The notes beneath the pieces are model-generated. The model was not told the origin of the DNA. It searched no databases and was given only the letters and a program-made list of their open reading frames with translations. Below, one piece after another: positions 1-41,896 of a stretch of 41,896 nucleotides of DNA. A program made the translations under genes and the position numbers. Each line of letters starts with the position of its first letter. The stretch's first letter is position 1. The stretch is from Steroidobacteraceae bacterium (GTDB lineage: Bacteria; Pseudomonadota; Gammaproteobacteria; Steroidobacterales; Steroidobacteraceae). The stretch spans positions 1 to 41,896 of the forward strand of contig JAFMJH010000016.1 in NCBI GenBank assembly GCA_017853555.1. Direction: 5' to 3'.

Positions 1-380
1 TCGAGCGGCGTCACGTTCACGATGATGCCGCAGCGCGCGTAGGTCGACTTGCCGAGACACACGGTCAGGACGCTGCGCGGGATGCGGAAGTACTCGACGG
101 TGCGCGCGAGCGCGAACGAATTTGGCGGGATGATGCACACGTCCGCGTCGACGTCGACGAAATTCTTGGCATCGAACGCCTTCGGGTCGACGATGGTCGA
201 ATTGATGTTGGTGAATATTTTGAATTCGGTCGCGCAGCGCACGTCGTAGCCGTAGCTCGACGTGCCGTAAGAAATGATGCGCTGCTCATTCACGGCGCGC
301 ACCTGCTCCGGTGCGAACGGTTCGATCATGCCGTGCGATGCCGCCATGCGGCGTATCCAGTGATCAGACTTGATGCTCAT
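1..380 (-). CDS. dcd: dCTP deaminase, N-terminal part (runs off the window)
   Basis: Deaminates dCTP to dUTP, feeding dTMP synthesis; cytosolic homotrimer. The visible 126 codons start [13 protein letters not shown] and contain [33 protein letters not shown] and [18 protein letters not shown], all characteristic of proteobacterial Dcd. The window edge cuts just before the expected E-P-E-W-E-G segment that supplies the catalytic glutamate, so the active site cannot be checked. The ATG at 378-380 overlaps the mrp stop codon (ATGA), which implies translational coupling behind mrp. Identification rests on the motifs; completeness of the gene is unknown. Confidence 0.93.
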
Positions 381-1462
381 GTGTCCTCGACGACGATTTT
401 CGGGAAAGCGGCGGAACGATCGCGGGCGCGGCGCGCGAGCTCGCCGGCAGTGCGTCTTGCGAGTGCGAAGTAGGCCGCGGCGCGCGCGCTCGCCGGCTCG
501 GCGACCACCGTGGGATGACCGCCATCGGCGTCTTCGCGTATGCGTGCATCGAGCGGCAGCGCGCCGAGCATCTGCACGTCGTATTGCAGGGCCATGCGCG
601 CACCGCCGCCCACGCCGAAAATGTGCTCGGCATGACCGCAGTGGCTGCACACGTGCACGCTCATGTTCTCGACGATGCCGAGTACGGGCACGTTCACCTT
701 CTCGAACATCTTCAGGCCTTTGCGCGCATCGGCGAGCGCGATGTCCTGCGGCGTCGTGACGATCAACGCGCCCGAGAGCGGCACGCGTTGCGACAGCGTC
801 AACTGGATGTCGCCCGTCCCCGGCGGCATGTCGACGATCAAATAATCGAGCTCACCCCAATCGGTGTCGGCGAGCAGTTGATTGAGTGCCGAGGTCACCA
901 TGGGTCCGCGCCACACCATCGGCTGCTCGACGTCGACCAAAAATCCGATCGACATCGCGACCACGCCGTGCGCCGCCAAAGGCACCAGACGCTTGCCATC
1001 GCGACTCGTCGGTCGCTCGCCCTGCAGACCGAGCATGATGGGCTGACTCGGGCCATAGATGTCGGCGTCCAACATGCCGACGCGCGCGCCTTGCGCCGCG
1101 AGCGCGAGTGCAAGATTCACGGCCACGGTGGACTTGCCGACGCCGCCTTTGCCCGACGACACGGCGACCACGTTGCGTATGCCCGGCAGCGGCGTCAGCC
1201 CACGCTGGACGGCGTGCGAGGCGATGTCGGAGTCGAGTTGCAACGCCACCCGCAGCGCCACGCCATGCGCGGCCAGATGCCGCTCGAGTGCCGGCGCGAG
1301 TTCGTCCGCGTAGCCCCCGGTCGGAATGCCGAGCCGCAGGGAGAGTTGCAACGCATCGCCCGCACGCCTGCAGTCGCGCACGGCACGCGCCTCGGCCAGA
1401 CTCTGGCGCAGGTTCGGCTCCTCGAACTGCCCGATCAGCGCACGGATGGACTCGTCGTTCAT
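377..1462 (-). CDS. mrp: Mrp/ApbC family iron-sulfur carrier ATPase
   Basis: P-loop NTPase of the Mrp/NBP35 family, which binds a [4Fe-4S] cluster at a dimer interface and passes it to apoproteins in the cytosol. The 361-residue protein has an N-terminal DUF59/MIP18-like region (about 1-95), the deviant Walker [12 protein letters not shown] (about 102-112), [14 protein letters not shown], the switch region [13 protein letters not shown], and the cluster-binding CSHC (about residues 270-273). It is divergent from metG, a common arrangement in gammaproteobacteria, and overlaps dcd by 4 bp. The ATG at 1460-1462 has no Shine-Dalgarno sequence; a TAGAAT -10-like box ends 6 nt before it, so a leaderless message is possible (inference). 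Confidence 0.93.
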
Positions 1463-1468
1463 GGGTGA

Positions 1469-1518
1469 ATTCTAGCCGGGAATCCCGTCCCGAGGGGCGC
1501 ATCGCGCTGTGCGATAAT
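1469..1518. promoter_or_regulatory. Divergent mrp/metG promoter region
   Basis: The 63-bp gap between the two start codons holds a TAGAAT -10-like box for mrp (minus strand, 1469-1474) and an extended -10 (TGC then GATAAT, 1513-1518) for metG. They end 6 and 7 nt before their start codons. -35 matches are weak for both. The two polymerase footprints would overlap. Seen in sequence; promoter function is inferred. Confidence 0.5.
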
Positions 1519-1525
1519 TGCGCCC

Positions 1526-3559
1526 ATGACGCGCAAGATCCTCGTCACCTCGGCGCTGCCCTACGCCAACGGTCCGTTGCACCTCGGGCACATCATCGAA
1601 CACGTGCAGACCGACGTCTGGGTACGCTTCCAGCGCATGCGCGGCGCCGAGTGCATCTACGTGTGCGCCGAAGACACCCACGGCACGCCGATCATGATCA
1701 AGGCGCAGGCCGAGGGCATCACGCCCGAAGAACTGATCGCGCGCGTCGCCGAACAGCACCGCGCCGACTTCAAAGGCTTCCTCATCGGCCACGACCACTT
1801 CCACTCGACGCACTCGGCCGAGAATCGCCACTACACCGATTTGATGTTCGAGCGTCTGCGCAAAGCCGGTCACATCACCACGCGCAGCGTCCGTCAGGCC
1901 TACGACGAACAGGCAGGCATGTTCCTGCCCGATCGCTACGTGCGCGGCGGTTGCCCCAAGTGCGGAGCCGCGGACCAATATGGCGACAGCTGCGAAGTTT
2001 GCGGCGCCACGTACTCGCCTGCCGATCTGGTCGATCCGACCTCGACGCTGAGCGGCACCAAGCCCGTGTGGCGCGAATCCGAACATCTGTTCTTCGCGCT
2101 CGGCAATTTCGAACCCATGTTGCGCGACTGGGTGGCGAGCGGCTCGCTGCAAGCGGCGGTGCGCGCCAAGCTCGACGAATGGTTCGCGGCCGGCTTGCAG
2201 GACTGGGACATCTCGCGCGATGCGCCCTACTTCGGCTTCGAGATCCCGGGCTTCCCGGGAAAATATTTTTACGTCTGGTTCGACGCGCCGATCGGTTATC
2301 TCGGCAGCTTCAAGGCGTTGTGCGAGAAACGCGGGCTCGATCCAGACGAATATCTGCGCCCCGACAGCGCCTGCGAGCTCTATCACTTCATCGGCAAGGA
2401 CATCAGCTACTTCCACACGCTCTTTTGGCCGGCCGTATTGCACGGCGCGGGCATGCGCCGCCCGACCGCCGTGTTCGTGCACGGCTTCCTGACCGTCGAC
2501 GGTCAAAAGATGTCGAAGTCGCGCGGCACCTTCATCACCGCCGCGCGCTACCTCGAGCACCTGCCGCCCGAACCGCTGCGCTACTATTTCGCCGCCAAGC
2601 TCGGACCGGGGGTCGACGACATCGACCTCTCGCTCGATGACTTCACGGCGCGCGTCAATTCCGACCTCGTCGGCAAACTCGTCAACATCGCCAGTCGCTG
2701 CGCGGGCTTCGTCGCGCGCGGCGGCGGCACGCTCGCCGCACGACTGCCCGACCCCGCGCTGTATGCGGAGTTCGCCGGCGCGAGCGAGCGCATCGCCGCG
2801 CTCTACGACGCCCGCGACTATTCGGCGACGATGCGCGAGATCATGCTGCTGGCCGATCGGGCGAACCAGTACGTCGACGCGCACAAGCCCTGGGCGCTCG
2901 CCAAAGATCCGGCGCAAGCCGAGGCCGTGCTCGGCGTTGCCACGCAAGGCATCAACCTGTTCCGCGTGCTGATGGTTTATCTCGCGCCCGTGCTGCCGCA
3001 AATCGCCTGCAAGGCGGCAGGCTTTCTCGGTGCCCCGCTCGCCCAGTGGGACGAAATCGCGACGCCGTTGCTCGGCACGCCGCTCGCCCCCTATGAACCG
3101 CTCGCCACGCGTCTCGACGCCGCCGTCGTCGCCGGTCTCGTCGACGCCACCGTGACGGCGCCCGCGCCCGTTGCGGCCGACAATACAAAGAAATCAGGTG
3201 CCAAAGTGAAAACCGATCCGGTCGCCAAACCCGACGCCATCAGCATCGACGATTTCGCCAAACTCGATTTGCGCATCGCCAAAGTCGTCGCGGCGAGCGC
3301 CGTCGAAGGCTCGGACAAATTGCTGCAACTCACGCTCGATCTCGACGGCGAGACGCGCAACGTGTTCTCGGGCATTCGCAGTTCCTACACGCCCGAGAGC
3401 ATGGTGGGTCGACACGTCGTGGTGGTCGCGAACCTCGCACCGCGCAAGATGCGCTTCGGCGTTTCGGAGGGCATGGTGCTGTGCGCTTCGAACGCGGACG
3501 GTCGCGTCTATCTGCTCGGCGCCGATGAGGGCGCGGCGGCCGGCATGTCCGTCTCCTGA
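1526..3559 (+). CDS. metG: Methionyl-tRNA synthetase
   Basis: Class I aminoacyl-tRNA synthetase charging tRNA-Met. The 677-residue length matches the long, dimeric bacterial form. Visible: HLGH signature at residues 19-22, a zinc knuckle with Cys143, Cys146, Cys156 and Cys159, KMSKS at 328-332, an anticodon-binding helical domain, a linker rich in Ala/Pro/Lys (about 540-570), and a C-terminal Trbp111/EMAP-like tRNA-binding domain (about 575-677, with [16 protein letters not shown]). rnfB follows 11 bp downstream. The start is fixed by the conserved N-terminus and the adjacent -10 box; no Shine-Dalgarno sequence is visible. Confidence 0.97.
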
Positions 3560-3570
3560 CGGCGGCGTCG

Positions 3571-4146
3571 ATGGGCGCATCCGCGCAGGACATCGATGCG
3601 CTCTTGCCGCAGACGCAATGCACGCGTTGCGGATTCGAAGGCTGTCGACCCTACGCCGAGGCCCTCGCCGCCGGGACGACGGCACTCAATCGCTGCCCTC
3701 CGGGCGGCGCGCACACCATCACCGCACTCGCCGCGTTGCTCGACCGCCCGGCACTGCCTTTGGATCCCGCCTGCGGCACGGAAACCGCAGGCATGGTCGC
3801 GGTGATCGATGCCGCGCGCTGCATCGGCTGCGCACGTTGCCTGCCGCCCTGCCCGGTCGATGCGATCGTGGGCGCGCAGCGCCAGATGCACACCGTGCTG
3901 GAAGATCTCTGCACCGGCTGCGAACTCTGCATCGCACCTTGCCCGGTCGATTGCATCAGCTTGCAAGCGCGCCCGGCGAGCGCCCGCGAAAGCGTCGTGC
4001 CGACCCCGACCGACAATGCCGCACGTTATGCCGCGCACGTCACTCGCCAGGCAGCGCGCGAGGCTGAACGGCTCGCGCTGCTCGCCGAGCGCAAGCGCCG
4101 CGCCACGGCGCGCGTCTCGCTTTTAAAAAACGAGCGTGCGCCGTGA
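3571..4146 (+). CDS. rnfB: RnfB-type ferredoxin, soluble stand-alone form
   Basis: Iron-sulfur electron-transfer protein of 191 residues. It has an N-terminal Fe-S domain with Cys17, Cys20, Cys25 and Cys42 (CX2CX4CX16C), then two 4Fe-4S ferredoxin motifs (Cys84/87/90/94 in [12 protein letters not shown] and Cys114/117/120/124 in [12 protein letters not shown]). The C-terminal 50 residues are charged and helical. The N-terminal membrane helix of canonical RnfB/RsxB is missing, and no rnfA, C, D, G or E is in the window. The downstream neighbour nth encodes another Fe-S protein and overlaps it by 4 bp; this rnfB-nth pairing is common in beta- and gammaproteobacteria. Its redox partner is unknown. 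Confidence 0.88.
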
Positions 4147-4784
4147 AGCCGGACACACGCATCGCGATGTTCGAACGGTTGCGGGCGCGCAATCCGCACC
4201 CAACGACCGAACTCGAATACGGCTCCGCGTTCGAGCTGCTGATTGCGGTCATCCTGTCTGCGCAAGCCACCGACAAAAGCGTCAACGTCGCCACGCGCAA
4301 ACTATTCCCGGTCGCCAATACGCCGCAAAAGATCCACGCACTCGGGCTCGACGGCCTCGTACCCTTCGTGCGCACCATCGGTCTTTACAATGCGAAAGCG
4401 AAGAACATCATCGAAACCTGCCGCATCCTGATCGAGCAGCATGGCAGCCAGGTGCCGCGCGATCGCGCCGCACTCGAAGCGTTGCCGGGCGTCGGTCGCA
4501 AGACCGCGAACGTCGTGCTCAACACCGCCTTCGGCGAGCCGACCATGGCCGTCGACACCCACATCTTCCGCGTCGCCAATCGCACCGGTCTCGCCCCGGG
4601 CAAGACCGTGCTCGCCGTCGAGAAGAAACTGTTGAAGAACGTGCCGCAAGAGTTTTTGCAGGACGCACACCACTGGCTGATCCTGCTCGGGCGCTACGTG
4701 TGCAAAGCGCGCAAGCCCGAATGTCCGGCCTGCCCCATCGCCGATTTGTGCGCCTACAAGCGCAAGACGCGCGCGGACGGCTGA
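4143..4784 (+). CDS. nth: Endonuclease III
   Basis: Base-excision-repair DNA glycosylase/AP lyase for oxidised pyrimidines. The 213 residues align almost without gaps to the E. coli enzyme: helix-hairpin-helix [12 protein letters not shown] with catalytic Lys120, [11 protein letters not shown] with Asp138, and the C-terminal [4Fe-4S] cluster at Cys187, Cys194, Cys197 and Cys203 (CX6CX2CX5C). It starts at a GTG whose last two bases begin the rnfB stop codon (GTGA overlap), so translation is probably coupled. A later in-frame ATG at residue 9 is a less likely alternative. Confidence 0.96.
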
Positions 4785-4786
4785 CG

Positions 4787-5212
4787 ATGTTGTTCGGCTC
4801 GACGCGCGACGAACTGCGCCGCGGCTGGCTCGAGGCCTGGCAGCGCGCGCGGTCCGGCGCGATCCTCACGCCGCTCGAGACGCAGATCGCGACCATCGTC
4901 GCCCTGCATCCGGAGTATCACGCCTGGCTCGAGCGCGGTGACGCCGCCGTGCAAGCGGACTTCAGACCCGAAGACGGCAACGTGAATCCCTTCTTGCATC
5001 TGTCGATGCATCTGGCGCTGCGCGAACAGGTGAGCACCAACCGACCGGCCGGCATCGACGCCGTGCACACACGGCTCGCCGAGCGCCACGGCGCGCATGA
5101 AGCCGAGCATCGCATGATGGAGATGCTCGGTCGCGCGTTGTGGGAGGCACAACGCGCCGGACGTGCGCCGGACGAACAGGCCTATCTCGAAACGCTGCGT
5201 CAGCTGCGTTAG
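4787..5212 (+). CDS. DUF1841 family protein
   Basis: A 141-residue soluble protein starting MLFGSTRDELRRGWLEAW, with the family-typical NPFLHLSMHLALREQVS, GAHEAEHRMMEMLGRALWEAQ and a C-terminal YLETLRQLR. I recognise DUF1841, a proteobacterial family of unknown function often encoded beside nth. It follows nth with a 2-bp gap and is the last gene of the metG-rnfB-nth cluster. The conserved His/Glu residues could bind a metal, but this is only a guess. It is convergent with lpdA, 12 bp apart, and I see no terminator hairpin there. Confidence 0.85.
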   Translation: MLFGSTRDELRRGWLEAWQRARSGAILTPLETQIATIVALHPEYHAWLERGDAAVQADFRPEDGNVNPFLHLSMHLALREQVSTNRPAGIDAVHTRLAERHGAHEAEHRMMEMLGRALWEAQRAGRAPDEQAYLETLRQLR

Positions 5213-5224
5213 GTCCGCACGGCC

Positions 5225-6994
5225 TTACTTGCGCTTCGGCACGTACAGGTCGGTGAGCGTCCCTTCGAAGGCCTCGGCCGACATCGCGATCGTCTCGGAT
5301 ACGGTCGGGTGCGGGTGGATGGTCAGACCGATGTCCGCCGCGTCCGCACCCATCTCGATCGCCAAAGAAATTTCGGCGATCAACTCGCCGGCTCCGGGAC
5401 CCACGATGCCGCCGCCGATCACGCGATGGGTGTCGGCGTCGAACAACAGCTTGGTGAAGCCTTCGTCGCGACCTTGCGCAAGCGACCGACCGCTCGCCGC
5501 CCACGGGAACATGCCTTTTTCGTAACGCAGGCCCTGCGCTTTCGCATCCGTTTCGGTCACGCCCACCCAGGCGATTTCCGGATCGGTGTACGCGACGGCC
5601 GGGATCACCCGCGCATCGAACGAACGCTTCTCGCCCGCGATCACCTCGGCGGCGACCTTGCCCTCGTGCGTCGCTTTGTGCGCGAGCATCGGCTGCCCGA
5701 CGATGTCGCCGATCGCGTAGACGTTCGCCACGTTGGTACGCATTTGTTTGTCGACGCGAATGAAACCACGCTCGTCCACCGCGATGCCGGCCAAGTCCGC
5801 GCCGATGACTTTGCCGTTCGGCTTGCGTCCCACGGCCACGAGTACGCGATCGAACAGTTGCGGCTCGGGCGCGCCGTCACCCTCGAAGGTGACCCGCAAG
5901 CCGTCCTTCTCGGCGCTGACGGCTTTGACCTTCGCACCCAGCCAGATCGCCTCGAATTGTTTGCGCAGCCGCTTCTCGAGTGGGCGCACGAGATCGGCAT
6001 CGGCGCCCGGCGCGAGTTGCTTCATGAACTCGACCACGCTGACCTTCGCACCGAGCGACGCGTAGACGGAACCCATTTCGAGACCGATGATGCCGCCACC
6101 GATGACGAGCATGCGATTCGGTATCGCATCGAGTTCGAGCGCCCCGGTCGAATCGATGACGCGCGGATCGTCGGGCACTAACGGCAGGCGCACGGGCTCG
6201 GATCCTGCGGCGATGATGCAATGATCGAAACTCAAAAGTTTCGTTCCCTGCGCATCATCGACGGCCACGAGACCCGGCTCGACGAAACGCGCGGTGCCGG
6301 TTTGCACGTCGACCTTGCGTTGCTTGGCAAGCATCTGCAGACCGCCGGTGAGCTTGCCGACGACGCTCGATTTCCAACCGCGCAATTTGTCGAGATCGAT
6401 TTTGGGCGCACCAAAAGTGATGCCGTGATCCGCCATCGATGCGGCCTCGTCGACGACCTTGGCAGCATGCAGCAAGGCCTTGGACGGAATGCAGCCGACG
6501 TTGAGACACACGCCGCCGAGCGTCGGCCAGCGTTCGATCAAGGTGACCGCGAGCCCGAGATCGGCCGCGCGAAACGCCGCCGTATATCCGCCGGGGCCTG
6601 CGCCGATCACGAGCACCTGGACGTGACGTTCGGCTTTCGGGTGACGCGTGACGAGCGGCTGCGCGGCGGGCTGACTCGCCGCTGCAGGGGCGACGGCGGC
6701 CGGCACGGCCGCGGATGTCGCCGCAGGCGCCACCGGCGTCGCGGCAGTCGAGGCAACGTTCGCTTCGATCTTGGCGATCAGCGTACCTTTGGAAACTTTG
6801 ACGCCCTTCTGCACCGACACTTCGACGACCTTGCCGGCGTAGGGCGACGGCACGTCCATCGACGCTTTGTCGGTCTCGAGCGTGACGAGCGGTGACTCCG
6901 CCTCGACAACCTCGCCGGCTTGCACCAGCACGTCGATCACGGGCACCTCGGCAAAATTGCCGAGATCGGGGACGCGAACTTCGAGCACGGCCAT
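5225..6994 (-). CDS. lpdA: Dihydrolipoamide dehydrogenase (E3) with N-terminal lipoyl domain
   Basis: Reoxidises dihydrolipoamide in the pyruvate dehydrogenase complex using FAD and NAD+. The 589 residues comprise a lipoyl domain (1-80, lipoyl-lysine Lys43 in ETDKASMDVPS), an Ala/Pro linker (about 85-120), and an E3 core with VLVIGAGPGGYTAAF (FAD), the redox disulfide in CLNVGCIPSK, IGGGIIGLEMGSVYASLG (NAD) and a C-terminal dimerisation domain with GLTIHPHPTVSET. The fused lipoyl domain is known from several beta- and gammaproteobacterial PDH operons but absent in E. coli Lpd. The ATG is chosen because it starts the lipoyl domain and lies 11 bp after aceF. Last gene of the operon. Confidence 0.96.
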   Translation of the reverse strand: MAVLEVRVPDLGNFAEVPVIDVLVQAGEVVEAESPLVTLETDKASMDVPSPYAGKVVEVSVQKGVKVSKGTLIAKIEANVASTAATPVAPAATSAAVPAAVAPAAASQPAAQPLVTRHPKAERHVQVLVIGAGPGGYTAAFRAADLGLAVTLIERWPTLGGVCLNVGCIPSKALLHAAKVVDEAASMADHGITFGAPKIDLDKLRGWKSSVVGKLTGGLQMLAKQRKVDVQTGTARFVEPGLVAVDDAQGTKLLSFDHCIIAAGSEPVRLPLVPDDPRVIDSTGALELDAIPNRMLVIGGGIIGLEMGSVYASLGAKVSVVEFMKQLAPGADADLVRPLEKRLRKQFEAIWLGAKVKAVSAEKDGLRVTFEGDGAPEPQLFDRVLVAVGRKPNGKVIGADLAGIAVDERGFIRVDKQMRTNVANVYAIGDIVGQPMLAHKATHEGKVAAEVIAGEKRSFDARVIPAVAYTDPEIAWVGVTETDAKAQGLRYEKGMFPWAASGRSLAQGRDEGFTKLLFDADTHRVIGGGIVGPGAGELIAEISLAIEMGADAADIGLTIHPHPTVSETIAMSAEAFEGTLTDLYVPKRK

Positions 6995-7005
6995 GCGAGT
7001 GCCCC

Positions 7006-8334
7006 TCAAGCCTGCGCCGCGCCGACGAGCTCGGCGGGCTTGGCCAGACATTCGGCGAGCCAGGTCGTGAAGCGCACGCCCTCGGCGCCGTCGATCACGC
7101 GATGATCGTAAGACAGCGACAACGGCAGGATCAGTCGCGGCACGAACGCGCCATCGCGCCACACCGGCTTCATCACCGACCGCGACACGCCGAGGATCGC
7201 CACTTCCGGCGCGTTGATGATGGGCGTGAATGCCGTGCCGCCGATGCCGCCGAGACTCGAGACCGTGAAACACCCGCCCTGCATGTCGGCACCGGCGAGT
7301 TTGCCGCCGCGCGCCCGCTCCGAGAGCGCCGCAAGATCGCGCGCGATCGCGAACACGTCTTTACGCTCGGCGTCGCGAATCACGGGGACCAGCAAACCGT
7401 TCGGCGTATCGGCCGCGAAGCCGAGATGGAAATATTTTTTGTAAACGAGGTTCTGACCGGACTCGTCGAGCGAGGCATTGAAGTTCGGGAACTTCGCGAT
7501 CGCACGCACGCACGCGGCCACGATGAACGCGAGCGGCGTGAGCTTGACGTTCTGCTCGGCCGCCTTGGCTTTCAAAGAATTGCGCAAGGCCTCGAGGTCG
7601 GTGATGTCCGCTTCGTCGAACTGCGTGACGTGCGGAATGTTGACCCACGCCGCATGCAAACGCGGACCGGAAATCTTGCGCACGCGCGACAAGGGCTGCA
7701 CGTCGACCGCGCCGAATGCGGCGAAATCGACCGTCGGCACCTTGGGCAACGCCGGCGCAGCCGCAACCGCGAGACCGCCCTGCAGGACGCGCTTCACCCA
7801 CGCTTTGACGTCCTCGTGCGTGATGCGCGCTTTCGGACCACTGCCGGCCACTTGCGCAAGATCGACGCCCAATTCGCGCGCCAGGCGACGCACGGACGGA
7901 CCCGCATGCGCCCGTGAAAAGCCCGCTTCCGAAATCGGCGCGAGATCGCGACGCGCACCCGGGATCGCCTGCGCGAGCGCGGCAGGCGGCGCGACCGGCG
8001 CAGGCGCAGCCACCGCAGGCGGTGGCGCCGCGACGGGTGCGGCAGGTGGTGCCGCGGCAGGCGCCGCCGGTTTGGCGGGTGCCGCCGCAGCGCCGGCGGC
8101 GACTTGCAAGGTCGCCACGAGATCACCGCTGTTGACCTTGCCGCCGACGGCGATGTGCAAAGACTCGATCACGCCCGCGGCGGAGGACGGCACGTCCATC
8201 GTCGCCTTTTCGGTTTCCAGCGTGGCGATCGGCGTGTCGACATCGATCGCATCGCCGGGCTTCACCAGCAATTCGATGACACCGACATCTTTGAAGTTGC
8301 CGAGATCGGGAACACGTACTTCGATGACTGCCAT
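7006..8334 (-). CDS. aceF: Pyruvate dehydrogenase E2, dihydrolipoamide acetyltransferase
   Basis: Core of the pyruvate dehydrogenase complex; transfers acetyl from lipoamide to CoA. 442 residues: a single lipoyl domain (1-80, Lys43 in ETEKATMDVPSS), a long Ala/Pro linker (about 85-140), a peripheral-subunit-binding domain (VRRLARELGVDLAQVAGSG), a second linker, and the catalytic domain ending with SLSYDHRVIDGAEG, which carries the His/Asp acetyltransferase motif. Other proteobacterial E2 proteins have up to three lipoyl domains; here the second copy sits on E3. It lies between aceE and lpdA with gaps of 12 and 11 bp, so one operon. Confidence 0.96.
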   Translation of the reverse strand: MAVIEVRVPDLGNFKDVGVIELLVKPGDAIDVDTPIATLETEKATMDVPSSAAGVIESLHIAVGGKVNSGDLVATLQVAAGAAAAPAKPAAPAAAPPAAPVAAPPPAVAAPAPVAPPAALAQAIPGARRDLAPISEAGFSRAHAGPSVRRLARELGVDLAQVAGSGPKARITHEDVKAWVKRVLQGGLAVAAAPALPKVPTVDFAAFGAVDVQPLSRVRKISGPRLHAAWVNIPHVTQFDEADITDLEALRNSLKAKAAEQNVKLTPLAFIVAACVRAIAKFPNFNASLDESGQNLVYKKYFHLGFAADTPNGLLVPVIRDAERKDVFAIARDLAALSERARGGKLAGADMQGGCFTVSSLGGIGGTAFTPIINAPEVAILGVSRSVMKPVWRDGAFVPRLILPLSLSYDHRVIDGAEGVRFTTWLAECLAKPAELVGAAQA

Positions 8335-8346
8335 GACTCGATTCCG

Positions 8347-11025
8347 TCAGGAATGCAGCGGGTTGGGTTTGGCGACGTCGATGCCGAGCTGCGTGATCGC
8401 ACGCGCGACCTCCTCGGCCGGCACCACGCCTTCGTCGGCCAGCGCGCGCAGCGTCGCGAGCACCACGAAACGACGATCCACTTCGAAATGATGACGCAGC
8501 GCCGCACGCGCATCCGAACGACCGTAGCCGTCGGTGCCGAGCACGACGTAGCGCCCCGGCACCCACTGCCTTATCTGTTCGGGCACGTTGCGCACGTAGT
8601 CCGAGGCCGCGATGAACGGGCCCGTCGTACCCTCGAGCGCCTGCGCGACGTAGGGCTTGCGCGGCATTTCGGCCGGATGCAGCAAGTTCCAGCGCTCGAC
8701 TTCCAGCGCATCGCGACGCAACTCGCTGTAGCTCGGCGCCGAGAACACTTCGCACTCGATGCCGTGCTCGGCTGCCAGCGTTTCGGCTGCCGCGAGCACC
8801 TCGCGCAGAATCGTACCCGAGCCGAACAAAGTCGCCTTGCGACCTTTGGCGGGCTTCTGCTTGGGACTGACGCGAGTGAGCGAGTACAGCCCTTTCAGGA
8901 TGCCTTCGGCTGCGCCGTCCGGCATCGCCGGCATGGCGTAGTTCTCGTTCATCACCGTGACGTAATAGAAGATGCTCTCGCCCTCGGCGAACATGCGCTG
9001 CATGCCGTCGTGGACGATCACCGCCAATTCGTACGCGTAGGTCGGATCGTAACTGCGGCAATTCGGCACCAGCGAGGAGAGCAACTGACTGCTGCCGTCC
9101 TGATGTTGCAAACCTTCGCCCGCGAGCGTCGTGCGACCCGCCGTGGCGCCGAGCAGAAAGCCCCGCGTCTGCAAATCGCCGGCGGCCCAGATGAAATCGC
9201 CGACGCGCTGAAAACCGAACATCGAATAGAAGATGTAGAACGGCATCATGTTGACGCCGTGGTTGGCATACGCCGTGCCGGCCGCGATCCAGGAACACAG
9301 GGCACCGGCTTCGTTGATGCCCTCTTCGAGGATTTGGCCTTTTTTGTCTTCGCGGTAGGACATCAGCTGGTCCGCATCCTGCGGCGTGTACAACTGTCCG
9401 ACCGAAGAATAAATGCCGACCTGACGGAACAGACCTTCCATGCCGAAGGTGCGCGCCTCGTCGGGCACGATGGGCACCACGTGCTTGCCGACGTTCTTGT
9501 CTTTCAACAAGGTCGTGAGCATGCGCACGAAGGCCATGGTGGTCGAAATCTCGCGGCCCTCGCTGCTCTCGAGCAAAGGCTTGAACGTCTCGAGCGGCGG
9601 AATCTGCAAGGGCGGCGCGACCACGCGTCGCGCCGGCAGATAACCGCCAAGCGAAATCCGGCGTGAGCGCAGATATTGCATCTCCTCGCTGTCCTCGGCG
9701 GGCTTGGTGAACGGCAGTCGCGAAATTTCTTCGTCGCTCACCGGAATGTTGAAGCGATCGCGGAAGGCGCGCAGGTCCTCGTCCGACAGTTTCTTCTGCT
9801 GGTGAGTGACCATCTGCCCCTCGCCCGCCTTGCCCATGCCGAAACCTTTGACGGTCTTGGCGAGGATGACGGTCGGTTGGCCACGGTGCGCCATCGCCGC
9901 CGCGTAGGCGGCATACACCTTGCGCGGGTCGTGACCACCGCGATTGAGGCGCCAGATCTCCTCGTCGGACATGTTGGCGACCATCGCGCGCGTTTCCGGA
10001 TACTTGCCGAAGAAGTTGTCGCGCGTGTACGCGCCACCCTTGGCTTTGAAGTTCTGGTATTCGCCGTCGACGCACTCTTCCATCACCTGCCGCAGCAAGC
10101 CCTGGTTGTCCTTGGCGAGCAACGGATCCCAGCGCGAACCCCACAATACTTTGATGACGTTCCAGCCGGCACCGAGGAATGCCGCCTCGAGTTCCTGCAC
10201 GATCTTGCCGTTGCCGCGCACCGGGCCGTCGAGACGCTGCAAATTGCAATTGATGACGAACACGAGATTGTCGAGTTTTTCGCGCACCGGCATGGTGAGC
10301 GCGCCCATCGACTCCGGCTCGTCCATTTCGCCGTCGCCGAGGAAAGCCCAAATCTTGCGATCCGAGGGCGCCACCAAACCGCGATGTTCGAGATAGCGCT
10401 GGAAGCGCGCCTGGAAAATGGCCTGCATCGGCCCGAGACCCATCGACACGGTCGGGAATTGCCAAAAGTCCGGCATCAACCACGGATGCGGATAGGAAGA
10501 GAGACCGTCGCCTGCGACCTCTTGGCGAAAGTGTCGCAACTGATCTTCGGTGAGGCGCCCTTCGAGGTAGGCACGCGCATAGATGCCCGGCGCCGCATGG
10601 CCCTGGATGAATATCATGTCGCCCGGATGCGAGGCGGACGGCGCACGCCAAAAGTGATTGAAGCCGACTTCGTACAAGGTCGCAGCCGACGCGTACGAGG
10701 CGATGTGACCGCCGTACTCGGACGAGATGCGGTTCGCCTGCACCACCATCGCCGTGGCATTCCAGCGTATGTAGGCCTCGACGCGTCGCTCGAGTTCGCG
10801 CTTGCCCGGATAGTCGGGCTGCTGACCGGTGGAGATGGTGTTGAGGTAGGCCGTGTTCGGCTTGAAGGGCAGATAGGCGCCCGACCGCCGCGTGTGGTCG
10901 ATCAGTTGCTCGAGCAGAAAGTGGGCTCGCTCGGGTCCGTGGGTTTTCAGCACGGAGTCGATGGATTCCAGCCACTCCCGGGTCTCGCCGGGGTCCAGAT
11001 CCTGAGATACGGGCCTGTCGGACAT
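8347..11025 (-). CDS. aceE: Pyruvate dehydrogenase E1, homodimeric type
   Basis: Thiamine-diphosphate-dependent decarboxylase linking glycolysis to acetyl-CoA. 892 residues, the usual length of AceE. Visible: MSDRPVSQDLDPGETREWLE, YPHPWLMPDFWQFPTVSMGLG, the ThDP motif from GDGEMDEPESMGALTMPVRE to the following asparagines, GTAYANHGVNMMPFYIFYSM, and a C-terminal transketolase-like domain with GTDGYGRSDARAALR. The reading frame extends 22 codons upstream, but the ATG at 11023-11025 has a good GGAAG Shine-Dalgarno sequence and begins the conserved N-terminus. First gene of aceE-aceF-lpdA; divergent from pyrC. Confidence 0.97.
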   Translation of the reverse strand: MSDRPVSQDLDPGETREWLESIDSVLKTHGPERAHFLLEQLIDHTRRSGAYLPFKPNTAYLNTISTGQQPDYPGKRELERRVEAYIRWNATAMVVQANRISSEYGGHIASYASAATLYEVGFNHFWRAPSASHPGDMIFIQGHAAPGIYARAYLEGRLTEDQLRHFRQEVAGDGLSSYPHPWLMPDFWQFPTVSMGLGPMQAIFQARFQRYLEHRGLVAPSDRKIWAFLGDGEMDEPESMGALTMPVREKLDNLVFVINCNLQRLDGPVRGNGKIVQELEAAFLGAGWNVIKVLWGSRWDPLLAKDNQGLLRQVMEECVDGEYQNFKAKGGAYTRDNFFGKYPETRAMVANMSDEEIWRLNRGGHDPRKVYAAYAAAMAHRGQPTVILAKTVKGFGMGKAGEGQMVTHQQKKLSDEDLRAFRDRFNIPVSDEEISRLPFTKPAEDSEEMQYLRSRRISLGGYLPARRVVAPPLQIPPLETFKPLLESSEGREISTTMAFVRMLTTLLKDKNVGKHVVPIVPDEARTFGMEGLFRQVGIYSSVGQLYTPQDADQLMSYREDKKGQILEEGINEAGALCSWIAAGTAYANHGVNMMPFYIFYSMFGFQRVGDFIWAAGDLQTRGFLLGATAGRTTLAGEGLQHQDGSSQLLSSLVPNCRSYDPTYAYELAVIVHDGMQRMFAEGESIFYYVTVMNENYAMPAMPDGAAEGILKGLYSLTRVSPKQKPAKGRKATLFGSGTILREVLAAAETLAAEHGIECEVFSAPSYSELRRDALEVERWNLLHPAEMPRKPYVAQALEGTTGPFIAASDYVRNVPEQIRQWVPGRYVVLGTDGYGRSDARAALRHHFEVDRRFVVLATLRALADEGVVPAEEVARAITQLGIDVAKPNPLHS

Positions 11026-11124
11026 GCGCGCTTCCGTCTTGCGATTTGTGAAAAACGCTATGTTAACTCGGCGCGCCCGCCGATGCCGCACTTCCGGCCT
11101 GTGCTAGCATCTGAACCGTCCGTC
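11026..11124. promoter_or_regulatory. aceE/pyrC divergent intergenic region
   Basis: This 99-bp gap must hold promoters for both the PDH operon and pyrC. A TAACAT box on the minus strand (11060-11065) could serve aceE, giving a leader of about 28 nt with the GGAAG site. A TAGCAT box (11105-11110) preceded by TG at 11101-11103 could serve pyrC, leaving a leader of roughly 8 nt without a Shine-Dalgarno sequence. No good -35 is seen for either, and no clear PdhR-like palindrome was found by eye. Confidence 0.3.
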
Positions 11125-12162
11125 ATGAGCGATCTTCTCACCCTCCGCCGCCCCGACGACTGGCATCTGCACCTGCGCGACGGGGCTGCAATGCAAGCCG
11201 TTTTGCCGCACACCGCGCAGCGTTTCGCGCGCGCGGTGATCATGCCCAACCTCAAACCGCCGGTCACGACGACGACGCTCGCGCGCGAATACCGCGACCG
11301 CATCCGCGCCGCCGTACCGCAGGGTCTGCGGTTCGAGCCGCTGATGACGCTCTACCTCACCGACAACATGCCGACCGCGGAAATCGACCGGGCGCGCGAA
11401 GCCGGCTTCGTGGTTGGCTGCAAGCTCTATCCCGCCGGCGCCACCACCCATTCCGATGCGGGCGTGACCGACGTCGCGCGCATCGATGCCGTGCTCGAGC
11501 GCATGGCCGAAGTCGGGCTCGTGCTGCAGGTGCACGGCGAAGTGACCCACGAGGCCGTCGACGTCTTCGACCGCGAACAGCGCTTCATCGACGACGTGCT
11601 CGCGCCGCTGGTCGCACGACACCCGACATTGCGCGTGGTGTTCGAACACATCACCACGCGCGCCGCCGTCGAGTTCGTCCGCGGCGCGCGCGCGGGCGTC
11701 GGCGCAACCATCACGCCCCAGCATCTGCTCTACAACCGCAACGAAATTTTTCGCGGCGGCATCCGCCCGCACTACTACTGCTTGCCGATCCTCAAGACCG
11801 AGGACGATCGCCATGCGCTGCTCGAGGCGGCCACCAGCGGCGACCCGCGGTTTTTCCTCGGCACCGACAGCGCGCCGCACGCGAGGCACACCAAGGAAAA
11901 CGCCTGCGGCTGCGCGGGCATGTATTCGGCGCATGCCGGAATCGAACTCTATGCCCTCGCTTTCGAGCGCGCGGGCGCGCTCGCCCGACTGCCCGCCTTC
12001 GCGGCCGACTTCGGCGCCGATTTCTATGGCCTGCCGCGCAACGAAGATACGATCACGCTGCAAAGACGTCCGTGGACGCCGCCGGCCAGTTACGACTTCG
12101 GCACCGACCGGATCGTGCCGATGTTCGCCGGTGAATCTTTGAATTGGTCGCTCGTGTCATGA
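11125..12162 (+). CDS. pyrC: Dihydroorotase, class II
   Basis: Zinc amidohydrolase of de novo pyrimidine synthesis, interconverting carbamoyl-aspartate and dihydroorotate. 345 residues (E. coli 348). The metal ligands HLHLRDG (His14, His16), the carboxylated-lysine segment [31 protein letters not shown] and [16 protein letters not shown] are present. The frame is open far upstream, antisense to aceE, but the conserved N-terminus and the divergent gene place the start at the ATG 11125. Overlaps rnt by 4 bp. Confidence 0.96.
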
Positions 12163-12884
12163 GCGCGAGCCCCGCGATGATGCGGCGCTTCCGCGGTTTT
12201 TTGCCCATCGTGATCGACGTCGAGACCGGCGGCCTCGACTGCAGTCGCGATGCGCTGCTCGAGATCGCGGCCGTGCTGATCGAAATCGGCGAGGACGGCA
12301 GCTTGAGTCGCGGCGCGACCCACGCCTACCACGTCAAACCTTTCGAGGGCGCGAACATCGAGCCGGCGTCGCTCGCGGTCACGGGGATCGACCCGTTTCA
12401 CCCGCTGCGTCCGGCGATCGACGAGCGCGATGCGCTCACGCGCATCTTCAAAGAAGTGCGCGATGCCGTGAAACGCCACGGCTGCAAACGCGCGATTCTG
12501 GTCGGTCACAACGCATCGTTCGATCTCGGTTTTTTGAACGCCGCCGTCGCGCGCGCGCAGATCAAACGCAATCCGTTTCACCCGTTCTCGAGCTTCGATA
12601 CCGTGACGCTCGCGGGGGCTGCCTTCGGCCAAACCGTGCTCGCCAAAGCGGCCATGGTGAGCGGCGACAGCTGGGATTCGGCCGCGGCGCATGCGGCGGC
12701 GTACGATGCCGAGCGCACCGCGGAGCTGTTCTGCAAAGTCGGCAATCTGTGTTTGCCGAGCTTTCAGGCCGCGGAACAACGCGCGCGCGAGCTCGGCTGG
12801 CACGACGACGTGGCGCTGGCGGAACCGAACGGCGCGGAAGGCACCGACCCCACCTCGCCGGTGGCGGACGAAAATTCGCCTTGA
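12159..12884 (+). CDS. rnt: Ribonuclease T
   Basis: DEDD-family 3'-5' exoribonuclease that trims tRNA and other stable RNA ends. 241 residues with exo I motif [22 protein letters not shown], exo [47 protein letters not shown] (exo III with the catalytic His and Asp). The ATG at 12159 overlaps the pyrC stop (ATGA); an in-frame ATG pair at 12177-12182 is an alternative start closer to the usual N-terminus. Its stop codon lies inside the hairpin that terminates grxD from the other strand. Confidence 0.93.
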
Positions 12885-12890
12885 GGCGAA
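12871..12890 (-). terminator. Rho-independent terminator of grxD
   Basis: On the minus strand the grxD stop is followed within 1 nt by TTCGCC-TCAA-GGCGAA and then TTTT: a perfect 6-bp stem (12875-12890 on the plus strand), a tetraloop and a short T-tract. It lies inside the last codons of rnt on the opposite strand. The stem is short, so efficiency may be modest. Confidence 0.6.
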
Positions 12891-12891
12891 C

Positions 12892-13209
12892 TCAGGCGGC
12901 GCCGGCTTCCTGCAGCGCTTTCTGCAACTCGCCGCTGCGAAACATTTCGAGGGTGATGTCGCAACCACCGAGCAACTCGCCCTTCAGATAAAGCTGCGGG
13001 TAGGTCGGCCAGTTCGAGAGGCGCTTCAGCGCTTCGCGCAACTCCGGATCTTCGAAAATGTTCACGTGATGAAATTGCGCGCCGCAGGCACGCAGCGCGG
13101 CCACGGCCTGCGCCGAAAACCCGCATTGCGGAAAGTCGGGCGTGCCTTTCATGAAAAGCACCGCGGGAGCCGCGGCCAGTTGCGTGCGGATGCGTTCGTT
13201 GACGTCCAT
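12892..13209 (-). CDS. grxD: Monothiol glutaredoxin, CGFS type
   Basis: Fe-S cluster carrier/monothiol glutaredoxin of 105 residues. The KGTPDFPQCGFS signature with Cys29 is intact, followed by WPTYPQLYLKGELLGGCDI (glutathione-binding TVP-like loop) and ITLEMFRSGEL. A GAGG Shine-Dalgarno precedes the ATG at 13207-13209. It follows the DUF1289 gene on the same strand after a 43-bp gap and is closed by a terminator. CGFS glutaredoxins are well known as [2Fe-2S] carriers. Confidence 0.95.
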   Translation of the reverse strand: MDVNERIRTQLAAAPAVLFMKGTPDFPQCGFSAQAVAALRACGAQFHHVNIFEDPELREALKRLSNWPTYPQLYLKGELLGGCDITLEMFRSGELQKALQEAGAA

Positions 13210-13252
13210 GGTGCGTGATCCTCGAATCAGTTCAAGCGTGGCAATCGATAGG

Positions 13253-13483
13253 TTACAGGCGTGACGCGCGTTGCGCATCGCGCGCCACCCGTCGCTCATC
13301 GAGCACGCGCAGCAATTGCCACTGCTGCTCGGGCGTCATGCGTATCCAGCCGGCGATCTCGTCACGGCTGCGCAGACAACCCGCACAATGCCCCGTGAGA
13401 TCGAGCGCACAGATGCTGATGCAAGGCGACATCGGACGTGCGGGCGGCGCGTTCACCACCGTTTCATTCAGCGTATCGGACAT
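13253..13483 (-). CDS. DUF1289 family small cysteine-rich protein
   Basis: A 76-residue protein with SPCISICALDLTGHCAGCLRSRDEIAGW, the Cys pattern CX3CX6(7)CX2C of DUF1289 (Fe-S or zinc binding suspected in this family, not proven). The ATG at 13481-13483 has a strong GGAAGGG ribosome-binding site; the frame is open 22 codons further but without such a site. It sits upstream of grxD on the same strand. Divergent from the membrane protein at 13596. Confidence 0.82.
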   Translation of the reverse strand: MSDTLNETVVNAPPARPMSPCISICALDLTGHCAGCLRSRDEIAGWIRMTPEQQWQLLRVLDERRVARDAQRASRL

Positions 13484-13527
13484 GACCCTTCCGTAGGTCC
13501 AGGCGACCCGCAAGCGGTCGCAGCGCG

Positions 13528-13560
13528 TTGAATTATGGGGGTTGCTCACCTATCCTTCAA
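13528..13560. promoter_or_regulatory. Interleaved divergent promoters (DUF1289 gene and 13596 gene)
   Basis: Plus strand: TTGAAT (13528-13533), 17-bp spacer, TATCCT (13551-13556), serving the gene at 13596. Minus strand: TTGAAG (13560-13555), 17-bp spacer, CATAAT (13537-13532), serving the DUF1289 gene. The two promoters occupy the same 33 bp face to face, so polymerase could bind only one at a time. Both spacers are the ideal 17 bp. Function is inferred. Confidence 0.5.
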
Positions 13561-13595
13561 TTTCCTTTCGCATTTTCCAGCGTGGAGAACACAGA

Positions 13596-14180
13596 ATGAA
13601 GAATCCCCTTGACAGTGTCGGCACAACCCTGACGCTCGGCGTCGCACTCGCCATCGTCGTGATGGTGTTGCCGATCACACCGGGTGGCGACTTTTCGCAA
13701 CTGAGCCTCGGTCGCTGGCTGCACATCGTCAGCGGCGTGTTCTGGATCGGCCTGCTCTACTACTTCAACGTCGCGCAGATCCCGGCACTGGCGGCCGCGA
13801 ATGCCGACCAAGGCGGCCCCGGTGGCGCCGGCATCCTGAAGTACGTCGCACCGCGCGCCTTGCTGTGGTTTCGCTGGGCGGCGCTGGCCACCTGGCTCAC
13901 CGGCGCCTGGCTGCTCGGCCCGCGCCTCGTCGACGCCTTCACGCTCGCCGAAGGCAGCGAAGTGATCGGCATCGGCGCATGGCTCGGCACCATCATGCTG
14001 TTCAACGTGTGGGGCCTGATTTGGCCGAACCAGAAGAAGGTGCTCGGCATCGTCGAAGCCACCGCCGAAGAGAAAGCGGCTGCACGTCGGGTCGCGACCC
14101 TGGCCTCGCGCACCAACTTCCTGCTGTCCATCCCGATGCTGATGTGCATGGGCGGTTCGGCACACGGCTTGCCGTTCTGA
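13596..14180 (+). CDS. Urate oxidase N-terminal (PuuD-like) membrane protein without cytochrome domain
   Basis: A 194-residue integral membrane protein with about five hydrophobic segments (approx. residues 12-30, 40-58, 88-110, 126-148, 172-190). LGRWLHIVSGVFWIGLLYYF and the later FNVWGLIWPNQKKVLG resemble the membrane domain of PuuD-type urate hydroxylase (Urate_ox_N). PuuD itself is roughly twice as long and carries a C-terminal cytochrome c; here there is no CXXCH and the frame stops after the membrane part. The start has GGAG 9 nt upstream and its own candidate promoter. Urate oxidation cannot be assumed; no purine catabolism genes are nearby. Confidence 0.75.
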   Translation: MKNPLDSVGTTLTLGVALAIVVMVLPITPGGDFSQLSLGRWLHIVSGVFWIGLLYYFNVAQIPALAAANADQGGPGGAGILKYVAPRALLWFRWAALATWLTGAWLLGPRLVDAFTLAEGSEVIGIGAWLGTIMLFNVWGLIWPNQKKVLGIVEATAEEKAAARRVATLASRTNFLLSIPMLMCMGGSAHGLPF

Positions 14181-14187
14181 TCGCCAC

Positions 14188-15891
14188 TCAAGGCGTATAG
14201 CGAATCACTTTCGCAGGGTCCCCGCGGGCGACGCAGTCGCCCGCGGGAGCGCCCGAAACCAACCACCACGCTTCGTCGCTGCTCACGCCCGCAAGGATGC
14301 GCGGGGCGGCTTTGAAACACGGTTCGATCAAACCCTCGGGCACCAGCAACACGCGGCGCTCGCTTTCAGCCAACCACCGCGAAGCGTCGTACGATTCGGC
14401 CAGTCCTTCACGCCAGCGCGCGTGACCGAAGTTCGTGACCGGTCGATCCAGATACAGCAAAAACTGTTCTTTGTACGAGAGCAAGCCCAGTTCGCGCTCG
14501 CGATCGACTTTGGCAAGCATTTGACGCGTGAACTCCGACGATGAACGCTCGCCATTGATTTGCGGCGCGATGCCGATACCCCAACATACCGCCAGACACG
14601 CGAGCACCGTCGGCCACGCCGCGATCGGTCGCCAACGGGCCGTCGCCCACCACGCCGAGGGCGCCGCGATCGCGAACGCCCAGATCGGCCACCACGATTG
14701 CAGCGTCACTTCGGCAAGCACGCGCTGCAGCACCGCTGTCTCGAACGCCACCGCCATCGCAAAGCCGACGCCGAGCAACGCCAGTACGGCCGCCAGTGTT
14801 TGCGACACCAGCCGTGCCGCGCGGGTCGAATAGAACTGCACCAGATGCGGCGCGGCCGCCCACACGAACGCCGGCAGTGCCGGCAACACGTACACGCCGC
14901 GCTTGCCCGGACTCAACGAAAAGAACACGACGACGAGGATCGCCCAACTGAGCGGCAACCAGGATGCGGCGATGCCACGCTGCCAATCGCGACGCCAGTA
15001 CGACCACAGCCACGGCAAGCCGGCGATCAGCGGCAACCAAAGAAACGGAATCACTTCGACGAAGTAGTAATACCAGGGTTTCACGTGATGCCACGCGGCC
15101 GCGTAACGCTGCACGGTTTGCTGGAACAGCAGCTCGTCGCGATACGCGAGCAACGACGGTGAACCGCTGCTGGCCACGGTGATCAGCATCGGCACGAGCC
15201 AGGCGGCGATCACGGCGAGAAATACCAGCGGGACGCACCACACCGCACGCGTCGCGAGCGCCTCGCGACGCAGATCGGTGGCACCGCGCCGCGACAGCCA
15301 CCACGCGATCGGCCACAGCAGCAAAGTCAGAAAACCGACCGCCTTGTCGATCACGCCCAACCCGGCCGCGGCCGACCCGAGCACGATCCAGCCCCAGTGC
15401 GGCCGGATCAAAAAATGTCGCATGAACGCGTACAACGCCAAGGTGCAAAAGAAAATCAGCGTCGCGTCGATTTGCGCGCCGCGCGTGGTCACCACGAACA
15501 ACACGCTGCTCGCCAGCGTCACCGCGGCCAGCCGCCCCGCTTCGGCCCCGTGCAAGCGCCGCGCGAGATCCTGCACGAGCCACAATGTGCCGAACGACGC
15601 GAGCATCGAGGGCAACAGGAAGGCGAGGCGCAGCGAACCGGTCAGCTCCTGCGCGATGGCGATCAACCAGAAGTGCAGCGGCGGCTTGTCCTGGTACAGA
15701 TCGCCGCCGGCATGCGGAATGAGCCACTGACCGGTGCTGACCATGTCGCGCGCGATCGAGGCGAACCGCGGTTCGTCGGCCGGCCACGGGTCTCGCAAGC
15801 CGTAGCCGACGAGGATCAGCAATGCGAACCAGACGAAGACGAACAGCACGTCGGCACGCGAGCTTTGACGCGGCCGCGACTCGCCGGTCAT
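14188..15891 (-). CDS. ArnT/GT39-like membrane glycosyltransferase
   Basis: Polytopic GT-C glycosyltransferase of 567 residues. The first periplasmic loop has RDPWPADEPRFASIARDMV, with the Asp-Glu expected of the catalytic site, then GGDLYQDKPPLHFWLIAIAQ, both typical of the ArnT/PMT group that transfers sugars from undecaprenyl phosphate to lipid A or proteins. At least ten hydrophobic helices follow, and a soluble C-terminal tail of about 130 residues. Upstream on the same strand are LAB_N and GT2 genes with a 9-bp gap and 14-bp overlap, so the operon makes the lipid-linked sugar and then transfers it. The specific sugar and acceptor are unknown. Confidence 0.85.
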   Translation of the reverse strand: MTGESRPRQSSRADVLFVFVWFALLILVGYGLRDPWPADEPRFASIARDMVSTGQWLIPHAGGDLYQDKPPLHFWLIAIAQELTGSLRLAFLLPSMLASFGTLWLVQDLARRLHGAEAGRLAAVTLASSVLFVVTTRGAQIDATLIFFCTLALYAFMRHFLIRPHWGWIVLGSAAAGLGVIDKAVGFLTLLLWPIAWWLSRRGATDLRREALATRAVWCVPLVFLAVIAAWLVPMLITVASSGSPSLLAYRDELLFQQTVQRYAAAWHHVKPWYYYFVEVIPFLWLPLIAGLPWLWSYWRRDWQRGIAASWLPLSWAILVVVFFSLSPGKRGVYVLPALPAFVWAAAPHLVQFYSTRAARLVSQTLAAVLALLGVGFAMAVAFETAVLQRVLAEVTLQSWWPIWAFAIAAPSAWWATARWRPIAAWPTVLACLAVCWGIGIAPQINGERSSSEFTRQMLAKVDRERELGLLSYKEQFLLYLDRPVTNFGHARWREGLAESYDASRWLAESERRVLLVPEGLIEPCFKAAPRILAGVSSDEAWWLVSGAPAGDCVARGDPAKVIRYTP

Positions 15892-15900
15892 CGTCGGGCC

Positions 15901-16194
15901 TCAGCCACCGGATTCCGCCTCGGGCTGCCGCGAAACGGATCGCAACAGGAACAGATTGCGGAAATAAACCAGCAAACCCAGACCCTGTCCGGCGATGAAC
16001 ACCGGATCGCGCTTGTGGATCGCGTAGGCGAGCAGCACGACGCCGCCGCCGAGACTGAAATACCAAAAGGCGACCGGTATGACGCTGCGCTTGGCCTGTT
16101 CGCTCGCGAACCACTGCACGACGAATCGCGCCGAGAACAACGCCTGGCCGATGAAACCGATCACGATCCAAACCAAAGATTCAGTGCCTTGCAC
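15901..16194 (-). CDS. LAB_N (lipid-A-disaccharide synthase N-terminal domain) membrane protein
   Basis: A 97-residue protein with three predicted membrane helices (about 7-25, 42-60, 66-84) and the LAB_N landmarks GFIGQALFSARFVVQWFASE, FWYFSLGGG and QGLGLLVYFRNLFL. It starts at GTG 16192-16194 behind a GGAGAG site and overlaps the GT2 gene by 14 bp. LAB_N proteins are recurrently encoded between a DPM1-type GT2 and an ArnT-type GT-C gene. A role in handling or flipping the lipid-linked sugar is an inference from that context. Confidence 0.88.
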   Translation of the reverse strand: MQGTESLVWIVIGFIGQALFSARFVVQWFASEQAKRSVIPVAFWYFSLGGGVVLLAYAIHKRDPVFIAGQGLGLLVYFRNLFLLRSVSRQPEAESGG

Positions 16195-16954
16195 GCGACT
16201 CTCCCGTATGCGCGACCTGTTCGCCCTCGATCACGACGAGGCCCGGCTTCCAGCGACGACGCAACCACATGACGCCGAAGATGTCGACGATCCCGACCCA
16301 AAGGCGATCGAACATCCCGTACTTGGAACTGCCTCGCTCGCGCGGTCGATGGGCGACCGGCAGCGACAGCACGGATGCACCCGCACGTTGAAACAACGCC
16401 GGCAAAAAGCGATGCATGTGATCGAACTGCGGCAAGGCGAGAAACGTCGACCGATGCATGATCTTGAGACCGCAGCCGGTGTCGGGCGTGCCGTCGCCGA
16501 GCATGGCACCGCGTACCGCATTGGCGACGCGCGATTGCAGGCGACGACGCCAGGTATCGCGACGCGTCGTGCGATGCCCGATCACGAGTGCGGCACGTTC
16601 GCGCGCCGCAAACAATTTCGGCAGATCGGCGGGATCGTTCTGACCATCGCCGTCGAGCGTGGCGATCCATTCGGCGCGCGCGTGACGCACGCCCGAACAC
16701 ACCGCCGCGCTCTGCCCGCTGCGAAACGAATGCGTAAGCAACCGGATCGGCAGCCCTTCGGCTTGCAACGCGAGCACCGCCTCGCCCGTGCCATCGGTGC
16801 TGCCGTCGTCCACGAACAGGATCTCGATGCGGCACGCGGCGAGCGCGGCAACGATCTCGCGGGCGAGCGGTGCAACGTTCTCGACTTCGTTGCAGGCCGG
16901 AATCACGACGGAGAGTTCGAGATCGGTGGGAATGGGGGCGACGACCGAGGACAT
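16181..16954 (-). CDS. Family 2 glycosyltransferase, dolichol-phosphate-mannose-synthase-like
   Basis: Transfers a sugar from a nucleotide sugar to polyprenyl phosphate on the cytoplasmic face (family role). 257 residues, GT-A fold: LSVVIPACNEVENVAPL, FVDDGSTDGTGEAV, IATLDGDGQNDPADLP (metal-binding Asp residues), DTGCGLKIMHRSTF and RPRERGSSKYGM. The C-terminus has only an amphipathic stretch (LWVGIVDIFGVMWL), not the two helices of ArnC/GtrB, so it resembles the soluble DPM1 type. First gene of the three-gene cluster. A promoter (TTGTGA, 17 bp, GACAAT) ends 8 nt before the ATG, which lacks a Shine-Dalgarno sequence. Confidence 0.92.
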   Translation of the reverse strand: MSSVVAPIPTDLELSVVIPACNEVENVAPLAREIVAALAACRIEILFVDDGSTDGTGEAVLALQAEGLPIRLLTHSFRSGQSAAVCSGVRHARAEWIATLDGDGQNDPADLPKLFAARERAALVIGHRTTRRDTWRRRLQSRVANAVRGAMLGDGTPDTGCGLKIMHRSTFLALPQFDHMHRFLPALFQRAGASVLSLPVAHRPRERGSSKYGMFDRLWVGIVDIFGVMWLRRRWKPGLVVIEGEQVAHTGESRARH

Positions 16955-16962
16955 GCGGGCGC

Positions 16963-16991
16963 ATTGTCCGGGATTGGCGAGCCCCTCACAA
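16963..16991 (-). promoter_or_regulatory. Promoter of the GT2-LAB_N-ArnT cluster
   Basis: On the minus strand, TTGTGA (16991-16986) and GACAAT (16968-16963) are separated by exactly 17 bp. The -10 ends 8 nt before the GT2 start codon, so the transcript would have almost no leader. The -35 overlaps the space just after the lpxL stop codon. Confidence 0.5.
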
Positions 16992-16999
16992 GGCAGGCG

Positions 17000-17875
17000 T
17001 CAGGACACCTCGCGACGCAAACGCCAGCGTTTGTGCGACCACGGCCAATCAGCCGGCGCTTCGCGAATCTGCTGCTCGACCCGGCGTGCATAGCGCTCGG
17101 TCAACTCACCGGCGCCGAACTGGCTGCCGGCCGCGGCGAGCAATTCGAAGCGCGCCTCGTAGCGACCGCGCCCGACGCGCCGGATCGCGACGAAATACGC
17201 GGGATAGCCGAGTTTTTCGACCAGCACCTCGCCGCCCATGAAAAAAGCGGAATCGCGATTGAGGAAACGCGTCCAATGACGTCGCTCGCTTGCCACGGGC
17301 TCCTGGTCCGACACCAGCGCGATCACGCGTGGCACGCGTCGCCGCGCCAGCACGTCGCGCATCATCGCGGGCACCGCCACGACCCGCGCACCGAAGCGCG
17401 TGCGCAAAGCACGCATTTCACGGTCCGCCCAATCATTGACCAAAGGTTTGTAGGCGCAGTCGACCGGCAAACCGTCGACCGACAGGCGCAACAAAATCCA
17501 CTCCCAGTTGCACTGGTGGGCGGCAAACAAAACGACGGGTCGACCCGCCGCGAGCTCCGCGTGCAACAGTTCGGAATTCGTGAACTGCAAGCGCGCGCGC
17601 AACTCCTCGGCCGAGATTCTCGCCGATTTCAGCAACTCGACCATGACGTCGGCGTAGCCGCGGTAGTAATCGCGCGTGAGGCGGCGTCGCGCCCGGACAT
17701 CAAGGTCGGGAAATGCGTGCGCGAGATTTTCGCTAACGACCTTCGGCCGGTACGGCGCGACGTTGGTCGCGAGCCAGGCGAGGCCGCGGGCCACGACGTG
17801 CAGGAATCCGAGCGGCAAGGCGGCGATCGCCCTCACCCACCATGCAGAACGCAGTGCTCGATGTTCGTTGGCCAC
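17000..17875 (-). CDS. lpxL: Lipid A biosynthesis acyltransferase, LpxL/LpxM (HtrB/MsbB) family
   Basis: Inner-membrane acyltransferase adding a secondary acyl chain to Kdo-lipid A. With the GTG start at 17873-17875 the protein is 291 residues, close to the family's 300. Catalytic HX4E is present in LFAAHQCNWEW (His120, Glu125), with a preceding membrane anchor (about 16-38), and later LVSDQEPVASERRHWTRFLN and FFMGGEVLVEKLGYPAYFVAI. A later GTG at 17836 and an upstream ATG at 17944 are alternatives; the ATG would run into the divergent gene. A TAACAT box 7 nt before the GTG supports the chosen start. Whether it is LpxL or LpxM cannot be told. Confidence 0.85.
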   Translation of the reverse strand: MANEHRALRSAWWVRAIAALPLGFLHVVARGLAWLATNVAPYRPKVVSENLAHAFPDLDVRARRRLTRDYYRGYADVMVELLKSARISAEELRARLQFTNSELLHAELAAGRPVVLFAAHQCNWEWILLRLSVDGLPVDCAYKPLVNDWADREMRALRTRFGARVVAVPAMMRDVLARRRVPRVIALVSDQEPVASERRHWTRFLNRDSAFFMGGEVLVEKLGYPAYFVAIRRVGRGRYEARFELLAAAGSQFGAGELTERYARRVEQQIREAPADWPWSHKRWRLRREVS

Positions 17876-17882
17876 GGCGTCG

Positions 17883-17929
17883 ATGTTACGCGCCCTGCTG
17901 CCGACTTCGCATCCGGTTCGTACTAGAAT
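17883..17929. promoter_or_regulatory. Divergent lpxL / histidine-phosphatase promoter region
   Basis: The 61-bp gap holds TAACAT (minus strand, 17888-17883), 7 nt before the lpxL GTG, and TAGAAT (plus, 17924-17929), 7 nt before the ATG at 17937. -35 matches are weak. This copies the mrp/metG layout at 1463-1525 almost exactly. Confidence 0.45.
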
Positions 17930-17936
17930 CGCCGCG

Positions 17937-18626
17937 ATGAGCACGCTCTACCTCGTTCGGCACGGACAAGCCTCTTTCGGCAGCGAAGATTACGACCGCC
18001 TCTCGCAAACCGGCGTGCAGCAAGTCGAATGGCTGCGAGATCATTGGCAAACCATCGACGAACGACTGGATGCCATCTACGCCGGGCGCCTGCGCCGCCA
18101 GCGCCATACGGCCGAAATTCTTGCCGCACCGGCAGGCAGCGCGGTGACGACGCTCGCACAGTTCGACGAATACGACGCCGATCGCTTGTTGCGTCACGCC
18201 GCCGAGTCGGGTCAATTGCAGCACGTCACGGCCGAAATGCTGATGAGCCGACGCTTCGATGCGCGATCCTTCCAGCGCGAACTCGAAGCGACGGGCCTCG
18301 CATGGATCGACGGTCGGTTGCACGCCGCGGGCGGCGAGAGCTGGCGCGAGTTCCGCACGCGCGTCGGCGACGGATTGCGCGAACTCGTCCGTCGCGAGGG
18401 GCGCGCCCGGCGCATCGCCGTCTGCACCTCGGCAGGCGTGATCGGTGCCGCCGTCGGCGAAGTGCTCGGTCTCTCCGATCACGAGACGATCAAACTCTCC
18501 TGGGCGGTCCACAATTCTTCGGTGACCCGTCTGCATTACGACGACAGGCGACTCAGCCTCTCCGCCTTCAACATCGTGCCGCACCTCGAACACCCGCAAC
18601 GTCGCGCACTCGTCACCTTCCGGTGA
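17937..18626 (+). CDS. Histidine phosphatase (phosphoglycerate mutase-like) family protein
   Basis: A 229-residue cytosolic phosphatase-fold protein. The phosphohistidine motif TLYLVRHGQASFG (His9) opens the protein; a second histidine lies in VHNSSVTRLHYDD near the C-terminus, and an Arg/Glu-rich middle (GRLRRQRHTAEIL) fits the family. The substrate is not predictable: members act on phosphosugars, nucleotides or phosphoproteins. The start is fixed by the conserved N-terminus; no Shine-Dalgarno is seen and a TAGAAT box lies 7 nt upstream. Its stop codon and that of convergent emrB form a 6-bp inverted repeat without a T-tract. Confidence 0.9.
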   Translation: MSTLYLVRHGQASFGSEDYDRLSQTGVQQVEWLRDHWQTIDERLDAIYAGRLRRQRHTAEILAAPAGSAVTTLAQFDEYDADRLLRHAAESGQLQHVTAEMLMSRRFDARSFQRELEATGLAWIDGRLHAAGGESWREFRTRVGDGLRELVRREGRARRIAVCTSAGVIGAAVGEVLGLSDHETIKLSWAVHNSSVTRLHYDDRRLSLSAFNIVPHLEHPQRRALVTFR

Positions 18627-18635
18627 CGGCCATCG

Positions 18636-20132
18636 TCACGCGGCCGCGAACCGCGGGCGCGAAGTCAGCCAGACGATCGGCAAAATCACGAGCGGCAGCA
18701 CGCACAGAAACACGTGCTGGTTCGAATACGACAGCACCAAAGATTCGCGGCGCAATTCGTCGATGAACCACGCGAGGGTCGCGCCATCGGCCAGCTGCGG
18801 CGTGAAATGCGCGGCTTCGAGCAAGCGTTGCACGTTGAAACTCGCATCGTGCGTCACGCGACTGACGAGCACGGCGATGCCGATGCTGCTGCCCAAGTTG
18901 CGCGAGAGCGTCAGCAACGCCGCCGCCTCGGTACGCAGCCGCGGATCGAGCGTCGCGAAGCCGAGCGTGTTGAGCGGCACGAACACGAAGCCGAGACCCA
19001 CGCCTTGCCACATCAGCCAACCGGTCAGCCATGCCGCCGGTGCATCCGATGGCGCGAACGACAAGGCGAACAAGCCCGATGACAACAGCACGCAGCCGAC
19101 GCTGAAGATCAGCCGCGGGTCGACTTTTCCGCCGACGCGACCCACCAGCATCATGCCGAACATCAAACCGACCCCGCGCGGCGCCAGCAGCAACCCGGCA
19201 CTGACGACCGAGTAGCCCTGCACTTCCTGCAAAAACTGCGGCAGCAACACCATGCCGCCCATGAACGGCCAACCGACCAGCAGCGACATGCCGATCGAAA
19301 TCATCAAATTGCGATTGGCGCCGAGCACCGGCGTGAACAAAGGGGTGCGCGTCGTGCGCACGTGCACCGCGAACATCCAGGCCGCGATCAAGCCGACGGC
19401 CACTTCGATGACGATCTCGGCCGATTCGAACCAATCGAGTTGCTGACCGCGATCGAGCGCGAGCTGCAACGGCACGATGGTGAGCGCGAGCAACACGAAC
19501 CCCAGGCGATCGAAGGGTCGCGGCGCCGGATCCGCATTGCCGCGCAGCGTCAGAGAAAGGCCGATGAGCGCGATCACCACGAACGGCAAGTTGATGTAGA
19601 ACACCGCTCGCCAGCCGAATTCCTCGGTCAACCAACCACCGACCGACGGCCCGAGTATGGGACCGACCATGACGCCCATGCCGAGCAACGCAAAAGCGCG
19701 ACTGAGATGCTGCGGCGGATAGACCGATTGCAGCGCCGTCTGTCCGAGCGGCAACAGCCCGGCACCGAACATGCCTTGCAAAAAACGCGCGAGCACCAGC
19801 GACTCGACGTTGGGCGCGAGTCCGCAGAGCACCGAAGAAATGCCGAAGCCGAGTACCGCGATCATGAACGATCGTCGCAATCCGAGTCGCGCCTCGACGG
19901 CCGCGAGCGCCGGCAGCGCACTCGCACTCGCGATCAGATAGGACGTGAGCACCCACGCCGCCTGCTCGCGCGTTGCGGCGAGATTGCCTTGCAACACGGG
20001 CAACGCGACGTTGGCGACGGTCATGTCGATGGCGTACAGCAAAATCGCCATCATCGTGCTCAAAGTGAGCACGAGGCGGCGCGTCCGCTCCGCCGCGGAG
20101 CCCGACTCGAACGTCGCCACCGCTGTCGTCAC
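18636..20132 (-). CDS. emrB: MFS multidrug efflux transporter, DHA2/EmrB family
   Basis: Proton-driven inner-membrane exporter, about 14 helices, 498 residues with the chosen GTG start. Visible: AIDMTVANVALPVLQGNLAAT (motif D1 region), WVLTSYLIASASALP, RFLQGMFGAGLLPLGQTALQ (motif C-like Gly-rich helix) and GPILGPSVGGWLTEEFGWRAVFYINLP, a hallmark of EmrB/QacA proteins. The GTG at 20130-20132 lies 2 nt after the emrA stop; a TTG overlapping that stop (TTGA) is an alternative. Part of the marR-emrA-emrB operon. The outer-membrane partner is not in the window. Confidence 0.93.
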   Translation of the reverse strand: MTTAVATFESGSAAERTRRLVLTLSTMMAILLYAIDMTVANVALPVLQGNLAATREQAAWVLTSYLIASASALPALAAVEARLGLRRSFMIAVLGFGISSVLCGLAPNVESLVLARFLQGMFGAGLLPLGQTALQSVYPPQHLSRAFALLGMGVMVGPILGPSVGGWLTEEFGWRAVFYINLPFVVIALIGLSLTLRGNADPAPRPFDRLGFVLLALTIVPLQLALDRGQQLDWFESAEIVIEVAVGLIAAWMFAVHVRTTRTPLFTPVLGANRNLMISIGMSLLVGWPFMGGMVLLPQFLQEVQGYSVVSAGLLLAPRGVGLMFGMMLVGRVGGKVDPRLIFSVGCVLLSSGLFALSFAPSDAPAAWLTGWLMWQGVGLGFVFVPLNTLGFATLDPRLRTEAAALLTLSRNLGSSIGIAVLVSRVTHDASFNVQRLLEAAHFTPQLADGATLAWFIDELRRESLVLSYSNQHVFLCVLPLVILPIVWLTSRPRFAAA

Positions 20133-20134
20133 GT

Positions 20135-21199
20135 TCAAAGCCCGGCGACGAATCGCGTCCAGCGCGTGCCGCTTTGCGGGTCGACGCTCACCAGAGCGCT
20201 CATGCCCGCTCGCAACGGCAAGTCTTTGGGACCACCGTCGATCGCGATGCGCACCGGCACGCGCTGCACGATCTTCACCCAGTTGCCCGAGGCGTTCTGT
20301 GCCGGGAGCACCGCGAATTCCGAACCACTGGCCGGACTGATAGTGTCGACGTGGCCCTGCCACTCCTGCCCCGGAAAAGCATCGATGCGCACGGTCGCAC
20401 GCAGCCCCTGTCGCAGCATGCCGACCTGGGTCTCCTTGAAGTTGGCTTCGACCCAAAGATCATCGGCACGCACCAAGGTCAGCAAGGCGACGCCGCGGCG
20501 CGCCAAAGTACCAGGCTGTGGCACTTTGGCCACCCGACCCGCCACCGGCGCGACGATGCCCGCATGCTGCAAGCGGAGTTTCGCGGCATCGAGTGCCGCC
20601 TGCGCATCACGCATGCGCGGATTTTTCTCGACGTGACCCTGCAGCGCTTCACCGAGGCGTACTTTGAGTTCGAGGATCGCCTGCTCCACCACGGCGCGCT
20701 GCGCGCGCGCTTGCGTCACGTCGTGTTCGGCGGCGTCGTACTTCGCGGTGGAGGTCAGTTTCGATGCCAGCAGTTCACGCTGCCGCTGCAACTCGCGCTC
20801 GAGGTAGCGCAATTGATCGTCGGACACCTTCAGCATGCCCTGACGCATTTCGTACTGGCGAAACGTCGCGGCGAACTCGGCGCGCAGACTCTCGAGTTGC
20901 GCAGCGGCGCGCTCCACGTCGAGTTCGAGCGCCGCGCGATCGAGCTTCACCAGCAACTGTCCCGCCGCGACCGACGCGTTCTCGGCCACCAGCACCTCTT
21001 GCACCGTTCCTTCGACTTCCGGATAGATGGTGACGATGTCTGATTTCAGATAAGCATTGTCGGTCTCAAGCAGACGACCGCCGAGACCCCAGACGAACAG
21101 GCCGACGACGATCGCCACGAGCGGCACGCCCCACAGCAATACTGCACGGGTACGCGATGGGCGCACGGGTTCGTTCGGCGGGGAGGACGCTGGGTTCAT
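20135..21199 (-). CDS. emrA: EmrA-type periplasmic adaptor (HlyD family)
   Basis: Membrane fusion protein linking EmrB to an outer-membrane channel. 354 residues: a single N-terminal membrane anchor (about 18-38), then LGGRLLETDNAYLKSDIVTIYPEVEG, half-lipoyl segments (NASVAAGQLLVKLD and GIVAPVAGRVAKVP), a coiled-coil hairpin (about 85-190) and a beta-barrel domain ending with LRAGMSALVSVDPQSG. The ATG overlaps the marR stop (ATGA, 21196-21199), so all three genes are likely co-translated. Confidence 0.94.
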   Translation of the reverse strand: MNPASSPPNEPVRPSRTRAVLLWGVPLVAIVVGLFVWGLGGRLLETDNAYLKSDIVTIYPEVEGTVQEVLVAENASVAAGQLLVKLDRAALELDVERAAAQLESLRAEFAATFRQYEMRQGMLKVSDDQLRYLERELQRQRELLASKLTSTAKYDAAEHDVTQARAQRAVVEQAILELKVRLGEALQGHVEKNPRMRDAQAALDAAKLRLQHAGIVAPVAGRVAKVPQPGTLARRGVALLTLVRADDLWVEANFKETQVGMLRQGLRATVRIDAFPGQEWQGHVDTISPASGSEFAVLPAQNASGNWVKIVQRVPVRIAIDGGPKDLPLRAGMSALVSVDPQSGTRWTRFVAGL

Positions 21200-21648
21200 T
21201 TGGACTCCGATTGCTGAATTCTTTGGATGCCGGCGATGAAGGACTTCAGACCGTTGCGCAAGGCGTTGGTCTCGGCGGTGCGCAACTCGCCGCAGGCTTC
21301 GCTGATGATCTCGTCGAGGATGATCCAGATCGAATCGACCACCCGCTCGCCGGCGGGCGTGAGATACAGGCAGTGCGCCCGTCGATCACGCGGGTCGATC
21401 TCGCGACGCAACAGACCGCGCGCCTCGAGATCGTCGATGACGCGCACCATCGACATGGGCTGCACTTCGAGTGCATCGGCGAGCGCACGCAAACTGGAGC
21501 CCGCGCGGGCCGACAGGAACGCCAGGCCGCGGGCGGTCGCCGGCGTCAGCTCCAGGGCCGCCACGCGCCGCGTGAACTCGTGTCGCAGACGCTTTTGGGC
21601 GTCGTGGATGAGAAACGCGAGATGTTCGCCGCGAGCAAGCTGACTCAT
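21196..21648 (-). CDS. MarR family transcriptional regulator of emrAB
   Basis: A 150-residue winged-helix repressor. LTPATARGLAFLSARAG, LRALADALEVQPMSMVRVIDDLEARGLLRREIDPRDRRAHCLYLTPAG is a complete MarR DNA-binding region with the wing Arg/Asp motif (DPRDRRA). As the first gene of marR-emrA-emrB it probably represses its own operon and is released by a ligand such as the exported compound (family knowledge). The ATG at 21646-21648 lies 6 nt from a TATTAT -10 box, so the message may be leaderless. An upstream in-frame ATG at 21684 falls inside the promoter and is unlikely. Confidence 0.92.
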   Translation of the reverse strand: MSQLARGEHLAFLIHDAQKRLRHEFTRRVAALELTPATARGLAFLSARAGSSLRALADALEVQPMSMVRVIDDLEARGLLRREIDPRDRRAHCLYLTPAGERVVDSIWIILDEIISEACGELRTAETNALRNGLKSFIAGIQRIQQSESK

Positions 21649-21654
21649 GGGCGA

Positions 21655-21689
21655 ATAATAGCAAGCATTGCTTATTAACTGCAATGCTT
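21655..21689 (-). promoter_or_regulatory. marR-emrAB promoter with nested MarR operator
   Basis: Minus-strand promoter: TTGCAG (21684-21679), 18-bp spacer, TATTAT (21660-21655). Across it lies a perfect 9-bp inverted repeat, AAGCATTGC (21663-21671) and GCAATGCTT (21681-21689), separated by 9 bp. The left arm with its neighbours is itself an 11-bp palindrome (AAGCATTGCTT, 21663-21673). Binding there would block polymerase, as expected of autoregulated MarR operons. Confidence 0.65.
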
Positions 21690-21698
21690 ACATTTTTG

Positions 21699-24600
21699 TC
21701 ATGCGGCGGCGGAGACGCCCTCGAGCCGATCTTCGAGGTCGGCATACAGACCCTGCAGACGCGCCAAGGTCGCCTCGTCCGCCTGCCACATGCCGCGTCC
21801 ATTCGCCTCGATGAGTCGACTCACGGCGTTGCGGGCGGCCGCGGGATTCGCCTCCTCGAGGCGCCGACGCATCACGTCGTCGAGCACGAACGTTTCGGCG
21901 GCGTCTTTGAACACCCACTCGTCCACCGACCCCAAGCTGCCCCAACCGACGAGATGCGTGAAACGATTGCCGATTTCGGCGGCACCGGCATGACCGTGGG
22001 CGAGCATGCCCTCGTACCATTTCGGGTTCAAAAGTTTCGTGCGCGCCTCGACGCGCAGCAGATCAGCCGCGCCGTCGAGTCGCACCTGCCCCGTATAACT
22101 CTCGGCGTAACTCAACGCGACCGACTCACCCTTGCGCTGCGTCGCGGCCAACTGCATCACGCCGCTGTGCCCGTAGTAGTGGCTCATGTCGGTGAGACCG
22201 TATTCCACCGAGTCGATCGCCTGGAACACGTGATCCACCGTGCCGAGCAAGGCACGCAGCGCCTCCGGCGCCGCGGCACCGTTGCGCGCACCGCCGGCGG
22301 TGTAGCCGTTGCGATGCTGATAGAGATCGGCCAACTGTCCGGCATCTTCCCACTGACTTTCTTCGACGACTTCGTCGACGCCGGTGCCGTAGAGCCCGGG
22401 CGCCTGGGTGAACACGCGCGCGGTGGCTTCTTCGAGCGTGCGACCCGCGGCGAGCATTGCATCGGCATTCGCCCGCAGATAGTTGTCGGCATGCGACTCG
22501 TCTGCGGTTGCCGCGCGCCGGAACAAATCGTCGAGCAGATCGAGCGTCATCTGGAACGTGTCGCGGAAGATCGACGAGACGTCGAGCAACACGTCGATGC
22601 GTGGCCGACCGAGCGTCGCGAGCGGCACAAGTTCGTAGCGGTAGATCTTGCCTTGGCCGTCACGCACCGGCTCGGCGCCGACGAGACCCAGCACCACGCC
22701 GAGTCCCTCGCCTTCACTTTTGATGGTGTCCATCGCCCACAAGGCCTGCGCCACCGTGCGCGGCCACTCCCCACCATGTTCGGTGCGGTGCTTGGCGAGC
22801 AACAACTCGGCCATGTGACGTCCGCGCTCGAGCGCCACGTCGGTCGGCAATCGCCACGGATCGATCCCGTGGATGTTGCGACCCGAGGGCAATGCGGCAG
22901 CACCGGAGCGCACCGGATCGGCGCCGTACGCGGGTCGCACATAGCCACCATCCAAAGCATGCATCACCGCATCGAGCTCTTCGCCGCAGCGACCGAGACC
23001 GATCACGATGCCGCGGCCCTCTGCCACATAGGCCGGCAGTTCCGCCGGGGGCGCCACGTCGATCAGCGAAGACCACACGCGCAACGGATCTTCGCGACCC
23101 ATCACCGATCGATCGATCAAGGCATCACGCAACAACGCATGTCGCTCAGCAGCGATACCCTGGGCCGACATCGAACGCGCGAGACCCGGCAGACCGTTGC
23201 GCGGCACGTCCATCGCCGCTTCCACCAGAGCCCGTGCGCGCTGTCGTTCGGGCGGTACGCCGAAAACGTGCAGACCATCGAGGATCAGCCGGTTCTCGAG
23301 ACGCGCCAGATGCTGCGCGAGACGCTCGCGATACGTGGCAAGCGGCTCGTCGGCGAGTTTCGGCAACTCGGGCAAGGCGCCGGTCAGATCGTCGCGGTCG
23401 TCATCGAGGCGCGCGCGCAGCTGCGCGAGCTGCTTGTAAAGCCCCGCGCGCGCATACGGCGGCACGGCGTGACTGACGATCGTCGCGTAACTGCGTCGTC
23501 GCGCGATCGCCGCCTCGGCCGGATTGTTGAGTGGATAAAGATAGAGATGCGGCACGCCGCCCATCAACACGTCGGGCCAGCAATCCGCCGTCAACGCGCC
23601 TTGCAAACCCGGCATCCACTCGACCGTGCCGTGCATGCCGACGTGGATGATCGCGTCGGCTTTCCAACCCTGACGCAGATGCGCGTAGAACGCGGCGTAT
23701 TGGTGATGCGGCGCGAAGCTGCGCTCGAAAAGCAACTTCATCGGATCGCCCGGCGTACCCATTTGCGGCTGCAGACCGATCATGACGTTGCCGTATTCGA
23801 CGGTGTCGAGTCGAATGGCCTCGCGCGATGCGGCGGCGATATCGCCGGGCGCCTGCCCCCACTGTCGTTCGATGCGATCGGCCGCACGGGTCGGCAAGAA
23901 TCGGCGGTAATCGGCCACGGAGAACGCGACGCCGTCCTGCCCCGAGGCGAGGGTCGCCAAACGACGCGTGAGTTCCGCCGACTCGAGCGGCGCGCGACCG
24001 ATCGAATATCCGTCGTCGCGCAGGCGACGCAGCAGACCGGTCACCGAAGCCGGCACATCGAGCAACGCAGCGGTACCCGCTTTACCCAAACCCGCGGGAA
24101 AATCGTAGAGCACGATCGCGATGCGACGCTCGGCCGCCGGTTTGCGACGCAGGCGTATCCAACCTTCGATCTGATCGATCGCGCGGGCGATGCGGTCCGG
24201 TACCGCCGTCAACTCGCCGTCTTTGATGGCGCCGAGTCCGATGGTGCTCGATACGCCATCCATCTCGGGCAAGTCGTACATCACGACGCTTTGCATGGCG
24301 TGTACGCCGCGCGCATGCCATTCGTGTTCTTCCTGCATCAACAACGGTTGCGCGACGACGTAGGGCACGTCGAGTTTGGCGAGCAGATCGGCCGCCGTTT
24401 CGTGGTAGTGACCCGGCTTGGTCGACGAAGCGGGACCGCCGACGATCGAGAACCCCATGGTCGAGACGAAGGCGTCGATGGGCTGCTCGGCGAGCCACTC
24501 CCGCACGGCCACGTGCGCCTCGATTCCGGAGACGAACACGGGCAGCACGGCCATGCCGCGCGCTTCGATACCGTCGATTAGTTCACGCAAATATGCGAGG

Positions 24601-25340
24601 CGCTGCACGACGTGCTTGCGCATGCCGAGTACCGCAACCAAAGGCTGCCCTTTGGTGTAACGGCCCGTCTTGCGCGCCCATTTCAGATACGCGGACGGGT
24701 CGGCAAAGAATTCGCCGCTGCGCGAATCCCAGCAACCCATGGTCGGAATCACGGCAACCGGCGCGACCTGCTGCGCAATCCCGAGCGTGTCGCGCAGAAT
24801 CAACTTCACCATCTGGGTGATGTTGGCGGCATCCGGCTGGTTCCAATACAAGTTCACGCCCAGCCAGGTGCGAAAGCCCGCCAACTTCTGCGGAATCAGC
24901 GGCAGCATCTTGACCGCCACCTTGACGAGTTTGGTGTAGGCGTAGAGCGCATCCTCGTCGCGACCGCGGGTGACGAGCCGCATCAACAGTTTGATTGCCT
25001 TCGGCGCCTCGCCTTTCTTTTCTTTGAAGCGGTGCTCCCCGACTTTGGTGAGTGCCATCACCTCGGGCATGCTCTCGTAGGCGAAGACCGCTGCGGCGCG
25101 CGTGTCGACGAGCTTGGCGGCAAGCCAATCCGCCTGGGCGCGCATATTGATCAAACTGAGGAACACGACATCGGAGCCCGCGAGCGCGGCAGCGAGCTCG
25201 GGATCGTCACGGTCGATGTGCGCGTCGTTGAAGATGCGCAACCGGACCTCGGCGCCCTCGGCGGCGAGCCGTCGCTCGACCTCGCCCCAAACGCCGGCAT
25301 TGAAGCGCTCGATCCCCACCACGAAAGTCAGCGTCGTCAT
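21699..25340 (-). CDS. bchH: Magnesium-chelatase-type subunit H (BchH/ChlH family)
   Basis: Large porphyrin-binding subunit of a class I metal chelatase, 1213 residues, full family length. The N-terminal domain (about 1-170) matches the DUF3479 domain of ChlH/BchH (DVVFLSLINM, FAYESMPEVMALTKVG), which CobN lacks. Then VGMHGTVEWMPGLQGALT, CWPDVLMGGVPHLYLYPLNN, IVSHAVPPYARAGLYKQLAQL and, near the end, RVEARTKLLNPKWYEGMLAHG and EANGRGMWQADEATLARLQG, each BchH-like rather than CobN-like. A GGGGA site precedes the ATG. Divergent from bchI-bchD, so a complete HID enzyme is encoded. The metal and pathway are open: no other bch or cob gene is here. Confidence 0.9.
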   Translation of the reverse strand: MTTLTFVVGIERFNAGVWGEVERRLAAEGAEVRLRIFNDAHIDRDDPELAAALAGSDVVFLSLINMRAQADWLAAKLVDTRAAAVFAYESMPEVMALTKVGEHRFKEKKGEAPKAIKLLMRLVTRGRDEDALYAYTKLVKVAVKMLPLIPQKLAGFRTWLGVNLYWNQPDAANITQMVKLILRDTLGIAQQVAPVAVIPTMGCWDSRSGEFFADPSAYLKWARKTGRYTKGQPLVAVLGMRKHVVQRLAYLRELIDGIEARGMAVLPVFVSGIEAHVAVREWLAEQPIDAFVSTMGFSIVGGPASSTKPGHYHETAADLLAKLDVPYVVAQPLLMQEEHEWHARGVHAMQSVVMYDLPEMDGVSSTIGLGAIKDGELTAVPDRIARAIDQIEGWIRLRRKPAAERRIAIVLYDFPAGLGKAGTAALLDVPASVTGLLRRLRDDGYSIGRAPLESAELTRRLATLASGQDGVAFSVADYRRFLPTRAADRIERQWGQAPGDIAAASREAIRLDTVEYGNVMIGLQPQMGTPGDPMKLLFERSFAPHHQYAAFYAHLRQGWKADAIIHVGMHGTVEWMPGLQGALTADCWPDVLMGGVPHLYLYPLNNPAEAAIARRRSYATIVSHAVPPYARAGLYKQLAQLRARLDDDRDDLTGALPELPKLADEPLATYRERLAQHLARLENRLILDGLHVFGVPPERQRARALVEAAMDVPRNGLPGLARSMSAQGIAAERHALLRDALIDRSVMGREDPLRVWSSLIDVAPPAELPAYVAEGRGIVIGLGRCGEELDAVMHALDGGYVRPAYGADPVRSGAAALPSGRNIHGIDPWRLPTDVALERGRHMAELLLAKHRTEHGGEWPRTVAQALWAMDTIKSEGEGLGVVLGLVGAEPVRDGQGKIYRYELVPLATLGRPRIDVLLDVSSIFRDTFQMTLDLLDDLFRRAATADESHADNYLRANADAMLAAGRTLEEATARVFTQAPGLYGTGVDEVVEESQWEDAGQLADLYQHRNGYTAGGARNGAAAPEALRALLGTVDHVFQAIDSVEYGLTDMSHYYGHSGVMQLAATQRKGESVALSYAESYTGQVRLDGAADLLRVEARTKLLNPKWYEGMLAHGHAGAAEIGNRFTHLVGWGSLGSVDEWVFKDAAETFVLDDVMRRRLEEANPAAARNAVSRLIEANGRGMWQADEATLARLQGLYADLEDRLEGVSAAA

Positions 25341-25505
25341 GCAAATCCCCTTCCCGCGCCAATGGATACGGGAGTAATTCCGGGTTGACAGTTAGCCGCG
25401 TCTTGATATGTTGACACATGGTACGCAGGGTGTGAGCGGTACCGCAACACGACGCTTTCGCAGCACGGAACTTGCCTCGAAAGTCGCTGACAGGAGCCCG
25501 GTTCC
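25341..25505. promoter_or_regulatory. bchH/bchI divergent control region with overlapping -35 boxes
   Basis: Plus strand: TTGACA (25385-25390), 16 bp, TATGTT (25407-25412), towards bchI. Minus strand: CTGTCA (25391-25386), 17 bp, TATCCA (25368-25363), towards bchH. The two -35 boxes are the same 7 bp read in opposite directions. GTTGACA occurs twice (25384-25390 and 25410-25416), 26 bp apart, the second copy over the plus -10. A 10-bp palindrome GCGGTACCGC lies at 25436-25445 in the roughly 87-nt bchI leader. I found no B12-box or clear riboswitch fold. Confidence 0.4.
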
Positions 25506-26516
25506 TTGCCCAATTTTCCGTTCACGGCCATCGTCGGCCAGGAAGACCTCAAGACCTCCGTACTGCTTGCCGTCATCGACCCCGCCATCGGTGGCGTGCT
25601 GGTCACCGGCCACCGCGGCACCGCCAAGAGCACTGCCGTTCGCGCGCTCGCGGAACTGCTGCCCGAGATGAAGGTGGTCGCCGGTTGCCCCTACAACTGC
25701 GACCCCGTACGACCGGCCGCCGAGTGCCCGCACTGCAGCACCGGCAAACCTCGCAAGGCGCGCACGCGCAGCGTACCGGTGATCGACCTGCCGCTCGGCG
25801 CCACCGAAGATCGCGTGGTGGGCTCGGTCGACATCGAACGCGCGCTCGTCGACGGCGTGCAAGCGTTCTCGCCCGGCCTGCTCGCGAGCGCGAATCGCGG
25901 CTTCCTCTACATCGACGAAGTGAATCTGCTCGAAGACCATCTCGTCGATCTGTTGCTCGACGTCGCCGCGAGCGGCGTGAACGTGGTCGAACGCGAAGGC
26001 TTGAGCGTGCGCCACCCGGCGCGCTTCGTGCTCGTCGGGTCCGGCAACCCCGAAGAAGGTGATCTGCGTCCGCAGCTGCTCGATCGTTTCGGTCTGCACG
26101 CGCGCATCCGCACGCTGCACGACGTCGATGCGCGCGTCGAGATCGTGCGTCGCCGCCTCGCCTTCGAAAGCGATCCGGTCGCGTTCGCCGCACAATACGC
26201 ACGCGAGCAAGGGAAGTTGCGCAAGCGTCTGGCCACGGCGATCGCGCGACGCGAACAAGTCGCGCTCGGTGACGATGCGTTGCAACTGGCGGCGCAGCTC
26301 TGCGATCGACTCGGGATCGACGGCCATCGCGGCGAACTCGCACTCTCGCGCGCAGCAGTGGCGCTCGCCGCATACGACGGCGTCAAAAAAGCGACTGCCG
26401 CCCAGGTGGCCGCCGTTGCACCGCTCGCGCTCGCGCATCGCCTGCGCAAAGATCCGCTCGAGCCGGCGGCCGACGACGAACGCGTCAAACGCGTACTCGC
26501 CGAAGCACTCGCTTAA
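25506..26516 (+). CDS. bchI: Magnesium-chelatase-type ATPase subunit I
   Basis: AAA+ motor subunit of the chelatase, 336 residues. FPFTAIVGQEDLKTSVLLAV, Walker A GHRGTAKST (35-43), Walker B FLYIDEVNLLEDH (133-145), VRHPARFVLVGSGNPEEGDL and RPQLLDRFGL with sensor/arginine-finger residues are intact. Two departures from photosynthetic BchI, from memory of that family: Ala in place of the last Walker A Gly (GTAKS), and a four-Cys cluster CPYNCDP/CPHC at Cys61, 65, 74 and 77. The start is TTG at 25506 with AGGAG 9 nt upstream. bchD follows after 10 bp. Confidence 0.92.
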   Translation: MPNFPFTAIVGQEDLKTSVLLAVIDPAIGGVLVTGHRGTAKSTAVRALAELLPEMKVVAGCPYNCDPVRPAAECPHCSTGKPRKARTRSVPVIDLPLGATEDRVVGSVDIERALVDGVQAFSPGLLASANRGFLYIDEVNLLEDHLVDLLLDVAASGVNVVEREGLSVRHPARFVLVGSGNPEEGDLRPQLLDRFGLHARIRTLHDVDARVEIVRRRLAFESDPVAFAAQYAREQGKLRKRLATAIARREQVALGDDALQLAAQLCDRLGIDGHRGELALSRAAVALAAYDGVKKATAAQVAAVAPLALAHRLRKDPLEPAADDERVKRVLAEALA

Positions 26517-26526
26517 AGGGTCTCGC

Positions 26527-28305
26527 ATGCAGCTACACGCGCTGCCGCTGCCCGGGCTCGTCGCACTCGATACGCCGCGTCTGGCACTGATGTTGCTCGC
26601 GGTCGAGCCGCGCTTGCGCGGCGCCGTATTCGCCGGGCCTGCCGGCAGCGGCAAAAGCGCGCTGCTGCGCGGACTGCGCGAATTGCTGCCGGACGACCCC
26701 TATGCGGAGCTCCCCGCCGGCAGTGACGAAGAAGCCTTGCTCGGCGGCCTCGACGTCGAAGCGACGCTGCGCCGCGGCGCGCGCGTGTTGCGCTCCGGCC
26801 TGCTCGGGCGCGCGCACGGCGGGACGCTGCTCGTCGAGGCGTGCAACTTGCTGCCCGAAGGCACGGCGAACCTCTTGCTCGGCGCACTCGACGAAGGTGA
26901 GGTGCGACTCGAGCGCGACGGCCTCAGCACGCGCGTACCTACCCGGTTCCGGTTTTTGGGCAGCTTCGATCCGGCCGAAGGCGCACCGCGCGCGCACTTG
27001 CTCGATCGAGTCGCGCTCATCGTCGTGATGCCGCAACTCGGTCAGGCTGCCGCACGCGCGGAAATCGTCCGTCGACATTTCGTACCGACCACCGAACTTT
27101 GGGCTGACGAACTCGATACCTTGCGCGGTCTCGTCGGCATCGCGCGCGAGCATCTTGCCGAGGTCACGCTCGCCGATCGACAGCGCGAGGAGTTGATCAC
27201 GACCGCCGTGTCGCTCGGCGTGCAAGGCCATCGCGCCGATCTGTTCGCGACGCTCACCGCACGCGCGAGCGCCGCACTCGCGCTTCGCGACCACGTCGAG
27301 CGCGAAGATCTGGAACTGGCGATCCGACTCGTCTTGCTGCCGCGCGCCACGCGCAAACCCGCACCGCCCGAAGAGACTCAACCGCAACAGCAGCCCTCGC
27401 CCGCGCCGTCGAATGAGACCGAGCAGCCCGATGACGGCCTGCCGCACGAAGAAGAGCTCGAACTCGACGACGCGGTGCTCGACGCGTTGAGCGCGGAACT
27501 GCCCGCCATCCTCGACGCCTTGCCGTTCGCCGCCGCACGCCGCGGTCGCAGCGGCTCGCGCGGGCAGACCGAGGGCAAGCGCGGCCGACATGTCGCAAGC
27601 GTCCCGGGCGGCGTGCGCGATGGACGCGTTGACGTGATCGCCACCTTGCGTGCTGCGGCGCGTTGGCAACGCCTGCGACCACGCTCGCAACGCCGCGTCG
27701 TCTTGCGCGCCGAGGACCTGCGCCTCAAACGCTATCGCAGCAAAGCGGGCGCGCTGTTTTTGTTTGCCGTCGATGCGAGCGGCAGCATGGCGCTCAATCG
27801 GATGCGACAAGCCAAAGGCGCGGTGCACGCGCTGCTCGAGCAGGCTTACGTGAATCGCGATCGCGTCGCACTGCTCTCGTTCCGCGGCCGGACCTCGGAA
27901 CTGCTGCTGCCGCCGACCAACAGCGTGGAATTGCTGCGCCGTGCGGTGGATCAGCTGCCGACCGGTGGCGGCACGCCGCTGGCGGCGACACTCGTGCACG
28001 CCATGGAGATGGCCGCGCAGGCGCGGCGTCGCGGCTTTGCCAACGTCGTGCTCGTACTGCTCACCGATGCGCGCGCCAACGTCGGCGTGCGCGCCGAACG
28101 CGCCGGCGTCGACGAAGAGCTACGTCAGCTCGCGCTCGGCTGCGCCCAAACGGGGCTGCGCTCGCTCGTGATCGACACCCAAAGAAATTTCCTGAGCCAG
28201 GGCAGCGCCCAGAAACTCGCCCAGTGGCTGGGCGGTAACTATCTTTATCTGCCGGGCGCAAACGGACGCGCGATCGCCTCGGCCGCGCGCGACGCCGCGC
28301 TGTAG
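26527..28305 (+). CDS. bchD: Magnesium-chelatase-type subunit D (AAA-like plus VWA domain)
   Basis: Platform subunit linking the I-ring to H; 592 residues. An N-terminal AAA domain has an intact Walker A GPAGSGKS (37-44) but a degraded Walker B (LLVEACNLL). A Pro/Gln and acidic linker (about 280-340) follows, then a basic Arg/Gly stretch, VDVIATLRAAARWQRLR, and a C-terminal VWA domain with the metal-ion-dependent adhesion site DASGSM (Asp416, Ser418, Ser420), LPTGGGTPLAATL and VLLTDARANVG. ATG 26527 has an AAGGG site. It ends 4 bp from the convergent TonB receptor gene. Confidence 0.92.
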   Translation: MQLHALPLPGLVALDTPRLALMLLAVEPRLRGAVFAGPAGSGKSALLRGLRELLPDDPYAELPAGSDEEALLGGLDVEATLRRGARVLRSGLLGRAHGGTLLVEACNLLPEGTANLLLGALDEGEVRLERDGLSTRVPTRFRFLGSFDPAEGAPRAHLLDRVALIVVMPQLGQAAARAEIVRRHFVPTTELWADELDTLRGLVGIAREHLAEVTLADRQREELITTAVSLGVQGHRADLFATLTARASAALALRDHVEREDLELAIRLVLLPRATRKPAPPEETQPQQQPSPAPSNETEQPDDGLPHEEELELDDAVLDALSAELPAILDALPFAAARRGRSGSRGQTEGKRGRHVASVPGGVRDGRVDVIATLRAAARWQRLRPRSQRRVVLRAEDLRLKRYRSKAGALFLFAVDASGSMALNRMRQAKGAVHALLEQAYVNRDRVALLSFRGRTSELLLPPTNSVELLRRAVDQLPTGGGTPLAATLVHAMEMAAQARRRGFANVVLVLLTDARANVGVRAERAGVDEELRQLALGCAQTGLRSLVIDTQRNFLSQGSAQKLAQWLGGNYLYLPGANGRAIASAARDAAL

Positions 28306-28309
28306 AACG

Positions 28310-30649
28310 TCAGAAGAACAACTTGCGGACGTTGAGTCGCACGCTGCGACCGGCCGGATCGAGCAAGTCGGCCTGGAAGTTGGTCGGCGTCGAGCCATCG
28401 GCCGCACGCACGCGCGGTCGCGCATCGAACAGATTGTTGAGCTGCAGACTCAGTCGCGTCGCACGCAAGGCCGGCATGCTGCGCGCAAAGGGTTGCAAGC
28501 CGAGGTCGGCAAACACGCGCACGCTGACGGTCGTCAATGCGCCGAAGCGCAGATCCGAACGCAACGCATTGCCGCGAATGCCGGTTGCTTCACGCCACTG
28601 TGCCGTGAATCGCGCAGTGATACCGTTGCGCGTCAGCGCCATCTGACCCTCGACTTCGTTCTGCGGCTGACCGAAGGACTCGGACAGACTCGCGCCGTTC
28701 AACAAATCGAGTCGCGCCAGCCCCGAGGCGAGTCTGGCCTCGTCATGCAGTCGCAGCGTGTGGTTCAAAGAAAACTGCACGGTCCCGCGCCGCGCGAAGC
28801 CCAGCATGCGCTCGCGCATCTCGGGCGTGAAATTGGGACGACCTGCGCCGCCACCGCCGCCACCGCCGCCTGCGCCGCCGCCCCGCGCGCCGGAGTCGCC
28901 ACGCTCACCGCGCTCTCCGCGCCCGAAGCTCGGGGTCTCGGGCTGCGGTCCCCAGGGCAGACTCAGATTGAATCCCCAGCGCAATTCCGCGCGATCGCGC
29001 AGCGCGAGATTGATCGGCCGCGCATCGATCGAGCGCAACCGACCGTCGGCGTCGCGCACGAACCGATCGGCAAACGCCGTCTGCGCGGCCACCGTCGCAA
29101 TGGGCAGCGTGGTCGGCAGGTCACGCGCATCGGTGCGCACGTAGTTCGCGTTGACCGAAAAATCCATGCTTTCGAACGGCTGTGCCGAGAAACCCAACTT
29201 GCGCACGTCGCGACGTCCGGCACCGAGATTCGGATCACCCCCGTCGATGCGCGTGACGATCACCGTTTCACCGCGCACGAAATCGAACACGCGCACGCCG
29301 GGCGTCGGTATGGCAGGGTCACCGAGTTGCTGCATGGTCGGCGCGACATCATCGCGTGCGACCGACGCGATGAATCGCCATTGCCGCGTCGGGCTCCAGG
29401 TCAATCCCGCCTGCTCGCTGCGCAAGCTGCCGAAATCCGCCAGATCCTGCAAACCGAGCGTGAAGTTCGTCGACAACGCCCCCACCGCCGAAGCCCGTGC
29501 GGCCAAAGGTACATCCATGCTCACTTGCCCATCGATCGAGCGTCGCGACAGATCGGTGGCACGCACGATCGTGCCGCGCGAAGAACGACTCTCGACGTCG
29601 CGATTCCCGAGTGCAAATTTTGCCGTCAGCGTCGCTGCGCCTGCCGGCACGTCGAGTGGCGACCCGGACGCGACGAACGTCGCCTCCGCCGATTGCAGCC
29701 GCGAGCGCGCCGACCCGGGCGACTCGCCGCTCGTTTCGGCGGCCGAGGTCGTCCGTTCGGCGTTGCCCGTCAACGACCAGCGCCAACCGTGCTGCGCCGC
29801 GTTGTAGATGGCACCGAGGCGCGCCACTTTCGACTCGTCGTCGCGACGCGCCGGCCGTCCAGCCACGAGACCGAGCCCCGCGACGTTGCGCGTCTCGTCG
29901 AAACTCGCATTCACCGTCGCCGACTGCCCGGCGTCGAAGCCGCGCGTCATCACGCCATTCAGAGAATATTGGTTCGTACCCGGCAACAGAGTGCGCAGTG
30001 CCGCATCGGGCGCCACCGCGCCGTTCGCGCCCAATACCTCGCGCTCGCTCTCGATGAGCGCCTCGTCGTGGCGTGCCTTGAAGGCCAACTGCGTCCGATC
30101 GGTCGGCATGATGCGCAACGCGTTCGAATCGAGATCCACGCTGCGTCGACCGCCGGCCGTCGTCACGCGCTCGCCGAGCTCGGCATTGATCGCACGGAAT
30201 CGCGGCCGCAACACGAAGTTGATCACGCGCTGATCGGCGCGATATCCATATTTGACCGACAGCTCTTCGGGGAACACGTCGAGACGCATGATCGCCTCGG
30301 GCGGCAGGTCCCGAACCTCCGCGAATCCGGAAACTCGGGCGCCGTTGATCAACACCACCGGCGGCCCATCGCCACGACTGCTTTGAATTTGCGGACCGAG
30401 CGCCTGCAGAAGTTCGGCGACCGAGCCCGCACCGTAACTGGCGATCTGTGCGGCATTCAGACGCACATCCGGCGCGACGTCACCGATCACGCCACCCACC
30501 TCGCGCCGACTGCTGATCACCACCGTCTCGAGCGCCTCGGCCGCAGGCGCTTTGGCATCGGCTGCCCGTGCCGCCACCGGCACCACGACCATCATCGCCG
30601 CAGCAACCAAAACCAGACGGGAAAGCGAAGACGGGATGCCCGATCTCAC
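28310..30649 (-). CDS. TonB-dependent outer-membrane receptor
   Basis: Active outer-membrane importer, 779 residues with the GTG start at 30647-30649 (GGAG 8 nt upstream). Signal peptide about 1-29 with an ARA-ADA cleavage site, TonB-box-like ETVVISS at 41-47, plug domain (about 55-165: SVAELLQALGPQIQ, VVLINGARVSGFAEVRDLPP, RVINFVLRPRF), then a beta-barrel ending in the C-terminal Phe typical of Omp proteins. A Gly-rich, collagen-like insertion lies at about 576-603. The substrate is not evident. It resembles a receptor group common in sphingomonads and related bacteria. Its start overlaps the stop of the 49-codon gene upstream (GTGA). Confidence 0.88.
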   Translation of the reverse strand: MRSGIPSSLSRLVLVAAAMMVVVPVAARAADAKAPAAEALETVVISSRREVGGVIGDVAPDVRLNAAQIASYGAGSVAELLQALGPQIQSSRGDGPPVVLINGARVSGFAEVRDLPPEAIMRLDVFPEELSVKYGYRADQRVINFVLRPRFRAINAELGERVTTAGGRRSVDLDSNALRIMPTDRTQLAFKARHDEALIESEREVLGANGAVAPDAALRTLLPGTNQYSLNGVMTRGFDAGQSATVNASFDETRNVAGLGLVAGRPARRDDESKVARLGAIYNAAQHGWRWSLTGNAERTTSAAETSGESPGSARSRLQSAEATFVASGSPLDVPAGAATLTAKFALGNRDVESRSSRGTIVRATDLSRRSIDGQVSMDVPLAARASAVGALSTNFTLGLQDLADFGSLRSEQAGLTWSPTRQWRFIASVARDDVAPTMQQLGDPAIPTPGVRVFDFVRGETVIVTRIDGGDPNLGAGRRDVRKLGFSAQPFESMDFSVNANYVRTDARDLPTTLPIATVAAQTAFADRFVRDADGRLRSIDARPINLALRDRAELRWGFNLSLPWGPQPETPSFGRGERGERGDSGARGGGAGGGGGGGGAGRPNFTPEMRERMLGFARRGTVQFSLNHTLRLHDEARLASGLARLDLLNGASLSESFGQPQNEVEGQMALTRNGITARFTAQWREATGIRGNALRSDLRFGALTTVSVRVFADLGLQPFARSMPALRATRLSLQLNNLFDARPRVRAADGSTPTNFQADLLDPAGRSVRLNVRKLFF

Positions 30650-30795
30650 GGCGCGCGCTCCGGATTCTGCGCTCGACCGCGTTCGCGCTCGAGTCGAATG
30701 GCGAGCAGCGTTTTGAGGCCCCAGTAGCCGATCGCGCCCACGAGCAACACGAACAGCCCCACCATGCCGAAGATCACTTCGGGAGTCGTCAACAT
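30646..30795 (-). CDS. 49-residue single-span membrane miniprotein
   Basis: Small frame between tRNA-Thr and the TonB receptor: an N-terminal MLTTPEVIFGMVG, a hydrophobic helix (about 9-31, containing LFVLLVGAIGYWGL), then a basic tail (AIRLERERGRAQNPERAP). The layout predicts one membrane span with the positive end in the cytoplasm. Its TGA overlaps the receptor's GTG start by GTGA, the arrangement used by several real gene pairs in this window, which supports translation. The ribosome-binding site is weak. I do not recognise a family; it may help receptor assembly or energy coupling, or be a leader whose translation controls the receptor. Confidence 0.6.
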   Translation of the reverse strand: MLTTPEVIFGMVGLFVLLVGAIGYWGLKTLLAIRLERERGRAQNPERAP

Positions 30796-30817
30796 GCAAA
30801 TGCCACGTGCGAAAAGG

Positions 30818-30893
30818 TGGTGCCGGGAATAGGAATCGAACCTACGACCTACGCATTACGAATGCGCCGCTCTACCAACTGAGCTATCCCGGC
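30818..30893 (-). tRNA. tRNA-Thr (anticodon CGT)
   Basis: Complete 76-nt cloverleaf with encoded CCA. Acceptor GCCGGGA pairs with TCCCGGC, D arm GCTC...GAGC, anticodon stem GCGCA/TGCGT with loop TTCGTAA (anticodon CGT, reading ACG), T arm with TTCGATT. Preceded by a promoter overlapping the fur stop codon; followed 22 nt later by the miniprotein start with no terminator between. Confidence 0.97.
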
Positions 30894-30909
30894 TCCGGGA
30901 GGGGTGCGA

Positions 30910-30938
30910 ATCTTAAACGCGTCGCAGGCGGATGAAAA
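30910..30938 (-). promoter_or_regulatory. Promoter for tRNA-Thr
   Basis: Minus strand: TTTTCA (30938-30933), 17-bp spacer, TAAGAT (30915-30910). The -10 box includes the fur stop codon TAA. A start about 7 nt downstream would lie roughly 10 nt before the tRNA 5' end. This promoter may also serve the miniprotein and receptor genes. Confidence 0.5.
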
Positions 30939-31317
30939 GTTCGATTCCGGCGTATTCCATGCCGGGCGGCGGCGGCGGCAGGCGTTCGAACCGCACCTCG
31001 GGGGTCGGGACGTCCGTGAGCATCCCGCTGTCGACGTCCTGGAAGTGAAAATGCGGACTGACGTTCGAGTCGAACCACGCCCGCTCGCCATCGGCGGCCA
31101 ACTGCCTCACGACGCCCTTCGCGGCGAGCAGATTGAGGGTGTTGTACACCGTCGCCTTGGACACCCGATCACCCGCGGCGCGCAAGCGCGCGAGGATCTG
31201 GTCGGCCGTCAGATGCTGCGGCTCGGCCAGCAACAAAGCGGCGATTTTCAGTCGTTGAGGGGTGGGCTGGATACCGCATTCACGCAAGCGGTCGGCCGTG
31301 GCAAGGGTGTCAAGCAT
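30913..31317 (-). CDS. Fur superfamily regulator, Irr-like
   Basis: A 134-residue winged-helix regulator. Helix region CGIQPTPQRLKIAALLLAE, recognition segment VSKATVYNTLNLLAAKGVVR and dimerisation domain are clear. It lacks the C-terminal CXXC zinc sites of Fur/Zur/PerR. WFDSNVSPHFHFQDVDSG (His89, His91) and a C-terminal MEYAGIELFIRLRR instead resemble Irr, the heme-responsive regulator of alphaproteobacteria (comparison from memory). Start: ATG 31315-31317, 8 nt after a TAACAT box; an ATG 10 codons upstream would precede that box. Likely targets are iron or tetrapyrrole genes; the adjoining TonB receptor and chelatase loci are candidates. Confidence 0.85.
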   Translation of the reverse strand: MLDTLATADRLRECGIQPTPQRLKIAALLLAEPQHLTADQILARLRAAGDRVSKATVYNTLNLLAAKGVVRQLAADGERAWFDSNVSPHFHFQDVDSGMLTDVPTPEVRFERLPPPPPGMEYAGIELFIRLRRV

Positions 31318-31325
31318 GCGCACGG

Positions 31326-31331
31326 ATGTTA
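31326..31331 (-). promoter_or_regulatory. -10 box of the Irr-like regulator gene
   Basis: TAACAT on the minus strand, 8 nt before the ATG, with no Shine-Dalgarno sequence between. The same hexamer at nearly the same spacing precedes lpxL. No strong -35 is seen; it would lie inside the end of ispH. Confidence 0.4.
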
Positions 31332-31343
31332 GCCCAAATGGGA

Positions 31344-32294
31344 TCAATTCGCATCTGCGGACCGGCGCAGCTCGCGCGGCAAGCCGAAGACCACGACTTC
31401 CTCGCGTCCGGCCGCCTCAACCGGCGCCTCGCCGCCCCACTGCCGCAGCTGCGCCACGACCTCGCGAACCAGCACCTCAGGTGCCGAAGCCCCGGCGGTG
31501 ACACCGACGGCACGACGCCCGTCGAACCACTCGCGATGCAGGTCCGACGCGCCATCGACCAAATAAGCGGGCACGCCGTGCCGCTTGCCGAGCTCGACCA
31601 GACGGTTGGAGTTGGAACTCGTGACCGACCCGACCACGACGAGCACGTCGCAATCGCGCAGCAATTCTTTGACGGCATCCTGACGATTCTGCGTCGCGTA
31701 GCAGATGTCTTCTTTGCGCGGCCGCACGAGCGCGGGGAATCGCCGTTCGAGCGTGGCGACGATCTCCGCGGTGTCGTCGACCGACAAAGTGGTCTGCGTT
31801 ACGAAGGCCAGCCGCGCAGGATCTTCGACTTCGATGCGCGCCGCATCGTCCACCGACTCGATCAGGCGGATCCGCCCGCCATGCGAAACATCGAAACGAC
31901 CGAGCGTGCCTTCGACCTCCGGATGCCCCGCATGACCGATCAGCAACACGTCGCGACGCTCGCGCGAGTAGCGACGCACTTCCATGTGTACTTTGGTCAC
32001 GAGCGGACAGGTCGCATCGAAGACCGTCAACGCTCGACGACGAGCCTCGTCCTCCACGGCCCTGGAAACGCCGTGCGCCGAAAAAATGACCGTGGCGCCG
32101 TCGGGCACTTCGTTGAGTTCCTCGACGAACACCGCACCGAGCGCCCGCAAGCGCTCGACGACGTGTTTGTTGTGGACCACTTCGTGGCGCACGTGGATCG
32201 GCGCGCCGAACAATTCGATCGCCCGCTCGACGATGTCGATGGCCCGATCGACTCCGGCACAAAATCCGCGCGGATTGGCGAGCAGGATCTTCAT
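31344..32294 (-). CDS. ispH: 4-hydroxy-3-methylbut-2-enyl diphosphate reductase
   Basis: Last enzyme of the MEP isoprenoid pathway, producing IPP and DMAPP with a [4Fe-4S] cluster. 316 residues. The cluster cysteines are Cys12 ([14 protein letters not shown]), Cys96 ([10 protein letters not shown]) and Cys198 ([14 protein letters not shown]); [11 protein letters not shown] and [13 protein letters not shown] complete the active site. ATG 32292-32294 overlaps the lspA stop (ATGA). Final gene of murJ-ribF-ileS-lspA-ispH. Confidence 0.97.
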
Positions 32295-32794
32295 GCGCCG
32301 GCACTCCTTTCGCGACGCCACTCGCGCAACGCATCGAGCAGCAGGAACGCTGCCCCGACCGTGATCGCGCTGTCGGCGACATTGAACGCCGGAAAATAGG
32401 CGGCGTTCCAGTGCACGTGCACGAAATCGACCACGTAGCCGTGCTCGAGCCGATCGATTAGATTGCCGACGGCGCCGGCGAGCACCAGCGAGAGCGCAGA
32501 GGCGAGCAAGCCCTCACGCTTTGCATCGAGCTTGCGCAACCACACGACGAGCACGACCGAAACGACCGCCGCGAGGACGCTCAAAAAATGCACCTGCCAA
32601 CCATCCTGTGCGGCGAGGAAACTGAAAGCCGCTCCGGGGTTGTGCAAACGCGTGATGTCGAGCCAGAACCACACCGGCAAGGATTCGCCGTAGACGAAGC
32701 GTGTCTCGACCAAACCTTTGGTCCATTGATCGACGCCGATCAGCACCAACGCCATCGGCAACCAACGCCAACCGCTGCGCACCGCCTCGCTCAT
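32291..32794 (-). CDS. lspA: Lipoprotein signal peptidase (signal peptidase II)
   Basis: Inner-membrane aspartyl protease that removes signal peptides from prolipoproteins. 167 residues with four membrane helices. [24 protein letters not shown], and the catalytic aspartates in [20 protein letters not shown] and [17 protein letters not shown] are all present. Overlaps ileS upstream and ispH downstream by 4 bp each, a conserved gammaproteobacterial order. Confidence 0.97.
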
Positions 32795-35607
32795 GCGTGC
32801 CGGCGCTCCTCGCCCGCTCCCTCGACGTTGCTCACGCAACGCCCGCAGAGCTCGGGGTGTTCGGCATGCGTGCCGACATCGGGCAGACGATGCCAGCATC
32901 GCACGCATTTGGGCGCCGTGGTCGGCGTCACTTTGATCGTGGTGGCGGTGACGGCGGGGTCCGCGATCAAGGTCGCCGCCGAGGTGATCAAAAAGAATCG
33001 CAACTCGGCACCGAGCGCGCCGAGACGTTGCAGCTCCGCGGGCGGACAGCGAATCTCCACTTCCGCTTCGAGCGGCGCACCGATGTCGCCCGCACCACGC
33101 AAGCGCTCGAGTTCGCGCGCGACTTCGCCGCGCAAGGCGAGCAACGCATCCCAGTCGATGCCGTCGGCCGGCAACGCGGGGAACTCGTGCCACACGGCGT
33201 GGAACACCGAAGCACCATGCGGACCCGGCAGGTGCTGCCAGATTTCTTCGGCGGTGAACGAGAGGATCGGCGCGAGCCAGCGCACCATCGCCTCGGCGAT
33301 GTGATGCATCGCCGTTTGCGCCGAGCGGCGCGCGAGGCTTGTCGTCGGCGTCGTGTAGAGACGATCTTTGATGACGTCGAGATAGCAGCCACCGAGATCG
33401 ACCACGCAGAACTGGTGGACGCGCTGATAGATGACGTGAAACTGATAGGTCCGGTACGCCTCGATCACTTCATGTTGCAGCGCGCGTGCCCGGCCGATGG
33501 CCCAGCGATCGAGCGCGACGAGCTGATCGGCGTCCACAATGTCGGTCGCCGGATCGAACCCCGCGAGATTGCCGAGCAGGAAGCGCGCGGTGTTGCGAAT
33601 GCGGCGATACGAGTCGGAGGTGCGCTTGAGAATCTCGTCCGAAACGCTCATCTCGTTCGAGTAGTCGGTCGCCGACACCCAGAGGCGCAGCACATCGGCG
33701 CCCAGGCTTTGCATGACTTTTTGAGGCGCGATCACGTTGCCGAGCGACTTGGACATTTTGCGGCCCTTGTCGTCGTCGGTGAAGCCGTGCGTCAGCACGC
33801 CCTTGTAGGGCGCACGCTCGTAGAGCGCTTCGGACATCAGCAACGAAGAATGGAACCAGCCGCGGTGCTGGTCCGACCCTTCGAGATACAGATCGACGGG
33901 GCCGCCGAGTTCCGGGCGCTGCGCGCCGACACATTCGAACGACAACCCGGAGTCCGCCCACACGTCCATCACGTCGGTGACTTTGTCGTAGTCGGCCGCT
34001 TCGGCACCGAGCAACTCCGCCGGGTCGAGCGCGAACCACGCTTCTATGCCGCCGCGTTCGACGCGCTCGGCCGCCTGCTCGATCAGCTGCTGCGTACGCG
34101 GGTGCAATTCGCCGCTCACGCGATGCACGAAAAGCGGGATCGGCACGCCCCAGGTACGTTGCCGCGAAATGCACCAGTCCGGGCGGTTTTCGATCATGCC
34201 CGTGATGCGCTGCTCGCCCCACGCAGGCGTCCACTGCACGCGTCGGATGTCATCGAGCGCGTGCGCGCGCAGACCTTTGCGATCCATGCTGATGAACCAC
34301 TGCGGCGTGGCGCGGAAAATCACCGGCGTCTTGTGACGCCAACAATGCGGATAGCTGTGCTGGTACGGCGCGTGCCTGACGAGCGCACCGCGCGCTTGCA
34401 GCAACTCGATCAGCGTACGGTTGGCTTCGTCGATCTTGAGTCCTTCGACGAACGACGTACCCGGCAAAAATCGCCCGTCACCACCAACCGGATTGCGCAC
34501 CGGCAATCCATAGCGTTGGCCGACGGCGAAGTCCTCCTGACCGTGCGCCGGCGCCGTGTGCACCGCACCCGTACCGGCGTCGAGCGTGACGTGCTCGCCG
34601 ACGATCACCGGCACGCTGCGCTCGAGAAACGGATGCTGCAACGCGAGCCCCTCGAGCGCTTGCCCGGAGAAACGCGCGAGCACCACGAAGCTCGCCGGAT
34701 CGACCCCGTAACGCTGCGCGCAAGCGGCCAGCAATTCTTCGGCCAGCACCAACACCCGCGCCGGGAATTCACCTTGCGCGGGAATGCGCACGAGCGCGTA
34801 AGCGATCTCGGCGCCGAGTGCGACCGCTTCGTTCGCGGGCAACGTCCACGGCGTCGTGGTCCAGATCACGAGCGAGGGCTGCGAGTCGGCCAAGACCGCC
34901 GCGTCGGCGAGTTGCACGCGATGCGCGAGATCGACGCGATCCTGCACGGCAAAGGCGACATCCACCGCAGGCGAGGTCTTGTCTTCGTATTCGACCTCCG
35001 CCTCGGCGAGCGCGGAGCGGCAATCGAGACACCAATGCACGGGCTTCGCACCTTTGTAGAGATGCCCGTTGGCCACGATTTTGCCGAAGGCACGCAGCTG
35101 CTGCGCTTCGAAGGCGAAATCCATCGTCTGATAGGGACGGTCCCAGTCACCGAGCACGCCCAGACGTTTGAAGTCCTCGCGCTGCTGGTTGACCTGCTCG
35201 GCCGCGAAGTCCCGACACGCTTTGCGAAACGCGTTGACGTCGAGCTTGGCGCCCGGGCGACCGTGCTTTTTCTCCACGGCGAGCTCGATCGGCAAGCCGT
35301 GACAATCCCAGCCGGGAATGTACGGCGCGTCGAATCCGTCGAGCGAACGCGCTTTGACGATGAAATCTTTGAGAATCTTGTTGACGGCGTGACCGATGTG
35401 GATGGTGCCGTTCGCGTACGGCGGGCCGTCGTGCAACACGAATTTCGGACGCCCGGCGGCCACCCGACGCAGCGCACCGTAGACGTCTTCGCGCTGCCAC
35501 TTTTGCAGCAACGCCGGTTCACGCTGCGCCAAATCCGCCTTCATCGGAAAATCCGTCTGCGGCAGATTGATCGTTTGCTTGTAATCCTTCGACACTCGTT
35601 CACCCAT
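32791..35607 (-). CDS. ileS: Isoleucyl-tRNA synthetase
   Basis: Class I synthetase charging tRNA-Ile, 938 residues, equal to the E. coli enzyme. [20 protein letters not shown] carries the HIGH motif (about 66-69), [15 protein letters not shown] belongs to the CP1 editing domain, KMSKS is at about 617, and the C-terminal zinc finger CVRCW...CGRC is intact. This is the bacterial type, not the eukaryote-like mupirocin-resistant form. It starts 3 bp after ribF and overlaps lspA by 4 bp. Confidence 0.97.
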
Positions 35608-35610
35608 CGT

Positions 35611-36534
35611 TCAAATCATGCCGAGCGCCACGCGCGCGGCTCGTTCATCGGCGTGCATCTGCACGACCAGCTCATCGAGCGATTCGAATCGCTCCTCGCC
35701 CCGCAAGCGCGCGACGAACTCCACTTCGAGCTCGCGACCGTACAGATCGCCCTCGAAATCGAACACGAAGGTCTCGAGCAACGGCTCGACCCCGCCGACG
35801 GTCGGGCGCGTACCGAGACTCGCGACTCCGGCGCGCACCGTGCCATCGATGCCGCGCACGCGCACGGCGAAGATCCCCCCGAGGGGAATGCGCCGCCGCC
35901 GCAGACGAATGTTAGCCGTCGGGAAGCCCAGTGTCCGGCCGAGTTGCTGCCCGGCGACCACCCGACCGCGCATGGCGTACCGGCGACCGAGCAAACGGGC
36001 CGCGCGGTCGAAGTCACCTGTCTGCAAGGCGGCACGCAACGCCGAACTGCTGACCCGCTCGCCCTCGCCGACCACCGGCGGGACGACTTCGACGTCGAAA
36101 CCGAGACGCTCGCCGGCAGCGGCCAAAAACGCGGCGTCGGCCTCCCCTTCGCGTCCGAACCGAAAATCGTGACCGACCACCACCCCCGCAACTGCGAGCT
36201 CGCGCTGCAACAACTGCAGGAAGTCCGCGCCGCGCGTCGCGCGCAACTTCGCATCGAAACGCAGCAGCACGAGCGCATCGAGACCACTCGTCGCAAGGTA
36301 ACGCCAGCGCTCGCGAAAGTTGGTCAAACGCGCCGGCGGATCGGTCTGCAAAAATTCGCGCGGCATCGGCTCGAACGTCAGCATCAGCGCAGCGCGATCG
36401 GCCGCACGCGCTCGCTGCACCGTGGCGGCGATCAGCGCCTGGTGTCCGCGATGCAAGCCGTCGAAGCTGCCGATCGTGACGATCGCGCCGCGATGACGCG
36501 CGGCGATGTTCGATGATCCACGTACGAGCTCCAC
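35611..36534 (-). CDS. ribF: Bifunctional riboflavin kinase / FAD synthetase
   Basis: Makes FMN from riboflavin and then FAD. 307 residues with the GTG start at 36532-36534, giving the typical N-terminus MELVRGSSNI. FAD synthetase half: VTIGSFDGLHRGHQAL and VVGHDFRFGREGE; kinase half: LGFPTANIRLRRRRIPLGGIFAV and VASLGTRPTVGG. GAGG lies 9 nt before this GTG. A TTG at 36549 overlapping the murJ stop (TTGA) would add five residues and is the alternative. Confidence 0.95.
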   Translation of the reverse strand: MELVRGSSNIAARHRGAIVTIGSFDGLHRGHQALIAATVQRARAADRAALMLTFEPMPREFLQTDPPARLTNFRERWRYLATSGLDALVLLRFDAKLRATRGADFLQLLQRELAVAGVVVGHDFRFGREGEADAAFLAAAGERLGFDVEVVPPVVGEGERVSSSALRAALQTGDFDRAARLLGRRYAMRGRVVAGQQLGRTLGFPTANIRLRRRRIPLGGIFAVRVRGIDGTVRAGVASLGTRPTVGGVEPLLETFVFDFEGDLYGRELEVEFVARLRGEERFESLDELVVQMHADERAARVALGMI

Positions 36535-36545
36535 GACGATCGACC

Positions 36546-38114
36546 TCAACCCGAAGCGCTGCGATTGCGCAAGTCCGCAGGTCGCACGCCCGTCGCATAC
36601 AGCGCCGCGCCGTATACGACGACGCCGAACATGACGCCCACCGCAAGATAGAGCGCACGCTGCAGCGGCGGCGTCGCGAGCCAGCGCGCCAAATCACCGG
36701 TGAACCACCACAAGGCCAGCGCCATGCAGACGTTCGCCACGGCCAATCGCCACAACAAAGACGACCAGCCCGGTTGCGGACGATAGACGCCGTCGCGCCG
36801 CAAGCCGCGCCACAACAGCGTCGAATTGACGGCTGCGGAGATGCAGGTCGAGGTCGCCAACAACACGAACGGCGCCGCGAAGCCCGCATAGTGCGCAGGC
36901 AACACCACGAGCACGTTGAGCCCCATGTTAACGGCAAGCGAGATCAGGCCGACCCGCACCGGCGTGCGCGTGTCTTGGCGCGCGAAATAGCCGGGCGCGA
37001 GAACTTTGACGAGACTGAAACCGACGAGACCCCAGGAATAGGCCATCAACCCGTAACGCGTCATCTCGACGTCGCGCGCCGAAAATTCGCCGTAACCGAA
37101 AATCGTCGCCGTGATCGGGCCCGACAAGACCAGCAAGCCGACCGCCGCCGGAATCACGACCACCATCACGAGACGCAACGCCCAGTCGAGCGTGCAGGAA
37201 AACTTTTCGGTCGAGCCCTCGGCGTGCTGCGCCGACAAACCCGGCAGGATCACGGTCGCGAGAGCGATGCTGAACACGCCGAGCGCAAACTCCATCAGCC
37301 GATCCGCGTAGTACAACCACGCGATGCTGCCGGTGACCAGAAAAGACGCGATCAACGTGTCGAGCAACAAGCTCACCTGCGCCATCGAAGAACCGACGAT
37401 GCCCGGCACCATGAGCTTGCCGATGCGTCGCACGCCCTCGGCGGCAGGTCGCCAGCGCGGCCACGCGAGCAGGCCGAGTTTGGCGACCGAGGGCAGTTGA
37501 AACACGAGTTGCACGACACCGGCGACGAACACGCCGATCGCCAGCACGATGCCGGGGGACTCGGAGTGCGTCGCGATGCCGAGCGCGAACGCCACCATCG
37601 TCAGATTCATCACCACCTGCGTGAACGCAGGCACGGCGAAGCGGCCGTAACTGTTGAGCACCCCGCTGAACAGCGCGGTGAGCGATATGAAGAACAGATA
37701 CGGGAACGTCCAGCGCAACATCTGCACCGCGAGTTCGTACTTGCCCGCTTGCTGCGTGAACCCTGGCGCGAACAGAAGAATGATCAGCGGAGCGGCAATG
37801 ACGCCGATCGCCGTGACCACCAGCAGCACCGCGCCGAGCGTCCCCTGCACGCCCGCCACCAGTTCGCGGACCTCGTCCTGCGGGCGGAGCACCTTGTATT
37901 CGGAGATCACCGGCACGAACGATTGCGAAAAAGCGCCCTCGGCAAACAAGCGGCGCAGGAAATTCGGGATTTTGTAGGCGACCAGGAACGCGTCCATCAT
38001 GGTCCCGGCACCGAAGGCCTGCGAATACACCATGTCGCGCAACAAACCGGTGACGCGGGAGATCAAGGTGGTGATGCCGACCACCGAGGTGTGCTTGAAA
38101 AGGGCGCGACTCAT
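36546..38114 (-). CDS. murJ: Lipid II flippase MurJ
   Basis: Moves lipid II across the inner membrane for peptidoglycan synthesis. 522 residues, about 14 membrane helices, MOP superfamily. Starts MSRALFKHTSVVGITTLISRV, with GLLRDMVYSQAFGAG, DAFLVAYKIPNFLRRLFAEG and FSQSFVPVISEY, the standard MurJ N-terminus with functional Arg residues. First gene of the block running to ispH and divergent from rpsT. A TATAGT box (38132-38127) lies 12 nt before the ATG and no Shine-Dalgarno sequence is visible. Confidence 0.96.
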   Translation of the reverse strand: MSRALFKHTSVVGITTLISRVTGLLRDMVYSQAFGAGTMMDAFLVAYKIPNFLRRLFAEGAFSQSFVPVISEYKVLRPQDEVRELVAGVQGTLGAVLLVVTAIGVIAAPLIILLFAPGFTQQAGKYELAVQMLRWTFPYLFFISLTALFSGVLNSYGRFAVPAFTQVVMNLTMVAFALGIATHSESPGIVLAIGVFVAGVVQLVFQLPSVAKLGLLAWPRWRPAAEGVRRIGKLMVPGIVGSSMAQVSLLLDTLIASFLVTGSIAWLYYADRLMEFALGVFSIALATVILPGLSAQHAEGSTEKFSCTLDWALRLVMVVVIPAAVGLLVLSGPITATIFGYGEFSARDVEMTRYGLMAYSWGLVGFSLVKVLAPGYFARQDTRTPVRVGLISLAVNMGLNVLVVLPAHYAGFAAPFVLLATSTCISAAVNSTLLWRGLRRDGVYRPQPGWSSLLWRLAVANVCMALALWWFTGDLARWLATPPLQRALYLAVGVMFGVVVYGAALYATGVRPADLRNRSASG

Positions 38115-38126
38115 GAGACGTGGGCA

Positions 38127-38132
38127 ACTATA
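38127..38132 (-). promoter_or_regulatory. -10 box of the murJ operon
   Basis: TATAGT on the minus strand, ending 12 nt before the murJ ATG, so the leader would be about 6 nt. The -35 region is GC-rich and not recognisable. Confidence 0.45.
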
Positions 38133-38165
38133 CCGAAGAGCGCCCCGGGGAAGCGGGGGCCGACA

Positions 38166-38200
38166 TTGACTTTTCGCCGCCCGATCAGCACACTACGCGC
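38166..38200 (+). promoter_or_regulatory. rpsT promoter
   Basis: TTGACT (38166-38171) is a good -35. At 17-19 bp lies CACACT/CACTAC, a weak -10, followed by a GCGCCC discriminator like those of stringently controlled ribosomal promoters. The exact -10 is uncertain. Confidence 0.45.
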
Positions 38201-38226
38201 CCTTTTTACAACCACCGGATTGATCC

Positions 38227-38490
38227 GTGGCCAACACAAAGTCTGCCGAAAAAGCTGCCCGCCAAGCCGTGAAGCACCGCACCCGCAACGTGGCGTTGCG
38301 TTCGCGCGCGCGCTCCGCCCTGCGCAAAGCCGGTGAGGATATCGCCTCGGGCAACAAGACCGAAGCCACCACCTCCTATCGCGCCGCCGCCTCGGTGGTC
38401 GATTCGCTGGTCAACAAGGGCCTCGTGCACAAGAACAAGGCCTCGCGCCACAAAAAGCGCCTGGCGGCCCGCCTCAAGAAGCTCGCCTGA
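38227..38490 (+). CDS. rpsT: 30S ribosomal protein S20
   Basis: Primary 16S rRNA-binding protein, 87 residues, very basic. MANTKSAEKAARQAVKHRTRN and KGLVHKNKASRHKKRLAARLKKL are diagnostic. It starts with GTG and has only a poor ribosome-binding site; E. coli rpsT starts with UUG and its translation is autoregulated by S20, so the weak start here may serve the same purpose (inference). Followed by a terminator shared with the TfoX-domain gene. Confidence 0.97.
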   Translation: MANTKSAEKAARQAVKHRTRNVALRSRARSALRKAGEDIASGNKTEATTSYRAAASVVDSLVNKGLVHKNKASRHKKRLAARLKKLA

Positions 38491-38526
38491 CGTTCGCATG
38501 GCTGCCCTCGGGCAGCGTGCCTTGCG

Positions 38527-38551
38527 AAAACCGGCCTCAGTGCCGGTTTTT
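38527..38551. terminator. Bidirectional terminator between rpsT and the TfoX-domain gene
   Basis: Perfect 9-bp stem AAAACCGGC/GCCGGTTTT (38527-38535 with 38542-38550) and a 6-nt loop, with T-tracts on both strands, so it can stop rpsT and the opposing gene. The stop codon of the opposing gene (38537-38539) lies in the loop. Confidence 0.8.
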
Positions 38552-38995
38552 GCGTTTTGGGGTCGACGAAAACGGCATCCCCGGCACCCACACCGTGCGT
38601 GCCGGTGACTTCCGGCCCGCCTGCGATCCACGACGAGGCTTGGGTGTTGCGGCCGCCTGCACGGCGCGGCGCGCACCCTCGCGCGCCTCGATCGCCAAGA
38701 GCAACGCCAAGCGCTCCGGCCCCGCCGCGATCTCGCGGGCGTCGCGCCCCTCGGGCCACGGCTCGAGCGCGCCCGCCAAGGCCCAGAGCAAGTTCAAAGA
38801 ACGTGCGAGATTCGCGCGACGCAAGGCCAGGAAGCACTCGAGCGCACCGCGCGCGCGCAGCGCTTCGACGCTCGTGATACCGATCGCGGCGAGCAGGACT
38901 TCGGCGCGTGGTCCGAGATTGCGCAGGTCGCGGATGCGCAGGCGCAACTTGCCGGCCGCAAGTCTGCGCCGCACCTTCGCGTTGCGTTCAGGCAT
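38537..38995 (-). CDS. TfoX C-terminal domain protein
   Basis: A 152-residue protein. Residues about 20-85 ([40 protein letters not shown]) match the TfoX_C/helix-hairpin-helix-like domain, found as the C-terminal half of the competence regulator TfoX/Sxy and as stand-alone proteins. The N-terminal TfoX domain is absent. The tail is Arg/Pro-rich and looks disordered. The ATG overlaps the obgE stop by 8 bp, so it is the distal gene of rplU-rpmA-obgE. Function unknown; a competence role should not be assumed. Confidence 0.78.
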
Positions 38996-40025
38996 CGTCC
39001 TCGACCGCAGGCGTCGCGGTCTCCTCGAGGAAGCGCATCACGGCCTCGGTCAGATCGCGAGTCCCCGTGCCGCTCACGCCCGAGATCAGATACCACGGCC
39101 CCTTGTGGCGCAACGCGCGGACGATCGCCTTCGCTTTCTTCTCGGCTTCGCCCGGCGGCAGCAAGTCGGATTTGTTGATCACCAGCCAGCGCGGCTTGAG
39201 TGCGAGATCTTTGCTGAATTTTTTGAGTTCGCCGGCGATCGCACGCGCATCGCGTACCGGGTCGGCTTCCGGGTCGAGCGGCGCGATATCCACCAGATGC
39301 AGCAACACGCGCGTGCGCTGCAAATGTTTGAGAAAGCGGATGCCGAGACCGGCGCCCTCGGCCGCACCTTCGATGAGACCGGGGATGTCGGCCATGACGA
39401 AACTGCGATGCTCACCGCAGTACACGACGCCCAAATTCGGATGCAGCGTCGTGAAGGGATAATCGGCGACCTTGGGCCGCGCGGACGAAACGGCGCGGAT
39501 CAGCGTCGATTTGCCGGCATTCGGCAAGCCGAGCAAGCCGACGTCGGCGATCACCTTGAGTTCGAGCTCGAGCAAGCGCTTCTCGCCAGGCAAACCCGGA
39601 CCGAACTGCCGCGGCGCGCGATTGGTGCTGGTTTTGAACTTCGCGTTGCCCCAACCGCCCTTGCCGCCTTGGGCAACGAGCAGCGTGTCGCCTTCGTTGA
39701 CGAGATCGCCCAACTGCTCGCCCGTTTCCGAGTCGCGCACCATCGTGCCGACGGGTACGAGCACGAACAGGTCGTCGCCGCCACGGCCCGTGCAGTCGTT
39801 GCCGCTGCCGGCCTCTCCGGATTTCGCCTTGAAGGTGCGCTCGACGCGAAAGTCCGCGAGCGTGTTGATGCCGTGCGCCGCACGCAGATGCACGCTGCCG
39901 CCGTGGCCGCCATCGCCGCCATCCGGCCCGCCGAAGGGCATGAACTTCTCGCGTCGGAAACTCATGCAGCCGCGCCCGCCGTTGCCGGCCTGGACGCGAA
40001 CTTTTGCCTCGTCGACGAATTTCAT
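38988..40025 (-). CDS. obgE: GTPase ObgE/CgtA
   Basis: Essential ribosome-associated GTPase involved in 50S assembly and stress response. 345 residues: Gly-rich Obg domain ([35 protein letters not shown]; about 1-158), G domain with [11 protein letters not shown] (G1), DIPGLIEGA (G3) and NKSD (G4), and a short C-terminal tail. The frame is open 11 codons upstream, but the ATG at 40023-40025 begins the conserved domain. A terminator lies between it and rpmA. Confidence 0.97.
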
Positions 40026-40046
40026 GCGCGTGACACCCCTAAACGA

Positions 40047-40071
40047 AAACCCCGGCACTCGGCCGGGGTTT
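40047..40071 (-). terminator. Terminator/attenuator between rpmA and obgE
   Basis: 10-bp stem AAACCCCGGC/GCCGGGGTTT with a 5-nt loop (40047-40071), followed on the minus strand by TTTTCGTTT. It would end most rplU-rpmA transcripts, leaving obgE to read-through or its own promoter. Confidence 0.75.
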
Positions 40072-40095
40072 GCGACGATGAACGTGCGTGGACGT

Positions 40096-40353
<258 letters not shown>

Positions 40354-40369
40354 GTGATCGCTCTCCGTC

Positions 40370-40684
40370 TCAACCGGCCGAAATGCCGGTGACTTTGACT
40401 TCGGTGTACTGCTGACGATGGTTCTTCATGCGCAAGTAGTGCTTGCGACGACGAAACTTCACGATGCTGACCTTGTCGCCCTGGCCATGCTTCTGCACAG
40501 TGGCCGACACGGACGCACCCGCGAGCTTCGGAGTGCCCACCTTGACGCTGTCGCCCGCACCAACGAGCAACACTTCGTCGAACTTGACCTCCGAGCCCGG
40601 CTCGGCGGTGAGTTTTTCGATGCGCAGCACGCTGCCCTGCTCGACCCGATACTGCTTACCGCCCGTAGCGATGACCGCGTACAT
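40370..40684 (-). CDS. rplU: 50S ribosomal protein L21
   Basis: 104 residues: [20 protein letters not shown], then [20 protein letters not shown], characteristic of L21. The ATG at 40682-40684 has GGAG 7 nt upstream and a strong promoter about 30 bp away; the in-frame codons further upstream fall within that promoter and are excluded. First gene of rplU-rpmA-obgE; divergent from ispB, the classical gammaproteobacterial order. Confidence 0.97.
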
Positions 40685-40712
40685 GATGACTCCAGCCCTG
40701 AAAAGGTCGCGC

Positions 40713-40741
40713 ATTCTACTGGGGCACCATCGCCCGGTCAA
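40713..40741 (-). promoter_or_regulatory. rplU promoter
   Basis: Minus strand: TTGACC (40741-40736), 17-bp spacer, TAGAAT (40718-40713), then a GCGCGACC discriminator. The leader is about 21 nt and includes the GGAG site. The best sigma-70 match in the window; the GC-rich discriminator fits stringent control. Confidence 0.8.
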
Positions 40742-40839
40742 ACCCTGTCTCGGGCAGATTGGCCTGTCCGCTCAAGGGCTTAAATCGCCCCTGCCCGGTC
40801 GGCAGAGCCGTTTTCCCGCAGCGCCCGCGCCTCATCGGC

Positions 40840-40845
40840 TACGAT
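40840..40845 (+). promoter_or_regulatory. -10 box of ispB
   Basis: TACGAT ending 10 nt before the ATG at 40856. No clear -35 and no Shine-Dalgarno sequence. Confidence 0.35.
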
Positions 40846-40855
40846 GGCGCCCCAT

Positions 40856-41827
40856 ATGACACTCGCGACCGTCAAGGACCTCGTCCGCCAGGACCTCGTA
40901 GCGGTGGACGCGGTCATCCGCGCCAGCATGAAAAGCTCCGTGCCGCTTGTCGACCAGGTGGCCGAGCACATCATCTCGGGCGGCGGCAAGCGCCTTCGAC
41001 CCTTGATCGTGCTGCTGTCGGCCCGCGCCTGCGGCTATCGCGGCAGCAGCCATATCGATGCGGCCGCATTCATAGAATTCATCCACACGGCGACTTTGCT
41101 GCACGACGACGTGGTCGACGGCAGCTCGAAGCGTCGCGGCCGCGACACGGCGAATTCCGTATACGGCAACCAGGCCAGCGTGCTGGTCGGCGATTTCGTC
41201 TACTCGCGCGCGTTCCAGATGATGGCCGCGATCGGCTCGCAGCGCGTCATGGAAATCATGTCCGAGGCCACCAACGTCATCGCCGAAGGCGAAGTGCTGC
41301 AGCTGATGAACGCCGGTGACCCGGACACCACCCAACAGCGCTATCTGGACGTGATCCACCGCAAGACGGCGAAGTTGTTCGAGTCGGGCGCCGAGGTCGG
41401 CGCCGTGCTCGGCGGCGCGAGCCCCAGCCAACAGCGCGCGCTCGCCGACTATGGCCGCCATCTCGGCATCGCCTACCAACTCATCGACGACGTGCTCGAC
41501 TACCGGTCGAACCCCGAAGAGCGCGGCAAGAACCTCGGCGACGATCTGGCCGAGGGCAAACCGACGCTGCCGTTGATCCACGCCTTGCGCCATGCACGCG
41601 ACGATGCGGCACGCGAACTGATCCGCAACGCCATCGAAAACGGGGGTCTCGAACAGCTCGACACCATCGTTGCCACGATTGAATCGACCGGGGCTCTTGA
41701 GTACACTCGCCGCCTCGCTCAGGACGAGGCCGACAAGGCGTTGATGGCGCTGCAAGCGCTCCCCGAAACGCCGCACAAACAAGGCCTTGCCGCGCTCGCC
41801 CGGTTCGCCGTCGAACGCTCCTCCTGA
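40856..41827 (+). CDS. ispB: Octaprenyl diphosphate synthase
   Basis: Trans-prenyltransferase building the polyprenyl side chain of ubiquinone. 323 residues from ATG 40856 (same length as E. coli IspB); an ATG at 40844 is 4 codons upstream. EHIISGGGKRLRPLIVLLSA, first Asp-rich motif LLHDDVVDGS (Asp84, Asp85, Asp88), SVLVGDFVYSRAFQMM, ATNVIAEGEVLQLMN and second Asp-rich motif YQLIDDVLDYRS are intact. Chain length (C40 here by homology) cannot be proven from sequence. Divergent from rplU. Confidence 0.95.
   Translation: MTLATVKDLVRQDLVAVDAVIRASMKSSVPLVDQVAEHIISGGGKRLRPLIVLLSARACGYRGSSHIDAAAFIEFIHTATLLHDDVVDGSSKRRGRDTANSVYGNQASVLVGDFVYSRAFQMMAAIGSQRVMEIMSEATNVIAEGEVLQLMNAGDPDTTQQRYLDVIHRKTAKLFESGAEVGAVLGGASPSQQRALADYGRHLGIAYQLIDDVLDYRSNPEERGKNLGDDLAEGKPTLPLIHALRHARDDAARELIRNAIENGGLEQLDTIVATIESTGALEYTRRLAQDEADKALMALQALPETPHKQGLAALARFAVERSS
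41679..41707 (+). promoter_or_regulatory. Candidate tRNA-Pro promoter inside ispB
   Basis: TTGAAT (41679-41684), 17-bp spacer, TACACT (41702-41707), within the last 50 codons of ispB. Only 16 bp separate ispB from the tRNA, so a promoter inside the gene is expected. It would give a 5' extension of about 130 nt to be trimmed. Confidence 0.4.
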
Positions 41828-41843
41828 AGCCGGCCGATCAGAT

Positions 41844-41896
41844 CGGGATGTAGCTCAGCCTGGTAGAGCACTACGTTCGGGACGTAGGAGTCGGAG
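41844..41896 (+). tRNA. tRNA-Pro (anticodon CGG), 5' part
   Basis: Acceptor 5' strand CGGGATG, D arm GCTCAGCCTGGTAGAGC, anticodon stem CTACG/CGTAG with loop TTCGGGA (anticodon CGG, with the G37 typical of tRNA-Pro), and the start of the variable loop and T arm. The window ends before the T loop. It closely resembles proK of E. coli. Confidence 0.93.

Follow-up and report, generated by a model that had tools for sequence, protein, structure and literature searches.

Phototrophic Anaerolineae (Ca. Roseilinea and the Aggregatilineales) have been described as carrying bchXYZ, bchF, bchG, bchP, bchI, bchD and a 'bchH-like' gene, with bchL, bchN, bchB, bchM, bchE, acsF and LPOR absent. Phototrophs with such gaps are therefore already known and, in the parts of the reports available to us, their authors propose multifunctional enzymes to account for them and record BChl a-like autofluorescence (PMC8446752, PMC5826079, PMC7842958). 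In the green sulfur bacteria, BchSID of Chlorobaculum tepidum expressed in E. coli makes Mg-protoporphyrin IX and cannot chelate the monomethyl ester, according to the accessible portion of that study (PMC3931815). Here we analyse a Mg-chelatase locus from Steroidobacteraceae bacterium (GCA_017853555.1) within a window of 41,896 nucleotides, the whole of the stretch under analysis, whose relevant features are as follows:

21699..25340, minus strand: bchH, 1213 aa, BchS/BchT-type large subunit of Mg-chelatase
25385..25412, plus strand: possible sigma-70 promoter towards bchI (TTGACA, 16 bases, TATGTT), read by eye
25399..25416, plus strand: predicted PpsR/CrtJ-type operator, CGT-N12-ACA, one mismatch
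25506..26516, plus strand: bchI, 336 aa, start TTG, AAA+ ATPase subunit
26527..28305, plus strand: bchD, 592 aa, AAA+/VWA subunit, with ATG at 26527 as the best reading

An initial annotation, made from the letters alone, had described three full-length subunits in a divergent locus at 21699-28305, and our analysis confirms this for genes of BchH/I/D type. The proteins pass the cut-offs of the NCBI equivalog models TIGR02025 (BchH, 1204 bits against 829), TIGR02030 (BchI, 496 against 467) and TIGR02031 (BchD, 598 against 500), while the CobN models that also match H all stay below their own cut-offs (TIGR02257, 539.5 bits against 822), which upholds the earlier assignment to the Mg-chelatase and not the CobN type. 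E574 and E609 of H align with the active-site glutamates of ChlH, which we take to be E625 and E660, and both are kept. By its full-length subunits and retained glutamates HID is assigned to the Mg-chelatases, with Mg insertion as its predicted activity. An alternative, longer bchD reading frame begins with GTG at 26059 and overlaps bchI. Relative to the genus member G019, dN/dS values of 0.10 for H, 0.12 for I and 0.23 for D (D over 265 codons) indicate purifying selection on all three genes. The genes called in the window include no further tetrapyrrole gene, as had also been remarked initially, the neighbours being named from their translations and the three nearest scanned with profiles. 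The protein at 28310-30595, on the strand opposite to bchD and with its stop 4 bases beyond it, was considered as a TonB receptor and set aside: neither Pfam nor NCBIfam has a match to it at E 0.001, and it is absent from the neighbour groups common to related loci.

The host genome (G000; 93.8% complete, 74 contigs) carries a purple-type photosynthesis cluster on another contig, made up of pufLMC, puhABC, bchXYZ, bchC, bchF, bchG, bchP, crt genes and ppsR, with pufLM and bchXYZ placed on contig C74. Matches over cut-off in this genome comprise pufLM, pufC, puhA-C, puhE, bchX, bchY, bchZ, bchC, bchF, bchG, bchP and ppsR. The cluster is without bchN, B, H, L, M, I, D and acsF, and profile models found no AcsF, and no BchM, BchL or LPOR over cut-off, in the genome. 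One of the readings first offered, a phototroph with a dispersed cluster, is thus right as to phototrophy, but bchNBLM and acsF are absent and not merely dispersed; nor is this a full cluster missing only bchHID, which would have pointed to a simple displacement, and the same goes for every other bchY/Z-bearing genus genome but G011. UBA964 (Steroidobacterales) is described as a lake phototroph in the accessible part of one report (PMC10976687). For the genus of the host, the open PMC literature searched, as far as its available text goes, holds no account of a lack of these genes and no proposal of chlorophyll scavenging.

Across 24 genus genomes, bchY/Z-type matches occur in 21, and bchN/B, BchM, AcsF and LPOR over cut-off are found in G011 only, being missing from the other 20 of the 21; BchL-like pieces above the level of BchX are likewise confined to G011. 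Twelve of the 20 truncated genomes reach 90% completeness or more, with contamination no higher than 5%, and those loci of the genus that carry titles are all MAG-derived. H and bchY/Z are both missing from two genomes, G016 and G022, G010 has H and no PF00148 match, and weak PF00148 pieces below cut-off occur once each in G019 and G021. In G011 the gene order is bchF-N-B-H-L, then L(part)-M-lhaA, as well as puhC-acsF-puhE, with bchI-bchD adjoining bchO. In all eight truncated genomes with both genes covered, bchF is at most 89 bases from lhaA (the figure for G011a is left out, as it probably reflects another PUCC-family gene), and in all nine that cover the place, puhC is at most 80 bases from puhE, versus 1160 in G011. 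The genes kept by G011 are precisely absent from the otherwise syntenic cluster of the host. Enzymes that were kept act on chlorophyllide a or later, and those that were lost act upstream of it. Truncation of the BChl a pathway, with AcsF as the cyclase covered, is well supported for 20 of the 21 genus genomes with bchY/Z. No H-family match turned up in three bchY/Z-bearing members of the genus: G004 (98% complete), G013 (95%) and G007 (87%), the first two keeping pufL and pufM. In the absence of H, no known enzyme would let these species begin with protoporphyrin, though Mg-containing chlorophyllide would be usable.

The tree of H subunits places the window H in a BchS/BchT-type clade (clade B; UFBoot/SH-aLRT 100/100), nearest to Chloroflexota, and not with purple BchH. 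Clade B joins the genus H with the additional H copies of Chlorobiota and Chloroflexota. A tree constrained to group the genus H, window included, with purple BchH is 470 log-likelihood units worse (AU p 3e-50) under LG+G4 without mixture, for a group picked after inspection of two earlier H trees, the second of which had three fragments added and two CobN rows removed relative to the first. The AU tree is without nine rows (the N and C pieces of G080, the C part of G011, L254, G012, G009, L163, L153 and the purple G056). A loop reading GMHGxxEWMPG[LV] is found in 24/24 clade B rows, and GTHGxxEFMPGK in 10/10 clade A rows. These sequence comparisons indicate that H is a xenolog of foreign origin, from a Chloroflexota-like donor, and not a displaced purple bchH.

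The resemblance to the Anaerolineae extends to the presence of COR genes and a bchH-like gene without bchLNB, bchM, acsF or LPOR, and to an H of the same clade B, 44-46% identical to that of the window; in G082-G085, four genomes of the Anaerolineae type, PF00148 picks out no more than two genes. The window host, however, belongs to another phylum and has a purple-type cluster, and its genus includes both a close relative with an intact cluster, G011, which shows the loss directly, and the three species entirely without H. Two of the three H copies of the Chlorobiaceae genome G087 also fall in the clade of the window H, and would correspond to the BchS and BchT named in the literature; the BchS of Chlorobaculum tepidum probably belongs there as well. 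Green sulfur bacteria have, besides the BchS/T-type subunit, an H of clade A as well as DPOR-type genes, whereas in the host the BchS/T-type subunit stands alone. Since Chloroflexota and Chlorobiota genomes with DPOR-type genes also have H subunits of both clades, clade B alone does not mean salvage. Canonical purple BchHID, with its bchFNBHLM operon, shares family, subunits and conserved catalytic glutamates with the window HID, but the window H belongs to a different clade and lies outside the photosynthesis cluster, without bchM, acsF or DPOR.

Between bchH and bchI, an exact TGT-N12-ACA is found in 13 of 16 distinct genus genomes, as opposed to a mean of 0.36 and a maximum of 4 in shuffled intergenic regions, although the shuffles overstate independence because the 16 regions are related sequences. 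This count derives from 19 loci minus three duplicates (L130 = G009, L131 = G012, L158 = G020), and leaves out L015, a locus without I, and L142, which is not divergent. Among the 16, the exact form is absent from the host, G019 and G020. The –10 element of the possible sigma-70 promoter overlaps the operator. Conservation across the genus marks this as a predicted PpsR-type operator, and regulation of bchH-bchI by PpsR is plausible.

We tentatively favour, at a shade below an even chance, an explanation in which a lake bacterium lost the de novo route and uses a foreign HID on imported products of chlorophyll a. Under this proposal, an aerobic anoxygenic phototroph would have lost the known de novo steps that turn protoporphyrin IX into chlorophyllide a, and HID, its H from a Chloroflexota-like donor, would have been placed under PpsR control. 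Chlorophyllide a and pheophorbide a, as breakdown products of chlorophyll a, would be imported from algae or cyanobacteria by a putative transporter; pheophorbide a would regain its Mg through HID, after which BchF, XYZ, C, G and P would complete the conversion to bacteriochlorophyll a. That a chlorin is imported and that HID works on pheophorbide are suppositions at this stage; the analysis identified no importer or dephytylase, and PUCC-family genes were seen. The accessible text of a review states that leaf extract esterified exogenous chlorophyllide and not pheophorbide (PMC9066304), so that scavenged pheophorbide would first need Mg. The activity of BchSID noted above speaks against the proposal, as it leaves the clade B type open to protoporphyrin and makes its use on esterified chlorins hypothetical. 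The broader claim, that the genus consists of pigment scavengers with a Mg-chelatase specialised for pheophorbide, an activity that would be new and is perhaps the role of the BchS/BchT clade, is possible but more speculative; it would extend to Roseilinea- and Thermochlorobacter-type genomes.

De novo synthesis of BChl a by unknown or multifunctional enzymes, for example a BchXYZ that reduces both rings, with HID making Mg-protoporphyrin IX, is in our view rather unlikely, although it is what has been put forward for the Anaerolineae and fits the product of BchSID. If COR had become bifunctional, its genes might stand apart from those of the DPOR-bearing sister G011. Identities between host and G011 are 89% for bchX, 77% for bchY and 84% for bchZ, against 83-91%, 80-82% and 86-89% for five truncated species. 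X thus lies inside the truncated-species range, and Y and Z, slightly less alike to G011 and to that extent in favour of this rival, fall 2-3 points below its lower end, a gap smaller than that of pufM or puhA; we see no marked extra divergence and reject the bifunctional COR on this measure. De novo synthesis would also need replacements for the methyltransferase, the reductase and, if BchE is absent too, the cyclase, it sits poorly with the three H-less species, and, according to the available part of a review, just one pathway takes Mg-protoporphyrin IX to chlorophyllide a (PMC5972617).

HID could also be a full or partial dechelatase, supplying the bacteriopheophytin that a type 2 reaction centre requires or acting on imported metallochlorins. 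HmuS (PDB 9d26), by name a heme dechelatase and thus running in reverse on a finished metallated tetrapyrrole, is a homologous large subunit and, at 334 bits, one of the solved structures related to the window H, which itself passes the model for BchH. We hold this improbable, as G052, of the same order and with four PF00148 genes, has a clade A protein as its sole PF02514 gene, so that a clade B chelatase is no general need, and G004 and G013 retain pufL and pufM without any H. A plain relocation of H, I and D from the purple cluster, as their position on a separate contig would allow, is very improbable, being refuted for H under LG+G4 by the tree and AU test and leaving the loss of bchNBLM and acsF unaccounted for. 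Incomplete assembly could be blamed in a host genome of 74 contigs, but an artefact is scarcely credible when the same gene set is gone from 20 of 21 genomes and bchF adjoins lhaA within contigs. Least credible of all is the cobalt or other metal chelatase of a non-phototroph, which the initial annotation had raised: the host genome has no second PF02514 protein, and thus no separate CobN, and CobN models do match H below cut-off, but the photosynthesis cluster, the equivalog scores and the PpsR-type operator conserved in the genus all speak against it. As the cluster lacks bchNBLM and acsF and H is a xenolog, the new biology anticipated there lies with the loss of pathway steps and not with the choice of metal.

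If the salvage proposal is true, a light-harvesting pigment is traded in lakes, photoheterotrophs depend on algal chlorophyll, and the BchS/BchT-type H has a distinct job, which would also account for BChl a in Anaerolineae with the same gaps. The genus supplies the missing test, in the form of an intact-cluster relative, HID-bearing species and H-less species. Even if scavenging is wrong, a proteobacterial lineage that conserves bchXYZ and pufLM but has no bchM, no acsF and neither of the known protochlorophyllide reductases calls for an unknown route to chlorophyllide.

Neighbours of the related loci were also considered. DUF169 (PF02596) is found next to H in G019 and G017; in G021 its neighbour is a PUCC-like gene, and in G080 and the Roseilinea-type G084 it sits with COR genes. 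Of the 24 genus genomes just 3 have it, the host not among them, so that DUF169 is no general, and so no obligate, partner. A P450, an ATP-grasp and an unknown gene adjoin crtD in truncated clusters and are absent from that place in G011, the P450 being found in 11/11 truncated clusters that cover it. A chlorin role for this P450 is less likely than a carotenoid role, because its best-scoring solved match is LUTEIN DEFICIENT 5.

The window (contig C50 of a 2.48 Mb genome in 74 contigs, 93.8% complete) carries the complete BchH/BchI/BchD-type locus proposed in the initial annotation, with all three subunits passing the NCBIfam equivalog cut-offs for Mg-chelatase:

21699-25340, minus strand: bchH
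25399-25416, bchH-bchI intergenic region: putative PpsR/CrtJ-type operator, one mismatch
25506-26516, plus strand: bchI, divergent from bchH
26527-28305, plus strand: bchD, divergent from bchH

The reading of H as Mg-chelatase and not CobN type also held, as H passes the BchH cut-off and scores under those of the NCBIfam CobN models. A PF02514 search found no second member in this genome, so there is no separate CobN there. The alignment of H to the solved ChlH structure 4zhj scores 673 bits and places its E574 and E609 at the ChlH active-site glutamates E625 and E660. A 761 aa protein (28310-30595, minus strand), whose stop lies 4 bases from the bchD end, looks by eye like an outer-membrane receptor; Pfam and NCBIfam searches gave it no family at E 0.001.

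The organism is a phototroph, the first of the two alternatives initially raised. Its pufL and pufM lie on contig C74, surrounded by a purple-type cluster in which PufL/M, PufC, BchC, BchF, BchG, BchP, BchX, BchY, BchZ, PuhA, PuhB, PuhC, PuhE, PUCC, PpsR, CrtD and a CrtI-family desaturase score over cut-off. From translations, below-cut-off matches and synteny, we read further genes as lhaA, aerR, bchO, crtB, crtC, crtE, crtF, dxs and ispH. An ATP-grasp gene, a P450 and an unknown gene sit between crtB and crtD (L039:13512-16848, on C74); this insert is found in truncated clusters and not at that place in G011, the relative with an intact cluster, and the best solved match of its P450 is a carotenoid hydroxylase.

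The wider gene search gave a divided answer: bchX/Y/Z and pufLM are present, while bchN/bchB, acsF and BchL over cut-off are absent from this genome, whose only PF00148 genes are bchY and bchZ. Among the 24 genomes of the genus, PF00148 is over cut-off in 21 (exceptions G010, G016 and G022), and bchN/bchB-type matches occur in G011 only, as do LPOR, AcsF and BchM over cut-off (1/24 each). None of the 24 has BchL over cut-off; in G011 the gene is split, and its two parts score 275 and 228 bits, above the BchX level elsewhere (~180 bits at most). Three genomes with bchY/Z have no H-family match (G004, 98% complete; G013, 95%; G007, 87%). Purifying selection acts on the retained bchX, Y and Z: three species pairs, two of them with an H-less member (G004, G013), gave dN/dS of 0.01-0.10.

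Comparison with G011 makes the loss visible in place. One G011 contig reads bchF-bchN-bchB-bchH-bchL and another bchL(part)-bchM-lhaA-puhABC-acsF-puhE; bchI-bchD-bchO is also present. In the fetched stretches covering both genes, bchF and lhaA matches are <=89 bases apart in 8/8 truncated genomes (G000, the window's own, G001, G006, G009, G013, G015, G019, G020). In these eight and G017 (9/9), puhC and puhE are <=80 bases apart, against 1160 in G011, where acsF lies between them. The order of the reference genes found is otherwise the same.

The H subunit is not simply a displaced bchH, as the initial annotation had allowed. In the H tree placing it, two clades are each supported at 100/100 (UFBoot/SH-aLRT). 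Clade A comprises purple BchH together with single H copies from G081 and from Chlorobiaceae G087, and two copies from Chloroflexales G090. Clade B takes in the remaining BchH-type copies of these non-purple groups, as far as included; three Thermochlorobacter/Chloroherpeton-type genomes (G086, G088, G089), each represented by its sole PF02514 protein; and two Roseilinea-type genomes (G084, G085), each with a BchH-type protein here and a CobN-like one as its single other PF02514 protein. The genus H, that of the window included, falls in clade B, and grouping it with purple BchH was rejected (AU p 3e-50); by its phylogeny it is foreign. Two Chloroflexota bins supply its sister H, at 58% identity; as clade A H is present in them too, the donor group is likely to have carried both types. 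The catalytic loop reads GMHGxxEWMPG[LV] in 24/24 clade B rows and GTHGxxEFMPGK in 10/10 clade A rows; GTHG is also found in CobN and archaeal-type rows. The literature gives three H homologues for most green sulfur bacteria, and two bchH-like and one bchS/T-like for Chloroflexus; judging from this, Chlorobaculum BchS and BchT probably belong in clade B. Two database records carry titles at odds with their H. L136 is labelled Klebsiella pneumoniae, yet its H (75% identity) puts it in the genus; the H of L149, labelled Gloeomargarita, is closest to those of Chloroflexota among the matches listed, and that record may be misbinned.

The locus is probably part of the photosynthesis regulon. TGT-N12-ACA, the PpsR/CrtJ operator form, occurs in the bchH-bchI intergenic region of 13/16 distinct genus genomes (shuffled: mean 0.36, max 4); the window's genome and G019 have the one-mismatch form and G020 has no such site. 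The motif also occurs near ppsR, bchC and crtC/crtE in the organism's own cluster, which encodes ppsR.

The retained enzymes act on chlorophyllide a or later, and the lost ones before it. Mg insertion is needed for de novo synthesis and not by a chlorophyllide-fed cell, and three H-less relatives keep bchY/Z; on the simplest consistent model, the cell would import chlorophyll breakdown products, with the chelatase handling their Mg-free part by inserting Mg into pheophorbide a. Mg would have to return before esterification, as a review (PMC9066304) has leaf extract converting exogenous chlorophyllide to chlorophyll and not pheophorbide to pheophytin. Several genus MAGs come from open water by record title (Erken, 'surface', 'offshore'). 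In a lake study (PMC10976687), the Steroidobacterales phototroph UBA964, at a guess the same genus, was one of the main contributors to the late-summer peak; the predictors selected there for community composition included Chl-a and the abundance of cyanobacteria.

Against this, BchSID is described in PMC3931815 as making Mg-protoporphyrin IX in E. coli, the monomethyl ester not being chelated, so an enzyme of this type need not be confined to pheophorbide and may not accept a methyl-esterified chlorin; clade B H is also kept in genomes with DPOR-type genes. The same gaps in Anaerolineae have been published as a multifunctional or unknown pathway, and the genus could be read likewise. We rank that reading second to import: the H-less species do not fit it, and the COR proteins of the genus show no marked divergence from those of G011 (bchX within the truncated-species range, bchY and bchZ 2-3 points below its lower end). 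The window system is a variation on a truncated pathway already known, and import would be a sharply defined mechanism for it, open to testing and perhaps of wide consequence.

Clade B H with I/D-type genes was also seen in two other Gammaproteobacteria, G064 (isolate DLM2.Bin61, 100% complete; L167:6785-13798) and a Wenzhouxiangella bin (L160:70-4836), neither with a PF00148 match. These are cases of Mg-chelatase in apparent non-phototrophs, close to what was initially suspected for the window. In Roseilinea-type and Chloroflexota loci, the space between bchD and clade B bchH contains a class I methyltransferase gene and one resembling a transporter (read as PUCC-like by eye and from its shared group), both candidates for chlorin handling:

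L148:7802-9964 and L142:5967-8179: methyltransferase and transporter-like genes

DUF169 (PF02596) adjoins H, COR genes or a PUCC-like gene in two phyla and occurs in 3/24 genus genomes; identity to the L129 copy is 57% in G084, 72% in G080 and 83% in G021:

L129:5953-6672; L139:6626-7369; L317:369-1112; L322:1678-2451; G084:C16:102476-103093: DUF169 copies
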